From an uncultured Kiloniellaceae bacterium (GTDB lineage Bacteria > Pseudomonadota > Alphaproteobacteria > Kiloniellales > Kiloniellaceae), in the NCBI GenBank assembly GCA_947493695.1, contig CANLSF010000001.1:372001-436000 (forward strand): a stretch of DNA of 64,000 nucleotides. The letters are read 5' to 3'. Shown here piece by piece: positions 1 to 64,000 of the stretch. Made by a program: the position numbers and the translations under genes. The number at the start of each line of letters is the position of its first letter. Within the stretch, counting starts at the first letter, position 1. The notes below the pieces were generated by a model, which had not been told where the DNA came from, ran no database searches, and saw only the letters and a list, made by a program, of their open reading frames with translations.

Positions 1-35
1 ATACACCGCCTGCAGCCTCTTCGAACATCAGCTAA

Positions 36-989
36 CTATTTGGAAATCCAGTCACTCCAGCGGTCCTTGTTGGCGTCCATCCACTCCTTGACCACGCCAT
101 CCAGGTCCTTGCCGTCCAGATCGACCTTGGTCACCATGGCGCCCATTTCATCGTTCTCCACATGGAACGCCTTGATCGCCTTGTGCGCGCCGGGCCATTT
201 GTCCTTCACGCCGGACCAGGAAACCTTCCAGATCGGCCCGCGCGGCTTCCCGCAATCGTACGCCATATCGGGATTTATCCCCGCGGATGGGTCCTGGTAG
301 CATTCCTTGGAATACTCAGGAAATTCAACCCACTCGCCGTCGAATTTGAAGGGTGCCCAGTGTGGGGCATAAACCCAGAGCACGATTGGCGCCTTACGCT
401 GATAGGCCGATTGCAGCTCTGCAAACAAGGCCGCATCGGTCCCGGCGTGGATCACCTCGAAATCCATCTCCAGGGCCTCGACCCGCTCATCATCAAAGCC
501 GCCCCAGGTGACCGGAGCCCCCAGATAACGGCCATTCGGCGCGGTTTCAGGGGTAGCAAACTCCTCGGCGCAATCGTTCAGCGCCTTCCAGTCCGGCAGG
601 CCGGGACAGACCTCTTTCATGTAGGCAGGATACCACCACTCCTCGACCGCGAGCATGCCGGTCTCGCCGAGGTTCTCGACGGATCCGGTCGCGACCGCCT
701 CATCCATGGCTTCGCGGCCTGTGGTTTCCCAGATCTCCATGGCGACATGCAGGTCACCGGTCTTCAGGCCCGCGAACTGCGCGATGTAGTCCGCCGTAAC
801 ATATTCAACGTTGTAACCGCCCTCTTTGAGCACTTCGCCCATGATCTTGGTGGTCAGCAATTGACCAGTCCAGTCATGCAGGGTCAGTTTGATCGGATCC
901 TGGTTTTCCGCGGCATTGGCCGTGAGCGTAAGCGGTCCGAGATAGACGGCAGCCGAAAGGGCCGCAATCAGCGATAGGCTTTTTTTCAT
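36..989 (-). CDS. Glycine betaine/proline-type ABC transporter substrate-binding protein (ProX/OpuAC family)
   Basis: Periplasmic binding protein of 317 residues. The N-terminus has two lysines, a hydrophobic stretch and an ANA-A type signal cleavage site near residue 26. The mature protein carries many tryptophans (for example GGFDDERVEALEM and WVYAPHWAPF regions), as expected for the aromatic cage that binds quaternary ammonium compounds in OpuAC proteins. A GGGGAG ribosome site precedes the ATG. No permease or ATPase gene lies beside it in the window; they may lie beyond the left edge or the protein may be an orphan. It is divergent from the DeoR-type regulator at 1244, which may control it. 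The exact ligand (betaine, choline, proline betaine) cannot be told from sequence. Confidence 0.85.
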   Translation of the reverse strand: MKKSLSLIAALSAAVYLGPLTLTANAAENQDPIKLTLHDWTGQLLTTKIMGEVLKEGGYNVEYVTADYIAQFAGLKTGDLHVAMEIWETTGREAMDEAVATGSVENLGETGMLAVEEWWYPAYMKEVCPGLPDWKALNDCAEEFATPETAPNGRYLGAPVTWGGFDDERVEALEMDFEVIHAGTDAALFAELQSAYQRKAPIVLWVYAPHWAPFKFDGEWVEFPEYSKECYQDPSAGINPDMAYDCGKPRGPIWKVSWSGVKDKWPGAHKAIKAFHVENDEMGAMVTKVDLDGKDLDGVVKEWMDANKDRWSDWISK

Positions 990-1162
990 CTTTGGAACTC
1001 CCCGTTCTTTTTAACGCGTTTCGTGCTGCCTTTTCCGCAGCGCCCGTCCCTTCCATCGGCCTCATCACTTATCGACTTCAGCATTGGCGGAGCCAATCAG
1101 ACGGATACAACTTCCCCTTCATCATCCATCATTTCTCGGCAGAATCCACATATATCCGCAAA

Positions 1163-1198
1163 TTTTGTTGACTTTTGTGGTTTATCTGAGAGTTTTGC
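1163..1198. promoter_or_regulatory. Candidate promoter and phased TTTTGT repeats for the DeoR-type regulator
   Basis: TTTTGT occurs at 1163-1168 and 1173-1178, and TTTTGC at 1193-1198, so the repeats are spaced by one and two helical turns. A TTGACT hexamer (1168-1173) sits 17 bases from a weak AGTTTT -10. DeoR-family proteins often bind short direct repeats near their own promoter, so autoregulation or control of the divergent binding protein is an inference. Confidence 0.35.
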
Positions 1199-1243
1199 AC
1201 AGTAAGCAGTCATTTTATCACAGCTCTGAGTTCCGGAGGAGAG

Positions 1244-2110
1244 ATGGGCCTCGCGCAATCCGAGCCACGCTCAAAGACCACGACCGAAAGCTCACCGGAA
1301 AAGCGCCCGGAAGCCCGCGCAGAGTCACGACGCGCAACCCAGCGCGAAAACGAAATTCTTCAGGAACTACGGCGTTCAGGAGGTTCCAGCAGGATCCAGA
1401 ACCTCGCCGACCGCCTGAAGGTTTCAGAAGAAACCATTCGCCGGAATCTGAAGTCCCTCGCCAGTGACGGCCTTGTGCGCCGGGTACACGGTGGTGCGCA
1501 CCTGCCCGACGCCCGCAGCGAGGCCAGCTTTCAGCAGCGGGTCGATGAGAATCCTGTCGCTAAGCGGCGTATCGCTGAAAAGGTCGCGGAGATCATCGAA
1601 GATGGAGATTCGCTCTTTCTCGACATCGGCTCGACCACCTCCTACATCGCCCAGGCGTTACAGCATCGCCGGGACCTTTTTGTTGTGACCAACTCCGTCT
1701 CGGTCGCCCACACCCTGGCCGCACGCAACGGCAACCGGGTCTTTATGGCCGGTGGCGAGCTGCGCGCCCACGACGGCGGCGCTTTCGGCGTGGAAGCCAT
1801 TGAATTCGTGCGCCGCTTTCAGGTGGAGTACGCGGTTCTCTCGGCGGCAGCCATCAATGCCGCCAGCGGCTTCATGCTGTTCGACCTGCAGGAAGCCGAG
1901 TTCTCCCGCGAGATCATGCGCCGCGCCAAGACGAGCATCGTTGCCGCCGACAGCTCGAAGTTCGACCACCGCGCCCCCATATCCGTCGACGCACCATCGC
2001 TGGTGGATCTGCTGGTGACCGACAGTGCACCGCCCGAGGATCTGAAGGCGGCGTTGACCGCCTGGTCGGTTGATGTGGTCCTGGCCGATGAGGAGAACGG
2101 CGCGCGTTAG
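1244..2110 (+). CDS. DeoR/GlpR-family transcriptional regulator
   Basis: 288 residues. An N-terminal winged helix (about residues 33-90) contains the family pattern RENEILQELRRSG, then LADRLKVSEETIRRNLKSL and the VRRVHGGA wing. The C-terminal half is a DeoRC sugar-phosphate-sensor domain with the DIGSTTSYIA phosphate-binding loop and TNSVSVAHTLA. The first about 30 residues are charged and may be disordered. The ATG follows GGAGGAG closely, which supports this start. The gene ends convergently with the SDR gene, the two stop codons overlapping at 2107-2110. Likely effector: a phosphorylated metabolite. The target genes are unknown; the divergent binding-protein gene is the nearest candidate. 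Confidence 0.88.
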   Translation: MGLAQSEPRSKTTTESSPEKRPEARAESRRATQRENEILQELRRSGGSSRIQNLADRLKVSEETIRRNLKSLASDGLVRRVHGGAHLPDARSEASFQQRVDENPVAKRRIAEKVAEIIEDGDSLFLDIGSTTSYIAQALQHRRDLFVVTNSVSVAHTLAARNGNRVFMAGGELRAHDGGAFGVEAIEFVRRFQVEYAVLSAAAINAASGFMLFDLQEAEFSREIMRRAKTSIVAADSSKFDHRAPISVDAPSLVDLLVTDSAPPEDLKAALTAWSVDVVLADEENGAR

Positions 2111-2907
2111 GCCTCGGAGCCCTTAACCGGCACCACGTAGTTCAATCCCATACGACCGCCATCGGGATAAACCGTCTGCCCGGTCATATAGCTCGAATAG
2201 TGCGACGCCAGAAAGACCGCCACCTTGGCGATTTCGTCAGGCTCGCCGGGTCGTTCCATCGGTGTGCGCGACAGCACGGCATGCATCTTTGCCGGATCGT
2301 CGGCAACAGTCTGGAACATCTCGGTATTGATCGAGCCGGGCCCGATCGCGTTGACCCGCACGGCTTCCGGCGCCATGCGGATCCCCAGGCACTTGGTCCA
2401 CTGATTGACCCCGCCCTTTGCGATGACGTAGGGCGTGATCGCCGGGATTGCGACCACGGCGTTGAGCGACGACATGTTGATAATAGTTCCCCGGCTGCCG
2501 TCCGCATCCGGCTGTTGATCCCGCATCGCACGGGCCGCCGATTGTCCGGTCAGAAACACACCCTTCAGATTAACGGCAATTACCTTGTCAAAGTCCGCCT
2601 CCTCCAACTCCAGAATGTCCGAGGTATGCACGATACCAGCATTGGCGATCACGCAATCGACTCGTCCATAGGTTTGCTGCGCAAACTTGATCAGCGCATC
2701 GACCTGCGCCTTATCCGTCACGTCGCAGGCGCGATAACGCACATCGCCGCCGGATTCGTTCAAGCGCTTTGCCGCCGCCTCCCCTGCGTCGTCCATCACG
2801 TCCGCGAGCACGACCTTGGCGCCCTCCTTGACGAAGCGTTCCGCACAAGCCAATCCGATGCCGCGCGCGGCGCCTGTGATAATGGCGATTTTTCCTTCGA
2901 GCATCAT
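2107..2907 (-). CDS. SDR-family NAD(P)-dependent oxidoreductase
   Basis: 266-residue classical short-chain dehydrogenase. It shows the cofactor motif TGAARGIG (11-18), NAG (89-91), catalytic Ser147, Tyr160 and Lys164, and a typical C-terminal PDGGR region. It follows the hydantoinase-type genes hyuA-hyuB on the same strand after a 43-base gap and is probably co-transcribed with them. It may oxidise or reduce a hydroxyl intermediate released after ring opening; the substrate is not predictable. Two adjacent ATG codons (2907 and 2904) could both start it. Confidence 0.85.
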   Translation of the reverse strand: MMLEGKIAIITGAARGIGLACAERFVKEGAKVVLADVMDDAGEAAAKRLNESGGDVRYRACDVTDKAQVDALIKFAQQTYGRVDCVIANAGIVHTSDILELEEADFDKVIAVNLKGVFLTGQSAARAMRDQQPDADGSRGTIINMSSLNAVVAIPAITPYVIAKGGVNQWTKCLGIRMAPEAVRVNAIGPGSINTEMFQTVADDPAKMHAVLSRTPMERPGEPDEIAKVAVFLASHYSSYMTGQTVYPDGGRMGLNYVVPVKGSEA

Positions 2908-2950
2908 AACTCAGACATCCTTGTTTCACGTCCTGTTCCATCAACAGGTA

Positions 2951-4594
2951 TCATTCTTCCGGTTGCGCCCCAAAGACGTATCCATTCTCAAGATCGTATT
3001 GGCGGGACTTTGCATCGCGCTCCGATACTGCGCCATAGCCGCCACCGCCCGGCAATTCGAGGACCAGCTTTCGACCGGCCGGGACGAACTGGCGGCCCTT
3101 GGTCTTGAGGACAGTCCCGTCCTCCAGCTTCACGCTGCCGGCAGCCCCGTTCCCGCCACCCTCGCGGCCACGTGCCGGATTCGCGACCCGGTCGAACATG
3201 GCACTGAAATCGAACTCGTGACCGGGTGTTGCGCTGATTTCGATCACCTGCCCCAGGCCGCCACGGTACTTGCCTGCGCCCCCCGAACCGGGGCGCAATT
3301 CCTTACGCCAGATCACAATCGGCCCGACATGCTCGGTGGCTTCGATCGGCATGGTGTGCACGCCGCTGGGAAAGGCCGTGGCGCTCAAGCCGTCAAGACC
3401 TGGCCGTGCGCCGCTGCCGCCACTGTTGAACATCAGGATCTCGGCCTTCTGATCGCCTTTAGGTCCATCGGGATCGGAGTTAGGGCGAGCGCTGATGTGG
3501 ATGTTCCAGAGCGCGCTAGCCCCTTCAGCAGGCAGGCGGTCGGGTAAAAGCTTGTGCAATGCACCCATAACCAGATCCGGGATAAAGTGGCCTGTGACGT
3601 GACGTACCGATACGGGCGCGGGGTGAACTGCGTTGAGAATACAGCCGACTGGCGCCTTCACCGTAAAGGGCGCGAGCGAGGCCGCGTTGTTGGGAATCTC
3701 AGGCGCAACGGCGCATTTGAGGCCATAACCGGCATAGGCCTTGGTGTAGACCAGCGGCACGTTGATCCCGCGTGCGATCGCAGGTGAGGTGCCATCGAAA
3801 TCGGCAAGGATTCCCGTCTCGCTGATGTCCAGCTTCACTGCCAGCCTGATCGACTCGTCATAGCCGTCAACCGTCATCTCGTTTTCACAGGTGCCCTGGG
3901 GCAGTGCAGCCACCAGTGCAAGGGTGGCGCGACGGCTGTGATCGAAAATGAAATCGGCAAGCGCTTCGAGATTATCCAGTCCGAACTCATCCATCATATC
4001 GACCAACCGCTTGTGACCGGTCTCGTTGCAGGTCGCGAGGGAATAGAGGTCACCGACCACCTGATCGGCCTCGCGCACATTGTTGCGAACGATCTTGATC
4101 AGATCTCGATTGACCTCGCCCCGCAGCGCGAACTTCATGATCGGAATCAGCAGGCCTTCTTCGTAGACCTCCCGTCCGTCAGCACCGAAACCCCGCCCGC
4201 CAACATCCACCACATGGGCTGTACTGGCGAAATAGCCGACCAGCTTACCCCGGTAAAAAGACGGACTGACCATGGTGATGTCGTGCAGATGACCGGTGCC
4301 TTTCCAAGGGTCGTTGGTGATGTAGACATCGCCTTCGAAGATCTGATCCTCGCCGATTTCCCGAATGAAGTGCCCGACCGCCTCGGCCATGGCGTTGACG
4401 TGCCCGGGTGTCCCGGTGACCGCCTGCGCCATCATGGCCCCCGCGACATCGAAGACCCCGGCGGAGAGATCTCCGGCCTCCCGAACGGACGTGGAAAAAG
4501 CCGTCCGGATCAGCGCCTGTGCCTGTTCCTCGACCACCGAGATCAGACGGTTCCACATCACCTGATTCGAAACAGACTGGGTTCCTGAATTCAT
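2951..4594 (-). CDS. hyuB: Hydantoinase B/oxoprolinase family protein
   Basis: 547 residues from the ATG at 4594, which overlaps the hyuA stop as ATGA; an in-frame GTG one codon upstream is less likely. HyuB-family subunits pair with HyuA to hydrolyse cyclic amides such as N-methylhydantoin or 5-oxoproline with ATP. Family features visible: the EQAQALIRTAFSTSVREAGD region near residue 24, DVAGAMMAQA, the ITNDPWKGTGHLHD segment and the glycine-rich C-terminal LPGGGGYG. Length is normal for the separate B subunit. Its location downstream of a Liv-type transporter suggests the substrate is imported by it. Acetone carboxylase-like relatives exist, but a third subunit is absent. Confidence 0.88.
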   Translation of the reverse strand: MNSGTQSVSNQVMWNRLISVVEEQAQALIRTAFSTSVREAGDLSAGVFDVAGAMMAQAVTGTPGHVNAMAEAVGHFIREIGEDQIFEGDVYITNDPWKGTGHLHDITMVSPSFYRGKLVGYFASTAHVVDVGGRGFGADGREVYEEGLLIPIMKFALRGEVNRDLIKIVRNNVREADQVVGDLYSLATCNETGHKRLVDMMDEFGLDNLEALADFIFDHSRRATLALVAALPQGTCENEMTVDGYDESIRLAVKLDISETGILADFDGTSPAIARGINVPLVYTKAYAGYGLKCAVAPEIPNNAASLAPFTVKAPVGCILNAVHPAPVSVRHVTGHFIPDLVMGALHKLLPDRLPAEGASALWNIHISARPNSDPDGPKGDQKAEILMFNSGGSGARPGLDGLSATAFPSGVHTMPIEATEHVGPIVIWRKELRPGSGGAGKYRGGLGQVIEISATPGHEFDFSAMFDRVANPARGREGGGNGAAGSVKLEDGTVLKTKGRQFVPAGRKLVLELPGGGGYGAVSERDAKSRQYDLENGYVFGAQPEE

Positions 4595-6699
4595 CACGAC
4601 AGGGCCTCCGTTTGTGGGTTCGATTCCAGGCGTCCCAGCAGCAGACAGCCATCCGGCTGCATGACAGCCTCGAAGCTGGCGGGAACGATGATTGACGTCT
4701 CACTCTCGACAATAACCGCTGGTCCAGCGACCGCCACGCCAGCGTTCAGCGCAGTTCGCTCGACCACTGCGGCTTCGTCGAACTTCTGTCCAATCGGATC
4801 GTAAATCGGACGTTTCACATCCGACACAGCCTCGTTATCTGCCGAGACAGTCTCGATCTGGGCGACCGGCGGGACAGGCGTACTGACGCGCGCCGACCAA
4901 CTGGTCACTTCAATATCCAGACCCTCGACCGTACGTCCGAACAAGGCTCGATAAGCTGTTTCGAAACGTGCCATGATGGCGCTCCTATCGGAGGCTTCGT
5001 AGTCCGCCTCCGATAGCACAACCGGAATCTCCCAACCCTGCCCGACGAAACGCATGTAAGCCTTGCATTCATAGGTCAGGGGCGAAGTGGTATCACAGGA
5101 CCGGACAAAGGCTTCTGCCTCCTGTGCCAGCTCCTTGAGCACATTCTGCACCGCCCCCGGATCATAGGCCGACAGGCGCATATAGGTGCTGCGGGTCGCT
5201 TCGAAACTAAAGGCCGCCCGCAGGAAACCGATGGCCGACCCCACACCGGCACCGGGCGGCACCAGGAGGCGTTCGATCCCGAGTTTCTCACAGAGGCGGC
5301 CTGCGTGAAGCGGCGCAGCGCCGCCGAAAGCAATCATGGTGAAGCCGGAGAGATCCTCACCGTTTTCCACGGCGTGAACCCGGGTTGCATTGGCCATATT
5401 TTCATCCACCACCTCGGAAATTCCGAAGGCGGCGGTGGTCTGATCAAGACCGAGCGCGGTTCCCACGTGCTGCTCGACAGCGGAAGCCGAGCGTTCGCTC
5501 GAGAGTTTGATCGATCCACCGGCAAAATTGTCGGGATCGAGACGCCCCAGAAGAAGATCGGCATCTGTCACGGCAGGACGCTCGCCACCCTGCTGATAGC
5601 AGGCCGGGCCCGGCTGCGAGCCTGCACTTTCTGGTCCGACCCGGATCTGCTGCAGGCTGTCGATATGCGCCAGGGAACCGCCACCGGCACCTATCTCGAC
5701 CATTTCGATCACCGGAATGGAAATCGGCATGCCGCTGCCCTTTTTGAAGCGATAGGTCCGCGCAACCTCGAAGGTCGTCGATGTTTTTGGGGTTTGATCC
5801 TTGATCAGGCAGATCTTGGCGGTGGTCCCGCCCATATCGAAGGACAGGGCTGCATCAATCCCGTAGCGCGCTGCAATGTGCGCCGCGAAGATCGCACCGC
5901 CCGCGGGACCAGATTCGACCAGCCGAACCGGGAATTCCGACGCACTCTCGAGCGAGATGATTCCGCCGCCGGAGTGCATCATGAAAACCGGACAGTTTGC
6001 CCCCATGTCATTCAAACGCGAAACCAGTCGATCGAGGTAGGACTTCATCAGCGGCTTGACGTAGGCATTGGCACAGACGGTGTTGAAGCGCTCGAACTCG
6101 CGCATCTGCGGCGAGACTTCGGAAGAAATCGAAACCGAAAGTTCCGGCATCCGGGCCAGCAGGATCCCCCGCACCAGCTCCTCGTGACGCGGGTTCATGT
6201 AGGAATGGATCAGGCCGACAGCGACACTGTCATAGCCACGCTGTTCGATCTGCTCCGCGAGGGCCTCCACCTCCGCCGGATCCAGGGACTTCAACACCTG
6301 CCCGTTTGCTCCGATGCGTTCGGCCAGGGTGTGACGATGCGCCCGCGATATCAGTGGTTTGGGCAGTACCAGATTCAAATCGTATTGCTCGAAACGGCTC
6401 TCACTGCGCATCTCGATAACATCGCGAAAGCCTTGAGTCGTAATCAGCGCCGTATTGGCGCCACGGCGCTCGATCAGTGCATTGGTCGCCAGGGTGGTCC
6501 CGTGAATGATGACCGAAATATCCTTCGCCGACAGAGACGCCTTGGCGAGGACCTGACCAATGCCGTCCAGGATCGCGTCTTCCGGCGCCGTTGGCGTCGT
6601 GAGTACCTTTGCGGAAAAAGCTTCACCGCCGTATTCAAGCACCACGTCGGTAAAGGTACCGCCGATGTCGACGCCGACCCTGACTGCTGTGTCATTCAT
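4594..6699 (-). CDS. hyuA: Hydantoinase/oxoprolinase family protein, A subunit
   Basis: 701 residues from the ATG at 6699, preceded by GAGAGG; a GTG 24 bases upstream would add eight residues. The N-terminal ASKHA-fold domain has the phosphate loop GVDIGGTFTD (9-18), and the central domain has the SFDMGGTTAK motif. HyuA phosphorylates the amide carbonyl of hydantoins or 5-oxoproline and works with HyuB, whose start overlaps this stop. The pair may act on a lactam, hydantoin or carboxylation substrate. The transporter genes upstream on the same strand, with a terminator-like structure between, suggest a functional link without certain co-transcription. Confidence 0.9.
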   Translation of the reverse strand: MNDTAVRVGVDIGGTFTDVVLEYGGEAFSAKVLTTPTAPEDAILDGIGQVLAKASLSAKDISVIIHGTTLATNALIERRGANTALITTQGFRDVIEMRSESRFEQYDLNLVLPKPLISRAHRHTLAERIGANGQVLKSLDPAEVEALAEQIEQRGYDSVAVGLIHSYMNPRHEELVRGILLARMPELSVSISSEVSPQMREFERFNTVCANAYVKPLMKSYLDRLVSRLNDMGANCPVFMMHSGGGIISLESASEFPVRLVESGPAGGAIFAAHIAARYGIDAALSFDMGGTTAKICLIKDQTPKTSTTFEVARTYRFKKGSGMPISIPVIEMVEIGAGGGSLAHIDSLQQIRVGPESAGSQPGPACYQQGGERPAVTDADLLLGRLDPDNFAGGSIKLSSERSASAVEQHVGTALGLDQTTAAFGISEVVDENMANATRVHAVENGEDLSGFTMIAFGGAAPLHAGRLCEKLGIERLLVPPGAGVGSAIGFLRAAFSFEATRSTYMRLSAYDPGAVQNVLKELAQEAEAFVRSCDTTSPLTYECKAYMRFVGQGWEIPVVLSEADYEASDRSAIMARFETAYRALFGRTVEGLDIEVTSWSARVSTPVPPVAQIETVSADNEAVSDVKRPIYDPIGQKFDEAAVVERTALNAGVAVAGPAVIVESETSIIVPASFEAVMQPDGCLLLGRLESNPQTEALS

Positions 6700-6734
6700 G
6701 GATGTATGAGCCTCTCGACGCACTCTTACTGCCG

Positions 6735-6799
6735 AAAAATCAACTGGCGGCCCCCGACCTTCGGGGAAAGTCTCCCGAAGAGCAGCAAGGAACCGCCAG
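6735..6799 (-). terminator. Candidate terminator after the Liv-type binding protein gene
   Basis: Read on the minus strand, CTGGCGG (6799-6793) pairs with CCGCCAG (6750-6744), enclosing a smaller TCGGGAG/CTTTCCCCGA hairpin, and is followed by TTGATTTTT. This would separate the binding-protein gene from hyuA, or attenuate between them. A further GCCCGG/CCGGGC hairpin lies between it and the binding-protein stop codon. Confidence 0.5.
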
Positions 6800-6845
6800 T
6801 GATTTTAACACGATGCCCGGCACTAAAACCGGGCAGCTAAGCGTC

Positions 6846-8054
6846 TTACTTCAGCAGGGTGATGGCCCATTTGTCGTCGTCACCGACAACATTGACGCTG
6901 TAGACGCCAACGACATCGCCGTTGCCATCGAAGTCAACCTGACCCGAAGCGCCTTCGTAGTTGATGTCCTTGCCGGCGGCGATCAGCTCTTTGGCTTTCT
7001 TCCACTCGCCCGGACGGATTACCTCACCCGGTGCATTGGCGACTTCACGCAGCGCAGCACCGATTTTACTGCGATCCGCGCTGCCGGCTTTCTCGATTGC
7101 AAGCGCAACCAGGAAAGAAGCGTCGTAGCCATGGGCAGCGTAAGGTGCCTTAGGGTCTTTGCCCGTCGCGCTGAAGGCGGCCTCAAAAGCCTGATAGGAG
7201 GAATCCGCATAGTCCGATGCGGACTGGGTGATCGAGATCCGGTCCCGCAGATTATCAGCACCGATCTGCTCAATCACCGAGGTGTCGAACATACCGTCAG
7301 CCGCGAAAAACTTGTCGAACAAACCGTTTTCCAGGCTGTTGCGAATGATGGCGATACCACTGCTGCCGTAGTAGGCAAAGATCGCGATGCCCTCTGCACC
7401 GCCGCTCGCAAGCGTGGAAAGCTCCGAACGATAGGACGCCTTATTGGGCTCATGGGCCTGATTGGCCGTGATCGTGCCGCCCATGCCCGCGAACTCTTTC
7501 TCGAACACCGTGGCGATACCGGCGTTGTAGTCGTCGTTCGAGTAGGTCATCGCAAGTTTCCGGACACCGGAATCATAAGCCAGCTTGGCAAGCGCTGCAC
7601 CCTGATAGGCATCGGATGGCGCCACCCGGAAGACCAAATCGTTGTCTTTCAGTTCGCTGATCGACGGCGCAGTGGCTGAATCCGATACGGCAACAACACC
7701 TGCTGGAATCGTCACGGATTGAACCATGCCGTTCGTGGCACCGGAGCAGCTCGCACCAACAACCGCAACCACCTGCTCGACATTGACGACCTTACCGCCG
7801 GCATCAACGCCGGCCTTCGGGTCACAAGCCGAATCCGACAGGACCATCTTGAGCGTATCGCCCTTAAGCAGCCCGCCCTGATCATTCACGTGCTGCGCGG
7901 CCAGATTACGACCGGCAATGATCGGATCGACCAGCTCGGCAATCGGGCCGGTCACACCGGCGACAGAGCCAACCTTGATTTCGGCTGCGCTGGCGGCTGA
8001 CGCGCCCAACGCCAGAGCCGAAGCGGCAAGTATGAATTTTCCCATATATCGCAT
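6846..8054 (-). CDS. Liv-type ABC transporter substrate-binding protein
   Basis: 402-residue periplasmic protein of the Leu/Ile/Val-binding (PBP type I) class. A signal peptide ends at ASA-AEIKVG near residue 23. Family landmarks are the VTGPIAELV start, VVAVVGASCSGATNG and the VFRVAPSDAYQGAALAKLA hinge segment. SD GAGGAG precedes the ATG; a second ATG three codons in is also possible. It lies downstream of livGFHM on the same strand after a 136-base gap. That gap holds TTGACA on the minus strand (8142-8137), so this gene probably has its own promoter to allow higher expression. Members of the class bind amino acids, amides, aromatic acids or urea; a hydantoin-like ligand is only a guess from neighbouring hyuAB. 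Confidence 0.88.
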   Translation of the reverse strand: MRYMGKFILAASALALGASAASAAEIKVGSVAGVTGPIAELVDPIIAGRNLAAQHVNDQGGLLKGDTLKMVLSDSACDPKAGVDAGGKVVNVEQVVAVVGASCSGATNGMVQSVTIPAGVVAVSDSATAPSISELKDNDLVFRVAPSDAYQGAALAKLAYDSGVRKLAMTYSNDDYNAGIATVFEKEFAGMGGTITANQAHEPNKASYRSELSTLASGGAEGIAIFAYYGSSGIAIIRNSLENGLFDKFFAADGMFDTSVIEQIGADNLRDRISITQSASDYADSSYQAFEAAFSATGKDPKAPYAAHGYDASFLVALAIEKAGSADRSKIGAALREVANAPGEVIRPGEWKKAKELIAAGKDINYEGASGQVDFDGNGDVVGVYSVNVVGDDDKWAITLLK

Positions 8055-8190
8055 AACGACGTCACTCCTCTGTACTTATGGTTTTGTTATAGCAGCCGGG
8101 ATTCCCTTAACCGTATGATGACCTCATAAGCTTTTCTGTCAACTCACCCCGACCGCAGTTCCTCGGTCTATTTTAACCGATCTCTTGAAA

Positions 8191-9165
8191 TTATCGACTC
8201 GCGTTGGACTCGGTCACCACCTCACGCCGCTCAGGCTTCGGCCGCACCTCGGGGAAAATCCCTTTCGGGAACTTCTGAAGGAAGATCTGAAGCGCAAGAC
8301 CAATCAGGAAAATCCGGATGTAGGCGGTGCGGATCGCAAGTTCGTCCGGCAGGCGGCTGGTCAGAATCTCCGACGCGGACCAGATCGCCCACATCAGGAA
8401 TGCCCCCAGGATCGCCCCTTTGTTGTTCGCACTGCCGCCCACCACCAGCATCACCCAGACCAGGAAGGTCGAGGTCATGGGGTCTGTGGCGTTCGGCCCG
8501 ATGAACTTGAGATAGTGTGCGATAAAGGCACCCGCCAATGCCATCAGCATGCAGCCGACGACGAAAGCCTCCATGCGGAACTTCTCGATGTCCTTGCCCG
8601 CGGCCATTGCCGACTTCTCGTTTTCCCGGATCGCGGTCATGACCCGCCCCCACGGGGATCGCCGCGCGGTCTCCAGAAGGAAATAGATCGCGACAACAGT
8701 CGCGAGAATCAACCCGAGAAAAGCAAGCTGATTCCAGGGTTCCGGCAAGGATTCGAAAGGCTTCGGAATCATGGAAACGCCACGAGGCCCGTTGGTCGCC
8801 CAGGTTTCGTTCTTCAGGATCAACCGGAAGATCTCGGCGATGCCGATGGTCGCAATGGCAAGATAGTCGGCGCGCAGCTTCAGGCAGACCTTCCCGACCC
8901 CCCAGGCGATGATCCCGCTGACCGCCATGGCCACCGCAAAACTGACGATATACGGCAGTTCGTATCCGCCCAGATGGCGCAGAGAAGGTGCCGTGGTCAG
9001 AAGAGCGCTGACGTAGGCGCCAATGGCGAAGAAGCCTGCGATACCGGCATTGAAAAGACCGGTGAAACCCCACTGAATGTTCAAACCCAGCGCCAGGATT
9101 GCGTAGATACCGCCCATGGTCAGCAGGGAGATAACATAAAGGAAGATACCGTAGAACTGGTCCAT
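8191..9165 (-). CDS. livM: Branched-chain amino acid-type ABC transporter permease (LivM)
   Basis: 324 residues from the ATG at 9165, one base after the livH stop codon; an upstream in-frame start lies inside livH and is unlikely. It is an integral membrane protein with about nine hydrophobic segments. It carries the LivM EAA-like region, seen here as YLAIATIGIAEIFRLIL, and NTNGxxG-type sequence (ATNGPRGVSMIP). The C-terminus ends in a basic tail. It pairs with the LivH-type permease to form the channel of the transporter that also uses the livG and livF ATPases. Confidence 0.9.
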   Translation of the reverse strand: MDQFYGIFLYVISLLTMGGIYAILALGLNIQWGFTGLFNAGIAGFFAIGAYVSALLTTAPSLRHLGGYELPYIVSFAVAMAVSGIIAWGVGKVCLKLRADYLAIATIGIAEIFRLILKNETWATNGPRGVSMIPKPFESLPEPWNQLAFLGLILATVVAIYFLLETARRSPWGRVMTAIRENEKSAMAAGKDIEKFRMEAFVVGCMLMALAGAFIAHYLKFIGPNATDPMTSTFLVWVMLVVGGSANNKGAILGAFLMWAIWSASEILTSRLPDELAIRTAYIRIFLIGLALQIFLQKFPKGIFPEVRPKPERREVVTESNASR

Positions 9166-9166
9166 C

Positions 9167-10057
9167 TTAGAATACCTTCCCTTTGAACAATCCGCTTGGA
9201 CGCCAGAGCAGCATGGCAATCATGATCGCAAAGGCGACACCGGCCTTGTATCCCGGATTCAGCAATGGCTCTGTACCGATCCAGGGATAAGATGAGATCT
9301 CCTCGACGACCCCGATGATCAAGCCGCCCGCAACGGCGCCAAAGGGGCGTCCGATGCCCCCCAGAATAGCCGCGGCGAACATAGGCAGCAGCATCTTGAA
9401 GCCCATGTTGGTATCAATGTGTGTATCGATCGCGAGGAAGACTCCGGCTGCCGTTGCCAGTGCGCCACCGACGATCCAGGTCATGCGGATTACTTTTTCC
9501 GTGTCGATACCTGTCAGCTTGGCGAGCTCCGGCGAATCAGACATGGCCCGCATGGCCTTACCGATTTTCGTGCGGCTCAGCAGGTAATGCACCGCCAGCA
9601 TCAGCACGAGGGTCGCACCAATGATCGTCACGTGTTTGGGCGAGATCCGCAGGCTGTCAAAGAACACCATCGGCCTTTGAATGCCCGGTGTCATACCCTT
9701 CAACTGTACGCCCCAGAAGAACTGCACGACGGACCGCACCATCAGCATCATGCCGAAAGATGCGATCACCACCATAATCGTCGGACTGGTTCTGAAAGGC
9801 TTGTAGAAGGCGCGGTCGATGACGAGCACGGCCAACACCGTCAGCATGGCGGCCACCGGCAACACCACAAGGGGATGCAAACCGGAAAACTGAACCAGAC
9901 TCCAGGTGATGTAGACGCCCAACAACATGGTTTCGCCGTGCGCGAAGTTGGCGAAGCGGAGAATGCTGAAGGTCAGCGTGATCCCAATTGCGCCCAGCGC
10001 GTAGATGCTGCCGAGAACCAGACCGGGGATCAGATAAAAGTTGAGAAATTCGATCAT
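9167..10057 (-). CDS. livH: Branched-chain amino acid-type ABC transporter permease (LivH)
   Basis: 296 residues, mostly hydrophobic, with the LivH signature GSIYALGAIGITLTFSILR at the N-terminus and FANFAHGE. The C-terminal region has the AAAILGGIGRPFGAVAGG segment, the usual LivH cytoplasmic coupling loop. The start overlaps the livF stop (ATGA) and the stop lies one base before livM, so translation is probably coupled along the operon. Confidence 0.92.
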   Translation of the reverse strand: MIEFLNFYLIPGLVLGSIYALGAIGITLTFSILRFANFAHGETMLLGVYITWSLVQFSGLHPLVVLPVAAMLTVLAVLVIDRAFYKPFRTSPTIMVVIASFGMMLMVRSVVQFFWGVQLKGMTPGIQRPMVFFDSLRISPKHVTIIGATLVLMLAVHYLLSRTKIGKAMRAMSDSPELAKLTGIDTEKVIRMTWIVGGALATAAGVFLAIDTHIDTNMGFKMLLPMFAAAILGGIGRPFGAVAGGLIIGVVEEISSYPWIGTEPLLNPGYKAGVAFAIMIAMLLWRPSGLFKGKVF

Positions 10058-10770
10058 GCCGCTGCACCGCCCCCGAGAAACATCTCAGCCACTTCCGGGT
10101 CGTCCAGCAGGTCCTGGCCACTGCCCTGGTACTTGTTCTTGCCATCAACCAGAACGTAACCGCGATTGGCTATCTTGAGCGCCTGCTTGGCATTCTGCTC
10201 GACCATCAGGATCGGAGTTCCCGTCGCGTTGACGGTCTTTACAATGGAAAAGATCTCGCCGCGATACTTGGGAGACAATCCCGCAGTGGGTTCGTCGAGC
10301 AGCAGTATCTTCGGCTCCAGCATCATGGCCTTGGCCATGGCCACCATTTGGCGCTGTCCGCCGGAGAGCGTTCCAGCCGCCTGTTTCCTCTTTTCGGCGA
10401 GTGGTGGAAAGACTTCGTAAAGCTCCAGCAAACGAGGCCGGAAATCGTCCTCCCGAACAAAGGCGCCCATTTCCAGGTTTTCCTCGACCGTCAGGCTCGG
10501 AAAGATATTGGAGGTCTGCGGCACGTAGCAGACCCCGTGGCGCACGACCTGTTCCGGCGGCATGTTGGTGATGTCCTCGCCATCCAGGCTGACCTTCCCG
10601 TCGCTCAGATTTAAGAGACCGAAAACCGCTTTCATCGCGGTTGATTTACCCGCGCCGTTCGGGCCGATGATCACCACGATCTCACCCGGATCCACCTTCA
10701 TGGATACACCGTGGAGGATCTGTGTATCGCCGTACCCGCCGACGACCGCATCCAGTTCAAGAACCGACAT
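10054..10770 (-). CDS. livF: Branched-chain amino acid-type ABC transporter ATP-binding protein (LivF)
   Basis: 238 residues with Walker A GPNGAGKST (36-44), the signature LSGGQRQ, and Walker B ILLLDEP. The fourth LIV-type ATPase hallmark, FPSLTVEENLEMGA, is present. Start and stop overlap livG and livH by four bases each (ATGA). It hydrolyses ATP together with LivG to drive import. Confidence 0.93.
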   Translation of the reverse strand: MSVLELDAVVGGYGDTQILHGVSMKVDPGEIVVIIGPNGAGKSTAMKAVFGLLNLSDGKVSLDGEDITNMPPEQVVRHGVCYVPQTSNIFPSLTVEENLEMGAFVREDDFRPRLLELYEVFPPLAEKRKQAAGTLSGGQRQMVAMAKAMMLEPKILLLDEPTAGLSPKYRGEIFSIVKTVNATGTPILMVEQNAKQALKIANRGYVLVDGKNKYQGSGQDLLDDPEVAEMFLGGGAAA

Positions 10771-11543
10771 CAGTCTTCCTCCCCTCCGCCCAGATAGGCA
10801 TCCAGAACTTCGGGATTGCTGCGCACCTCAGCCATCGTGCCCTGGGTCAGAACCGTACCCTCTGCAAGCACGATCACCGGATCACAGAGGCTCGCGATTA
10901 GATCCATGTCATGTTCGATGACGCAAAAGGTGTAGTCGCGCTCTTCACGCAGACGGCTGATCATCTCGCGGATTTTCAGCAGCAAGGTCGGGTTAACGCC
11001 CGCGCCGGGCTCATCAAGCAGAACCAGCTTGGCGTCGGTCATCATGGTCCGGCCCAGCTCCAGCAGCTTTTTCTGCCCTCCAGAGAGATTGCCTGCCTGT
11101 TCGTCACCCAGATGCGAGATTGAGAGGAATTCCAACGCGTCCTCGGCCCGGTCCCGGACTTCACGCTCGCGCCGCTTGACCTGCCCCCGGGAAATCCAGT
11201 TCGCGAAGAGCCGTTCACCCGGCTGTTCGGGCGGCACCACCATGAGGTTCTCCAGAACCGTCATTTTGGCGAATTCATGAGGAATCTGAAAGGTACGCAC
11301 GATGCCGCGATGGAACATCTCGTGAGTCGGCAGACCGGCAATATCCTTGCCTTCAAAGACAATACGTCCCGACGTCGGCACCAGCTCTCCTGCCACCATG
11401 GAGAACGTTGTTGTTTTCCCTGCCCCGTTTGGTCCGATCAGCCCTGTAATCGACCCTTCTTTGATTTCAAAACTGCAGTTTCTTACCGCCTGCAGCCCCC
11501 CGAAACTCTTATTGAGATTTTCGATTGTGAGCACCTGGCTCAA
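10770..11543 (-). CDS. livG: Branched-chain amino acid-type ABC transporter ATP-binding protein (LivG)
   Basis: 257 residues, first gene of the minus-strand livG-F-H-M operon. Walker A GPNGAGKTT (37-45), signature LSGGQKK, Walker B LVLLDEPGAGVNP and the LivG-specific RTFQIPHEFAKMTVLENL segment are present. It is somewhat longer than LivF, as usual. The promoter should lie in the 338-base gap upstream. The two permeases and this ATPase pair probably serve the binding protein encoded at 6846. Confidence 0.93.
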   Translation of the reverse strand: MSQVLTIENLNKSFGGLQAVRNCSFEIKEGSITGLIGPNGAGKTTTFSMVAGELVPTSGRIVFEGKDIAGLPTHEMFHRGIVRTFQIPHEFAKMTVLENLMVVPPEQPGERLFANWISRGQVKRREREVRDRAEDALEFLSISHLGDEQAGNLSGGQKKLLELGRTMMTDAKLVLLDEPGAGVNPTLLLKIREMISRLREERDYTFCVIEHDMDLIASLCDPVIVLAEGTVLTQGTMAEVRSNPEVLDAYLGGGEED

Positions 11544-11881
11544 TCCCTCCCCTGACTACCCAAGCGGCGCTACCATCCCGAAAAATACCGGGACACGCAA
11601 GAGCGCGCTGCCCAACCCGAGGAGTCTCCACCCCTACCGGGTTCAGTACGCAATTTAAGCCTGCTAACGCAGATGCTCCGTTTTTAAAGCACCCTGCTGC
11701 TTTCCCCTGATTATTGCGGGCAGCTTAACCCCAAAATCCGTGTCTGCCCAGCCGGGTCATGAACCGGTCCGTTTGGTTTAACGGCTCTTCCAATTTTGCT
11801 GCGGCGCAACTTGATCTAGATCAAAGACAGGCCCGCTTTCATTGGTCAGCCTGCCGGAAATTATTCACCGGGGAGATCGGA
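11544..11881. other. Intergenic region with divergent promoters and an FNR box
   Basis: This 338-base gap separates the minus-strand liv operon from a plus-strand small gene. Apart from the FNR-type box at 11811-11824 it holds short GC-rich dyads (for example CCGGGAC-type repeats near 11578-11592) but no convincing reading frame or terminator. The liv promoter is presumably in the left half; I could not place it with confidence. Confidence 0.4.
11811..11824 (+). promoter_or_regulatory. FNR/FixK-type operator
   Basis: TTGATCTAGATCAA is a perfect match to the FNR/ANR/FixK consensus TTGAT-N4-ATCAA. It is centred about 64 bases upstream of the ATG of the 38-residue membrane protein gene at 11882, a distance suited to activation of a promoter starting near 11859. 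The -10 is not clear. No FNR-type regulator gene is in the window. Confidence 0.7.
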
Positions 11882-11998
11882 ATGACCGAGATAGAGATTG
11901 CCTATTTGGGCTTGGTTATCGGTGCCATGGCAGCGTTCGTCGTCGGCCTTGGCTTCGTAACCTGGGAAGAAAACCGGAGCCGTTCCAGGCGCTCGTAA
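11882..11998 (+). CDS. Small single-span membrane protein, 38 residues
   Basis: The short frame starts MTEIEIAYLG, has one hydrophobic helix (about residues 7-28) and a positively charged tail of Arg/Ser. GGGGAG lies eight bases before the ATG, and a perfect FNR-type box lies upstream. The Glu-rich outside and Arg-rich inside give a clear N-out, C-in prediction. The size and the oxygen-responsive site recall small accessory subunits of terminal oxidases, but no homology is claimed. A longer in-frame start at 11759 would overlap the FNR box and is rejected. I do not recognise the family. Confidence 0.6.
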   Translation: MTEIEIAYLGLVIGAMAAFVVGLGFVTWEENRSRSRRS

Positions 11999-12027
11999 CG
12001 CCGCCAACTACCGACCCGGGACACTTT

Positions 12028-12882
12028 TCAAACAAGCTCAGCCTTGGCGGTCATTGCAAGACCGCCATCCTGGTTTCCCGCCCAAAGTTCAGCCGAAGAC
12101 TCCTCGTTGCGCCCCATCAAACTGAAGGCGGCGGTGTCGAAGAGTGGGCTAATCGCGCGGAATTCATAGCCGGAAACCCAGCGCCCCGGATTCTGTTGCA
12201 ACAAGAGATCGAACAGCAGCGTTGCGGTCAGCGGGCCATGGAAAACCAACCCGGGATAACCCTCGACGTCGGCGCAGTATTGCCGGTCGTAATGAATCCG
12301 ATGACCGTTGAAAGTCAGGGCAGAATAGCGAAAGAGCAGGACAGGACTGGGTTCCACGCTGCGTTGCCACATAAAATCCTGAGGCGCGCGCGGCGGAACC
12401 GGACGGGGAGCATCCGGCTTCGGATCTTCGCGGTACACGATGTCGTGCTCTTCCCAGAAGCAGAAGGCTTCACCGGCTGAAATCTCGTGTCTTACGGTCA
12501 CGAAGCACAGCGGACCACTGCGGCCTTCCTTGAGCTGCACGTCCTTGATGGTGGAACGCCGTTGCGCAACCTCGCCGATGCGCAGCGCCCGCTCAAACCC
12601 GAAGCGGCCGCCGGCCCACATGCGGCGCGGCAGGGCAACGGGCGGCAAAAAACCGCCCAGTTTCGGATGACCGTCCCGGCCCAGATCTTTTTGCGGCACT
12701 ACGGTTGGAAAATAGAGCCAGTGCCAGAGCGGCGGCAAGGCGTCGCCCGGCTCCAAAGACGCCGTCCTGTCCAAGGTTGCCTGCATGAGACGCGCCGTGC
12801 GGGGATCGATAACATCTACAGCCTCTTCCTGTTTGCCAATCCAGCGCGCGAGAACTGTCTGATCCAAGGTGCGTTCCGCCAC
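12028..12882 (-). CDS. MaoC/HTD2-type acyl-CoA hydratase (mesaconyl/itaconyl-CoA hydratase-like)
   Basis: 284 residues if translation starts at the GTG at 12882, five bases after the stop codon of the CoA-transferase gene. The longer frame to 13080 would overlap that gene by nearly 200 bases. The protein looks like a double hot-dog: an N-terminal FAS1-dehydratase-like half with LPPLWHWLYF and GGFLPPV, and a C-terminal half with FRYSALTFNGHRIHYD, the hydratase active-site segment. This architecture is known for mesaconyl-CoA and itaconyl-CoA hydratases and related proteins. With the adjacent CoA transferase and acyl-CoA dehydrogenase it would activate, oxidise and hydrate a short or branched acyl chain. 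Confidence 0.8.
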   Translation of the reverse strand: MAERTLDQTVLARWIGKQEEAVDVIDPRTARLMQATLDRTASLEPGDALPPLWHWLYFPTVVPQKDLGRDGHPKLGGFLPPVALPRRMWAGGRFGFERALRIGEVAQRRSTIKDVQLKEGRSGPLCFVTVRHEISAGEAFCFWEEHDIVYREDPKPDAPRPVPPRAPQDFMWQRSVEPSPVLLFRYSALTFNGHRIHYDRQYCADVEGYPGLVFHGPLTATLLFDLLLQQNPGRWVSGYEFRAISPLFDTAAFSLMGRNEESSAELWAGNQDGGLAMTAKAELV

Positions 12883-12886
12883 GGCT

Positions 12887-14029
12887 CTAAGCTTCCTTCG
12901 CAGAGGTCGAGAATTCGGCCCGCAAAGCGGCGGTATGCGCACCAATACCTGGTGTTCCGGGAGCCTCCGTGACCGGGTCTTCAACCCACTGTACCGGCGG
13001 CGCAGGCAGATTGACCCGAATTCCCTCGCACGTCGCCACCGATCGACGTCTGAGCGCCTGATGGGTGGAAAGCTGCTCAACAGAATTCACACCCGCAAAG
13101 GCGATATCGGCCGCCAGGAGACGGCTGCGGAATTCCTCAGCCGTCAATTCACCGACCACCTCCAGAATCTCCGCATCCATGGCGTCTCGATTGGCCACCC
13201 GTAGGCTATTGCTCTCGTAGCGGGCGTCCGTTGCCATCTCCGGCCGCTTGAAGACCTGAGCACAGAGCCGATGCCATTCCCGTTCGTTCTGGATCGACAC
13301 CAGCGTGTCTATGCCGTCCCTGGTTCGATAGGCACCGTAAGGTGCGATTGAAGGATGCCGCAGTCCCTGCCGGGTCGGCGCACCCGCGCCGAAGTCAGAA
13401 TGGATCAAGGGCACCGTCATCCATTCGGCAGCCATGTCAAAGAGAGAAAGCTTCAGGGCCGCGCCCTCACCTGTTCTGGCCTTGCGATAGAGCGCTTCAA
13501 GGATCGCCGCATGAGCGGTCATGCCCGTGCCGACGTCACAGACCGAAACCCCGATCCGTCCGACCTCGCCGGGGCCGCCCGAGATTCCAACCAGACCGCT
13601 TTCCGCCTGAACCAAAAGGTCATAACCCTTCATGCCCGCCATGGCTTCGCTCTCGCCATAACCCGAAATATCGCAGGTCACCAAGCCGGGGTAATCCTTG
13701 CGCAGGCGCTCGCTGCCGAAGCCCGCCCGCGTCAGAGCCCCCGGCGCCAGATTTTGTATGACCACATCCGCCTTCGCGATCATGGCCTCCAACAGAGCAG
13801 CGTCCTCGGGCGCCTTGAAATTGAGAACGGCGGATTCCTTACCCTGATTGATCCAGATGAAATAGGAGCTTTCGCCCTCGGCGGCGGTGTCGTAGCCGCG
13901 CGCGAAGTCTCCATCGGCACGTTCAATTTTGATCACCCGGGCTCCTGCCTCCGCCAGACGCGCGGTGCAAAGCGGCGCCGCCACGGCCTGCTCAATGGCA
14001 ACGACAAGGCATCCTTCCAAAGGCTTCAT
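12887..14029 (-). CDS. CaiB/BaiF (class III) CoA transferase
   Basis: 380 residues from the ATG at 14029, 13 bases after the acyl-CoA dehydrogenase stop codon; the 83-residue extension possible upstream overlaps that gene and is rejected. Family signs are AAPLCTARLAEAGARVIKIE near the N-terminus, the NFK-containing loop and the catalytic Asp165 in VCDVGTGM. It moves CoA from an acyl-CoA donor to a carboxylic acid acceptor. The acceptor is unknown; neighbours suggest an unsaturated or branched dicarboxylic or fatty acid. Confidence 0.88.
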   Translation of the reverse strand: MKPLEGCLVVAIEQAVAAPLCTARLAEAGARVIKIERADGDFARGYDTAAEGESSYFIWINQGKESAVLNFKAPEDAALLEAMIAKADVVIQNLAPGALTRAGFGSERLRKDYPGLVTCDISGYGESEAMAGMKGYDLLVQAESGLVGISGGPGEVGRIGVSVCDVGTGMTAHAAILEALYRKARTGEGAALKLSLFDMAAEWMTVPLIHSDFGAGAPTRQGLRHPSIAPYGAYRTRDGIDTLVSIQNEREWHRLCAQVFKRPEMATDARYESNSLRVANRDAMDAEILEVVGELTAEEFRSRLLAADIAFAGVNSVEQLSTHQALRRRSVATCEGIRVNLPAPPVQWVEDPVTEAPGTPGIGAHTAALRAEFSTSAKEA

Positions 14030-14042
14030 TCTGAAGTGTTCC

Positions 14043-15227
14043 CTAAAAACTACGTGGCAGACCAAGCACATGCTCGGCGATGTAACTGAGGATGAGGTTG
14101 GTCGAGATCGGCGCAATCTGATAGAGCCGCGTCTCACGGAACTTGCGCTCGATATTGTACTCGCGGCTGAAGGCAAAACCGCCGTGGGTCTGCATCGCTG
14201 TATCACCGGTTTTCCAGGAAGCGTCCGCCGCGAGCATCTTGGCCATATTGGCCTCCGCACCGCAGGGTTTTTTGGCATCGAACAATAAAGCTGCCCGCTC
14301 GACCATCAGCGCAGCCGCCTCCATCTCGGCATAGCACTTCGCCAGGGGAAACTGGACGCCCTGATTTGCGCCGATCGGACGTCCGAAGACCTCGCGCTCA
14401 CGGGCATAGTCCGTTGCCTTGTCGAGAAAGTAGCGGGCATCGCCGATACACTCCGAGGCAATCAAAATCCGCTCAGCATTCATGCCATCCAGAATCACGC
14501 GAAAACCCTTGCCCTCATCACCCAAAAGATTTGCGGCAGGCACCTCAAGATCATCGAAGAAAAGCTCGCAGGCATGGTGATTGATCATGGCGTCGATGGG
14601 CTGAACACTCATGCCCTTACCGATGGCGTCGCGCAAATCGACGATGAAGGCCGAGAGACCTTCGGTTTTCTTTCTGCAGTCTTCGCGGGGTGTGGTTCGC
14701 GCCAACAACACCATCAGATCAGAATGTTCGACCCGGCTGATCCAGACCTTCTGTCCATTGATCCGGTATACATCACCGTCACGTTCCGCCGTGGTCTTGA
14801 GGCTGGTGGTATCCGTGCCTGTCGTGGGTTCGGTCACACCGAAACTCTGCAGGCGCAGTTCGCCGCTGGCGATCTTCGGCAGATAGGCCTGCTTCTGTTC
14901 GTCGGATCCATGACGCAGCACACAGCCCATGACGTACATCTGGGCGTGACAGGCACCTGCATGTGCGCCCCGGCGGCTGATTTCCTCCAGGATCGCGCAG
15001 GCTTCCAACAATCCGAGGCCAGACCCACCGTAGCTTTCCGGAATCAGAGCGGTCAGAAACCCGGCGTCGGTCATTTCCTTTACAAAGGCGGTCGGATAGC
15101 CCTTTTCACCGTCCAGATGACGCCAATAGTCCTCGTCATAGCCGGTACAGAGCGCCGCAACCGCGCTGCGGATCTCGGTAATCGACTCGCGCCGTTCTTC
15201 CAACGTTCCAAGTGTCATCGTGTGCAT
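14043..15227 (-). CDS. Acyl-CoA dehydrogenase
   Basis: 394-residue flavoprotein with the usual N-terminal helical domain, FGVTEPTTGTD flavin-binding strand and C-terminal QTHGGFAFSREYNIERKFRE. The common YEGT catalytic glutamate is absent (the segment reads YQIAPISTN). Glu252 in GMNAERI lies where isovaleryl-CoA dehydrogenase places its base, so the enzyme is probably active and of the IVD-like type. It is the first gene of a three-gene unit with the CoA transferase and the hydratase, divergent from the LysR-type gene at 15313. The ATG at 15227 or the one three codons later may be the start. Confidence 0.88.
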   Translation of the reverse strand: MHTMTLGTLEERRESITEIRSAVAALCTGYDEDYWRHLDGEKGYPTAFVKEMTDAGFLTALIPESYGGSGLGLLEACAILEEISRRGAHAGACHAQMYVMGCVLRHGSDEQKQAYLPKIASGELRLQSFGVTEPTTGTDTTSLKTTAERDGDVYRINGQKVWISRVEHSDLMVLLARTTPREDCRKKTEGLSAFIVDLRDAIGKGMSVQPIDAMINHHACELFFDDLEVPAANLLGDEGKGFRVILDGMNAERILIASECIGDARYFLDKATDYAREREVFGRPIGANQGVQFPLAKCYAEMEAAALMVERAALLFDAKKPCGAEANMAKMLAADASWKTGDTAMQTHGGFAFSREYNIERKFRETRLYQIAPISTNLILSYIAEHVLGLPRSF

Positions 15228-15265
15228 CCCATCAAGATGCGCACAAGCTACAGAAAATCGTCACA

Positions 15266-15287
15266 TGAAAAAATTGATTTATTTTCA
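15266..15287. promoter_or_regulatory. Candidate LysR-type operator between divergent genes
   Basis: TGAAAA-N10-TTTTCA is an inverted repeat in the 85-base AT-rich gap between the acyl-CoA dehydrogenase gene and the GcvA-like regulator. Position and dyad shape fit a LysR-family activation site. The match is short and unproven. Confidence 0.4.
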
Positions 15288-15312
15288 GTTTTTTGATTAG
15301 TATTTTCGAACA

Positions 15313-16200
15313 ATGAGAAATCTGCCGCCCTTTAAAGCGCTCAGCGCCTTCGAGGCCACTGCCCGGTTAGGCGGAGTCCGCGCGGCAGCGGGGGAGCTCG
15401 CAGTCACCCAGTCGGCGGTCAGTCACCAACTGGCCAATCTGGAAAACCACCTCCGGACTGCCCTGTTCCACCGGCAAGGCAAGCGGCTGGTTCTGACCGA
15501 CACAGGCCGAGACTATCTCAACCGGATCGGACCGGTTCTGGACCATTTGGAAGAAGCGACCTTCGAGGCCGCCAACCACTCGCAGATCGAGACCCTGACC
15601 GTCTCGGCGCCACCCAGTTTTCTGGCAATGTGGCTGCTGCCACGGATCGCAGGCTTCACAGCCGAATACAATGCCCTGGATCTGCGCCTGCTTGAGCGGC
15701 TGACCTATGCGCCGGAGGAAGAAAACATCGACTGCGCCATCGAGTACCGTCTGGCCCCTGACAGCGCCTCGAACGCGACACAGATTCTCTCCGATCAGGT
15801 CGTGCCGCTGGCTTCTCCCGATTTGATCGCGCGTTACGGCATTCGAGGTCTGGAGGACCTCTCAGACGTTACCCTGATCGAAACCGAACGTCGTCTGATT
15901 TCCTGGCAGGCCATACTGCGGGAGTCTCCGAACCTGGAGGCTCAGCGTTTTCTATCGGTGAGTTACTCTCTGCACGCCTTCGAAGCCGCCCGGCTTGGCC
16001 TGGGTGTCGCCCTGGGCAATCGCTACAATGCGCAACGCTTCATCGACGACGGTTCTCTGGCCGTGCCTTTCGAGATACCCGAAGTGTTGAAGCCCAGGAC
16101 ACCAAAGTACTTCCTGACCCTCCCCGAAAAGAAGTCGGCTTTAAAGAAGGTCGTGGGTTTCAGCGAATGGCTGCAGGGCGAAATCACGGCAATGAACTAA
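15313..16200 (+). CDS. LysR-family regulator, GcvA-like
   Basis: 295 residues. The N-terminal winged HTH has the GcvA-type opening LPPFKALSAFEATARLGG, then AAGELAVTQSAVSHQLANLE. The rest is a periplasmic-binding-like effector domain. It is divergent from the acyl-CoA dehydrogenase / CoA transferase / hydratase unit, so it most likely activates that unit. Its stop overlaps the stop of the SDR gene on the opposite strand (16197-16200). Confidence 0.9.
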   Translation: MRNLPPFKALSAFEATARLGGVRAAAGELAVTQSAVSHQLANLENHLRTALFHRQGKRLVLTDTGRDYLNRIGPVLDHLEEATFEAANHSQIETLTVSAPPSFLAMWLLPRIAGFTAEYNALDLRLLERLTYAPEEENIDCAIEYRLAPDSASNATQILSDQVVPLASPDLIARYGIRGLEDLSDVTLIETERRLISWQAILRESPNLEAQRFLSVSYSLHAFEAARLGLGVALGNRYNAQRFIDDGSLAVPFEIPEVLKPRTPKYFLTLPEKKSALKKVVGFSEWLQGEITAMN

Positions 16201-16928
16201 AGCGAGACTCCGCCAATGCTCGCACCGCCACAGACATAGAGCGTCTGACCGGTGACATAGCCATTGAGCGGATCGGAAAAGAAGAGAATCGCCCGCGCCA
16301 CGTCATCCACGGTTCCGATCCGTCCCACCGGCAGACTGGCCGCCAGTTTCTGCTGCCGCTCGCTGTCCTTCTCGATGATACCCCAGAAGTTATCGGTCAG
16401 CACAGGTCCGGGCGCGACCACATTCACGGTTACACCATGGGGTCCCAGCTCCAGCGCCCAGGTCCGCGCCATGCCGTGCAGGCCCGCTTTGGAATAGGAA
16501 TAGGCTGTACGCGTCTGCGCGCCCATCGCCGCTCGCGAGGAATTAAAGATGATCCGACCGAAACCGCGCGCCTTCATCGCAGGCAGAATTGCCTTCACGA
16601 AGGTCAGCGCAGCCCCCGCGTGAAGCTGGGTCAGTTTCAGTAAATCATCCGGCTCTGTCTCTTCGATCAGGTTCGGCAGGATAATCCCCGCATTGTGGAT
16701 GAAGTGGGTGACCTCGCCCATTCCTGCGATCTCATCAGCCGCCTGCTGTGTCTCCACAGGATCGGTTAGATCCGCCTTCACCACCTTCAAACGCGCGTGC
16801 GACCAGTCAGGCGCGCGGCGAGCCACGGAGATCACCTCGTAGTCCAGGTCCAGCAGATCCCGACAAAGACGCTCACCGATCCCGGCGCTGCCACCGGTGA
16901 CAACAGCGGTATAACGCTCCTCACTCAC
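16197..16928 (-). CDS. SDR-family oxidoreductase with intact catalytic motifs
   Basis: 243 residues from the GTG at 16928, which overlaps the stop of the upstream cyclase gene as GTGA. It has TGGSAGIG (11-18), HNAG, Ser130/131 and the YSYSK catalytic segment (Tyr143, Lys147). It is the last gene of the ten-gene minus-strand operon beginning at 28347. The operon also encodes a degenerate SDR domain fused to an OB-fold domain, so this intact enzyme is the likely active partner for oxidation of a beta-hydroxyacyl-CoA. That pairing is inferred. A longer frame to 17144 would lie inside the cyclase gene and is rejected. Confidence 0.85.
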   Translation of the reverse strand: MSEERYTAVVTGGSAGIGERLCRDLLDLDYEVISVARRAPDWSHARLKVVKADLTDPVETQQAADEIAGMGEVTHFIHNAGIILPNLIEETEPDDLLKLTQLHAGAALTFVKAILPAMKARGFGRIIFNSSRAAMGAQTRTAYSYSKAGLHGMARTWALELGPHGVTVNVVAPGPVLTDNFWGIIEKDSERQQKLAASLPVGRIGTVDDVARAILFFSDPLNGYVTGQTLYVCGGASIGGVSL

Positions 16929-17722
16929 GCGCTGTTTTCCTCCACAAGAGCCAGAACCCGCAGAGGGCTTCCGGAACCGTTCTTGATCTTGAGTGGCGGA
17001 CAGATCAATAGCGCACCGGTGGGCGGCAGTTGATCGAGATTGGCAAGGCACTGCAGGCCATAGCGCCCCGCGCCATGCAACAGAAAGTGTGCGGGATAGG
17101 GCGGTGAAAGATGTCCCCCCTGTCCGGCATCGGTGCCCACACATTCGGTCCCAAAGCCGACCACATTGCGTTCCTCAATCAGAAACGTGATCGCGCTGGC
17201 GTCAGGACCGGGTGAATGTGCGCCGTCGTCGCGCAGGTTCAGATAGTCCGCCGCGCTGCGCTTCGACCAGTCGGTGCGCATCAACACCCAGCAGCCTTCC
17301 GGGATCTTTCCGTGTTCCGCTTCCCATGCGACAAGGAAGTCCCTGGTCAGCAGGAAATCTTCGTCCGCCGCCGCCTCCTTCACACAATCCACCACACAGA
17401 CCGCGCGCACAAAGCCTTCAACGGGAATGGAGTCCACGCTGGCGTTCGGCAGATCTTTACCGGAGACCCAGTGGATCGGCGCATCGAAGTGCGTGCCGGT
17501 ATGCTCGTTGCAGGTAAAGTTCCGCCAGTACCAGGCGGGGCCGCGCTCGTCATAGCGCGACACCTCCTCCACCCGGAAACGGGCGCACTGCCCGAATTCC
17601 GGCGGCAGGATAATCACCGGAAAATCTGGATCGAGCGTATGGGTCAGATCGATGGTGCGGACCTTCCCTGCCACCAGAGCTTCCGCAAGCGCCGGCAGGA
17701 CTGTGGTCGTATCTGCGTTCAT
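16925..17722 (-). CDS. Cyclase-family protein, kynurenine-formamidase-like metal hydrolase
   Basis: 265 residues of the metal-dependent cyclase/KynB family. The hallmark HTGTHFDAPIHW is complete (His74, His78, Asp80, His84), so metal binding looks intact. KynB members hydrolyse N-formylkynurenine, while relatives hydrolyse isatin or act in polyketide cyclisation. In this operon it follows a Rieske dioxygenase and indolepyruvate-type oxidoreductase, which makes hydrolysis of an oxidised, ring-opened amide or lactone plausible. Four bases separate it from the upstream OB-fold/SDR gene and its stop overlaps the GTG of the next SDR. Confidence 0.85.
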   Translation of the reverse strand: MNADTTTVLPALAEALVAGKVRTIDLTHTLDPDFPVIILPPEFGQCARFRVEEVSRYDERGPAWYWRNFTCNEHTGTHFDAPIHWVSGKDLPNASVDSIPVEGFVRAVCVVDCVKEAAADEDFLLTRDFLVAWEAEHGKIPEGCWVLMRTDWSKRSAADYLNLRDDGAHSPGPDASAITFLIEERNVVGFGTECVGTDAGQGGHLSPPYPAHFLLHGAGRYGLQCLANLDQLPPTGALLICPPLKIKNGSGSPLRVLALVEENSA

Positions 17723-17726
17723 GGCC

Positions 17727-18980
17727 TTAGGCTCCTTCTGGTTGGGTCAATTCTCGCTCCAGGACCCGAGGGTCCTGCTTCCAGCGAGTCAGGAAATCTT
17801 CGGCAACCGCGCCGACCGTGAGTTCCTCAAGCCCTTGCTGAAGCGCAGCGACAACGGCTTTCGCCAATCCCTCGGACGTCACCTTGGGCGGCGGCAGGTG
17901 TTGACGCCAGTCTTCTTCCAGCGGGCCGAAGAGGGCGTTCAGGACTTTCACGCCGGAGCCATGAAACTCTCCGCGCAGGCACTGGCTGAGTGAATAGGCT
18001 GCCGCCTGGCTGGCCGAGGTCGAACCGTAGGCCGGCCAGTTCGAAAGCGCATAGACCGAGAGTAGATTTACCCAGGCACAGGCGCTGTTCACACCGTCTG
18101 CGCCGCGAAAGCGCATTCCCGGTCCAAAGGCCTGGATCAGCCGCAGCGGGCCAAAGTAATTCACTTCCATCTCGTCGCGTGCCGTCACGATCCCGTCCCG
18201 GTCCATCGCCCCACCTGCCCGCACGTGCTCAGCCGTGTTGATGAGGATATCGACCTTGCCGCCGATCTCACTGGCGAGCTCATTCACCGAGACCGTGTCG
18301 GTCACGTCGAGCGCCATGACCTCGACGTTGGGAATGGCCGCCAGACTGTCGGCACCTTTAAAGGGCCGCCAGGTCTCGGCGATCCCGACGAAGACCGTCG
18401 CGGCACCGGCTGAGGACACCGCCTGCGCCATTGCCTGCCCGAGCTGCGTGCGCCCATCGGTGATCAGAATCCGGCGAATTTTCGGATCGCAGGTCAATTC
18501 TCGCAGTTGCTTGTCATCGGTCATATTTGCCGTCTCCTGTTCCGGCAGCGCCATGAGAACCCCTTGGCCCGATTTGTCCGTGCGCGCGATCATGCGCACC
18601 CGCCCACCCTCGACGACATCGCCGTGAATATGCGCCAGCACTGGGATGCCGACGTCGAGCGCTATGGTGCCCACGCGCCAGGGCGTGCGCTCCCGGAAGT
18701 AAACGTTGGTGCTGGTCTGGATGGTGGTTTCAGCGATCAGTTGCCCACCCTCGGGCATGTCTCTCCAATTGAGATTCATGGACAGGCACTTGGGACAGGC
18801 TTCGCGCGGTGGATAGGTGACCGCCTCGCAGTCATCGCACTTCTGCAGAACGAAACGCCCTTCGGCGGCGGCGGCGGTAAAGCCCAGGGCGCGGCGACTG
18901 CGTGAAGTCGGGGGCAGAGTCGGCAGAACCGTGCGTTTTTGCGGATCCTTGCGCCGGGGGCGTTTGATCGCTTCGGTCAT
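17727..18980 (-). CDS. Zn-ribbon/OB-fold (DUF35-type) domain fused to a degenerate SDR domain
   Basis: 417 residues. The N-terminal part (about 35-150) has a rubredoxin-like Zn ribbon with Cys48, Cys51, Cys62 and Cys65 followed by an OB-fold, as in the small partners of SCP2-type thiolases (BbsA, ChsH2). After residue 165 an SDR Rossmann domain begins, but its cofactor motif is altered to TDGRTQLG. The YxxxK site is lost as well: Tyr318 is followed by Ser322 at the lysine position, or Gln325 in an alternative alignment. The fusion is therefore probably a scaffold or pseudo-enzyme SDR. It overlaps the thiolase stop (ATGA) directly upstream, which fits a complex with that protein. In benzylsuccinate degradation the OB-fold protein and the SDRs are separate polypeptides. 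Confidence 0.8.
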   Translation of the reverse strand: MTEAIKRPRRKDPQKRTVLPTLPPTSRSRRALGFTAAAAEGRFVLQKCDDCEAVTYPPREACPKCLSMNLNWRDMPEGGQLIAETTIQTSTNVYFRERTPWRVGTIALDVGIPVLAHIHGDVVEGGRVRMIARTDKSGQGVLMALPEQETANMTDDKQLRELTCDPKIRRILITDGRTQLGQAMAQAVSSAGAATVFVGIAETWRPFKGADSLAAIPNVEVMALDVTDTVSVNELASEIGGKVDILINTAEHVRAGGAMDRDGIVTARDEMEVNYFGPLRLIQAFGPGMRFRGADGVNSACAWVNLLSVYALSNWPAYGSTSASQAAAYSLSQCLRGEFHGSGVKVLNALFGPLEEDWRQHLPPPKVTSEGLAKAVVAALQQGLEELTVGAVAEDFLTRWKQDPRVLERELTQPEGA

Positions 18981-20164
18981 GCGCCGGGCCCCGCCAGTGC
19001 AGCAGCACCCGAACAGAGCCCGCGGTCGTAATTGATCATTCCGAAGCCTGAGACTACGGCTGTTTTCGCGTCTTTCACCTGACCGCCAAGCGCGGCACCC
19101 GTTACTTGCCGCAGAGCCTCGACCAACCCCAGATATCCGCCAGCGGCACCGGCCTGTCCGACCGAGAGCTGGCCGCCGGAGGTGTTGTGCGGGAAACTGC
19201 CGCCGTTGGTCAGATCGTGACCGCGCACAAAGTCCACCGCCTCACCTTTTTTGCAGAAGCCGAGATCTTCGAACTGCATCATGGAGATCACCGGATAGTC
19301 GTCGTAAGTCTCCAGCAGATCCACGTCCTCCGGTGCGATCCCTGCCATGGCCCAGAACTCATCCCGGTCCATTTCCCAGCCGCCGCGGATCTGGATCGGA
19401 TCATCGGGAAAGGCGTTGTGGCGTTCAATGGTCGAGAGAACCCTCACAGCAGGCAGACCGAGATCCTTGGCGGCGTCTTCACTCATGACCAGAAATGCCT
19501 CGGCCCCCGCGCAGGGCATGACGCAGTCGAAGAGCGCGATAGGATCGGAAATCGGCCGAGCCGAAACATATTGTTCCAGGCTCAAGGGCTTCTTCATCAG
19601 TGCGTGGGGAAACGCGAGCGCGTTGTCCCGCTGGGCCACGCAGATCTTGCCGAAGTCCTCCCGCGTCGCGCCATAGGTCTTCATGTATTGATCGGTCATC
19701 AGGGCGAAACTGGCGTTAGGGCCGCCGGAGCCGTAGGGATAGGAGGCATCCTGCGCGAAGCGGCTGAAGCTGGACAGCATCCGCCGGAAAGAATCCACAT
19801 GGTTCGCGTCGCCAGAGACGCAGGCCACCATGTCGGCATCGCCGCACTGAACCGCCCGCGCCGCCCGTCTCAAGCTCACCACGCCGGAAGCACCGCCCAT
19901 GGGAATGTGATCGAGCCAGCGCGGCGTGAGGCCCAGATGCTGAGTCAGACCCACCGCCGTGTCCGGGAAGAGCGTAAAGGAGGAAACACAAAAACCGTCG
20001 ATATCCTGCGGTGTGATTCCCGCCGTTCCCACCAGATCGCCCAGCGCCCGCGCGATCCACCAGTGCGCAGGTTCCGGAGAATATCGCTGATAGGGAATGG
20101 TGACCGGTACAGCGGCCACCACACCGTCATAGGCCTGCCGCTGCGCTCTGCCCCGCTGTGCCAT
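18977..20164 (-). CDS. Thiolase-fold protein (SCP2/Ltp2-like) without the usual nucleophile
   Basis: 395 residues of the acetyl-CoA acetyltransferase superfamily. Where thiolases have the nucleophilic Cys in a CxSG loop, this protein reads MGGASG (residues 89-94), without Cys. The usual GHP histidine motif is replaced in HNTSGGQLSVGQAG (326-339). Cys384 near the C-terminus remains. Such changes are known in the Ltp2-type retro-aldolases, which need a DUF35 OB-fold partner; the following gene encodes just such a domain. It is therefore either a retro-aldolase or an atypical thiolase for a CoA thioester. Start and stop overlap both neighbouring genes by four bases. Confidence 0.82.
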   Translation of the reverse strand: MAQRGRAQRQAYDGVVAAVPVTIPYQRYSPEPAHWWIARALGDLVGTAGITPQDIDGFCVSSFTLFPDTAVGLTQHLGLTPRWLDHIPMGGASGVVSLRRAARAVQCGDADMVACVSGDANHVDSFRRMLSSFSRFAQDASYPYGSGGPNASFALMTDQYMKTYGATREDFGKICVAQRDNALAFPHALMKKPLSLEQYVSARPISDPIALFDCVMPCAGAEAFLVMSEDAAKDLGLPAVRVLSTIERHNAFPDDPIQIRGGWEMDRDEFWAMAGIAPEDVDLLETYDDYPVISMMQFEDLGFCKKGEAVDFVRGHDLTNGGSFPHNTSGGQLSVGQAGAAGGYLGLVEALRQVTGAALGGQVKDAKTAVVSGFGMINYDRGLCSGAAALAGPGA

Positions 20165-21822
20165 CAGGCCACCGCCCGCTTTTTCAGGTGCCGGAGATCG
20201 AGCGTATCGTCGTGCGCGCGCAAGGTTTCGACCAGGGTTTTCAACTCACCGCGCTGCACCTTGTTCGTCGAGGTAAGCGGCAGAGACTCGACGAAAGCGA
20301 GATAGCCGGGCGCTTTGTAGTAGGCAAGTTGCTCAAGGGACCAGCGGGTAATATCCTCCGCCAGTTCCTGCGACTGCGTCCTCTCAAAATCCTCGGTCGG
20401 CACGACACAGACAAAAACCTCGTCACCCCGAACCTCATCGGGTGTCGCGGCAACAGCAACAGCCGCGACCTGCGGGTGACGCAGCAACACGCCCTCGACC
20501 TCGATAGCGGCGATGTTTTCGCCCGAACGGCGGATGACGTTCTTCTTGCGGTCGACAAAGGACAAGGTGCCATCACTATTGCGCTTTACGATGTCGCCGG
20601 TATGGAACCAGCCGTCGCGCCAGGCCTCATCGGTCGCAACGGGATCCTTCAGATAGCGATCAAAAAAACCGTAGCGCGGCTTCTCTCCCGAGCGCCGAAC
20701 CAGCAATTCGCCCGGTTCGTCAGAAGAGGCTTCACTGCCATCATCCAGTTCAATCCGGACCGCAATTTCCTCCTGCGGCCTGCCGAAGCAGCGTGTGCCG
20801 ATATGGCGGGGATCCTGTGCGGCGGCAACCACCGCCCCGTTGCCGGTTTCGGTCATGGCCCAGGCCTCGATCAGCGGAACCCCAAAACGCTCCTCAAAGG
20901 GGGCATGCAGGCGTTCTTCCACCCCGGCGCCAAAGCCGAAGCGCAGGGAGTGCGTCTTGTCGTCGTCGTCCGCTTCTGCCGACATCAGCATGGCCGGCAT
21001 CACACCAAGATAGTGCATCACCGTGGCCTTTGACTGGCGAACTGAGTCCCACCAGCTCCTGGGATGAAACCGATCCAGCACTGTCAGGCAACCGCCGACC
21101 GCAATCATGCCCATGGTAGAACAGGACAGAGCGTTCATGTGAAAGAGCGGCAGGGGTGTGATCATCCGTTCGCCCTCAAAAGTGAGGGCACAGTGCCCAC
21201 CGATGGAGCGATACCAGTGACCGCAGTTCAGAAAGTAGCTGTTGTTCAGAACGCAACCCTTGGGAAGGCCGGTAGTGCCGGAAGTATAGAGGAGCGCCGC
21301 TTCGTCATTAAAACCACTGTCGAGCGATGATGCGGGCTCCGGTGCCCTGGGCAACTTGTCATCAGGCCCGACGACCTGCAGGCCGAATTCCGCACTGGCT
21401 TTCGCGACATCCCGCTGGCGCGCCGCCAGAACCACAGCAAGGCACATTTCCGAATGCCCGACGAGGTACGCCAGCTCCGCGGCCCTCAGATCCGGATTGA
21501 TCGGCACGATGGAAACCCCAAGGCGGTTCAGTGCCAACCAATGCATCAAAAAACTTGGCCGGTTCTCCAGCAGCAATCCAACACGATGCCCCTTGCCGTA
21601 ACCGGCATGACGGTAGGCAACGAACAGACTCTCGATCAGGCCGGTCGCTTCACCGTAGGAGATTTCACCTGGGGAAATACCGTAGATGCCTGCGGTCTCG
21701 GACAAAACGTTAAAGAAAGGCCGATCGGGAAAAGCCTGCGCCGTCGCAGCGAAGAATGAATAGACATTCGCGAACCCTGCCGGATCCCGTAGCGTAACGC
21801 TGGTTTCTGTTTTGGATGTCAT
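20164..21822 (-). CDS. Acyl-CoA synthetase/AMP-dependent ligase (CaiC-like)
   Basis: 552 residues. Adenylation motifs are present: LLYTSGTTGLPKG (P-loop), YGFF-containing hinge, TGDIVKRN and DRKKNVIRRSGENI. The C-terminal catalytic lysine lies in LTSTNKVQRGELK. It activates a carboxylic acid to its CoA thioester with ATP. In the operon it sits between the dioxygenase genes and the thiolase-fold gene, so it may activate the oxidised acid for chain cleavage. The stop overlaps the thiolase start. The sequence is closest in feel to carnitine/crotonobetaine-CoA ligases, but the substrate is open. Confidence 0.86.
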   Translation of the reverse strand: MTSKTETSVTLRDPAGFANVYSFFAATAQAFPDRPFFNVLSETAGIYGISPGEISYGEATGLIESLFVAYRHAGYGKGHRVGLLLENRPSFLMHWLALNRLGVSIVPINPDLRAAELAYLVGHSEMCLAVVLAARQRDVAKASAEFGLQVVGPDDKLPRAPEPASSLDSGFNDEAALLYTSGTTGLPKGCVLNNSYFLNCGHWYRSIGGHCALTFEGERMITPLPLFHMNALSCSTMGMIAVGGCLTVLDRFHPRSWWDSVRQSKATVMHYLGVMPAMLMSAEADDDDKTHSLRFGFGAGVEERLHAPFEERFGVPLIEAWAMTETGNGAVVAAAQDPRHIGTRCFGRPQEEIAVRIELDDGSEASSDEPGELLVRRSGEKPRYGFFDRYLKDPVATDEAWRDGWFHTGDIVKRNSDGTLSFVDRKKNVIRRSGENIAAIEVEGVLLRHPQVAAVAVAATPDEVRGDEVFVCVVPTEDFERTQSQELAEDITRWSLEQLAYYKAPGYLAFVESLPLTSTNKVQRGELKTLVETLRAHDDTLDLRHLKKRAVA

Positions 21823-21832
21823 CGTCTTGCCA

Positions 21833-22312
21833 TCACACGAAAAGCTGGATGTTGCGATGCGGCGCGTCGCAGTTCACCAGATCGACACGCTTGCATCTGA
21901 TCTGCAGCTTACCTTCAACAACAGCGAGCTTGTGGCGCGCCCAACCCGCCAGCAGAGTCTGCTCGTCAAAGCGTGTCTCAACGTAATGGAAAGGCGTGTA
22001 GGTGCGATAGAGGTTTTCGTCGTGATTGATCTCATCGACAGCTGGCATCTGCAGCAGGTGCTGGCAACGGCTTTTCGGTTTCTGGGAAAAGGTCCGTTGG
22101 CCCTCAAGCCGCTGGACGCGCGTCCGTAGCAACAACCTGTCCTCGTACATCAGCGATGTGGTCAGATGCTCTTCCTCCTGATCCGGTTCCAAAGGCATCC
22201 AGTAGATACCATCCTCCGCAAAGAGATCCAGCCACTCCGGAAAACGGCGTTCGTCGATCATCCGGGCTTCGGCAATCACGAAATCAATCAAGTCCTGCGC
22301 TGTCGGGGTCAT
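21833..22312 (-). CDS. Aromatic-ring-hydroxylating dioxygenase beta subunit
   Basis: 159 residues of the NTF2-like beta-subunit family. It has the typical ARMIDERRFPEWLDLFAEDG helix and YWMPLE segment, then DRLLLRTRVQRL. It has no catalytic site of its own and stabilises the alpha3beta3 oxygenase. Its start overlaps the stop of the alpha-subunit gene as ATGA, consistent with stoichiometric synthesis. Confidence 0.9.
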   Translation of the reverse strand: MTPTAQDLIDFVIAEARMIDERRFPEWLDLFAEDGIYWMPLEPDQEEEHLTTSLMYEDRLLLRTRVQRLEGQRTFSQKPKSRCQHLLQMPAVDEINHDENLYRTYTPFHYVETRFDEQTLLAGWARHKLAVVEGKLQIRCKRVDLVNCDAPHRNIQLFV

Positions 22313-23658
22313 GCCGCAGACCCTTCTTTGCTGACTTCTTCTTCCGTATCGAGAGTCATGAACTTTTTCCAGGCGCGGAACTGATTGCGCATCTGGGCTT
22401 CGGTCGTCCCGTTATAGGTCGCGTTGGGCGTCTCGCTTTCAGCAGGATCGTAGAGCCGCTGCATATTAATCCACTGGTTGCCGTCGCTGGCGAGACCGGC
22501 CTGCGCCCGCTCGTACATTTCCAGATCGTCATGGCCGACGATGGAGGTCGGCGCATTGATCAGACGATTGTACATGGCTGTGCGCTCCAAGAGTTTGTCG
22601 GGCGCACCGACCAGACGAAAGATCCAGGATTCCACGAGTGTCTTATCGGCAGCAATCGGCTTGAAGAGCCGCAGGGACTGGATCGGTCCTTTAATCATCA
22701 TATTCGGAAAGTAGACGGTGTTGTGACGATTTTCGTCCAAAATAGCCTTCGCCCGTTCCTCGCCGTAGGCCTCCACCATCTTGTCGAAATAACCCTCGAT
22801 CGCCGAATAGTCGGAGTGGATCGAGTGATGAACGCCGGTATGACCGTGGCCGTTTTCCCAGGTGCGGATGCCCATATTCTCGAAAAACTCATAAGGCGAC
22901 ATGAAAGGCAGAATGCACTCCACCGCCATGGGCTTGGGACCGTCGCCGCCTTCCTGTTCCCAGATTTCCTTGACCGTACCCGCCGAGGATTCATGTGCAA
23001 CCATGGGATGGCAGGTGTCGGTCTGGTTCTCGACCAGCATTTTCCAGTTGCAATGATGCATGTAACGCAGGGGACTGCCCACGACTTCCAGACGTCCTTC
23101 CGGCGAACGGTCGATCATGTTGTCTAGACTGGAAAGAGAATCGCCGAAGAAGCTTTCGAAGTCAGGACCGGCATCGTTCATCTTGGCAAAGATGAAACCG
23201 CGATAGTTTTTCGAATGGGCCAGGGGCGTCATCCCCTTGCCCGCGCAGGATTCCGGCAGGCCGGTATTCTCGTAGCCCTTCTTCAACGGCACAGCCAGCA
23301 AACTGCCGTCAGTCTTGAAAGACCAGGCGTGGTAGGGACAGCGGAAGAACTTACCGGCATTCCCCTGACGGTCGATCACGACCTGCGTGCCTTTGTGTGG
23401 ACAGCGATTGAAGAGAACCCGGACCGAATTGTCCGTGTGGCGCACCATCAGGATCGGCTGCGTGCCGATCTCCGTCGCGCTGTAATCGCCCTTGTTGGGG
23501 ATCTGGCTTTCGTGACCGACATAAACCCAGGCATTGCGGAAGAGGTGTTCCATCTCGAGCGCAAAGACATCGGGACTGCGATAAAGATCGCGGTGGACTT
23601 CGCCTTCACGGAGTAGGCTGCGGACCTTATCTTTGAGTTCGATAGCTTGCGGGTTCAT
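22309..23658 (-). CDS. Rieske aromatic-ring-hydroxylating dioxygenase alpha subunit
   Basis: 449 residues. The Rieske [2Fe-2S] ligands are Cys86, His88, Cys107 and His110. The mononuclear iron site is seen in ENQTDTCHPMVAH: Asp214, His217 and His222, with a C-terminal Asp in the HDDLEMYERAQ segment. It uses O2 and electrons from the adjacent reductase to hydroxylate an aromatic ring. The substrate class (benzoate, anthranilate, salicylate or indoleacetate-like) cannot be assigned from sequence alone. Next to iorAB, an arylacetate or indole-derived acid is a reasonable hypothesis. Confidence 0.93.
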   Translation of the reverse strand: MNPQAIELKDKVRSLLREGEVHRDLYRSPDVFALEMEHLFRNAWVYVGHESQIPNKGDYSATEIGTQPILMVRHTDNSVRVLFNRCPHKGTQVVIDRQGNAGKFFRCPYHAWSFKTDGSLLAVPLKKGYENTGLPESCAGKGMTPLAHSKNYRGFIFAKMNDAGPDFESFFGDSLSSLDNMIDRSPEGRLEVVGSPLRYMHHCNWKMLVENQTDTCHPMVAHESSAGTVKEIWEQEGGDGPKPMAVECILPFMSPYEFFENMGIRTWENGHGHTGVHHSIHSDYSAIEGYFDKMVEAYGEERAKAILDENRHNTVYFPNMMIKGPIQSLRLFKPIAADKTLVESWIFRLVGAPDKLLERTAMYNRLINAPTSIVGHDDLEMYERAQAGLASDGNQWINMQRLYDPAESETPNATYNGTTEAQMRNQFRAWKKFMTLDTEEEVSKEGSAA

Positions 23659-23671
23659 ATTCCTTGCTCCG

Positions 23672-24637
23672 CTATAGATCGAGAACGAGTTTTGCCGAGT
23701 GCGCGCGGGACACGCAGATCTGCATCACCTTGCCGCTGGCCTTTTCGCTATCCGTCAAAACCACATCGCGATGATCCGGCTCGCCGGAAATCACATCGGT
23801 CTGACAAATCCCGCAATCGCCGCGCTGGCAGTCGTAAATCAGATCCTGTCCGGCTTCTTCCAGCACATCGATAATGCTCTTGCCCGCCGGTACCGTGAAG
23901 CTCTCGCCGGTTGAAGCGATTTCGATTTCGAAAGGCTGGTCGCCGGACTGGGGTAGCGGCGGTGTAAAGAGCTCGAAGTGGATACGTTCCTCCGGCCAGC
24001 CACGCTTCCGCGCGCTTGCCTGGACCGCCTCGATCATAGGCTTGGGTCCGCAGACATAGAGATGGCTCTTGGAGTCAACCTTCGACAAGAGAGTCTCGAC
24101 GTCTAGATGCCCCCCATTCAGATCGTCATAGTGCTCGACCAGTTTATCGCCCAGCAGCGCGCGCAACGGTTTAAGGAAGGCAAGACTTCCCTGCGCCCGA
24201 CCGGAGTAATGCAAACGGAAATCCTGTTTCCTCCCCAGAAGTTCGCTGGCCATGGAGGCAATCGGCGTGATCCCGATGCCACCGGCAATCAAAACAACAG
24301 GCGCGGCATCATCGCTCAGTGCGAAGTCGTTTTTCGGCAGGCTGATCGAAATCAGATCCCCCGGCTTGACGCCGTGCATAAAGGACGAGCCACCCTGCGA
24401 AGTTTCCTCCAGTCGCACGCCAAGCCAATAGGATGCTGCCCCCTTGTCCGGTTCAACCGAGGGGTCGAGATTGACCAGAGAATAGGGCCGGTCATCGCCG
24501 TTCGGAAGCCGCACGCGGATATGAGATCCGGGGCTATAGCCTGGTAGGTTTTCTCCGGAAGTTGAGGTCAACTCGAAAGAGCGCACCATCGGTGCTTCCT
24601 CAGTGACCGCAACGACCTTGAGTTCCAGATCGGACAT
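23672..24637 (-). CDS. PDR/VanB-type oxygenase reductase
   Basis: 321 residues. Order of domains: flavin-binding beta barrel with RPYSLVN (50-56), NAD(P) domain with GGIGITP (119-125) and YVCGPKPM, and a C-terminal plant-type [2Fe-2S] domain with Cys270, Cys275, Cys278 and Cys308. It passes electrons from NAD(P)H to the Rieske oxygenase encoded immediately downstream, making a two-component system without a separate ferredoxin. It starts directly at the iorB stop with no gap. Confidence 0.93.
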   Translation of the reverse strand: MSDLELKVVAVTEEAPMVRSFELTSTSGENLPGYSPGSHIRVRLPNGDDRPYSLVNLDPSVEPDKGAASYWLGVRLEETSQGGSSFMHGVKPGDLISISLPKNDFALSDDAAPVVLIAGGIGITPIASMASELLGRKQDFRLHYSGRAQGSLAFLKPLRALLGDKLVEHYDDLNGGHLDVETLLSKVDSKSHLYVCGPKPMIEAVQASARKRGWPEERIHFELFTPPLPQSGDQPFEIEIASTGESFTVPAGKSIIDVLEEAGQDLIYDCQRGDCGICQTDVISGEPDHRDVVLTDSEKASGKVMQICVSRAHSAKLVLDL

Positions 24638-26188
24638 TCAAGCCACCTCCGACTCGGGTCCGGTGAAACTCCGGATAGTATCCAGCGCGCCTGCAAGAGC
24701 CGTACCCTCGGTGTCCTGCAGAGCAGCTTCATGTAAGCGTCGCGCCCAGTCTGCCGCATCGCTGCGGCCTCGGACCAATTCGATCCCCTGCATCACTTTA
24801 TCGAACTTGCTGATGGAACGTTCGTGGGTATCGCTGTAGCCCTTGATCAGGCGACGGCAACGAGCGATCTCGACTGCAAGGTCATAATCGTCGCCTGCGC
24901 TGCGCGTCACGTTTGCCAGCCAGCGGCGGGTGTGTTCCATCTCAATTTCATGGCGCAGTAGTTTTCGGCGCCAGCGCCGCAAAGCCGATAGGACATAAAG
25001 CGAGAGGAAGCCGCGCAGGCTGTCGCTGCGGACACGCTTGCTTCCGGTAAAGAGCGACAGAAGCAGCCGGACAAGCTTTTTATCTTCAAAATTCCGACCA
25101 AAAAACGCCGGGAACAACCCAGCCAATTCCTCAACACGGGGATGCATGAACTCAGTGATGGTGACGATCTGCTCATCAGCCGCCGAAATATCGTCGCGGA
25201 CGCGCGAAAAGCGGCTTCCTCTCGACTTGAGATCCGCGACCCGGATCACATCCTGATAGCTCATGGCGGTCGCAAGGTATTTTGCAACAGCAGCCGTCAG
25301 ATTGTAGTCCCGCTGAGCGCCGTCGAGCCGTTTATCCAGATCCAGAATTTCATCCAGTCGATCAAGGTATTCTTCGCCGTACGCGCTATCCTGAAAATCG
25401 ATCACCCGGTTAAGCCCGGCGCGCAGTGTCTCCTGCAGCGCTTCAGGAAAAGTTCGCTCCGCTCGCTCTGTGAGCGCCTGATATCTTGTCCGCTCATCTG
25501 TCGAGCCGCCCTCAAGCAGAGGCAAAGGCTTTGGGTTCGCAGCGACCTCTTCCTGTCCATCTTCCGTCAGGCAATTAAAGGCCGCGTCGAATGCCCGCAG
25601 GCTCGCTTCGACACCCACGCCGCCTGAGCGGATCGCGTCTTCATAGGCCGCGCGCGGGAAAGGCAAAGCGCCTGAACCGGCGATCGCACCGAAAAGGCTC
25701 GCCGAAATTACGCTCCCATTTGCGGCTGCGACCTGGGCGAGGTCGGCCTTCAAAAACCGCTTAGCCGCGAGAGCCGCCGCAACCTCGACCGCCTGGGGAT
25801 CGTTAATTCCATCGCCGGGCCGCGACTTTTCCGCCACAGCCAAAGAACGATGGGTCGAGGCAATCAGGGTGGTCCGGTCAGGGGAAACCAGACCCCGTTG
25901 AATAGCCCGGCCGGCTTCCATCCATTCTGCGGCGACAACCAGATCCACATCGCCGGGTGTCGGCATCAAGGCCAGCACAGGCGCTTGCCCGCCTGCCTCG
26001 ATCATCTCGAGATAGTAGACGGTCGCGCCGGTCCTCTGGGCCACACCGGGGACCGAGGTTGCCTGAACCACCCAACCGCGCGATTCTGCCAGCGCGACCA
26101 GCCAGTTGGAAACAACACCACCTCCCTGGCCACCGATGGCCAGCACGGCAACACAGATCGGCCGGTCCTGGGAAAGCGGATCGCTCAT
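24638..26188 (-). CDS. iorB: Indolepyruvate oxidoreductase subunit B family protein, long form
   Basis: 516 residues. The first about 190 residues form the pyruvate:ferredoxin-oxidoreductase gamma-type domain (VAVLAIGGQGGGVVSNWL and QATSVPGVAQRTGATVYY). The C-terminal about 300 residues are mostly helical and match the DUF6537-type extension of long IorB proteins. With IorA it converts arylpyruvates such as indolepyruvate or phenylpyruvate into arylacetyl-CoA. Its start overlaps the iorA stop. Confidence 0.88.
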   Translation of the reverse strand: MSDPLSQDRPICVAVLAIGGQGGGVVSNWLVALAESRGWVVQATSVPGVAQRTGATVYYLEMIEAGGQAPVLALMPTPGDVDLVVAAEWMEAGRAIQRGLVSPDRTTLIASTHRSLAVAEKSRPGDGINDPQAVEVAAALAAKRFLKADLAQVAAANGSVISASLFGAIAGSGALPFPRAAYEDAIRSGGVGVEASLRAFDAAFNCLTEDGQEEVAANPKPLPLLEGGSTDERTRYQALTERAERTFPEALQETLRAGLNRVIDFQDSAYGEEYLDRLDEILDLDKRLDGAQRDYNLTAAVAKYLATAMSYQDVIRVADLKSRGSRFSRVRDDISAADEQIVTITEFMHPRVEELAGLFPAFFGRNFEDKKLVRLLLSLFTGSKRVRSDSLRGFLSLYVLSALRRWRRKLLRHEIEMEHTRRWLANVTRSAGDDYDLAVEIARCRRLIKGYSDTHERSISKFDKVMQGIELVRGRSDAADWARRLHEAALQDTEGTALAGALDTIRSFTGPESEVA

Positions 26189-28347
26189 GACGGCGCCTCC
26201 CCGGCAGGTTCCTGCAAGCGCCGCGCATCACGCCGCACCTGCAGCTTCGTGGTGACGGTGCCGCGCAGGCGGGCGAAGCTGCGGTCCCAGAAGCTCGGAT
26301 TGTGAACCGCATCGGCCCGGTAGAAGGACGGACAAAGAACCGCTGCATCGGCGACTTCACCGCAATGGCCACAAGCAACGCAGGAATTGTCGACGAAAGC
26401 CACCGGGTCATCACGCAGAGGGTCTTCGGTTTCCTTCAAGGTCAGTGACGGACAGCCCGAGATGCGGATGCAGGCATGATCACCGGTGCAGACATCTTCA
26501 TCGACACCGAACTTCTGCTCTACGACGCGCTTGCCGTCGTTCCGTGCCTTGCGCCGGATCGGACGTTCGCGGCGCTGCCGGTTCAACATACATTCACTGG
26601 ACGCGATCACGACTTTCGGTCCACGTTCCGGCGTGGTCAGGGCTTCCTCGATGACATCGCGCATCGCCCCGACATCGTAGGTATGATCGATCCGGCGCAC
26701 CCAGTTGACGCCCACACCCTTGACCGCATCCTCAATCGGGTGACGGGTCGAGCGGTTCAGATTCCCGGCGCGTGATGAGAGGATGTCCTGTCCACCGGTC
26801 GCCGCCGCATAATAATTATCGACGATCAGAATCACATCGTCGCTCTTATTGAAGACGGCATTCCCGACACCGCTGACCAGACCGTTATGCCAGAAGCCGC
26901 CGTCGCCCATAATTGAGATCGAGCGCTTACCCTGCGCAACGTTCAAGCCGGAAGCTGAAGCCGCGCCAAGACCGTAACCCATGGTGCTCGCGCCGATGTT
27001 GAAGGGCGGCAGGATCGAAAAGAGATGACAACCGATGTCGCAGGCAATGTGACGCTCGCCGACATCCTGCTGCGCCAGCGTCAGCGCGGAAAAGATCGGC
27101 CGCTCGGGACAGCCCGTACAGAACCCGGCCGGACGTGGCGGTACGGCTTCGTTGAGAGCCTGAGTAACTTCCTCGGGTAGATCCGAACCAAGAGAAACCG
27201 TGGCCGGTGAGAGTGCAGTGTCTTTAAGACCCTCAAGAAAAGCTCCGATACCTTCGACTAGCGCTTTGTTGGTGTATTCACCGGCCTTCGGCAGAACGTC
27301 TTTACCGTGCAACGGGGTTATCACTGCTGCCCGGCGCAGAATGGTGCTGACTGCCTGCTCCAGGTGATCCGGCTGCCCCTCTTCGACCATCAGGACCGCA
27401 CGTTTATCGCTGCAAAAAACAACGACCTCGTCGTCGATCAGCGGATAAGTGACATTGAGCACATAAAGCGGAATGCGGGTCTTGCCATAGACGTCCGCCA
27501 GGCCAAGTTGGCGCAGTGCTGCGATCACGCCGTTGTAGTGACCGCCTTGCAGAACAATACCGACATCCTCGATGTCACCCTCGAAGAACTCGTTCAGCTT
27601 GCGCGACTTGATGAATTCGACGGCAGCCGGCCAACGATGCGCTACCTTCTCCTGCTCATGGGCGAAAGACGCGGGCGGCAGGACGATCCGGTCGGTCTCG
27701 CGCCGGGGGTGGTTGCGTGCCTGCTCCAGCGTGAATTCGGGACGGACATTATCCCGGGTCTGAAACGAACCATGGACGTGGCAGGCACGGATCCGCAACT
27801 CCAGCATCACGGGCGTATTGCTCGCCTCGGAAAGCTCGAAACCATCCCGCACGGCCTTCACGATTGATTCCGCATTGGGGCGGGGGTCGAGCAGCCAGAT
27901 CTGGGATTTCATGGCAAAAGCGTGCGAGCGCTCCTGCATAATCGAAGAGCCCTCGCCGTAGTCTTCCCCGACGATAATCAGTGCGCCACCGGTTACGCCA
28001 CCGGAAGAAAGATTGGCCAGAGCATCGGAGGCAACATTGGTGCCGACCGTCGATTTCCAGGTCGCCGCGCCACGGATCGGGTAGTGCATGGAGGTCGAGA
28101 GCATTGCCGCCGCCGCGGCCTCACTGGCACTGGCTTCAAAGTGAACGCCCAGCTCGTCCAGAATTTCCTTGGCATCGGAGAGCACGTCCATCAAGTGCGA
28201 AATCGGCGCGCCCTGATAACCGCCGACATACCCGACCCCGGCCTCGAGCAGCGCCTTGGTGACCGCGAGAATACCCTCACCCCGAAAGGTTTCTCCGGCT
28301 CCCAGTCGCAGCGCCTGCACCTCCTGAACAAAAGACCGTTCAGCCAA
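26185..28347 (-). CDS. iorA: Indolepyruvate ferredoxin oxidoreductase subunit A
   Basis: 720 residues from the TTG at 28347, chosen because AGGAGG stands six bases before it; an ATG 57 bases upstream has no such site and adds an unlikely leader. The N-terminal TPP-dependent transketolase-like domain starts GAGETFRGEGILAVTKALLEAG. The TPP motif GDG is at 481-483 and the C-terminus (about 620-675) carries two ferredoxin-type cysteine clusters. It is the first gene of the ten-gene operon. The reaction is CoA-dependent oxidative decarboxylation of an aryl pyruvate with reduction of ferredoxin. Confidence 0.9.
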   Translation of the reverse strand: MAERSFVQEVQALRLGAGETFRGEGILAVTKALLEAGVGYVGGYQGAPISHLMDVLSDAKEILDELGVHFEASASEAAAAAMLSTSMHYPIRGAATWKSTVGTNVASDALANLSSGGVTGGALIIVGEDYGEGSSIMQERSHAFAMKSQIWLLDPRPNAESIVKAVRDGFELSEASNTPVMLELRIRACHVHGSFQTRDNVRPEFTLEQARNHPRRETDRIVLPPASFAHEQEKVAHRWPAAVEFIKSRKLNEFFEGDIEDVGIVLQGGHYNGVIAALRQLGLADVYGKTRIPLYVLNVTYPLIDDEVVVFCSDKRAVLMVEEGQPDHLEQAVSTILRRAAVITPLHGKDVLPKAGEYTNKALVEGIGAFLEGLKDTALSPATVSLGSDLPEEVTQALNEAVPPRPAGFCTGCPERPIFSALTLAQQDVGERHIACDIGCHLFSILPPFNIGASTMGYGLGAASASGLNVAQGKRSISIMGDGGFWHNGLVSGVGNAVFNKSDDVILIVDNYYAAATGGQDILSSRAGNLNRSTRHPIEDAVKGVGVNWVRRIDHTYDVGAMRDVIEEALTTPERGPKVVIASSECMLNRQRRERPIRRKARNDGKRVVEQKFGVDEDVCTGDHACIRISGCPSLTLKETEDPLRDDPVAFVDNSCVACGHCGEVADAAVLCPSFYRADAVHNPSFWDRSFARLRGTVTTKLQVRRDARRLQEPAGEAPS

Positions 28348-28413
28348 CGCCCACCTCCTGTCGATCCAGCCTGGAGAACTTAACGCATTCCGCAAGGCCG
28401 GCATTTATATTCT

Positions 28414-28466
28414 TTTTCATATATTCGGCAGGGAAGCGTTCGCTGTCAACTCGATTTATATGAAAA
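28414..28466. promoter_or_regulatory. Inverted TTTTCATATA / TATATGAAAA sites between iorA and the MarR gene
   Basis: TTTTCATATA (28414-28423) and TATATGAAAA (28457-28466) are perfect inverted copies 33 bases apart in the divergent promoter region. The same core occurs as the palindrome GTTTCATATGAAAC before the TRAP genes at 29183. They are likely operators for the divergent MarR-family protein; this is an inference from repetition and position. Confidence 0.5.
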
Positions 28467-28525
28467 TGCAACTTTTTATGCTTGAAATGATTGATTCCGG
28501 GACTGACTTGTGATCACATCGGCAA

Positions 28526-29065
28526 ATGACAAGCTTACAGCAGTTGAAGTTGACCGAAGACAGTAGCGCCCCTTTTGTGGACGGTTACCTGCTGTATCTT
28601 CTGGCTGCCGCCAGCCACGCACTTTCGAGCGAGTTTCACGTTGAGGTCAAGGCGCAGGGCGTGAAAGTCCAGACCTGGCGCGTCCTCGCCTGCCTGATCG
28701 ATCGACCGGGCCTGATGCTGACCGAGCTGGCGCAGTTCGTCTTGCTGGAACAGTCTCATCTGACCAAGATTATCGAGCAACTTCAGTCAGGCGGGCTGGT
28801 CGAAAAACAGCACGATACGACGGACCGGCGTAAGATTAAGATCTACATCACTGATCGCGGCAGAGAGCTGGTGGAGCCCCTGATTCCCAGCGCCAAATCA
28901 CACGCGCAACGCGCCACCGCGATCTTGACCCGCAACGAAGAAAAAAACCTGAAGTCCATCCTGCATAAGCTGATCCGGCAACAGCGTCAGGCGGGAAACA
29001 TTTCAGGCGCAGGAGAAGGGCCGCAACTGGGATCGGTTGAAGTCAAAAGTAATGGACAGACCTGA
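28526..29065 (+). CDS. MarR-family transcriptional regulator
   Basis: 179 residues with a central winged helix: VQTWRVLACLIDRPGLMLTEL, LLEQSHLTKIIEQL and the wing KQHDTTDRRKIKIYITDRG. It is divergent from the iorA operon and directly upstream of the TRAP transporter genes. MarR proteins often respond to aromatic acids or their CoA thioesters, so it is the natural candidate repressor for both units. The C-terminal 30 residues are an extra, probably disordered tail. Confidence 0.9.
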   Translation: MTSLQQLKLTEDSSAPFVDGYLLYLLAAASHALSSEFHVEVKAQGVKVQTWRVLACLIDRPGLMLTELAQFVLLEQSHLTKIIEQLQSGGLVEKQHDTTDRRKIKIYITDRGRELVEPLIPSAKSHAQRATAILTRNEEKNLKSILHKLIRQQRQAGNISGAGEGPQLGSVEVKSNGQT

Positions 29066-29173
29066 ATAAAGGAGACGACGCGGATCTGCCGCGGAACGCC
29101 CCAATCAGGCAAATCTGTCGTCCGCAAGAACGTTTGAGACCGGCGGAATTGGTCCATCTGGAGTACAGGTTGC

Positions 29174-29202
29174 TTGACAGTAGTTTCATATGAAACCATT
29201 TT
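29174..29202 (+). promoter_or_regulatory. Promoter-like TTGACA with spacer palindrome GTTTCATATGAAAC
   Basis: TTGACA at 29174-29179 is followed by the perfect palindrome GTTTCATATGAAAC at 29183-29196, which would fill the spacer before a weak -10 (CATTTT). The palindrome resembles the two sites next to the MarR gene. A protein bound there would block transcription of the TRAP genes. Confidence 0.5.
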
Positions 29203-29326
29203 GATCGCAATCAAACAGATCGGACGATCCGGTCGAAAACCAGCCTCAGAAGGGCTGGGAAAGAGATAACGCGGTAAGGAGCCCAAAGAAGGCTCGCGTA
29301 TGGATTTCGGTAGGTTGGGATAATCA

Positions 29327-29355
29327 TTGACCGACTGGTCGGTTTTTATTAGCCT
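29327..29355 (+). promoter_or_regulatory. Promoter-like TTGACC overlapping palindrome ACCGACTGGTCGGT
   Basis: ACCGACTGGTCGGT (29330-29343) is a perfect 14-base palindrome of the kind bound by TetR-family repressors. It overlaps a TTGACC -35-like hexamer; TAGCCT stands 17 bases on. A short hairpin terminator (the palindrome is followed by TTTTATT) is the alternative reading, but the two-base loop is too small. No TetR-type gene is in the window. Confidence 0.35.
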
Positions 29356-29488
29356 AATTCTGCACGGCTTCCGGCGACACCCGATTAGACAGTCGGGCTC
29401 CGCATCGGACGACGGTGCGGGTTCGGAAGAAATAAAGCGCCCTTGCTAAAAATCGGGTGCAAAACGGTTAACGATAGGGAGAAGCATC

Positions 29489-30511
29489 ATGAGATTTTTC
29501 AAACCGGTTGCAGCCATTGCTCTGGGCGCGGCCCTCTCGGCAACGACGGCACTGACCGCCTTCGCCGCAGACACAACTCTTGTCATTTCAAGCTGGGCAC
29601 CGCCAACTCACGGCATGAACGCCAAGATGTGGCCGAAGCTCACCAAGATGATCGAGGACGCCACCGAAGGCCGGGTCACGGCAGAAATCAAATACAAACT
29701 CGCGCCACCGCCGGCACAGTTCGATCTGATTCAGGATGGCGCAGCCGACCTGACATGGATTTTCCACGGCTACAATCCCGGTCGTTTCGTCGCGACCCAG
29801 TTGATCGAACTGCCGGGTTACCAGGGTTCCGCCGAAGCCGCCTCAGTGGCTTACTGGCGCGCCTACGAGAAGTTCCTGAAGAGCGCCGATGAGCACAGAG
29901 GCGTCAAGCTGGTCGCTCTGCATACCCATGGTCCGGGACAGCTGCACAGCGCCAAGAAGGTCACACAGCTCGACGAAATCAAAGGCATGAAACTGCGTCT
30001 GGGCGGCGGCGTATCAGGTGCAGTCGGTGACGCCCTCGGCGCGACCGGCATCAGAGTACCCGCCCCCAAGGTTTACGAGACCCTCGCCTCCAACGCCGCT
30101 GACGGGGTCATGATGCCTATGGAGGGCAAGAAGGGCTTCAAGCTTACGGAAGTGGCACAGCACAGCTTTGTCATGCCCGGCGGTTTTTATCGCGGTTCCT
30201 TCGCGCTGATCATGAATCAGGAGAAATTCGATTCCCTCTCCAAAGCCGACCAGGATGCCCTGATGACGGTGTTCGGAGAGAACGCCTCGCGCATGGCCGG
30301 TCAGGTATGGGACGAGATCGATTCTATCGGCGTGGATGCGACCAATTCGACGGCTGACAATTCGCTCAATACTGCAAGCGAAGCTGATCAGAAAGCCTAC
30401 AACAAGATTGCCGAGCCAATCATTGATGCTGCAATCAAGGCCGTCTCGGATAAAGGTATCGACGCCAAGGCTGCGGTCGAGTTCATCGCCAGTGACATGG
30501 CGGCAAACTAA
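29489..30511 (+). CDS. dctP: TRAP transporter solute-binding protein (DctP family)
   Basis: 340 residues with a signal peptide ending at AFA-ADTT near residue 27. DctP traits are LVISSWAPPTHGMN at the N-terminus, the LRLGGGVSGAVGDALGA segment with the conserved arginine that salt-bridges the ligand carboxylate, and MPMEGKKGFKLTEVA. It captures an organic acid and passes it to the DctQM membrane proteins encoded next. The shared regulator sites suggest an aryl or keto acid of the ior operon as ligand, which is only inference. Confidence 0.9.
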   Translation: MRFFKPVAAIALGAALSATTALTAFAADTTLVISSWAPPTHGMNAKMWPKLTKMIEDATEGRVTAEIKYKLAPPPAQFDLIQDGAADLTWIFHGYNPGRFVATQLIELPGYQGSAEAASVAYWRAYEKFLKSADEHRGVKLVALHTHGPGQLHSAKKVTQLDEIKGMKLRLGGGVSGAVGDALGATGIRVPAPKVYETLASNAADGVMMPMEGKKGFKLTEVAQHSFVMPGGFYRGSFALIMNQEKFDSLSKADQDALMTVFGENASRMAGQVWDEIDSIGVDATNSTADNSLNTASEADQKAYNKIAEPIIDAAIKAVSDKGIDAKAAVEFIASDMAAN

Positions 30512-30538
30512 AGCACGGCACCGCAAGTTCGTTTCGCT

Positions 30539-31063
30539 ATGAATACAAGCTCTCGATCAGAAGAAGGCGCATGGGTTCGTCACGCACTTGCCCATGCGCC
30601 CTCTTACCTCGCAGCGACGGCGCTTTTCGCCCTGATGGTCATGACCTTTGCGGACGTCGTCCTGCGCAGCGCCCTCAACAGTCCTATCTCGGCCGCCACG
30701 GAACTAACCCGCCTTTTCATGGCGATCACGGTCTTCGCGTCTCTTCCCGTCATCAGTTGGCGCGGCGAGCAGATCGTGGTTGATCTGCTCGATCCTTTCT
30801 TCAGAGGACGCGCCGCACAGATCCGTGACGTGATTATCGATGCCCTGGCGGGGATCGTTATCTTCTGGCCGGCCATTCGCGTCTACGAGTTGGCCGAGCG
30901 CGCCAAACAATACGGCGACACCACCGAATATCTGCAGATTCCGCAGTTTTACATCGCCTACTTCATTGCCTTCAGCACCTTTGTCACAGCCGTGATCCTG
31001 CTACTGCGCGCGGTCGTGCGCACGGTGGCGCCACATTATCTGGCCTCCATCAAAAACGCATGA
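30539..31063 (+). CDS. dctQ: TRAP transporter small permease (DctQ)
   Basis: 174 residues with four hydrophobic helices and the DctQ pattern VVLRSALNSPISAATELTRL followed by WRGEQIVVDLL. It is 27 bases after dctP and 67 bases before dctM in the same direction. It supports the large permease in Na+-dependent uptake. Confidence 0.9.
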   Translation: MNTSSRSEEGAWVRHALAHAPSYLAATALFALMVMTFADVVLRSALNSPISAATELTRLFMAITVFASLPVISWRGEQIVVDLLDPFFRGRAAQIRDVIIDALAGIVIFWPAIRVYELAERAKQYGDTTEYLQIPQFYIAYFIAFSTFVTAVILLLRAVVRTVAPHYLASIKNA

Positions 31064-31130
31064 AGTCCTCCCACCGACAGCCCCTGGCGATTGATCCAGG
31101 CCCCGCGCCCGTTTCCATGAGGACACCCAC

Positions 31131-32444
31131 ATGCTAGCCGCTTCAATTGGTTTTGCCGCCGTTCTGGTCCTTGTCCTGCTGCGGATGCCCATCGCAATTG
31201 CAATGGGTCTCGTCGGCATCATCGGATACGCCAATGAAACTTCCATGCGCGCCGCCATCTCCATGGGCAGCCGCCTAATCATCGACACGGCACAGGACTA
31301 CGGCCTCTCGGTCGTTCCTCTTTTCATTCTGATGGGCCTCTTCGTCAATAAGGGCGGGCTCTCGCGTGAACTGTATCAAGTCTCCTATGTCTTTCTAGGT
31401 CATCTGCGCGGTGGCCTCGCGATGGCGACGATTGTGGCCTGCGGTGGCTTTTCAGCAATCTGCGGCTCCTCGCTCGCCACAGCCGCGACCATGTCCAAGG
31501 TCGCCATGCCGCAGATGCGTAAGTTCGGGTATTCAGACGGCCTCTCGACCGCGTCGATTGCCGCTGGCGGGACACTGGGCATCCTGATCCCACCGAGCGT
31601 TATTCTGGTGATTTATGGCCTTCTGACCGAAACCAGCATCGGCAAACTCTTTATCGCCGGTATTATTCCCGGCTTCATCGGTATCCTCTTTTACCTCGCA
31701 GCCGTGCGCTACACCGTGTTCCGGGATCCAAAATCCGGACCCGCGGGTGAGCGCTCAAGTTGGCGCGACCGGATCGCCGCGCTGAGCGACGTCTGGGCAG
31801 TCCTGGGACTTTTTGTGCTGGTGATCGGCGGTCTCTACGGGTTGCTCGACTTCTGGCCGCTGCATCTGACCTTCTCGCCGACCGAAGCCGCTGGCATGGG
31901 TGCTGCAGGCGCCTTCCTGATCGCACTCTCGAGAAGGGCATTGAACTTCAAAGCCATCCGCGAGGTGCTCTTCGAGACTGCGCACACCACAGCAAGCCTC
32001 TTCGCGGTGCTTATCGGCGCCTGGATCTTTTCGAACTTCGTCAACTACGCGGGCCTGCCCCAAGGCCTGATCGAAATGGTTACCGGCTGGGGCGTCAGTC
32101 CCATGGTCATCATGCTGATGATTCTGGCTATCTACATCGTGCTCGGCTGCGTCTTCGAGAGCCTCTCCATGCTGCTGTTGACGGTTCCGGTGTTCTTTCC
32201 GCTGGTCACCAGCCTGGGCTTCGATCCGGTCTGGTTCGGCATCGTGGTTGTTGTGGTGACCGAGATCAGCCTGATCACACCGCCGGTCGGCCTCAATGTC
32301 TTTGTCCTGAAGGGCGTGGTTCGGGATGTCTCGACCGCCACCATCTTTGCCGGTGTGACTCCTTTTTGGATTGTCGACATCCTGCGTCTGGCCCTGCTGG
32401 TCTTCGTGCCATGGCTTGTCCTGATCCTTCCCAACAGCATGTAA
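31131..32444 (+). CDS. dctM: TRAP transporter large permease (DctM)
   Basis: 437 residues with about twelve membrane segments. Family landmarks are the RMPIAIAMG opening, FSAICGSSLATAATMSKVAMP and GGTLGILIPPSVILVIYG, and ITPPVGLNVFV near the C-terminus, the two hairpin/Na+ regions of DctM proteins. It is the ion-coupled carboxylate carrier of the dctPQM unit. Confidence 0.93.
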   Translation: MLAASIGFAAVLVLVLLRMPIAIAMGLVGIIGYANETSMRAAISMGSRLIIDTAQDYGLSVVPLFILMGLFVNKGGLSRELYQVSYVFLGHLRGGLAMATIVACGGFSAICGSSLATAATMSKVAMPQMRKFGYSDGLSTASIAAGGTLGILIPPSVILVIYGLLTETSIGKLFIAGIIPGFIGILFYLAAVRYTVFRDPKSGPAGERSSWRDRIAALSDVWAVLGLFVLVIGGLYGLLDFWPLHLTFSPTEAAGMGAAGAFLIALSRRALNFKAIREVLFETAHTTASLFAVLIGAWIFSNFVNYAGLPQGLIEMVTGWGVSPMVIMLMILAIYIVLGCVFESLSMLLLTVPVFFPLVTSLGFDPVWFGIVVVVVTEISLITPPVGLNVFVLKGVVRDVSTATIFAGVTPFWIVDILRLALLVFVPWLVLILPNSM

Positions 32445-32454
32445 GGCCCCTGAT

Positions 32455-32889
32455 GTGAGTGAATCAGATAGCAAGAGCTTTGGCGTTCCGGAGATACAGG
32501 CGCTGCTGACGGAAATGTTCGCGCCCTGGATTCAACTGCTGGACATCAGGCCGGTTGAGGTAACGGCGAAAGGCGGGCGCTTTGAACTGCCCGAGAATGC
32601 CGACCTCTCCCGCGAAGGAGGAATCATCTGTGGACAGGCCATCGCTGCCGTCGCCGATACCGTCGGCGTTCTTTGCCTTTCAGCCCATAACGGCCGTTTC
32701 CGGCAGGTCACGACCGTCGACATGACAACCCACTTCATGCGGCCCTTGATGAAAGGCGCCGTGGAGGCAGAGGTCACGATCCTCTCCAACGGCCGTCGTA
32801 TGGCAACCTTGCGGGTCGATTTCCGCCAGACTGGAAAAGACAAGATCTGCGCAGGAGCAACCTGCGCCTATGCCTATCTGGATGGCTAG
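32455..32889 (+). CDS. PaaI-family acyl-CoA thioesterase
   Basis: 144-residue hot-dog protein starting at the GTG at 32455, ten bases after the dctM stop. It has GGIICGQAIAAVADTVGVL, the helix of PaaI-type enzymes, and TVDMTTHFMRPL before the core strand. PaaI thioesterases release CoA from stalled aromatic acyl-CoA intermediates. Placed at the end of the TRAP unit, it may rescue CoA during breakdown of the imported acid. Confidence 0.82.
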   Translation: MSESDSKSFGVPEIQALLTEMFAPWIQLLDIRPVEVTAKGGRFELPENADLSREGGIICGQAIAAVADTVGVLCLSAHNGRFRQVTTVDMTTHFMRPLMKGAVEAEVTILSNGRRMATLRVDFRQTGKDKICAGATCAYAYLDG

Positions 32890-33041
32890 GAAAGACACGT
32901 CACTCGGGCGGCTTTGACCCGAAGCGACCCTGAATGCATCGCTAGGTGTCGCATATGCGTCAGAAACCTGAAAACCTCACCTGTAAGAACTCTCATTCAG
33001 GGAATTCCGCTTTACAGCGGTTTCAGGTATAGGTTTGCGTC

Positions 33042-34430
33042 ATGTTCTTAAGCGTCTTCGATGTTTTCAAAATCGGCATCGGCCCCTCGAGCTCTCACAC
33101 TATGGGCCCGATGGTCGCGGCCAGCCGCTTCCTGAATGAACTGCGCGAACGTTCGGAAAAGAATGTGACCCGGGTGCGGGCGAGCCTCTACGGCTCGCTG
33201 GCATTCACCGGCAAGGGCCACTCGACCGACCGCGCGGTGTTCCTTGGGCTGTTGGGTTTTACGCCGGATACACTTGATGCTGACACAGCGAGCCAACGTG
33301 AGGCAGACCTTTGGCGCGACAAGTGCATTGCGGCGACAGGACTGCCCGTCTTCCTCTTCGATCCGGAAGTCGATCTGATCTACAACTATGGACCGCCCCT
33401 GGAAGGTCACGCCAACGGCCTCAAATTCGTCGCACTAGACGACGAAGGCGAAACCCTGTTGGAACGGATCTACTACTCGATCGGCGGTGGCTTCATCGTC
33501 GAAGAAGCAGAACTGGAAGCCATCAACGAGGGTTACGAAACTGCCGAAGAGCCCTGCACTGCCCTCTATCCCTTCGCGACTGCCAATGAGATGCTGGAGA
33601 TGGGCGCGCGCAGCAAGCTCTCGCTGGCCGAAATGAAGCGCGCGAACGAACTGCAGACCATGACTGAAACCGAGCTGGACAATCGGCTCGATCAGATCTG
33701 GGATATCATGAACGACTGCATTGAGCGCGGACTGAAGACAGAGGGCGAACTCCCCGGAGGGCTGAAGGTCAAGAGGCGGGCTGCTGATCTGCGCCGCCAA
33801 CTTGAGAACGAACGCGAGTCGAACTCGGCCCCCTTTGAATCCGCCAACGAATGGCTGGCGGTCTATGCCATGGCCGTGAACGAGGAAAACGCCGCCGGTG
33901 GTCAGGTTGTGACGGCACCGACCAACGGCGCAGCAGGTGTTATCCCGGCTGTGTTGCGCTTTTACCTGGATTTTTATCCCGGTGTTGATCCCAAAGACAC
34001 TCGGACTTTCCTGCTCGCGGCGTCAGGCATTGGCGGGATCATCAAAAAGAATGCGTCGATCTCCGGCGCCGAAGTTGGATGCCAGGGCGAGGTCGGCTCC
34101 GCGGCGGCCATGGCGGCAGCCGGGCTTTGCGCGGTCCGCGGCGGCAGCAACGAGCAGATTGAAAACGCTGCCGAGATTGCCATGGAGCATCATCTTGGCA
34201 TGACCTGCGATCCGGTCAACGGCCTAGTTCAGGTGCCCTGTATCGAGCGCAACGGACTGGGGGCCGTGAAAGCCGTAACCGCGGCAGCACTCGCCCTGCG
34301 CGGCGATGGAACCCACTTCATGCCTCTGGATAACTGCATCGAAGCCATGCGTCAGACCGGCCTGGACATGTCCACCAAATACAAGGAAACCAGCACCGGC
34401 GGACTCTCGGTCAATCTTCCGGAGTGCTGA
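33042..34430 (+). CDS. sdaA: L-serine ammonia-lyase, single-chain [4Fe-4S] type
   Basis: 462 residues. The N-terminal domain starts FKIGIGPSSSHTMGPM, and the C-terminal catalytic domain has VGCQGEVGSAAAMA and TCDPVNGLVQVPC. The cluster cysteines are Cys347, Cys389 and Cys400, with the same spacing (42 and 11) as in E. coli SdaA. It deaminates L-serine to pyruvate and ammonia. It stands alone on the plus strand after a 152-base gap and ends facing the LacI-type gene. Confidence 0.95.
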   Translation: MFLSVFDVFKIGIGPSSSHTMGPMVAASRFLNELRERSEKNVTRVRASLYGSLAFTGKGHSTDRAVFLGLLGFTPDTLDADTASQREADLWRDKCIAATGLPVFLFDPEVDLIYNYGPPLEGHANGLKFVALDDEGETLLERIYYSIGGGFIVEEAELEAINEGYETAEEPCTALYPFATANEMLEMGARSKLSLAEMKRANELQTMTETELDNRLDQIWDIMNDCIERGLKTEGELPGGLKVKRRAADLRRQLENERESNSAPFESANEWLAVYAMAVNEENAAGGQVVTAPTNGAAGVIPAVLRFYLDFYPGVDPKDTRTFLLAASGIGGIIKKNASISGAEVGCQGEVGSAAAMAAAGLCAVRGGSNEQIENAAEIAMEHHLGMTCDPVNGLVQVPCIERNGLGAVKAVTAAALALRGDGTHFMPLDNCIEAMRQTGLDMSTKYKETSTGGLSVNLPEC

Positions 34431-34473
34431 GCGGCTGGCACGGATCGTAGCAAGTCGGAGCCTGGAATACGAT

Positions 34474-35493
34474 CTAGCGCAGATTTTCCCGCATAATGAT
34501 TTCCACCGGCACACGCTCGATGGCAACGGGTCTGCCGACGGAGCAATTGATGACCGCCGTGAGTGCAGAATCGGCCACCCGGACCATATCCTGATGCACC
34601 ACCGCGTCCATCACGCCGCTGAGAAGACATTGCCGGGTTAAAGCGGTGAGGTTCTGGGCGATATAGACAATCTCGTCCTTTCGGCCGCTCTCCAGCATGG
34701 CTTTCTCGATTCCCCGATTACCACCGCCGATGCAGTAGATACCCCGTAGGTCCTTTTGGGTTGCAAGCAGTTGCTTAGCGGCACGGTAATTTTTCTCCGG
34801 ATCGTCCTGCCCTTGTACCACTTCACGAAGCGAGAGCGCCGGATACTCATCGCGCAACACTGTCCGAAACCCCATCTCTCTCTCTTCATGACTTCTGTAG
34901 AGCTGCCCGCCCCAGAAGACAGCCACCTGCCCTTTACCGCCAATCAGCCTGCCCATCAGAAGACCTGCGGTGCGCCCCGCAGCGCGATTGTCGAGCCCGG
35001 AGTAACCCAGCGTTTCCATATCAGGCAGATCGGTCAGTATGCTGACAACGGGAATGCCTTGCCGAATAAATCGACCGATTGCCTCCCGCACTGCCGGATG
35101 CTCTAGCGGCTGCACGATAAGGCCTGAACTCCCACGCTCAAGGCTTTGCTCAAGCGCATCGACAAGCGCCAGGGGATTCATACGTTGCGGATAATTGGTC
35201 CTCAACTGCAGACCATGCTGTTCGCCGAGCCGCCGCAAAGCCCGAGCCAGGATATCGTTCGCAAAGCCCGCATTCCCGGCAATGATCACATCAACGCTCA
35301 TACCGGCGGCGATAGAGGGAATAACCGCAGGGCGCGCAGGCGCCTTTTCAAGCTGCCGGGCGGCGTCCAAAACACGGTCTATCGTCTTCTGCCGCACCCC
35401 CGGACGACCATTCAGAACTCGGTCGACGGTCGCGGTCCCGACTCCCGCCTGCAGAGCAATATCGATAATCCGGGCTTTGTTTTTAGTATCCAT
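34474..35493 (-). CDS. LacI-family transcriptional regulator
   Basis: 339 residues from the ATG at 35493; ATG codons at 35523-35526 would add up to 11 residues. The N-terminal HTH reads IIDIALQAGVGTATVDRVLNGRPGV, and the rest is a ribose-binding-like effector domain (VDVIIAGNAGFANDILARAL onward). It is divergent from the dehydrogenase at 35740 and probably controls that gene and the isomerase-like gene behind it. The inducer is likely a sugar acid or polyol. Confidence 0.9.
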   Translation of the reverse strand: MDTKNKARIIDIALQAGVGTATVDRVLNGRPGVRQKTIDRVLDAARQLEKAPARPAVIPSIAAGMSVDVIIAGNAGFANDILARALRRLGEQHGLQLRTNYPQRMNPLALVDALEQSLERGSSGLIVQPLEHPAVREAIGRFIRQGIPVVSILTDLPDMETLGYSGLDNRAAGRTAGLLMGRLIGGKGQVAVFWGGQLYRSHEEREMGFRTVLRDEYPALSLREVVQGQDDPEKNYRAAKQLLATQKDLRGIYCIGGGNRGIEKAMLESGRKDEIVYIAQNLTALTRQCLLSGVMDAVVHQDMVRVADSALTAVINCSVGRPVAIERVPVEIIMRENLR

Positions 35494-35516
35494 AACAATC
35501 GATCTTTCAGAGTTTT

Positions 35517-35677
35517 GAGGCATCATGTCATATAAATGATGTTTTTTCGATCTCTTCGACCTTCATTTCGAGGCATCATGGTTTGAAAACGGATGCGATG
35601 GAAACTGTACTTTGTGATGATCGCAGGCGCAGGGAACATGCATGTGAGACCATCCAATTCGCCTTCATCGATGATGC
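35517..35677. promoter_or_regulatory. Repeated GCATCAT motifs in the LacI divergent region
   Basis: GAGGCATCATG occurs identically at 35517-35527 and 35570-35580, and ATGATGC, the reverse complement of the core, at 35671-35677. At 35521-35541 CATCAT-N9-ATGATG forms a dyad. The array lies between the LacI-type gene and its divergent neighbour, so these are plausible operators. Confidence 0.45.
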
Positions 35678-35739
35678 ATGTAGCGAAAAAATTGTGCGGC
35701 CCTGCCAATGAGTAAGAGCGAAACTCCGGAGGGAACGTG

Positions 35740-36624
35740 ATGCGGATAGGTGTAGTTGGATTGGGCGACATGGGCTCCGGCCTCGCCAAAAACCTGATCG
35801 AAGACGGGTTCGAGGTATACGGTTTCGACCTCAGTGATGCGCGGATGGTCAGGTTCCAGGAGATGGGGGGCCAGCCTGTTACATCTCCAGCCGCCGTCGG
35901 CGAGAACGCGGACGCGGTCTTTGTGATGGTCATGAACGGTGATCAGGCAAAAACGGTCATCCTCGGCGACGGCTTGGCCTCGACACTACAGCCCGGCGGG
36001 ATCGTGCTCTTGACGGCAACCGTCAAAGCCTCCGAGGCGCGAGATATCGGCGCTGGCCTGGAAGGCACCGGCATCGATCTGATCGATTCCCCGGTCAGCG
36101 GCGGCTTTCCAGGCGCTCAGTCCGGGACCCTAACCATGATGGCCGCCGGGCCCGATGCTGCAATGGAACGCTGCAAGCCCGTCATGGAGGCCGTAAGCAA
36201 AGTGATCCACCGGGTCGGGGACGAAGCCGGTATGGGGCAAACGGTGAAAGCCTGCCTTCAGTCGCTGATCGGCTCGATCTTTTCAGCGACCTTTGAGGCC
36301 TCGGCTCTGGCCGCAAAAGCAGGTGTGAAGGGCGAAACCCTCTACAAGGTTTTCAGCACGTCCGGGGCCGGATGCGGCATCACCAACACGGCTCTGGAAA
36401 ACATCATCGACAGGAAATTCGAAGGCACCGGCAGTCACATCAACACGATGTACAAGGACCTGACCATCGCCATGGATATGGCCCGCGAACTCGGCGTACC
36501 GCTCTTTACCGCCGGCACCGCGATGCAACTCTTCCAGGCCGGAAAGACCAAACACCCCGAGGGCGACAACTGGGTCGTCACCCGGGTCGTCGAAGACATC
36601 ATCGGTGCCGAACTCAAAAGATAA
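35740..36624 (+). CDS. NAD(P)-dependent oxidoreductase, 3-hydroxyisobutyrate dehydrogenase family
   Basis: 294 residues from the ATG at 35740; a GTG stands one codon before. It has GLGDMGSGLAKNL (7-19) for the dinucleotide, the substrate motif DSPVSGGFPGAQSGTL (117-130) and the catalytic Lys170 in GQTVKACLQ. Family members oxidise 3-hydroxyisobutyrate, tartronate semialdehyde, L-threonate or related beta-hydroxyacids. The TIM-barrel isomerase-like gene 52 bases downstream and the LacI-type regulator point to sugar-acid catabolism, perhaps with sdaA supplying pyruvate from serine. Confidence 0.88.
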   Translation: MRIGVVGLGDMGSGLAKNLIEDGFEVYGFDLSDARMVRFQEMGGQPVTSPAAVGENADAVFVMVMNGDQAKTVILGDGLASTLQPGGIVLLTATVKASEARDIGAGLEGTGIDLIDSPVSGGFPGAQSGTLTMMAAGPDAAMERCKPVMEAVSKVIHRVGDEAGMGQTVKACLQSLIGSIFSATFEASALAAKAGVKGETLYKVFSTSGAGCGITNTALENIIDRKFEGTGSHINTMYKDLTIAMDMARELGVPLFTAGTAMQLFQAGKTKHPEGDNWVVTRVVEDIIGAELKR

Positions 36625-36676
36625 AGCCAACTGCATCCCTATGAACCAGCGCCCCGACTGAACGGAGATCAATCAC

Positions 36677-37540
36677 ATGAAACTTGGTGTCATCACAGAC
36701 GGCATCAGCCGTGATTTCGCCCACGCCCTCAGCGTGATGGATGAATTCGGCCTCGACTATGCCGAACTACAGTTCCTCTGGGATAAAGAGGTCGGCGGTC
36801 TGAATACCGACGAACGCAGACATGCTTTGGAGCTGGTGAAGAAACACAACAAAACGGTCTCCTGCATCTCGCGCCACGTCTTTGCAGGCATGCCCATGAC
36901 CACCAAACCCGGTGACGATCTGCATGTCAAACACATGGACGGCCTCAAACGCTGTATTGAGATGGCCCATGAATTTGACTGCAAGACCGTCCGCATCATG
37001 TCGGGGAAGAAGGAAATGATCCTCTGGGGCCTGCACGGCGCGGAACACTGGAATGTCGCCAAGGGCGCGTGGGATGCATTGCCGCCTCTGATCGCACCCG
37101 CAGTCGAACTCGCAAAAGCGGAAGATGTGACCCTGGTGGTGGAGACGGGGAACGGCACCATGATCAATTCCTGCTGGACCGCCCGTAAACTGATCGACGA
37201 TCTCGACGCCAAAGACACGCTCAAGATCCTCTGGGATCCGGCCAACAACTGCTGGGCACACGAAACCGCCTGGCCGGATGGCTATGAGATCATGAAGGGC
37301 GGCTATCTCGGCCATGTCCACATCAAGGACGTCCATGCAGATACGCCCAAGGCCACGCTCGAGGTGCGCCCCATGTGTGAAGGCCAACTCGCGGATCAGT
37401 TCCAGCCTATGGCGGACGCCATGCGCGCTGACGGATATGACGGGGTGATTTCCTACGAGAGCGTCTACCATCCCGGCGACGGCAACTTCGAAGCCGGGTT
37501 CCGCCAGTGCATCGGCAAATTTATTGAGATCTACGGATAA
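36677..37540 (+). CDS. Sugar phosphate isomerase/epimerase-like TIM-barrel protein
   Basis: 287 residues of the xylose-isomerase-like AP-endonuclease-2 fold. It contains KLGVITDGISRDF at the N-terminus, LVVETGNGTM, ILWDPANNCW and GHVHIKDVH, where Glu, Asp, His and the following Asp/His usually bind the metal ion. It may isomerise a ketose, hydroxypyruvate or sugar acid produced or used by the dehydrogenase upstream. The specific reaction is unknown. Confidence 0.82.
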   Translation: MKLGVITDGISRDFAHALSVMDEFGLDYAELQFLWDKEVGGLNTDERRHALELVKKHNKTVSCISRHVFAGMPMTTKPGDDLHVKHMDGLKRCIEMAHEFDCKTVRIMSGKKEMILWGLHGAEHWNVAKGAWDALPPLIAPAVELAKAEDVTLVVETGNGTMINSCWTARKLIDDLDAKDTLKILWDPANNCWAHETAWPDGYEIMKGGYLGHVHIKDVHADTPKATLEVRPMCEGQLADQFQPMADAMRADGYDGVISYESVYHPGDGNFEAGFRQCIGKFIEIYG

Positions 37541-37644
37541 CGCGGCACACCTGCGCGTTGCGGCATCAAGATCCAGTTCTAGTCGGCAGTCTGGGGGAGC
37601 TATTCCAAGGCCCGAAAGCGGCATAATTGCGTTAGATCTTAAAA

Positions 37645-37698
37645 TGCATTATATTGCATAAAAAACGAAATATTGAAATTGACATGTATCAAATTGCA
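37645..37698 (+). promoter_or_regulatory. BoxR/BzdR-type TGCA operators before the aromatic transporter
   Basis: TGCA-N6-TGCA lies at 37645-37658 and TGTA-N6-TGCA at 37685-37698, 40 bases apart. The second fills the space after TTGACA at 37679-37684. BzdR and BoxR of Azoarcus are known to bind TGCA-N6-TGCA repeats over their promoters. The 13-mer AAAATGCATTATA at 37641-37653 recurs before boxC at 46070. A boxR gene is at 51154. Confidence 0.65.
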
Positions 37699-37759
37699 TG
37701 TAACGCTTCCTCCTCAAGAACAAAAATAAATGCGCATACCCACTAGGGAGGAGAGAAAA

Positions 37760-38929
37760 ATGAGGACTCGGGTCAAACTCGGGGTCGCCGTTGCGGCTGG
37801 GCTTATGCTCGCAGGCGGCCAAACCATGGCGAAAGAATACAAGGTCGGCGTCCTGCTGCCTTTTTCCGGCGTTTATGCCGGTCTCGGTTCACACATTGAA
37901 AACGGATTCAAGCTCGGCCTGGAGCACTATGGTGCAGATCTGGGCAGCGACAGCGTGACGATGGTCCGCTCTGATACAGAAGCCAAACCGGCTGCCAGCC
38001 TGTCAAAAGCCAAGAAAATGGTCCTTCAGGATAAGGTCGATGTGCTGATGGGCGTCGTGTCGTCCGCGGTTCTGGGCGGCATGCGGGACTTCGTGCACAA
38101 TGCTGGCACACCGTTGATTGTGGCGAACGCCGGTAACGACCACATGACTGGCGAGAAGTGCAGCCCCAACATCATTCGGGTCTCATTCTCCAACAGTCAG
38201 ATCAACCGTCCGGTCGGCACCTGGCTTGCCAAGCAAGGCGTCAAAAGCGCGTACCTGATGGCACCTGACTATGCAGCGGGTCATCAGATGATGGAGGCCT
38301 TCAAGTCGACCTTCACCGCAGCCGGTGGCAAGATCGTCGGCGAAGCCTATCCACCGCTGAAGGGCACCAAAGACTACGGCCCCTACATCACCGCGGCCAA
38401 GGCAGCTCAGCCGGACGCGATCTACACCTTCTTCGCAGGCGGCGCAGCGATCACCTTCGTCAAGCAGTACCATGACTTCGGCGTCAAAAAGGACATCCCG
38501 CTCTACGGTGCAGGTTTCCTGACATCCGCCGCTTATGTCCATGTTCAGGGTGAAGCCGCAGACGGAACCGTGGCTGCGTTGCACTATGTTCCCGCCATCG
38601 ATACGCCGGAGAACAAAAAATTCCAGGACGCCTATCAGGCGGCCCACGGAAAGACCGGATCCGAGTTTGCCGTTGCCGGTTATGACGCAGCACATCTGAT
38701 TGTTCAGGCCATCAAGCAGGCCGATGGCGATGAGGAGGCCTTCAAAGCCGCACTGTCGAAGGTGGAATTCAACGGTCCGCGCGGTCCCCTGCGGATCGAT
38801 CCGGCCACGAACAACGTCGTTCAGAACATCTACCTCTTCAAGAATGAGTTCAAAGACGGCAAGGTCGTCCAGACCATTCTGGACACCATCCCGGATGTAC
38901 AGGACGCCCCGAACGGCTGCAGCATGTAA
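37760..38929 (+). CDS. Liv-type ABC transporter substrate-binding protein of the box region
   Basis: 389 residues from the ATG at 37760 that follows a GGAGGAGAG site; an in-frame ATG ten codons upstream is less well placed. The signal peptide ends at TMA-KEYKVG. The fold is PBP type I with LLPFSGVYAGLGSHIENG and VVSSAVLGGMRDF. A TGCA-type operator precedes it, and the four transporter genes plus benzoate-CoA ligase follow, so benzoate or a related aromatic acid is the probable ligand. Confidence 0.87.
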   Translation: MRTRVKLGVAVAAGLMLAGGQTMAKEYKVGVLLPFSGVYAGLGSHIENGFKLGLEHYGADLGSDSVTMVRSDTEAKPAASLSKAKKMVLQDKVDVLMGVVSSAVLGGMRDFVHNAGTPLIVANAGNDHMTGEKCSPNIIRVSFSNSQINRPVGTWLAKQGVKSAYLMAPDYAAGHQMMEAFKSTFTAAGGKIVGEAYPPLKGTKDYGPYITAAKAAQPDAIYTFFAGGAAITFVKQYHDFGVKKDIPLYGAGFLTSAAYVHVQGEAADGTVAALHYVPAIDTPENKKFQDAYQAAHGKTGSEFAVAGYDAAHLIVQAIKQADGDEEAFKAALSKVEFNGPRGPLRIDPATNNVVQNIYLFKNEFKDGKVVQTILDTIPDVQDAPNGCSM

Positions 38930-38943
38930 TCTGCGGTTATCCG

Positions 38944-38975
38944 ATCCAGCCGGAGGCCCTGACCTCCGGCTGGAT
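38944..38975 (+). terminator. Stem-loop after the substrate-binding protein gene
   Basis: ATCCAGCCGGAGG and CCTCCGGCTGGAT pair perfectly over 13 bases with a six-base loop, 14 bases after the stop codon. There is no T-run behind it, so it probably protects the 3' end of the binding-protein mRNA and reduces, not ends, transcription into livH. Confidence 0.65.
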
Positions 38976-39146
38976 GCGTTTCAGCACTTCCGATGCGATA
39001 GAGTCCCACCAGCTTTCGGTCCGGGCGGTTCAATGCCCGTCGCTAAAGCCGGAATGGACGCAATGCTCCAGTCAGCTCTCGCCCATGTGACGATTGCACC
39101 TGGAGGTATCGGGTGACATCTACCTTGAGAGACTTAAGAGACAACT

Positions 39147-40019
39147 GTGCTGACAGATAGCGGATTTTGGTTCGTTCAACTGCTCAACAGCCTTCAGCTT
39201 TCTATGCTGCTGTTCCTGTTGTCGGTCGGTCTGACCGTGATTTTCGGCCTGATGAACTTCGTCAACCTCGCCCATGGATCACTCTATGCGTTGGGAGCTC
39301 TGTTCGGCTATTCCATCGCACAGGCCACGGGAAACATGTGGCTGGCTTTCATCCTTGCGCCGGTCTGCGTCATGGCGGTCGGCGCACTGATTTACGTTCT
39401 GATCATCGACCGGATGCGCAAGGCCGGTCCCATGAAACAGGTTCTGGTTACCTTCGGCCTGATCTTCGTATTCCTGGATGCCCAGCGGTACTTCTGGGGC
39501 AGCGACCAGCTGGGCGTAACCAGCGGCATCCCCTTCTCAGGAAGCTTCGAACTCTTCGGCGAGATCTATCCGAGCTATCGTCTTTTCATCATCTGTGTCG
39601 GTCTGCTGGTCTTCGCAGCACTATACCTTCTGCTGGAACACACCCGCCTTGGCGCAGAGGTCCGTGCGGGTGTCGACGACCCGGAAACCGCGAGCTGCCT
39701 GGGTGTGAATGTCGAGCGTACCTTTTTTACCGTCTTTCTGATCGGCAGTGCCCTGGCAGGTCTGGCCGGTGTCGTCGCCATGCCTGCCTTCTCCGCAGAA
39801 GCGGGCATGGGCGTCTCGATCCTGGTGCCGACTTTGGTCGTGGTCGTGGTCGGCGGCCTGGGTAGTCTCAAGGGAGCCTTCGCGGGATCGCTTCTGATCG
39901 GCACGACACTTACCTTTGGTCAGGTCCTGATCCCGAGCTTTGCCAGCATGCTGATGTATGCCCTGCTGGTGGCGGTTCTCTTGATCCGGCCCTCCGGCCT
40001 CTTCCCGGCAAGAGGTTAG
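39147..40019 (+). CDS. livH: Branched-chain amino acid-type ABC transporter permease (LivH)
   Basis: 290 residues, GTG start at 39147. It has SVGLTVIFGLMNFVNLAHGSLYALGA, the LivH signature, and GGLGSLKGAFAGSLLIG in the coupling region. It is 217 bases after the binding-protein gene and four bases before livM. It forms the channel with LivM. Confidence 0.9.
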   Translation: MLTDSGFWFVQLLNSLQLSMLLFLLSVGLTVIFGLMNFVNLAHGSLYALGALFGYSIAQATGNMWLAFILAPVCVMAVGALIYVLIIDRMRKAGPMKQVLVTFGLIFVFLDAQRYFWGSDQLGVTSGIPFSGSFELFGEIYPSYRLFIICVGLLVFAALYLLLEHTRLGAEVRAGVDDPETASCLGVNVERTFFTVFLIGSALAGLAGVVAMPAFSAEAGMGVSILVPTLVVVVVGGLGSLKGAFAGSLLIGTTLTFGQVLIPSFASMLMYALLVAVLLIRPSGLFPARG

Positions 40020-40023
40020 ATCA

Positions 40024-41022
40024 ATGCGTAATCTCATGAGCTTCCGCTCGACCCTCGCCGCCCTCACTCTGATCGCGCTGCTGATCTCCTGGACCAATGC
40101 CGGTTACTTCGGCATGGAGATCCTGGCGGAGATCGCGATTCTCGCCCTGCTGGCCATGAGCCTCGACCTGCTTGCCGGCTATACCGGCCTGGTCAGCCTG
40201 GGACACGCCGCGCTATTCGGCTGTGGCGCCTACGCCTTTGCGGTCTTTACCGCATTTTGGGGCTGGCCACCTTCATTATCCATGCTGGCGGCCACACTCC
40301 TGACGGGCTTGATCGCCTTGATCGTCGGATCGGTGGTCACGCGCGTGCAGGGGATCTTCTTCATCATGATCACCCTGGCCATTGGCGAGATGGGTTATGA
40401 ACTGGTCTTCAAGACCCGCGCGCTTGGTGGTGACGACGGACTGGCGGGCATTCCCCGGCTGGACCTTTCCGCCATCGGCGTCGATCTGAATGATCCTGGC
40501 GTCTTTGCCCTGGCCCTGATCCTGCTGGTCGCGGTCTGCTATCTGCTGCTGAAACGTCTGCTGGCTTCGCCCTACGGCGCGATCCTGGTCGGCCTGCACG
40601 ATAACGCCGGACGCATGCGCGCGCTCGGTTTGCCGGTGCAACGCTACCAGACCAGCATCTTTGCCTTCTCAGGTGCGATTGCGGGCTTTGCCGGAACGCT
40701 CAGCGCCCAGCACACCATGTTCATCTCACCTCAACTTCTGCATTGGACCACCTCTGGCGAAGTGCTGGTCATGGGTATCCTCGGCGGGTTGGGAACCCTG
40801 GTCGGACCGGTGATCGGTGCTGCCCTGATCACGCTGCTACGTCATGAATTGAGCGATCTGACAGACTACTGGGGTCTCTGGCTCGGTGTCTTCCTCATCA
40901 TCGCTGTCATGGGCGGCAAGAACGGCGTTGTCGGCTGGTTGGAAGCAGGCTGGAATGCACTCACACGCCGTGGAGAAACGTCGAAACAAAGCGACCGGAG
41001 CAAAAACGATGCTGCGGGCTGA
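40024..41022 (+). CDS. livM: Branched-chain amino acid-type ABC transporter permease (LivM)
   Basis: 332 residues with about ten hydrophobic segments and LivM landmarks SLDLLAGYTGLVSLGHAALFG, FFIMITLAIGEMGYEL and GGLGTLVGPVIGAAL. The last 14 bases overlap the start of livG. It belongs to the probable aromatic-acid importer. Confidence 0.9.
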   Translation: MRNLMSFRSTLAALTLIALLISWTNAGYFGMEILAEIAILALLAMSLDLLAGYTGLVSLGHAALFGCGAYAFAVFTAFWGWPPSLSMLAATLLTGLIALIVGSVVTRVQGIFFIMITLAIGEMGYELVFKTRALGGDDGLAGIPRLDLSAIGVDLNDPGVFALALILLVAVCYLLLKRLLASPYGAILVGLHDNAGRMRALGLPVQRYQTSIFAFSGAIAGFAGTLSAQHTMFISPQLLHWTTSGEVLVMGILGGLGTLVGPVIGAALITLLRHELSDLTDYWGLWLGVFLIIAVMGGKNGVVGWLEAGWNALTRRGETSKQSDRSKNDAAG

Positions 41023-41749
41023 AACCCTCTTCAAAACCTTCGGCGCCCTTCAAGTGACCAAGGGTGTGTCCCTGGAGATTCCAGCCGGTATCCGGCACGC
41101 CATTATCGGTCCGAACGGCGCGGGTAAAACAACACTGTTCAATCTTCTTGCAGGTGAACTGGCACCTGACGAAGGCCGTATTCTGATCGACGGCCAGGAC
41201 GTCACCGCCTTCGCACCGGATCGCCGGGCGCGACGCGGCCTGTCGCGCAGCTTCCAGAAGAACAATCTCTTCCTGAGTGGCACGGTCCGCGACAACCTGG
41301 TGGTCGCCGACATCGTCGCGCGGGGATACGGCGCGCACTTCTGGACGCGTCTGTCAGACAATCGGCGCGCCCATGAAAAGACAGCGGAGATTGCGGAACA
41401 GGTTGGTCTTGCAGATCTGCTCGATCGCGGCGTATCGGAACTCTCCTACGGCGCACAGCGCCAACTCGAAGTCGGCCTCGCATTGATGCCCGACCCGAAG
41501 GTATTGCTGCTGGATGAACCCACATCGGGCATGAGCCCTGAGGAAACCGGACGCATGTTGCAGCTCATCGACGATCTGCCGCGCACCTTGGCGGTTCTGC
41601 TGATCGAGCACGATATGGATCTGGTCTTTTCCCATGCGGACCGCATCACGGTGTTGAACTACGGCGAAATTCTGATGGAAGGCACCCCACAGGAAGTGCG
41701 CGGCTCCGACATTGTTCAGGAAACCTATCTCGGCGGAAAGGCGCACTAA
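41009..41749 (+). CDS. livG: Branched-chain amino acid-type ABC transporter ATP-binding protein (LivG)
   Basis: 246 residues from the ATG at 41009, which lies inside the end of livM; longer starts overlap livM further and are rejected. Walker A GPNGAGKTT is at 34-42, the signature is the LivG-like LSYGAQRQ, and Walker B is VLLLDEPTSG. Its TAA is the end of a CTAA that flanks the 263-bp palindromic element. Without that element the livF ATG would stand one base after this stop. Confidence 0.92.
   Translation: MLRAETLFKTFGALQVTKGVSLEIPAGIRHAIIGPNGAGKTTLFNLLAGELAPDEGRILIDGQDVTAFAPDRRARRGLSRSFQKNNLFLSGTVRDNLVVADIVARGYGAHFWTRLSDNRRAHEKTAEIAEQVGLADLLDRGVSELSYGAQRQLEVGLALMPDPKVLLLDEPTSGMSPEETGRMLQLIDDLPRTLAVLLIEHDMDLVFSHADRITVLNYGEILMEGTPQEVRGSDIVQETYLGGKAH
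41746..41749. repeat. Left CTAA target-site duplication
   Basis: CTAA here and at 42013-42016 flank the palindromic element exactly at its inverted-repeat ends. The left copy includes the livG stop codon. Confidence 0.7.
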
Positions 41750-42012
41750 GGCCTGTTAAGTATCAGGATATTGACGTGGTTGGTCTCAGATGACGCGAGA
41801 TTAGGAGCGAGGACGCAGGACATGCAGAGCATATTCAAGAACGAGCGACGCGGGCTCGCGTCACCTGAGACCAATCCCTTCGGGACGGACCGTATTTTCC
41901 CAGCGGCGGCGTCCCAGGCGTCTTATGTGGGACCTGCCACATGGCGCCACCTGCTCCTGACCGCTGGGAAAATACGGTGCCGCCACGAAAACATCCTGAT
42001 ACTCAACAGGCC
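41750..42012. mobile_element. Non-coding palindromic insertion element (MITE-like) between livG and livF
   Basis: The 263-bp element begins GGCCTGTTAAGTATCAGGAT and ends with the inverted copy: 30-bp terminal repeats at 41750-41779 and 41983-42012, 26 of 30 identical. A perfect CTAA occurs on both sides (41746-41749 and 42013-42016), as expected for a 4-bp target duplication. Two further inverted pairs lie inside. One is TTGGTCTCAG.TGACGCGAG at 41780-41799 and 41855-41874, 19 of 20. The other is ACCGTATTTTCCCAGCGG at 41889-41906 and 41961-41978, 18 of 18. No transposase is encoded. Excision would leave TAA-A-ATG, restoring a compact livG-livF junction with GGAAAGG as livF ribosome site. The family is not one I can name. 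Confidence 0.8.
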
Positions 42013-42016
42013 CTAA
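42013..42016. repeat. Right CTAA target-site duplication
   Basis: Second copy of the CTAA duplication, ending one base before the livF ATG at 42018. Confidence 0.7.
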
Positions 42017-42017
42017 A

Positions 42018-42710
42018 ATGCTGAACGTCGAGAACATCCACAGCTATTACGGCGCAAGCCACATCCTGCACGGCGTGTCCCTGGAGGTGGCCAAGGGTGA
42101 GGTTGTCTCCCTGCTCGGACGCAACGGCGCGGGCAAGACAACGACGCTACGCTCGATCATCGGACTGACACCTCCGAAGCAAGGGACAATCCATCTCAAG
42201 GGCGAAGAAACCACCGGGCGCAAGCCCCATTCAATGGCCCGGATGGGCGTGTCCTACATGCCGGAAACACGCGGTATTTTCCCGTCCCTTTCCGTCTACG
42301 AAAATCTGACTCTGGCAGCGGGACGACGGCCCGGTCCCTGGACCGTGGAGCGGGTTTTCGAGATCTTTCCGCGCCTGGAGGCCCGGCGACTGAACGGCGG
42401 CGCACAGCTCTCGGGCGGCGAGCAACAGATGCTGGCCATCGCGCGATCACTGCTTCTGAACCCGGAACTGCTGCTGCTCGATGAACCAACCGAGGGTCTG
42501 GCCCCGATCATCGTGCAGGACATCGAAGACCGCCTCGAAGCCATCAAGCGCGAAGGCATGACGATTCTGCTGGTCGAGCAGAACTTCCGTTTCGCGACCA
42601 ATCTGGCGGACCGGGTTTATGTGCTCGGCAAGGGTGCGATCCAATGGTCGGGATCCACAGAAGAAATACTGGCGGACGAAAGCACACAAAAAACCTGGTT
42701 GGGTGTCTGA
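42018..42710 (+). CDS. livF: Branched-chain amino acid-type ABC transporter ATP-binding protein (LivF)
   Basis: 230 residues with Walker A GRNGAGKTT (34-42), signature LSGGEQQ and Walker B LLLLDEPTEG. The ATG lies five bases after the right end of the inserted element, so its original ribosome site in the livG 3' end has been moved 267 bases away. An AGG at the element terminus (seven bases before the ATG) may act as a weak replacement. The protein itself looks intact. Confidence 0.92.
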   Translation: MLNVENIHSYYGASHILHGVSLEVAKGEVVSLLGRNGAGKTTTLRSIIGLTPPKQGTIHLKGEETTGRKPHSMARMGVSYMPETRGIFPSLSVYENLTLAAGRRPGPWTVERVFEIFPRLEARRLNGGAQLSGGEQQMLAIARSLLLNPELLLLDEPTEGLAPIIVQDIEDRLEAIKREGMTILLVEQNFRFATNLADRVYVLGKGAIQWSGSTEEILADESTQKTWLGV

Positions 42711-42744
42711 CGCCTAAACCAGTTTGAAGGGAGGATCGAAAGAG

Positions 42745-43212
42745 ATGGCACGTGAAGACTTAGAGCGAATCATGGGTGATATTGCGAGCGCGATTGGCGA
42801 GCAGACACTCGACGACAGCCTGACCAGTTTCCTCAACGACAACTATCCCGTCGATGGCGAGGTCTTTCGACAAGTCGAGGCACTATGTCGTGAAGGCCAG
42901 GCTGAAGGCTGGCTCTGCGCCCGCGAGATGGGCGGCATCCACTTCGGGCGCTTGATCAAGCCGGGCACTCAGGCCGGGGCTTTCTCCGTCGACGTGGTGC
43001 GCATGGCCGATATCAAAGGGCCGCATCACATCCACACACAGGGGGAAATCGGCATGATCATGCCGGTTAAGGGGAATGCTGAATTCGATGACATGCCGCG
43101 CGGCTGGTATGTCTACCCGGCGGGCAGCGATCACTGGCCGACCGTGACGAAAGGCGATGCCTACATCCTCTATCTTCTGCCCGGCGGCGAGATCGAGTTC
43201 ACCGGGAAATAG
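42745..43212 (+). CDS. PnbB-like cupin protein (4-hydroxylaminobenzoate lyase family, formerly DUF4863)
   Basis: 155 residues from the ATG at 42745, preceded by GGGAGG. The cupin part has HHIHTQGE and MPRGWYVYPAGSDHWP, with likely metal-binding histidines and glutamate. PnbB converts 4-hydroxylaminobenzoate to protocatechuate and ammonia in nitrobenzoate degraders. Related genes are common beside box genes, where their role is not established. Here it stands between the importer and benzoate-CoA ligase genes, in the same direction. Confidence 0.78.
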   Translation: MAREDLERIMGDIASAIGEQTLDDSLTSFLNDNYPVDGEVFRQVEALCREGQAEGWLCAREMGGIHFGRLIKPGTQAGAFSVDVVRMADIKGPHHIHTQGEIGMIMPVKGNAEFDDMPRGWYVYPAGSDHWPTVTKGDAYILYLLPGGEIEFTGK

Positions 43213-43230
43213 GAAGCGGAAAGCGACGTC

Positions 43231-44766
43231 ATGGAATATCCAAGAAACTACAATGCTGCTTCAGATTTTATCGACCGGAATATCGCAAAAGGCCTGAGCG
43301 ACAAGACGGCCTTCATCGACCCGGAGCGCAGCCTGACCTACGGCGAACTGCAAAGCGAAAGCAGTCGTGCAGCGAACCTTTTGAGCGCGCACGGCATCGG
43401 ACGCGAAGAACGCGTCGCGATGCTGGTTCATGACACCGTTGATTTCCCGGTCATCTTCTGGGGTGCGATCAAGGCGGGCGTGATTCCCGTGGCTTTGAAC
43501 ACTCTGCTGTCCACCGATCAGTATCACTATATTCTGGAGGACTCCCGCGCCAAGGTGCTGTTCGTGTCTGCGCCTCTTCTGGAAACACTGACTCCTGCCC
43601 TGGCAAAACTTCCACAGTTGAAACATGTCTTTGTCGTGGGTGGAGAAAGCGGACCGCACATCGACTTTGCGGCAAGCCTCGCACAGGAATCCGACAGCTT
43701 CGAAACCCTGGAGACCTGTGCTGACGAGACGGCCTTCTGGCTTTATTCGTCAGGCTCGACAGGCATGCCCAAGGGCGTTCCCCACATCCATACCAGCCTG
43801 ATGGAAACCGCCAGACTTTACGGTCAGGACGTGCTTGGCATTCAGGAAAACGATGTTGTCTATTCCGCCGCGAAGCTCTTCTTTGCTTACGGGTTGGGCA
43901 ACGGCATGTCATTTCCCATGTCGGTCGGCGCGACAACAATCCTCTTTCCCGGGCGCCCGACACCGGACGCTGTGCTGGGACTCCTGAAGGAACATCAACC
44001 CACGATCTACTGCGGGGTGCCAACACTCTACGCCGCGTTGCTTGCCCATCCGGACTGCAGTCGCGACAAGGCTTCTGCCCGTTTGCGCATCTGCCTGTCG
44101 GCGGGCGAAGCCCTGCCGGAAGACGTTGGAAAATCCTGGCGCAAGATTATGGATGTCGACATCCTGGACGGGGTGGGCTCAACCGAGATGCTGCACATCT
44201 TCCTCTCCAATCGCCCCGGCGACATCGTCTACGGCACCTCGGGCGTTGCTGTCCCGGGCTATGACCTGCGTCTGGTCGACGATCAGGGGCAGGACATAGC
44301 AGACGACGACGTGGGCGAACTCCTGGTACGGGGCAGCTCAGCGGCGAGCGGCTACTGGAATCAGCGCGAAAAAACCCGGCGCACCTTCGAGGGCGAATGG
44401 ACCCGGACCGGCGACAAGTACACTCGCGACGGCGAGGGCCGTTATCACTACTGCGGACGGACGGACGATATGTTCAAGGTCAGCGGCATCTGGGTTTCTC
44501 CGTTCGAGGTTGAGTCCGCCCTGATCTCACATGAAAGCGTCCTGGAAGCCGCCGTGGTGCCTTTCGAGGATCCGGATGGCCTGACCAAACCCAAAGCCTT
44601 TGTGATCCTGCAGGAAACGGCCACGCCGGAAGGCATGTTCGACGTGCTGAAAGATCATGTGCAGACCAGCATCGGAAAATGGAAGTATCCTCGCGACATC
44701 GTCTTCGTGGAATCGCTTCCGAAAACCGCCACCGGAAAAATCCAACGCTTCAAGCTCAGGGATTGA
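43231..44766 (+). CDS. Benzoate-CoA ligase family protein
   Basis: 511 residues. The adenylation P-loop YSSGSTGMPKG is at 172-182, the hinge and A8 region reads GRTDDMFKVSGIWVSPFEVE, and the catalytic lysine is Lys503 in TGKIQR. The size and motifs match BadA/BclA-type ligases that make benzoyl-CoA from benzoate, ATP and CoA. Benzoyl-CoA is the substrate of BoxAB encoded downstream. A hydroxy- or amino-benzoate preference cannot be excluded. Confidence 0.88.
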   Translation: MEYPRNYNAASDFIDRNIAKGLSDKTAFIDPERSLTYGELQSESSRAANLLSAHGIGREERVAMLVHDTVDFPVIFWGAIKAGVIPVALNTLLSTDQYHYILEDSRAKVLFVSAPLLETLTPALAKLPQLKHVFVVGGESGPHIDFAASLAQESDSFETLETCADETAFWLYSSGSTGMPKGVPHIHTSLMETARLYGQDVLGIQENDVVYSAAKLFFAYGLGNGMSFPMSVGATTILFPGRPTPDAVLGLLKEHQPTIYCGVPTLYAALLAHPDCSRDKASARLRICLSAGEALPEDVGKSWRKIMDVDILDGVGSTEMLHIFLSNRPGDIVYGTSGVAVPGYDLRLVDDQGQDIADDDVGELLVRGSSAASGYWNQREKTRRTFEGEWTRTGDKYTRDGEGRYHYCGRTDDMFKVSGIWVSPFEVESALISHESVLEAAVVPFEDPDGLTKPKAFVILQETATPEGMFDVLKDHVQTSIGKWKYPRDIVFVESLPKTATGKIQRFKLRD

Positions 44767-44772
44767 TCCAAC

Positions 44773-45591
44773 ATGCCCCTCGAGGATAACGGAAATCTGA
44801 CCATAGACGGCGCCAATCTAGAGTATCGGATGATCGGGCCGCGCCCGAACGAGGCGCCCTCGATCATCCTGCTTCACGAAGGCCTGGGTTGCGCCGCCTT
44901 GTGGCGCGACTTCCCTGAACAGCTGGCAAAGTCGACGGGCCTCGGCGTCTTTGTCTATTCCCGGCAGGGCTATGGGGGCTCCTCCCCCTGCGAAGTGCCG
45001 CGCCCTCTGACCTACATGCACCACGAAGCAATCGACGTCCTGCCCGATCTGCTGGATACCATCGGCTTTCAGAGCGGCGTGCTGGTCGGACATTCGGACG
45101 GCGCGTCAATAGCGGCAATTCACGGTGGCGACATAGCCGATCCGCGCGTGAAGGGCCTGGTTCTGATGGCGCCGCATTTCTTTACCGAGGACGAGGGCAT
45201 CGCCTCAATCGCGGAAACCAAAACGACATTCGAGACCACCGATTTGCGGGAGCGCCTGAAAAAGTATCACGGCGAAAACGTGGACTGCGCATTCTGGGGT
45301 TGGAACGGTGCCTGGCTCGACCCGGAATTCCGCAACTGGGATCTACGCGAGTACCTGCCGCAGATTTCCGTTCCCGTGATCGCCCTGCAGGGACTGGACG
45401 ATCAGTATGGAACCGCCGCGCAGGTCGCCTGTATCGAAGAACTCTGCGGTGGCGAGTTCGAGAGTCTCTTTCTATCGGAGTGTGCTCACACGCCCTTTCG
45501 CGAACAGCCGGAACAGACTCTGGCGGCCACGAGCCGCTTCATCGCAAGCCTGTTTGAATCCGGCACCGCAGTCGGCAATCGGAATCGGTGA
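44773..45591 (+). CDS. Alpha/beta-fold hydrolase of the box region
   Basis: 272 residues. Nucleophile Ser108 lies in GHSDGAS, the oxyanion region in LHEGLGCAALW, and the catalytic histidine in ECAHTPF near residue 243. It follows the ligase gene by six bases. It may hydrolyse an aromatic ester to benzoate or a lactone or CoA ester of the pathway; box clusters often carry such a gene. Confidence 0.83.
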   Translation: MPLEDNGNLTIDGANLEYRMIGPRPNEAPSIILLHEGLGCAALWRDFPEQLAKSTGLGVFVYSRQGYGGSSPCEVPRPLTYMHHEAIDVLPDLLDTIGFQSGVLVGHSDGASIAAIHGGDIADPRVKGLVLMAPHFFTEDEGIASIAETKTTFETTDLRERLKKYHGENVDCAFWGWNGAWLDPEFRNWDLREYLPQISVPVIALQGLDDQYGTAAQVACIEELCGGEFESLFLSECAHTPFREQPEQTLAATSRFIASLFESGTAVGNRNR

Positions 45592-45592
45592 G

Positions 45593-46090
45593 ATGATACC
45601 CACGGCTTCATCCGGACTTACGCCGACATCTACAACTACACCCGCCGTGCCGCGAGAGGATGTTGTGTTGCCTGCGCATCCACATCGTCCCGGAAGTGGA
45701 AGCGTTGCGGAGACGGCATTGCTGACCGAAGTGAAAGCGACCTGCCCCCAAGTCACCGATCCGGACAGCTGGCGGAAGAACAGGCCCTATCGCTATGGCT
45801 GGTCTTTGTTCGAGGCCGGTTTCTATTGGGAAGCGCATGAGGTCTGGGAGCCGGTCTGGCTGTCCTGTCGCCCGAACAGTCTGGAAAAAATGTTTTTAAA
45901 AGCAGCCATTCAGATGACCAACGCCTGTTTGAAGCAGGTCATGGACAACAGGAAAGCAGCCCGGCGACTGTTTGACCACGTCGATGAGCTCATAGGCGAG
46001 TTAAAAACCGGCCTTCAAGCTGAAGACGAAACTTACATGGGTGCGGACCTGATGATTTTTGCCAGAGTAAAAATGCATTATAATTCTTAA
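45593..46090 (+). CDS. DUF309 domain protein
   Basis: 165 residues from the ATG at 45593, two bases after the hydrolase stop. The longer frame lies inside the hydrolase gene and is rejected. The C-terminal 110 residues carry the DUF309 pattern GFYWEAHEVWEPVWL and a helical bundle with NACLKQV. The first about 45 residues are Thr/Pro-rich and probably disordered. Function unknown. The 3' end contains the first half of the BoxR-type operator before boxC. Confidence 0.75.
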   Translation: MIPTASSGLTPTSTTTPAVPREDVVLPAHPHRPGSGSVAETALLTEVKATCPQVTDPDSWRKNRPYRYGWSLFEAGFYWEAHEVWEPVWLSCRPNSLEKMFLKAAIQMTNACLKQVMDNRKAARRLFDHVDELIGELKTGLQAEDETYMGADLMIFARVKMHYNS

Positions 46091-46132
46091 TTATAGATTA
46101 TTAAGTCATATTATGCATTTTATCGCTTGACC
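46070..46132 (+). promoter_or_regulatory. BoxR/BzdR-type TGCA sites and promoter before boxC
   Basis: AAAATGCATTATA (46070-46082) is identical to the sequence at 37641-37653. A second TGCA in an inverted ATATTATGCATTTT lies at 46114-46117, exactly 40 bases after the first TGCA at 46074. TTGACC (46127-46132) with TAGACT (46149-46154) gives a plausible promoter. Neither TGCA has a perfect partner at six bases, so the sites are degenerate relative to TGCA-N6-TGCA. Confidence 0.55.
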
Positions 46133-46240
46133 GATACTTCGACCGAACTAGACTTCTAACCAAGAGCTCACCAGAGCCAACTCGATACCGGCTTCCCGCT
46201 GCAATGGCGGCCAAACCGGATAAAGGGATGAAAAAGAGAG

Positions 46241-47890
46241 ATGATCGATTTTCAAACGGACCCCTCGCGGTACCGGCACTGGCGCATTGAAACAGATGGC
46301 GCGGTCGCAAACCTGATTATGGACGTCGACGAAAAGGGCGGACTCTTCGAAGGCTATGAGCTGAAGCTCAATTCATACGACCTGAGCGTCGACATAGAGC
46401 TCGCCGACGCCATCCAGCGTCTGCGGTTTGAGCATCCCGAAGTCAAAGCCGTCGTCCTGCGCTCGGGTAAGGACCGGGTTTTCTGCGCCGGCGCGAACAT
46501 CCGGATGCTCGCGGGCGCGGCGCACTCACACAAAGTGAACTTCTGCAAGTTCACCAACGAGACCCGGAATTCGATGGAGGATGCGAGCCATCATTCAGGG
46601 CAGCAGTATATCAGCGCAGTCAACGGTGCTTGCGCCGGTGGCGGTTACGAACTGGCACTTTCCACCGAATACATCATTCTGACCGACGACGGTTCTTCTT
46701 CCGTCGCCCTGCCGGAAGTTCCCTTGCTTGCGGTTCTGCCCGGCACCGGCGGACTGACCCGGGTGACCGACAAGCGCAAAGTCCGCCGTGATCTGGCCGA
46801 TGTCTTTTGCTCCATCGAAGAAGGCATCAAAGGCAAGAAGGCCGTCGACTGGCGTCTGGTCGACGAGATTGTGCCGAATTCCCGCTTTGAAGAGAGCGTT
46901 GCGACCAAGACTCAGGAACTTGTGAAATCATCAGATCGTCCGGATGGCGAGAGCGGGATCAAGCTCGGTCCCCTGACACGCAGCTTTTCGCAAAACGCCG
47001 TGACCTATTCGACCGTTGAGGTTGAGTTGGATCGAGAGAAGCAGCTTGCGACCGTAACCGTCAAAGGCCCTGAAGACACACCGCCACCTTCGGCCGAGGA
47101 GATGTCTGCCCAGGGCGATTCCTTCTGGCCGCTGCGGGCCGCGCGCGAACTCGACGATGCCATCCTTCACCTGCGTTTGAACGAGATGGAACTGGGCGTC
47201 ATTCAGTTCAAAACCCACGGTGACAGCGGCAAGGTCATTGCTTACGACGACTTCCTGGAGTCGCAGAGCAAACACTGGCTGGCAAAGGAAATACTTCTTT
47301 ACTGGCGGCGGGTTCTGAAGCGGGTCGACATGACATCCCGCTCGCTGGTGGCGCTGATCGAACCGGGAAGCTGCTTCGCGGGCACCCTGGCTGAACTGGT
47401 CTGGGCGTCCGATCGCTCCTACATGGCGGTCGGCGCTTTTGAGGGCGACAATCGTCCCGAAGCCGCCCTTGTGCTCTCGGCCGCCAACTTCGGACGTCAT
47501 CCCATGTCCAATGGCTTGAGCCGCCTGGAAACCCGCTTCCTCGGCGAACCGGAAAACGTGGCAAAAATCGAAACCCGCAAAGGCGAGTCACTGACTGGCG
47601 AAGAAGCCGATGCACTGGGCCTCGTGACCTTCGCCTACGACGACATCGATTGGGAAGACGAAGTCCGCATCTTCCTGGAGGAGCGTGCGAGTTTCTCGCC
47701 CGACGCCATGACCGGCATGGAGGCCAACCTGCGCTTTGCCGGGCCGGAGACCATGGAGACACGGATCTTCGGACGTCTGACCGCATGGCAGAACTGGATC
47801 TTCCAGCGTCCTAATGCGGTTGGAGAAGACGGTGCGCTGCGCCGCTACGGATCCGGCCAAAAGGCCGATTACAACATGGAACGGGTCTGA
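46241..47890 (+). CDS. boxC: 2,3-epoxybenzoyl-CoA dihydrolase (BoxC)
   Basis: 549 residues, the usual length of BoxC. Crotonase-superfamily N-terminal half: KAVVLRSGKDRVFCAGANIRML and ISAVNGACAGGGYELAL oxyanion segment; the C-terminal half forms a second crotonase-like domain. It opens the epoxide ring of 2,3-epoxybenzoyl-CoA hydrolytically, releasing formate and 3,4-dehydroadipyl-CoA semialdehyde. The first gene of boxC-boxB-boxA. Confidence 0.96.
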   Translation: MIDFQTDPSRYRHWRIETDGAVANLIMDVDEKGGLFEGYELKLNSYDLSVDIELADAIQRLRFEHPEVKAVVLRSGKDRVFCAGANIRMLAGAAHSHKVNFCKFTNETRNSMEDASHHSGQQYISAVNGACAGGGYELALSTEYIILTDDGSSSVALPEVPLLAVLPGTGGLTRVTDKRKVRRDLADVFCSIEEGIKGKKAVDWRLVDEIVPNSRFEESVATKTQELVKSSDRPDGESGIKLGPLTRSFSQNAVTYSTVEVELDREKQLATVTVKGPEDTPPPSAEEMSAQGDSFWPLRAARELDDAILHLRLNEMELGVIQFKTHGDSGKVIAYDDFLESQSKHWLAKEILLYWRRVLKRVDMTSRSLVALIEPGSCFAGTLAELVWASDRSYMAVGAFEGDNRPEAALVLSAANFGRHPMSNGLSRLETRFLGEPENVAKIETRKGESLTGEEADALGLVTFAYDDIDWEDEVRIFLEERASFSPDAMTGMEANLRFAGPETMETRIFGRLTAWQNWIFQRPNAVGEDGALRRYGSGQKADYNMERV

Positions 47891-47940
47891 GAACCCGAGG
47901 GCACGACTGCTCGCCAGCGACCGATGCAAAGGAACGAACA

Positions 47941-49389
47941 ATGATCGATGCAATGACCGTCAACTACGACACCATGATCCCGAACAATGTCGGCCTGTCG
48001 GAAGATCGCCGCGTGCTGAAGGCGCTGGAGCGCTGGCACCCGGGCTACATCGACTGGTGGAAGAGCATGGGTCCGGACGGATTCCAGGACGCCATGGTCT
48101 ACCTGCGCACTGCGGTTGGCGTCGACCCCAAGGGCTGGGCGAAATTCGATTACGTGAAGATGCCCGAGTATCGCTGGGGCATCCTGCTCGCGCCTCAGGA
48201 AGAAGGCCGCACCATTCCCTTCGGCGAGCATTACGGCGAACCGGCATGGCAGGAAATCCCCGGCGAGTACCGCGCCATGATGCGTCGCCTTGTCGTCATT
48301 CAGGGAGACACCGAACCCGCATCGGTCGAGCAGCAGCGCCATCTGGGGCGCACTGCGCCTTCGCTCTATGACATGCGAAATCTCTTTCAAGTCAATGTCG
48401 AGGAAGGTCGGCACTTCTGGGCCATGGTCTATCTGCTTCAGAAGTACTTCGGCAGCGACGGACGCGAAGAGGCAAACGAGCTTCTAAGACGCCGGTCCGG
48501 CGACAGCGATGCCCCACGCATGCTGGGGGCCTTCAATGAGGAAACCTCCGACTGGCTTTCTTTCTTCATGTTCACATTCTTTACGGATCGGGACGGCAAG
48601 ATGCAGCTCGAAAGCCTGGCGCAATCCGGCTTTGATCCACTTTCCCGTACCTGCCGTTTCATGCTGACCGAAGAAGCTCATCACATGTTTGTTGGCGAGT
48701 CGGGCATTGGTCGTGTGATCCAGCGCACATGTGAAGCAATGAAGGCTGCCGGGATCGAAGACCCCAACGACATTGCCAAAGTCCGGGCCCTGGGTGTCAT
48801 CGACCTGCCGACCTTGCAGAAGAAAGCAAACCTGCATTACTCGCTGTCGCTGGATCTCTTTGGGTCAGAAGTTTCCACCAATGCGGCCAATGCCTTCAAC
48901 GCGGGTGTCAAGGGACGCTACCACGAGACCAAGATCGACGACGATCATCGCCTGCTCAATGATACCTATCCGGTGCTGAAGCATGTGGACGGCGAATTCA
49001 AGCTGGTCGATGAGCCTGCCCTCGCCGCCCTGAACATGCGTCTGCGGGACGACTACGTGACGGACTGCGCAAAGGGCATCAAGCGCTGGAACAAGATCAT
49101 CGAGAAGGCCGGCGTCGACTTCGCCCTGGCCCTGCCGCACGCTGCCTTCCACCGGCAGATCGGTGAGTTCGCCAACATCTCAGTGACACCCTCCGGTATC
49201 ATCCTGTCGGAAAGCGAATGGAACGCGTCGAGAGGAGAGTGGTTGCCGTCCGGCGACGATGGCGACTTCGTTCAGTCGCTGATGGTGCCCGCCACCGGCG
49301 CAGGTGAGTACGCAGGTTGGATCGCACCGCCCAAGATGGGGATCGACAATCAGCCCGGCGATTTCGAGTACGTTCAGATCGCCGCATGA
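47941..49389 (+). CDS. boxB: Benzoyl-CoA 2,3-epoxidase oxygenase subunit (BoxB)
   Basis: 482-residue di-iron oxygenase. The expected ligands are visible with the spacing known for BoxB: Glu125, Glu155 and His158 (EEGRH), Asp216, Glu245 and His248 (EEAHH). It epoxidises benzoyl-CoA at C2-C3 with O2 and electrons from BoxA. The stop overlaps the boxA start as ATGA. Confidence 0.97.
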
Positions 49390-50579
49390 ACGCGCCCCTG
49401 AAACAGCACCTGATCGACCCGGAGATCTGCATTCGCTGCGGAACCTGCGAGGAGACCTGCCCAATAGATGCCGTCACCCACAATGACGACAACTACGTAG
49501 TCGACGCGGAAATCTGCAACTATTGCATGGACTGCATCTCTCCCTGCCCCACGGGCTCGATCGACAACTGGCGGATTGTCGCGACGGCCTATTCCCTGGA
49601 CGAGCAGTTCGAGTGGGAAGAGCTGCCGGAACAGGAAGAGCTGGCCAACGACGCGGTAGGGGCTGCCAGTCTGGAGGCCCTGGAAGACGAAATCGATGCC
49701 TTGCTTGCCAAAGCGCATGAAGGCACGGGCGGTAAAGCCGTCGTGCCCGCCTCAGCTTCAAAACCAAGCGTCAATCTCTTCCGCCGTGACCATCCCGCTG
49801 TCGCCACGCTGCAGGGTAATTTCAGACTGACCAAGGACAACGTCGAAAACGACGTCCGGCATATCATCCTGGACTTCGGCGATACGGTCTTTCCGGTATT
49901 GGAAGGTCAGTCAATTGCGATCACGCCACCGGGGACAGACAAAGACGGAAAGCCTCACGACTCCAGACTCTATTCCATTGCCAGCCCGCGTGACGGTGAG
50001 CGGCCAAACACGAACAACATCGCCCTGACGGTTAAACGCGAGCCGGACGGTCTTTGTTCGAACTACCTCTGCGATCTGAAAAAAGGCGACCAGGTTCAGG
50101 TGACAGGGCCATTCGGCTCGACCTTCCTGATGCCGAGCGACCCCCTGGCCAATATTATTATGATCTGCACGGGAACAGGTTCGGCTCCCTTCCGGGGCTT
50201 CACCGAACGCCGCCGCCGCGCCATGCCGGATGCGCCGGGTCAGATGCTGCTCTTTTTCGGCGCGCGTCAGCCCGACGAGTTGCCCTACTTCGGGCCCTTA
50301 TCGAAGGTACCGGACGAACTCTTGACCAAGCATCTGGTTTACTCCCGCCTCCCCGATCAGCCGAAGGAGTACGTTCAGGATCGCATGCGGGTCTGCTCGG
50401 CGGAGGTTTCGCGCCTGCTTCAGGACGAAAGGACGCATATCTATATCTGCGGCCTGAAGGGTATGGAGACCGGTGTCGATGAGGCGCTCGCAGACATCTG
50501 CCGCGCTGACGAACTGGATTGGGCCAATCTGAAACCGGCCCTGCGCACCACAGGACGATACCATGTCGAAACCTACTGA
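49386..50579 (+). CDS. boxA: Benzoyl-CoA 2,3-epoxidase reductase subunit (BoxA)
   Basis: 397 residues from the ATG at 49386 that overlaps the boxB stop. The N-terminal ferredoxin part has two [4Fe-4S] cysteine sets (Cys15, 18, 21, 25 and Cys44, 47, 50, 54). A ferredoxin-NADP reductase-like flavin domain follows with SRLYSIASP and the NADPH loop [12 protein letters not shown]. It supplies electrons from NADPH to BoxB. A spacer of about 80 Ala/Glu/Lys-rich residues links the two domains. Confidence 0.96.
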
Positions 50580-51081
50580 GCAGCGCGGCATGGCGACCCC
50601 TCCCGAAGCCTGCGACATCCCCGCTGTCCGGGAACTGCCGCCGGGCCCCTTCATTTACGATATCACCATACGTTGGGGAGATTGCGACCCGGCTCAGATC
50701 GCCTATACCGCCAACATTCCAGCCTGGGGCCTGCAGGCAATCGAGGCCTGGTACGAGGCCTGCCTGGGTGTTGACTGGTTCGCGATCAATCTCGACAACG
50801 GCATGGGAACACCCTTCGTCCATCTCGACTTCGACATGGTGTCGCCTGTAACGCCGCGCGCCCTTCTCGCTTGCAAGGTCTACGTCCGCTCCATCGGGCG
50901 ATCTTCACTGGCGCACCGCGTCGAGTGTTTCCAAAACGAGCGACTCTGCTTCACCGGTCAGACGGTTTCGGCCTTTGTCGCCGCCACAAAGATGAAGCCG
51001 ATTTCGATTCCAGTTAATATGCGGGCTTCCATCCAAAAATATGCCGAACGGCAGGGGCGGCCATTGGAGACGACCGCTTGA
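50563..51081 (+). CDS. Acyl-CoA thioesterase (4-hydroxybenzoyl-CoA thioesterase family)
   Basis: 172 residues; its start overlaps the last 17 bases of boxA. The hot-dog domain has [14 protein letters not shown], where Asp42 corresponds to the catalytic aspartate of 4HBT-type enzymes, and [15 protein letters not shown]. It may hydrolyse benzoyl-CoA or another accumulated CoA ester to prevent CoA depletion. Thioesterases in this position are common in box clusters. Confidence 0.87.
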
Positions 51082-51153
51082 CAGAACCCGCTAAACCTCG
51101 CATGCAGATTGGGTCGAGGCTTACGGAGCCAGTGAGAACAGCGAGAAAGAAGA

Positions 51154-52080
51154 ATGGCGTCAGACAGCGATAGTCTGGAGAGGGAAAAAGGCACCCATTC
51201 CGACCCCCAGGAACATGCAGCGCAGCATTTTCTGCAGGAGGTCGGGAACCGGGTGCGCGGCGCGCGGAAACGCCACGGTATGTCGCGCAAGGTCCTGGCC
51301 CGGGAATCAGGTGTTTCTGAACGCTATCTTGCACAGTTGGAAACCGGCAGCGGCAACATCTCTATTCTTCTCTTGCGACAGGTCGCCGATGCAACCGGCC
51401 TCAAGCTGCAGGACCTCGTGGCCGAAAGCGACCACGACACACCCGAGATCCTGTCGATCCTGGAGCTTGCACGGCGTGCAAGCCCGTCCCAGCGCGCAGA
51501 CATTATCAACAGCCTCAGCGGTATGCTCGATCAATCGGGCGCCAATCTCAAGGCTTCCCGGATTGCGTTGATCGGTCTACGCGGCGCCGGAAAGTCGACC
51601 CTTGGGCAACTTATTGCTGAAGACCTCAAGATCCCCTTCATCGAACTGAACCGCGAGATCGAACTCGACAGCGGCCTGGCGATACCGGAGATTTTTTCAC
51701 TCTACGGCCAGGATGGATACCGGCGACTGGAACAGCGTTGCCTGCGCTCGGTTATCGATCGTCACAGCGAGGTCGTTCTGGCTGTCGCCGGCGGCATCGT
51801 CGCCGAGGCCAACACATACGAAATGCTGCTCAGGTCCTTCCACAGCGTCTGGCTGCAAGCCAGCCCGGAAGAGCATATGGAACGCGTTCGCGCCCAAGGA
51901 GACCGCCGACCCATGGCAGGCAATCCCGCCGCCATGAACGACTTGCGCTCGATCCTGGAAAGCCGCCAACAGCACTACGCCAACGCGGAAATGACCTTCG
52001 ACACCAGCACGAAAAGCGTCGCTCAATGCCGAGACGAACTGAGTAAAGTCCTGTCGATCCGTCTGGAGCGGGATAAATAG
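51154..52080 (+). CDS. boxR: Benzoyl-CoA-responsive regulator BoxR (HTH plus shikimate-kinase-like domain)
   Basis: 308 residues. An XRE-type HTH (31-90) with RKRHGMSRKVLARESGVSERYLAQLE is joined by a linker to a shikimate-kinase-like domain with P-loop GLRGAGKST (141-149). This architecture is specific to BzdR/BoxR, where the kinase-like domain binds benzoyl-CoA and releases the DNA. TGCA-containing sites lie before the transporter operon and before boxC. A TTGACA at 51078-51083 overlaps the preceding stop codon and may give it its own promoter. Confidence 0.93.
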   Translation: MASDSDSLEREKGTHSDPQEHAAQHFLQEVGNRVRGARKRHGMSRKVLARESGVSERYLAQLETGSGNISILLLRQVADATGLKLQDLVAESDHDTPEILSILELARRASPSQRADIINSLSGMLDQSGANLKASRIALIGLRGAGKSTLGQLIAEDLKIPFIELNREIELDSGLAIPEIFSLYGQDGYRRLEQRCLRSVIDRHSEVVLAVAGGIVAEANTYEMLLRSFHSVWLQASPEEHMERVRAQGDRRPMAGNPAAMNDLRSILESRQQHYANAEMTFDTSTKSVAQCRDELSKVLSIRLERDK

Positions 52081-52220
52081 GCCATAGTTCGGGCAGTCCT
52101 GCAGAAACGCAGTCAGAAGACCTCGACGTCACGTTGCAATCCAGATTGCAAAATTTCCTCCTTAAGTAGAATTTTAACCTCGCAAGGGTAAGCATTTGCT
52201 CCCCTTCGTCGAGGTTCACA

Positions 52221-53288
52221 TTGTCAGAGATTCCCAAAGACTTTCGTTTGGAAAGTTTGTTTAAGCCTGCAGACTTTACTGCCCAGGCCGCAAGACTGGG
52301 TCAGCGCGCCGTTATCCGCGTTTTGATCTTGGCTGCTGCTTTGGGTTTAGTCCTTTTCCTGCTTCACGTGTTCTATCCTGAAGCGATGCCGACCCCCACA
52401 GCGATGTTAAAAGCCCTGGGCAGCAGGCGACGTCGGCGGAATATGAGCGATGAAGAAGCGCTTCAAGGCCTCGTCGGTTGGGTGCTCGTCGTGCTTTGTA
52501 TTCTCGCATTCACAGTCGCCTCAGCACTCTACGTGAAACGGATGCGGTACAGAACGATTGTCGACTACTGTGACGGCTTGGGACTTCACTATATTCTGAG
52601 TAAGCACATGCGCTTGCGGATCTCAGCGGAGCCATTTGAACAACGTGAGCTTGTCCCCGAATACGATCAGATGGTTGTTGATGATTTGATCGGTTGGACG
52701 GACAACAACAACGGCCTCATATTCAGTGAAGTCAGGCTACTGGCACAGGGCATGTTTCAAAGGTACGCCACGACCGTTTTTTCCGGCGCCTTGCTTTTCG
52801 TTCAGATCAAGGAGGCCTGCCTTGGAGATCTCAAGTACGATGCGAGCTCTTTAACCTACGAAAAATCAGGCAGAGGCGAATGGCACGCGAATGACCAATT
52901 ATCAGACGCCGCGCCCGAGTTGTGGCCATTTCTAAAGCGAATCGGAACGCTTGCAACAGTACTCTGCGCTGAGGAAGTCAAGACAGCGAAGGCAGGTAAT
53001 ATACTTTACGTTTCGATCCGTCACCCGCGAGATGCTTTTCCAGTCCCACCCTTTTGGCACCGCTGGTCTGACGCCAAGACTTTCGACAAGCTTGCTGAAG
53101 ACCTGCGGACGATCGCCGATCTCGCTCATGCGCTGGTGCCAGGTGTAAAAGCGTCGAAGCCAATCAGAAGCGTTCCACCCAAACTCGAACGAACCAAATC
53201 ACTTATTCCGCTCAGTGCCATTTTGGTCCTTTCCGCACTGGCTCTCCTTATCGCCATCACGTTGTTTCACAAAGCTCTCTCTAACTGA
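52221..53288 (+). CDS. DUF3137-like membrane protein
   Basis: 355 residues from a TTG at 52221; the true start is uncertain and an ATG could lie further in. There are two hydrophobic segments after residue 30 (about 33-52 and 75-97) and one at the C-terminus (330-350). Between them is a soluble region with YATTVFSGALLFVQI, the recognisable DUF3137-type core. Function unknown. By eye the base composition is less GC-rich than in the neighbours. It lies between the box region and tRNA-Ser and may be an acquired or fast-evolving gene. Confidence 0.7.
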   Translation: MSEIPKDFRLESLFKPADFTAQAARLGQRAVIRVLILAAALGLVLFLLHVFYPEAMPTPTAMLKALGSRRRRRNMSDEEALQGLVGWVLVVLCILAFTVASALYVKRMRYRTIVDYCDGLGLHYILSKHMRLRISAEPFEQRELVPEYDQMVVDDLIGWTDNNNGLIFSEVRLLAQGMFQRYATTVFSGALLFVQIKEACLGDLKYDASSLTYEKSGRGEWHANDQLSDAAPELWPFLKRIGTLATVLCAEEVKTAKAGNILYVSIRHPRDAFPVPPFWHRWSDAKTFDKLAEDLRTIADLAHALVPGVKASKPIRSVPPKLERTKSLIPLSAILVLSALALLIAITLFHKALSN

Positions 53289-53553
53289 TCGAGGCAACCA
53301 CAGGCCAAATTGGGTGCCCCTACCCCGACCGTCCCAAGCTATTCTTCGTCCAGCAACACCGAGCACAGAAAAAGAAACGCTGAGAAAACTTGATGCCTAT
53401 GGAAAGCGCGTCGCATATGACGGCGCGAATCAAAATAGCAGTGGTGGCTTGGACGAAACTTCGAACCTCAGAGGCTCTCGTCATTTCTACGAAACGACTG
53501 CCGCCCTGCTATCATGTCAGATGTGGGCTGCGTTTCGCCTTGCGAAACGTTTG

Positions 53554-53643
53554 TGGCGGAGGGGGTGGGATTCGAACCCACGGTACCCGCAAAGGCACAA
53601 CGGTTTTCGAGACCGTCCCGTTCGACCACTCCGGCACCCCTCC
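53554..53643 (-). tRNA. tRNA-Ser (anticodon CGA)
   Basis: Minus strand. It reads GGAGGGG, an extended D-arm, anticodon loop CTCGAAA with anticodon CGA, a long class II variable arm, GGTTCGAATCC T-arm and the matching CCCCTCC acceptor, discriminator G, then an encoded CCA at 53554-53556. At 90 bases the size is normal for tRNA-Ser. An 8-bp stem (53531-53549) lies downstream of its 3' end but lacks a T-run. Confidence 0.95.
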
Positions 53644-53813
53644 GATCCGCGGAACCTGGGTCGAAACGGTCTTTCCGCGAAGCGGCGGGACATTAGCCCA
53701 ACGCCTGCGCGCCTGCAAGCGGGCAAATGACACTTCTAGCGCCAAATTCCAGGACACCCTATATAGTGGAAACACAGAGGCCTGAATGATGAACAGAAGA
53801 AGAAGTCGCCCAC

Positions 53814-54917
53814 GTGCCAGATGACAGCCAAGCGCATTCTCCCTCCAGCATAGAATCGGAACAGCAAACAGACCGGCTGCCGGCAATTCCCGTGCATCAG
53901 CTGGGCCTCGAATGGCCAAAGCAGCTCTTCGATCTGGAGATCGAGCGCGCCAAGTCGCTCCTGGAATCCGGCAGCGGTCATTTTCCCGGATTCGCCGTAA
54001 GGCAGGCAGACCGCCTGTCACGCAGCTGGCTGCAACGTTCGGAAAACCCTTATTTGGGTGAAATCGACGCCATGAATGCCAAGCTCACGGCGCCGGGCGT
54101 CTACTTTCTCAACATCAATTATGAATGGGGCTGCACCTCAGGCGTCACAGCGGCGCCAGAGGGCGGAAATCTGCTGCGCCGTGTGCTCGACTGGCCACTG
54201 GATGGGCTGGGCGCAGAGATTGTAGCGGCACGCTGCGAATCTGCCGCAGGAAGCTGGACCAACCTCACCTGGCCAGGCTTTACCGGCTCGATCCAGGGAA
54301 TGGCCGCAGGCCGCTTCTCAGCCGCCATCCATCAGGCCCCGATGCCGCGCCGAACCCCGGTTATGCCCCTGGACTGGGCCGTAAACCGCAAAAGAGTCTG
54401 GAACAGCAGGGCCATTCCGCCGGCACACCTGTTGCGGCAGGTTTTTGAAACCTGCGAGACCTATGCCGATGCCAAACGGGTTTTGACGGAAACGGAATTG
54501 GCGTTGCCCTCAATCTTCCTGCTCAGTGGCACAAAGAAAGACGAAGGCTGCGTGATCGAGCGCAGCCCGAACGAGGCGTTTCTGCGCGAAAGCCCGGCTT
54601 CAGCCGGAAATCACTGGCAATCTTCACCTGCCAGGGCCAGCGCCCGGGGTGAATTCAGCCAGGAACGCAGCGCGGCGATGCTCCAGCGCCAAAAGAGCGA
54701 CATGGCTGAAAACGCTGCACATCCGGCTTTCAGGTGGCTTAAACCGCCGATTCTCAATGATACCACCCGACTGGTTATGACCGCCAATGCGTCCACCGGA
54801 GAGCTCTTCGTTCAGGGTTTTGAGAAGCCGACATCCAAAGAACGGAGAGACGGGCAGAGCAAGGTCGCTGTCGGCGCCACGGCAATACTGCATCTTGGGC
54901 CTGATCCCATGCCTTAA
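53814..54917 (+). CDS. C45/acid-ceramidase-like Ntn amide hydrolase
   Basis: 367 residues from the GTG at 53814; no strong ribosome site is visible. The segment GCTSGVTAAPEGGNLLRRVLDWP matches the acid ceramidase/NAAA pattern (CTS at the mature N-terminus, then R-x-LDW). Cys107 is the probable nucleophile after self-cleavage and the first 106 residues would become the alpha chain. No signal peptide is seen, so the protein is probably cytosolic. The likely reaction is hydrolysis of a linear amide, substrate unknown. It ends 174 bases before rplU. Confidence 0.75.
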   Translation: MPDDSQAHSPSSIESEQQTDRLPAIPVHQLGLEWPKQLFDLEIERAKSLLESGSGHFPGFAVRQADRLSRSWLQRSENPYLGEIDAMNAKLTAPGVYFLNINYEWGCTSGVTAAPEGGNLLRRVLDWPLDGLGAEIVAARCESAAGSWTNLTWPGFTGSIQGMAAGRFSAAIHQAPMPRRTPVMPLDWAVNRKRVWNSRAIPPAHLLRQVFETCETYADAKRVLTETELALPSIFLLSGTKKDEGCVIERSPNEAFLRESPASAGNHWQSSPARASARGEFSQERSAAMLQRQKSDMAENAAHPAFRWLKPPILNDTTRLVMTANASTGELFVQGFEKPTSKERRDGQSKVAVGATAILHLGPDPMP

Positions 54918-54992
54918 CACTATGGACGACGGGCGTTGAGCGCATTCGCGATAGCCCGTTGAAGAGACTCTGAAAATCCCGCGGGAAAAGCG

Positions 54993-55020
54993 TTGACAGC
55001 GCGTTCGCCATAGCTATATT
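54993..55020 (+). promoter_or_regulatory. Sigma-70-type promoter of rplU-rpmA
   Basis: TTGACA (54993-54998), a 16-base spacer and TATATT (55015-55020) precede rplU by about 70 bases. This is the best promoter match noted in the window, as expected for a ribosomal protein operon. Confidence 0.75.
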
Positions 55021-55091
55021 CCGCGGGTCCGGCGGGGCTGCCTCTGCAGCGCTCGCCCATCTGTTCACGTAAAAAGCCGGTAAACTCCGAC

Positions 55092-55532
55092 ATGTTCGCA
55101 GTCATCAAAACAGGCGGCAAGCAATACAAAGTCGCCAAAGACGATATTGTTGTCGTCGAAAAGCTCGAAGGTGAGGCTGGTGCCTCTATTGCCCTCGATT
55201 CGGTCCTCATGCTGGGCGACGAGAAGTCCGTCACAACGGGAGCACCCTTCGTCGAGGGCGCATCTGTCGCCGCTGAAGTGGTTGAGCAGACCCGGGGCGA
55301 CAAGGTCATCGTCTTCAAAAAGCAGCGCCGGCAGAATTACCGCCGCAAGAACGGCCATCGCCAGGACCTCACGGTTCTTAAGGTGACGGACATTCTGACC
55401 GAAGGTAAGAAGGCCGCAAAGGCAGCGCCGAAGAAAAAGGCCGCTCCGAAGGCTGACGCCGACGAAGCCGATGCGCCCAAGAAGGCTCCGGCTAAGAAAA
55501 AGCCCGCCCCCAAGGCAAAAGAAGAGGAGTAG
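55092..55532 (+). CDS. rplU: 50S ribosomal protein L21
   Basis: 146 residues. The L21 core (1-103) includes [18 protein letters not shown] and the [17 protein letters not shown] rRNA-binding loop. A Lys/Ala/Pro-rich tail of about 40 residues, absent from E. coli L21, follows, as in several alphaproteobacteria. It is followed by rpmA after six bases. Confidence 0.97.
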
Positions 55533-55538
55533 GACCTC

Positions 55539-55799
55539 ATGGCACATAAAAAAGCAGGCGGTAGCTCCCGCAACGGTCGCGATTCAGCCGGTCGGCGCCT
55601 CGGCGTCAAAAAGTACGGCGGTGAGCTGGTCATTCCCGGCAACATCGTTATCCGTCAGCGCGGCACGACCTTCCACCCTGGCGACAATGTCGGCATGGGC
55701 AAAGATCACACGATCTTCGCAAAGATCGAAGGTCACGTGAATTTCCGGCAGAAAGCTGGCGGTCGCACCTACGTTTCGGTAGAGCCGAAGGCCTCTTAA
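55539..55799 (+). CDS. rpmA: 50S ribosomal protein L27
   Basis: 86 residues starting [16 protein letters not shown], the conserved N-terminus that reaches the peptidyl transferase centre, and GVKKYGGE. It has the usual length. A strong terminator follows 40 bases downstream. Confidence 0.98.
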
Positions 55800-55839
55800 G
55801 GCCCCGCCTCTCGGTATTTTCCGAGGGTGATAGAATTCA

Positions 55840-55868
55840 GGGGGAATGGCATGCCATTCCCCCTTTTT
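55840..55868 (+). terminator. Rho-independent terminator after rpmA
   Basis: GGGGGAATGG and CCATTCCCCC form a 10-bp stem around CATG and are followed by five T residues. It separates rplU-rpmA from obgE. Confidence 0.9.
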
Positions 55869-55949
55869 CGTGTTCGATCCGATATTCGATCGGACTCAAA
55901 TATGTTCCGGAAAGACCCGGAAGACGTTAAGGGCGAAAGGTCCAACTGA

Positions 55950-58177
<2,228 letters not shown>

Positions 58178-58225
58178 GGGCCTCTGGGCCGCCAGAATAA
58201 CGAATGGAAGACTGAGGACCGGAAG

Positions 58226-59515
58226 ATGACTGCCGAAACCGCCGTATTGCGAAACGACCTGGTCAGCGAAATGAATGCGTTGGGCCGCGCAGCCCGTGCT
58301 GCGGCTGCCGAGCTTGCCATCGCCGGCCCGGATCAGCGAAACAATGCATTGAAAGCTGCGGCGGAAGCGCTCCGCGTTCAGTCCGATCGCATCATCGAGG
58401 CAAATGCAAAGGATATGGCGGCCGCCCAGGCCAAAGGCATATCCGCTGCCATGCTTGACCGCTTGCTTCTCAATGCCGATCGCATCGAAGCCATGGCGCA
58501 GGGTCTGGAGGCCATCGCCGAATTTCCCGATCCCGTAGGCCGCGTGCTCGAGGAACGTGAACGCCCCAACGGTCTGCAGATCGTAAAGGTGGCGGTACCT
58601 TTGGGCGTGATCGGAATCATCTACGAGAGCAGACCTAATGTTACCGCTGACGCCGGTGGGCTTTGCCTGAAGTCGGGCAACGCGGCGATTCTGCGTGGTG
58701 GCTCTGAATCGGCAAACTCATCGGGCGCCATTCTGGACTGCCTGCAGGCCGGCCTGCGGCATGCAGGATTGCCTGAGGCGGCTCTTCAACGGCTTCCCAC
58801 CACGGACCGCGCAGCAGTCGGCATCATGTTGACCCTGAACGAGTATATCGACCTGATCGTCCCCCGCGGTGGACGCGGTCTGATCGAACGTGTTCAGCGC
58901 GAAAGCAAGATCCCGGTGATGGCGCATCTCGACGGCCTCTGCCACACCTACATCCATGGCGATGCCGATCCCGCAATGGCCAAAGACATTGCCGTGAATG
59001 CAAAAATGCGAAGAACCGGTATTTGCGGGGCGACTGAGACCCTGCTCGTCGACCGTGCGGCGGTCGAAAGCCACCTGCCGGATGTTCTAAAAGCACTCGC
59101 GTCGGCAGGTTGCGAAATCCGGGGCGATGAAACCGTCCAGGATTTGGATATCGGCACAGACGTCAAAGCAGCTGAGGCTCAGGATTGGGACACCGAGTAC
59201 CTGGACTCCATCATCTCGGTAAAGGTTGTCGACGGACTGGACGATGCAGTCGATCATATCAACCACCACGGCTCTCACCACACGGAAGCGATTATTACCG
59301 AGGACGAGACCGCGGCGCAGAGCTTCCTGAACCGCGTGGATGCCGCAATCGTCATACACAATGCTTCAACGCAGTATGCCGACGGAGGTGAATTCGGCAT
59401 GGGTGCGGAAATCGGCATTTCGACCGGAAAACTTCATGCGCGGGGCCCTGTGGGCGCCGATCAGCTGACCAGCTACAAGTACCTGGTCCGCGGCAAGGGA
59501 CAGGTTCGACCGTAA
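58226..59515 (+). CDS. proA: Gamma-glutamyl phosphate reductase
   Basis: 429 residues of the aldehyde-dehydrogenase fold, with [17 protein letters not shown] and the catalytic Cys in [12 protein letters not shown]. It reduces glutamyl phosphate to the semialdehyde with NADPH. A clear GAGGACCGGAAG site precedes the ATG. Confidence 0.97.
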
Positions 59516-59664
59516 TTGACTGTAGCAAACCCACTGCTGCCGAATTAAAAGCTGTGCCACGCCTCTCAAGTCCGCCCGCGGGCGCGGTATAGACGGAAGA
59601 AACAAGTCAGATAGTTCATTTACCTCACAGAATTTCAAACAATAAGTTGTGAATAAAACAAAAA

Positions 59665-60369
59665 ATGCCCGTGAAGAATAAGTCTCCCGTGCGCAGCCCC
59701 GGACTGGCGCGCATCGGGCGCATGCTTGACGGTCACCTGCCCGCGGCAGGACAACGCATCGGACTGCTTGGCGGCTCCTTCAATCCGGCTCATGAAGGAC
59801 ATCTGGCGATCAGCGAAGAAGCCATGCGCCGCCTGGATCTTGATGAGATCTGGTGGCTGGTATCCCCCCAGAACCCCTTAAAATCCGCCAACGACATGGC
59901 TCCACAGAGCGTTCGTGCCCAGCGCGCAACAACCTTGATCCATACCCCGAAAATCCGGGTCACCATGCTGGAACGTGAGTTTGGAACCGCTTATACGGCG
60001 GAGACCCTGAAGCTTCTCGTCCAGCGTTTTCCCCGGGCCCATTTCGTATGGTTAATGGGGGCTGATAACCTGATCCAGATCGACCGCTGGCAGGATTGGC
60101 AAAAAATCTTTAATACCATGGCCATTGCGATTTTTGATCGTCCAACCTATTCTCTAAGAGCGTTGGCTGCCACAGCGGCCAGACGTTTTGCCCGGTTCCG
60201 CAAGCGTGAAAGTGAAGTAAAACGCCTCGCGGACTCACCGCCACCCGCTTGGGTATTCCTCCATAACAGGCTGAATGCCCAATCATCCACCGCGATGAGG
60301 GCGGCACAGGGACGGGGTATCACCAGCGTCCGAAGTACATGCGGTACATCGGACGCAGACAAGGACTGA
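59665..60369 (+). CDS. nadD: Nicotinate-nucleotide adenylyltransferase
   Basis: 234 residues. GSFNPAHEGH (37-46) is the nucleotidyltransferase motif, and QSSTAMRAA is the C-terminal SSTxxR site. It makes deamido-NAD from NaMN and ATP. The ATG at 59665 has no ribosome site and gives a basic extension of about 20 residues; the ATG at residue 20 (MLDGHLP) is an alternative start. Confidence 0.93.
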   Translation: MPVKNKSPVRSPGLARIGRMLDGHLPAAGQRIGLLGGSFNPAHEGHLAISEEAMRRLDLDEIWWLVSPQNPLKSANDMAPQSVRAQRATTLIHTPKIRVTMLEREFGTAYTAETLKLLVQRFPRAHFVWLMGADNLIQIDRWQDWQKIFNTMAIAIFDRPTYSLRALAATAARRFARFRKRESEVKRLADSPPPAWVFLHNRLNAQSSTAMRAAQGRGITSVRSTCGTSDADKD

Positions 60370-60460
60370 GAAACGGAGAGATAAGACCATACTAAGCGAA
60401 ACCAAGGCCTCCAAGGCCGGCAAGCAGGACGCGATTGCGTCCAGCAAGCATCTGCTCCAA

Positions 60461-60793
60461 GTGGTCCAGTCTTCCCTCGAAGACGACAAAGCGGAAGATC
60501 TTGTCGTTATCGAGCTAGCCGACAAATCCAGCATCGCCGACTTCATGGTCATCGCCAGCGGTAGTTCACAAAGACAGGTGAGCGCCATGGCGGATCATTT
60601 GAGCCGGGCGCTGAAGTCGGCTGGAGTGGCTGGCGCCAAGGTAGAAGGTGCCGAACGTTGCGACTGGGTGTTGATCGACGGCGGCGACGTCATCGTTCAT
60701 CTCTTCCGTCCGGAAGTGCGCGCTTTCTACAATCTGGAAAAGATGTGGGGCGTCGATCTGCCGGAGAATGTTGCGAACGCCGGCACGGCCTGA
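60461..60793 (+). CDS. rsfS: Ribosome silencing factor RsfS
   Basis: 110 residues from the GTG at 60461. It has SLEDDKAEDLVVIELADKS, IASGSSQRQ and WVLIDGGDVIVHLFRPE, the RsfS/Iojap core. It binds L14 and blocks subunit joining. The GTG has no ribosome site, and the same frame is open upstream with sense that resembles the usual first helix (KHLLQ). GGAGAG stands eight bases before an in-frame ATA at 60389, so the protein may begin there, with 24 more residues. Confidence 0.9.
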   Translation: MVQSSLEDDKAEDLVVIELADKSSIADFMVIASGSSQRQVSAMADHLSRALKSAGVAGAKVEGAERCDWVLIDGGDVIVHLFRPEVRAFYNLEKMWGVDLPENVANAGTA

Positions 60794-61001
60794 AAAGCCA
60801 CGCGTGCTTTTGGGAATGACAGGTCCCGGGTAACTTCAGGGGCACAGCATTCCTATTCAAAAGACGCCGATACCGATTGGGGAACGTTTCGCCAGTTAAG
60901 GCGCGCGAAAGCAGAGGGTTTTTGAATTATGACCTGACTCTGCGGACGAGCAGCCTCCACGAAGGGGCACAGATCATCTGAACCGCTGTGCGAGTAAGAT
61001 A

Positions 61002-61460
61002 ATGCGCGTTACCCTGGCTGCGGTGGGCAAAGATAAATCAGGCCCCACCCGTGACCTCTTTCAGCACTACATAAAGCGCTTAACCTGGCCTTTTACTTTA
61101 CGAGAGGTCGAGGAACGTAAGCCGCTTCCTTCCGCAAGCCTCAAATTCCGGGAGGCGGAGCTCCTGCGCGACGCCATTCCCAAGGGCGCCGTTCTGGTCG
61201 CACTGGACGAGCGCGGCAAAAACCTCTCGAGCTCCGAACTGGCTCAAATGATCGGACAATGGCGCGACAATTCGGTTCAGGATCTTGCCTTTGTGATCGG
61301 TGGCGCGGACGGACTGCACGAGAGTCTGCGCGAGGAAGCGACACGCAACATCTCCTTCGGGCGCATGACCTGGCCGCACATGATGGTCAGGGCCTTGCTC
61401 GCAGAGCAGCTATACCGGGCGCAGTCGATTTTGGCCGGCCACCCCTATCACCGTGAATAG
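61002..61460 (+). CDS. rlmH: 23S rRNA (pseudouridine1915-N3) methyltransferase RlmH
   Basis: 152 residues of the SPOUT family. The SAM-binding knot is seen in FVIGGADGLHESL and NISFGRMTWPHMMVRALLAEQLYRA, and the C-terminus ends GHPYHRE as in other RlmH. It lies 208 bases after rsfS. Confidence 0.97.
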   Translation: MRVTLAAVGKDKSGPTRDLFQHYIKRLTWPFTLREVEERKPLPSASLKFREAELLRDAIPKGAVLVALDERGKNLSSSELAQMIGQWRDNSVQDLAFVIGGADGLHESLREEATRNISFGRMTWPHMMVRALLAEQLYRAQSILAGHPYHRE

Positions 61461-61583
61461 ACTTCCCGAAGCAAGGTTTATTAACCATATTGAAAAGACC
61501 TGACGTCATACTCGTCGAAACCACAGAATTTGCTCGTCTAAAAACACTGTAGATCCACCGGAAATGAGCCTATAACTCCCTCT

Positions 61584-63158
61584 ATGAGTAGCCAGAATCC
61601 ACCCCGTCCCGTCGTCCTTTGCATCCTTGATGGATGGGGGCATAGAGAGATTTGCGAGAACAACGCGATCTGCATCGGCAAGACACCGGTTCTCGACCGT
61701 TTGACGAAATCCTGTCCTCACGCACTGATCGATGCTTCGGAGCTGGAAGTTGGCCTGCCAGAAGGTCAGATGGGCAACTCGGAAGTGGGTCACATGAACA
61801 TCGGCGCAGGACGCGTCGTCATGCAGGATCTTCCCAGGATCGACAGCGCTATCGCGGATGGCTCCTTTGCACGCTCGCCGCGCCTGACGGAGTTCGCTGA
61901 AACACTCAAAGCCAAAGGCGGCAGAGCCCATGTCATGGGTCTTTTGTCACCTGGCGGCGTCCACTCCCATCAGAAGCACATCGCGCAACTGGTCGAAACC
62001 CTGCATGCCATGGGCGTGGAGGTTGTGGTGCACGCCTTTCTCGACGGTCGCGACACCCCGCCGCGCTCCGCAATTGGGTTTCTTGAGAGCTTCCTGGCCG
62101 ATGCCCCTCACGCGACCGTAGGGACTGTGTCAGGGCGCTACTACGCCATGGACCGGGACCAGCGCTGGAACCGCGTCACCAAGGCCTACCACGCCATTGT
62201 AGAAGGCAGTAATGACGTAGACAGCGAACGGGCCGAAAGCGCTCTTGCCGCTGTGGAAGAAGGTTACGCACGAGACGAGAACGACGAGTTCGTCCTACCC
62301 ACAGTCATTGACGGCTATTCAGGGATTGCCGACAACGACGGCCTGCTGATGGCCAATTTCAGGGCGGACCGTGCCAGAGAAATCCTGACGGCACTGCTGG
62401 ACCCGGAGTTCGATGGCTTCGAACGCACGCGGGTTGCTGCTTTCTCGGCGGCGTCAGGCATGGTGGAATACGCCAGCCAGCTCAATGCCTTCATGTCGAC
62501 AATCTTTCCACCGGCGGAGCTCACCAAAACCCTGGGCGAGGTCGTCTCGAGTGCCGGGCAGAAACAGCTCCGGATCGCCGAAACGGAAAAATACGCCCAT
62601 GTGACGTTCTTTTTTAACGGTGGTCGCGAAGACGTCTTTGAAGGTGAAGAACGGATCCTGGTTCCTTCGCCCGATGTCGCGACATACGACCTGCAGCCGG
62701 AAATGTCGGCGCCCGAAGTCACCGACAAACTTTGCGCCGCCATCGATTCCGGAACATTCGGCCTGATTGTCGTCAACTATGCCAATGGCGATATGGTTGG
62801 TCATACGGGTGACCTGGCCGCCGCGGTGAAAGCCGTTGAAACAGTCGACGGCTGTATCGGTAGGCTGGAAGAGACGATTGAGCGCGCCGGCGGCGCCATG
62901 CTGGTCACAGCGGATCACGGCAACGCCGAACAGATGTCGGATCCCTCCACCGGTCAGCCACATACAGCCCATACCATGAACAAGGTTCCGCTGATCCTCG
63001 TCAATGCCCCGGCAAATGTCAGCGCGCTTAAAAACGGTCGCCTTGCAGACCTGGCGCCAAGTATCCTCACCCTGATGAATCTGCCGCGCCCCGCTGAGAT
63101 GACCGGACAGTCGCTGATCGAGTCCACCGGGGCAGCATCAGACGCGGCGGCGGAATAA
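61584..63158 (+). CDS. gpmI: 2,3-bisphosphoglycerate-independent phosphoglycerate mutase
   Basis: 524 residues of the alkaline-phosphatase superfamily. LCILDGWG (Asp16 metal ligand), the phosphoserine Ser66 in GQMGNSEVGH and TADHGNAEQM are present. It interconverts 2- and 3-phosphoglycerate using two Mn2+ ions. Its TAA overlaps the ATG of the next gene (TAATG). Confidence 0.97.
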   Translation: MSSQNPPRPVVLCILDGWGHREICENNAICIGKTPVLDRLTKSCPHALIDASELEVGLPEGQMGNSEVGHMNIGAGRVVMQDLPRIDSAIADGSFARSPRLTEFAETLKAKGGRAHVMGLLSPGGVHSHQKHIAQLVETLHAMGVEVVVHAFLDGRDTPPRSAIGFLESFLADAPHATVGTVSGRYYAMDRDQRWNRVTKAYHAIVEGSNDVDSERAESALAAVEEGYARDENDEFVLPTVIDGYSGIADNDGLLMANFRADRAREILTALLDPEFDGFERTRVAAFSAASGMVEYASQLNAFMSTIFPPAELTKTLGEVVSSAGQKQLRIAETEKYAHVTFFFNGGREDVFEGEERILVPSPDVATYDLQPEMSAPEVTDKLCAAIDSGTFGLIVVNYANGDMVGHTGDLAAAVKAVETVDGCIGRLEETIERAGGAMLVTADHGNAEQMSDPSTGQPHTAHTMNKVPLILVNAPANVSALKNGRLADLAPSILTLMNLPRPAEMTGQSLIESTGAASDAAAE

Positions 63159-64000
63159 TGGCAGTTTCGTTCGCGCCCCGGCGAACGAGTGCGATCTTCA
63201 GGATCGTTGCAATAACGGCTGTTGTTTTTGCGGTGAGTTTCCAGACCGCAGCAGCACAATCTCCCGACCTGAAGAACCTTGAACGCGACCTTGAACGCAG
63301 CAAAGCCAATACCGAAGACCTGGCGCGCAAAGCTGAAGAGGTCAAACTCGAGCTGCGCCTGCTCAAGGGTCGCATGATCAACGTTGCCCGCAAAACTCTG
63401 GACCTAGAATCCGAGCTCTCGGCCATCGAGGAAACCATTGTCAGCCTGGTGGAAGAAGAGAACGCAAAATCGGCGGCGCTCCAGCGTCAACGTCAACAGC
63501 TGGGGCGCACTCTGGGCGCACTGCAACGTATAGCCCTCCTGCCACCTGAAGCTTTGGTGGCCGCCCCGGGGTCTCCGCTCGACGCGGTGCGTTCTGCAAC
63601 CCTCCTGCGCGTTGCCGTTCCGGCACTGGAGCAAAAAGCCGACCGTTTAAAGCGGGACCTCGATGAACTTGAACATCTGCGGGTGCGGATCGAGCGTGAA
63701 CGCGTTGATGTCAGTGCCGCCGGAGCAGAGCTGAAAAAAGAGCGAAGAACGCTGACGGCTCTCATCGATCAGAAACGCCGCCTGCAGTCGCAAACGGGCG
63801 AACAGCAGACCGCCTCTGAACGGAAAATGGCACGTCTGGCACGTGAAGCCAGTGACCTGCGGGACCTGCTGCGGAAGATTGAGCGAGAATCCGCGGAGCA
63901 GGAACGCCTTGCCCGCGAAGCCGCAGAACGGGAACAAAAGCGCCGCCTCGCTCTACAGCGTGAACAGAAACAACAGCTTGAGCGTGAACAGGCCATAAGG
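63158..64000 (+). CDS. Murein hydrolase activator EnvC-like protein (cut by the window end)
   Basis: Partial: 281 codons are visible before the right edge. A signal peptide ends near AAA-QSPDL (residue 37). The rest is a long coiled coil rich in Arg, Glu, Leu and Gln (for example LERDLERSKANTEDLARKA), the N-terminal part of EnvC/M23 peptidase activators. The LytM domain would lie beyond the window. The gpmI-envC order is common in alphaproteobacteria. Confidence 0.85.
   Translation, partial: MAVSFAPRRTSAIFRIVAITAVVFAVSFQTAAAQSPDLKNLERDLERSKANTEDLARKAEEVKLELRLLKGRMINVARKTLDLESELSAIEETIVSLVEEENAKSAALQRQRQQLGRTLGALQRIALLPPEALVAAPGSPLDAVRSATLLRVAVPALEQKADRLKRDLDELEHLRVRIERERVDVSAAGAELKKERRTLTALIDQKRRLQSQTGEQQTASERKMARLAREASDLRDLLRKIERESAEQERLAREAAEREQKRRLALQREQKQQLEREQAIR

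Follow-up and report, generated by a model that had tools for sequence, protein, structure and literature searches.

The junction between livG and livF in an uncultured Kiloniellaceae bacterium is interrupted by what is, with near certainty, one full inserted copy of a dispersed, transposase-less MITE-like element. Within this copy lies a 64-codon open reading frame (ORF) with a Shine-Dalgarno sequence, a point missed by the preliminary description of the junction. The combined orientation and frame data of the element family are best accounted for by a 'ribosome relay' that would soften insertion into operons, a reading drawn from sequence comparison to which we assign a probability of roughly 0.55.

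An inserted element between livG and livF

The element occupies positions 41749..42013 (265 bp) of the window, the whole 64,000-nucleotide stretch that was analysed. Its loop-A strand is the + strand, in the same sense as the upstream livG-type ABC ATPase gene (40886..41749, +; the listed GTG possibly lies upstream of the true start) and the intact downstream livF-type ABC ATPase gene (42018..42710, +). The insertion point is the livG stop codon (TAA, 41747-41749), which is preserved, and livF starts at 42018. With the flanks joined, GGAAAGG is followed after nine bases by ATG, as the preliminary description had it. Its statement that livF has been parted from its ribosome site also stands, but the element itself supplies a Shine-Dalgarno sequence, an ATG and a frame ending one base before livF. 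The livG–livF pair belongs to a branched-chain-type ABC transporter and adjoins genes for benzoate-CoA ligase, boxC and boxB; these lie downstream of the transporter at window positions 43231-49389, so that livG–livF may serve benzoate uptake.

An inverted-repeat search of the element found again the three inverted pairs reported earlier. The outer arms (41747-41779 / 41983-42015; 33 nt, 85%) define the 5' and 3' terminal inverted repeats, or outer stem, at 41749..41779 (+) and 41983..42013 (+). Hairpin A (41773..41881, +) has arms at 41773-41799 / 41855-41881 (27 nt, 85%) enclosing loop A (41800..41854, +), and hairpin B (41889..41978, +) has arms at 41889-41906 / 41961-41978 (18 nt, 100%). 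A mini-hairpin around CCCTTCGGGA lies between hairpins A and B (41877..41891, +, ends approximate). Loop B of the window copy bears a weak likeness to inverted loop A (z 0.8), the corresponding values being 1.6-4.2 in 7 other copies tried. No ORF of at least 100 aa lies wholly within the element, in agreement with the reported absence of a transposase, and a search for consensus promoters and terminators returned none. The + strand of the element folds at -148.4 kcal/mol (z -11.9; 0/200 shuffles as good), which bears out the strong structure ascribed to it.

Comparison with related genomes supported the earlier proposal that a MITE-like element had inserted here. In 3 congeners, livG is followed directly by livF without the element (livF orthologues 90-92% identical), and two further copies (L005 and L056) have matching empty sites in congeners, the occupied site having exactly 2 bp extra. 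BLAST detected element matches in 22/98 relatives searched, own genome included. The pattern named in the preliminary description as the mark of a resident RNA, a sequence kept at this junction in all relatives with no copies elsewhere, was thus not found.

Spread of the element family

The genome of the organism contains one full copy, that of the window, together with a half copy on contig C8 and an apparent remnant on C3 made of two joined ends (L184, about 1460-1525). Palindromes of 62-66 bp consisting of two joined terminal repeats without interior were also observed at L172 and L163 (G040), and the stretch on C3 is probably a remnant of this kind. A 138-bp derivative with a single hairpin, in which nearly perfect 51-nt arms surround loop A, was present at L016. 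In genome G007, an IS110-type transposase gene (PF01548, PF02371) lies inside an element copy at the edge of loop A (L008:277-1714); elements of the IS110 type are known to insert into repeated palindromes.

Related copies are scattered over Kiloniellaceae, other Rhodospirillales and some Rhizobiales. The exact loop pattern occurs in at least 80 stretches in genome contigs, with hosts that include, among the matches listed, Denitrobaculum tricleocarpae, Pelagibius MAGs, Roseospira marina, Oleispirillum naphthae, Rhizobiaceae MAGs and Mesorhizobium sp. Root157. The family is patchy, because the strict loop pattern was found in 3/385 genomes of an even draw from the class, a lower bound since this pattern misses the window's own copy. 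A blastn search of the plasmid collection gave no match to the element. The same insertion is common to genomes G003 and G002 in two cases (L026 and L007; L054 and L059), and some insertions are therefore older than the split of these species.

Target duplication, ends and a candidate mobilising transposase

CTAA is present on both sides of the element (41746-41749 and 42013-42016), as the preliminary description had noted, but the duplication is TA within YTAR and not CTAA. The left TA (41747..41748) is at the same time the beginning of the livG stop codon TAA, and the right TA lies at 42014..42015. Among 81 elements, the flanks combine freely (29 CTA..TAG, 8 TTA..TAG, 6 TTA..TAA and 6 CTA..TAA), which excludes a 4-bp duplication for most copies and points to duplication of TA inside YTAR; a few copies duplicate TAA. 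From 164 core matches, 46 without recognisable ends were left out of this count, and the others omitted were repeats of one copy. Free flank combination, together with the two empty sites differing by exactly 2 bp, led us to reject a 4-bp CTAA duplication. The window junction itself cannot decide the length of the duplication, because its flanks, once joined, fall one base short of those in the two nearest congeners. The element described as 263 bp (bases 41750-42012) is real, but is best read as about 41749-42013, that is 265 bp. Terminal repeats, TA duplication, lack of an internal transposase, dispersed copies and empty sites are all features of a MITE, and all were observed.

The element ends read GGGYCTGTTGA. 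An IS5-family transposase (NF033580, above cut-off) lies between similar ends at L197 in G026 and at L192 in G003, and an IS5-family transposase gene in G002 (L201) lies between ends of weaker similarity. At its right end, L197 carries CTAGGGCCTGTGGACATTC, which agrees in all of 19 nt with an end of an element copy in G026. IS5-family insertion sequences and their MITE derivatives share with the present element the ends CTAGGG(C/T)C.GT and the YTAR context seen at L192 and L197, whereas the present element has no transposase and an unrelated interior. Matching ends and TA/YTAR targets suggest that the element is likely moved in trans by IS5-family transposases, of a group which we take to be IS427, with a TA target. 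Transposases between similar ends, for which a search had been proposed as a check, occur in relatives, but no IS5-family element with matching ends was found in the own genome (2 PF01609 matches, of which the one examined, L193, had no matching ends).

The insertions often fall on stop codons: 33/67 copies lie on the stop of a flanking gene, compared with 87/545 other YTAR sites. At CTAG targets there was no excess (elements 7/22, control 42/156), and at other YTAR targets 14/21 elements lay on a stop codon compared with 45/389 control sites. Stop-codon targeting was accordingly kept only in part, as an excess at non-CTAG YTAR targets. These counts bear on a neutral explanation of the whole family, in which a MITE hops into YTAR with the aid of IS5-family transposases, stop codons are often hit since such insertions are tolerated, the insert exerts no effect itself, and the internal ORF arises incidentally from a GC-rich palindrome of fixed length. 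The CTAG figures agree with this explanation and the non-CTAG figures stand against it; on all the evidence, including that given below, we consider it rather unlikely.

A reading frame completed by the target duplication

The ATG at 41822-41824 in loop A opens a frame of 64 codons ending at TAA 42014-42016, after which a single base precedes the livF ATG at 42018. This proposed relay ORF (41822..42016, +), whose stop comes from the right target duplication, is preceded by the Shine-Dalgarno-like AGGAGCGAGGACGCAGGAC (41803..41821, +); loop A offers AGGAG/AGGAC motifs and then the ATG. The frame was followed in 84 distinct insertions, 83 of them with the loop-A ATG and 76 with both flanks long enough. 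The first stop falls exactly at the right duplication in 50/83 insertions of this enlarged set (38/67 full copies in an earlier count), which means that the frame takes its stop from the target duplication itself. For the mirror strand, read from the loop-B start codon, only 9/68 frames end in this way and the three frames are evenly used (24, 17 and 27), an absence that the neutral explanation does not predict.

The anti-Shine-Dalgarno energy 5' of the internal ATG averaged -8.8 kcal/mol (n = 84) compared with -3.6 for 504 flank ATGs, 7% of which had an energy as strong as that of the internal ATG. Folding predictions for nine copies left the Shine-Dalgarno region 0.56-0.66 unpaired. The internal ATG was predicted to lie within a stem of 4 bp (0.03-0.09 unpaired), which counts against the relay, as does the fact that conservation of the ATG stems partly from the collection of copies by way of loop A.

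The encoded peptide showed no sign of constraint. The pN/pS ratio was 1.0 in the relay frame (22 pairs), without the purifying selection expected of a small gene, and for the remaining two frames it was 0.89 and 0.88. The 64-aa frame had no match in Pfam at E up to 1. A conserved peptide was therefore rejected, and of this idea only an open frame was retained. A tblastn search of the plasmid collection with one 64-aa peptide also found nothing. New stops in the relay frame numbered 2 compared with 4.9 expected, which was not significant (56/500 simulations as low), and avoidance was similar in two other frames. Among 66 insertions, the frame was open in 43 (+0), 38 (+2) and 38 (-1). The ORF measures 192 nt in 54/83 insertions, by common descent; it differs from 192 nt in 29, of which 7/29 are in frame and 9 of the others come from one clade. 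These observations weigh against the relay: there is no selection at the peptide level, the avoidance of new stops is not significant, frames +2 and -1 are about as open, and changes in length show no preference for multiples of three. The neutral explanation draws its support from the same pN/pS of 1.0, the shared descent of the 192-nt length, the near-equal openness of other frames and the low share of in-frame length changes.

At L037, L274, L275 and L276 (G040, G028), a 27-nt in-frame tandem duplication follows about codon 14 of the relay frame, and it is doubled at L276. The G002/G003 copies (L005, L007, L053-L056, L058 and L060) form one clade in which the loss of a single base has abolished the frame, and this clade is the one least often found before near starts.

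Orientation relative to downstream gene starts

We compared the distance to the nearest gene start on the right side with that on the left side (mirrored) in the 76 copies with both flanks, with gene starts called on both sides by the same simple rule of length and GC3. Gene starts within 30 nt were found on the right in 36 copies and on the left in 7 (P = 1e-5), and within 20 nt in 29 and 5, respectively. These numbers include one left-side start of the window copy, probably a spurious antisense frame; without the window copy they were 35 v 6 (30 nt) and 28 v 4 (20 nt). Altogether, 18 assemblies contribute near starts. Additionally, genes ending exactly at the junction were more frequent on the left (25) than on the right (11) among 67 copies (P = 0.03), a count from which L062, L112, L108 and L016 were dropped. 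L062 and L112 were kept in the frame, orientation and pN/pS counts. In 15 later-fetched insertions, the orientation bias was repeated, with 6 v 0 within 20 nt (14 with both flanks; P = 0.03).

The bias is concentrated in copies with an intact frame: within 20 nt, intact copies had 23 right v 2 left starts and broken copies 6 v 3. The frame was intact in 18/19 copies with a downstream start within 10 nt and in 30/62 otherwise (P = 0.0003), and the association held without the G002/G003 clade (P = 0.002). It was found post hoc, with the thresholds of 10, 20 and 30 nt chosen after the data had been seen. Among the later-fetched insertions, a start within 20 nt was present in 5/10 intact and 1/4 broken copies (P = 0.58, few copies), and this weakens the link on which the relay leans. 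Age is a rival cause, as broken copies may simply be older: mismatches in the terminal inverted repeats, of 30 positions, were 3.0 in intact copies near a start and 3.85 in broken copies far from one. The neutral explanation predicts neither the orientation bias toward near downstream starts (36 v 7) nor its concentration in intact-frame copies.

Conservation, covariation and the question of an RNA function

The family alignment comprised 33 non-redundant copies and 281 columns. Mean column identity was highest in loop A (0.90), followed by loop B (0.74), the terminal repeats (0.69-0.70) and the arms (0.62-0.69). As copies were gathered with the loop-A pattern, the conservation of loop A and its ATG is partly by construction; an earlier BLAST search made without that pattern had query bases 56-108 (loop A) as the sole part matched in many relatives. 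The ends can differ between subfamilies, and loop A stays.

RNAalifold predicted 89 pairs, 73 of which had at least one double-sided change. Such a figure would favour a structured or regulatory RNA resident in the operon, but this explanation retains hardly any probability: as a resident feature it is refuted by the empty sites, with the junction of 3 congeners lacking the element, copies being dispersed and no Rfam family recognised. In palindromic DNA, moreover, one arm copied onto the other can keep the pairing without any RNA. The Rfam search of the window gave two sub-threshold matches in all, the best being mir-9223 (24.1 bits against a gathering score of 53), and the search of 8 loci found no family at gathering score.

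Because a selected RNA strand should carry more G-U than A-C mismatches, we examined the strand asymmetry of mismatches. In 36 clusters, G-U and A-C mismatches numbered 23 v 16 in hairpin A (P = 0.34) and 16 v 29 in the outer stem, and 13 v 7 in hairpin B on the other strand. A smaller set, from which L062 and L112 (doubtful ends) had been dropped, gave 20 G-U v 6 A-C in hairpin A, and inferred changes in that hairpin numbered 24 v 5, including one pair chosen for its wobble. The bias was thus not robust in the larger set and was rejected as evidence for a folded RNA as the function of the element. Without a robust bias or an Rfam family at gathering score, the earlier suggestion of such a function found no support. 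In mobile palindromes, strong covariation of hairpins does not by itself indicate a functional RNA.

The same counts bear on an RNase III or mRNA-processing role like that of Correia (NEMIS) elements, in which co-transcribed stems of ~30 bp would be cut between livG and livF, setting their relative mRNA levels. Stems of 27-33 nt and the fold z of -11.9 would suit such a role, and RNase III binding or cleavage is described for Correia elements in the parts of the literature consulted (PMC2649163, PMC10969869). However, neither strand had a robust excess of G-U over A-C (23 v 16 for hairpin A and 16 v 29 for the outer stem), and the frame is left unexplained; we therefore consider this role improbable.

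Comparison with known elements

The RIME and ABC repeats of Rhizobium are probably similar in kind to the present element. Correia elements (Correia/NEMIS/CREE of Neisseria) are described, in the portion of the source consulted, as small elements without transposase that have inverted ends and a TA target, lie in transcripts and form strong hairpins (PMC2649163). They share these features, as well as the size class and a putative role in mRNA, with the present element, which differs in its length of about 265 bp, its two internal hairpins and its internal Shine-Dalgarno sequence and ORF. Its ends are probably different from those of Correia elements, and an IHF or promoter role is not indicated for it.

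Chunjie of Geobacter uraniireducens is a 235-bp MITE in an operon, by title 'without disturbing the operon structure' (PMC10969869). It belongs to another lineage, and no relay ORF appears in the part of its description consulted; the words 'ribosom' and 'stop codon' are absent from the main text of PMC10969869. According to excerpts, enterobacterial RU elements are small mobile repeats with open reading frames (PMC2759123), and Rickettsia palindromic elements form in-frame fusions to genes (PMC10969869). As far as these excerpts go, both share with the present element the character of small mobile repeats with open frames, but there the frame is continuous with that of a host gene, whereas the present element opens an ORF of its own, closes it ahead of the next gene and leaves its peptide unconstrained. 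REP/REPIN sequences, as partly described, are likewise dispersed palindromes near genes, but measure 20-40 bp and carry a GTAG or CGTC tag (PMC3733652), in contrast to the 265 bp, terminal repeats and TA duplication found here. The titles and opening abstract lines of the papers retrieved in searches of mostly open-access literature contained no description of the present element family or of a translational relay, and no paper joining 'translational coupling' with 'miniature inverted-repeat'.

Discussion

Insertions in operons are usually polar. Under the ribosome relay, the element would be built for tolerance between the genes of an operon. Loop A would offer a Shine-Dalgarno sequence and an ATG to ribosomes, which would read 64 codons across the structured insert and terminate at the TAA or TAG made by the right-hand duplication, beside the downstream start codon. 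The terminated ribosomes could then reinitiate at the downstream gene, and translating ribosomes would also keep the mRNA covered, which may lessen Rho polarity. In the window copy, ribosomes would be handed to livF, whose old ribosome site remained at the end of livG.

More broadly, there is an even chance that a MITE family found across Alphaproteobacteria carries a translational coupler, in which a ribosome-binding site and start codon, the most conserved part of the element, are combined with a TAR stop from the target duplication and ribosomes are passed on to the next gene, while selection on the host operon maintains orientation and frame. If true, the parasite repairs the operon junction that it interrupts. 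This would be a simple route, open to testing, by which a parasite could persist within operons, and the element would represent a ready-made natural translational coupler.
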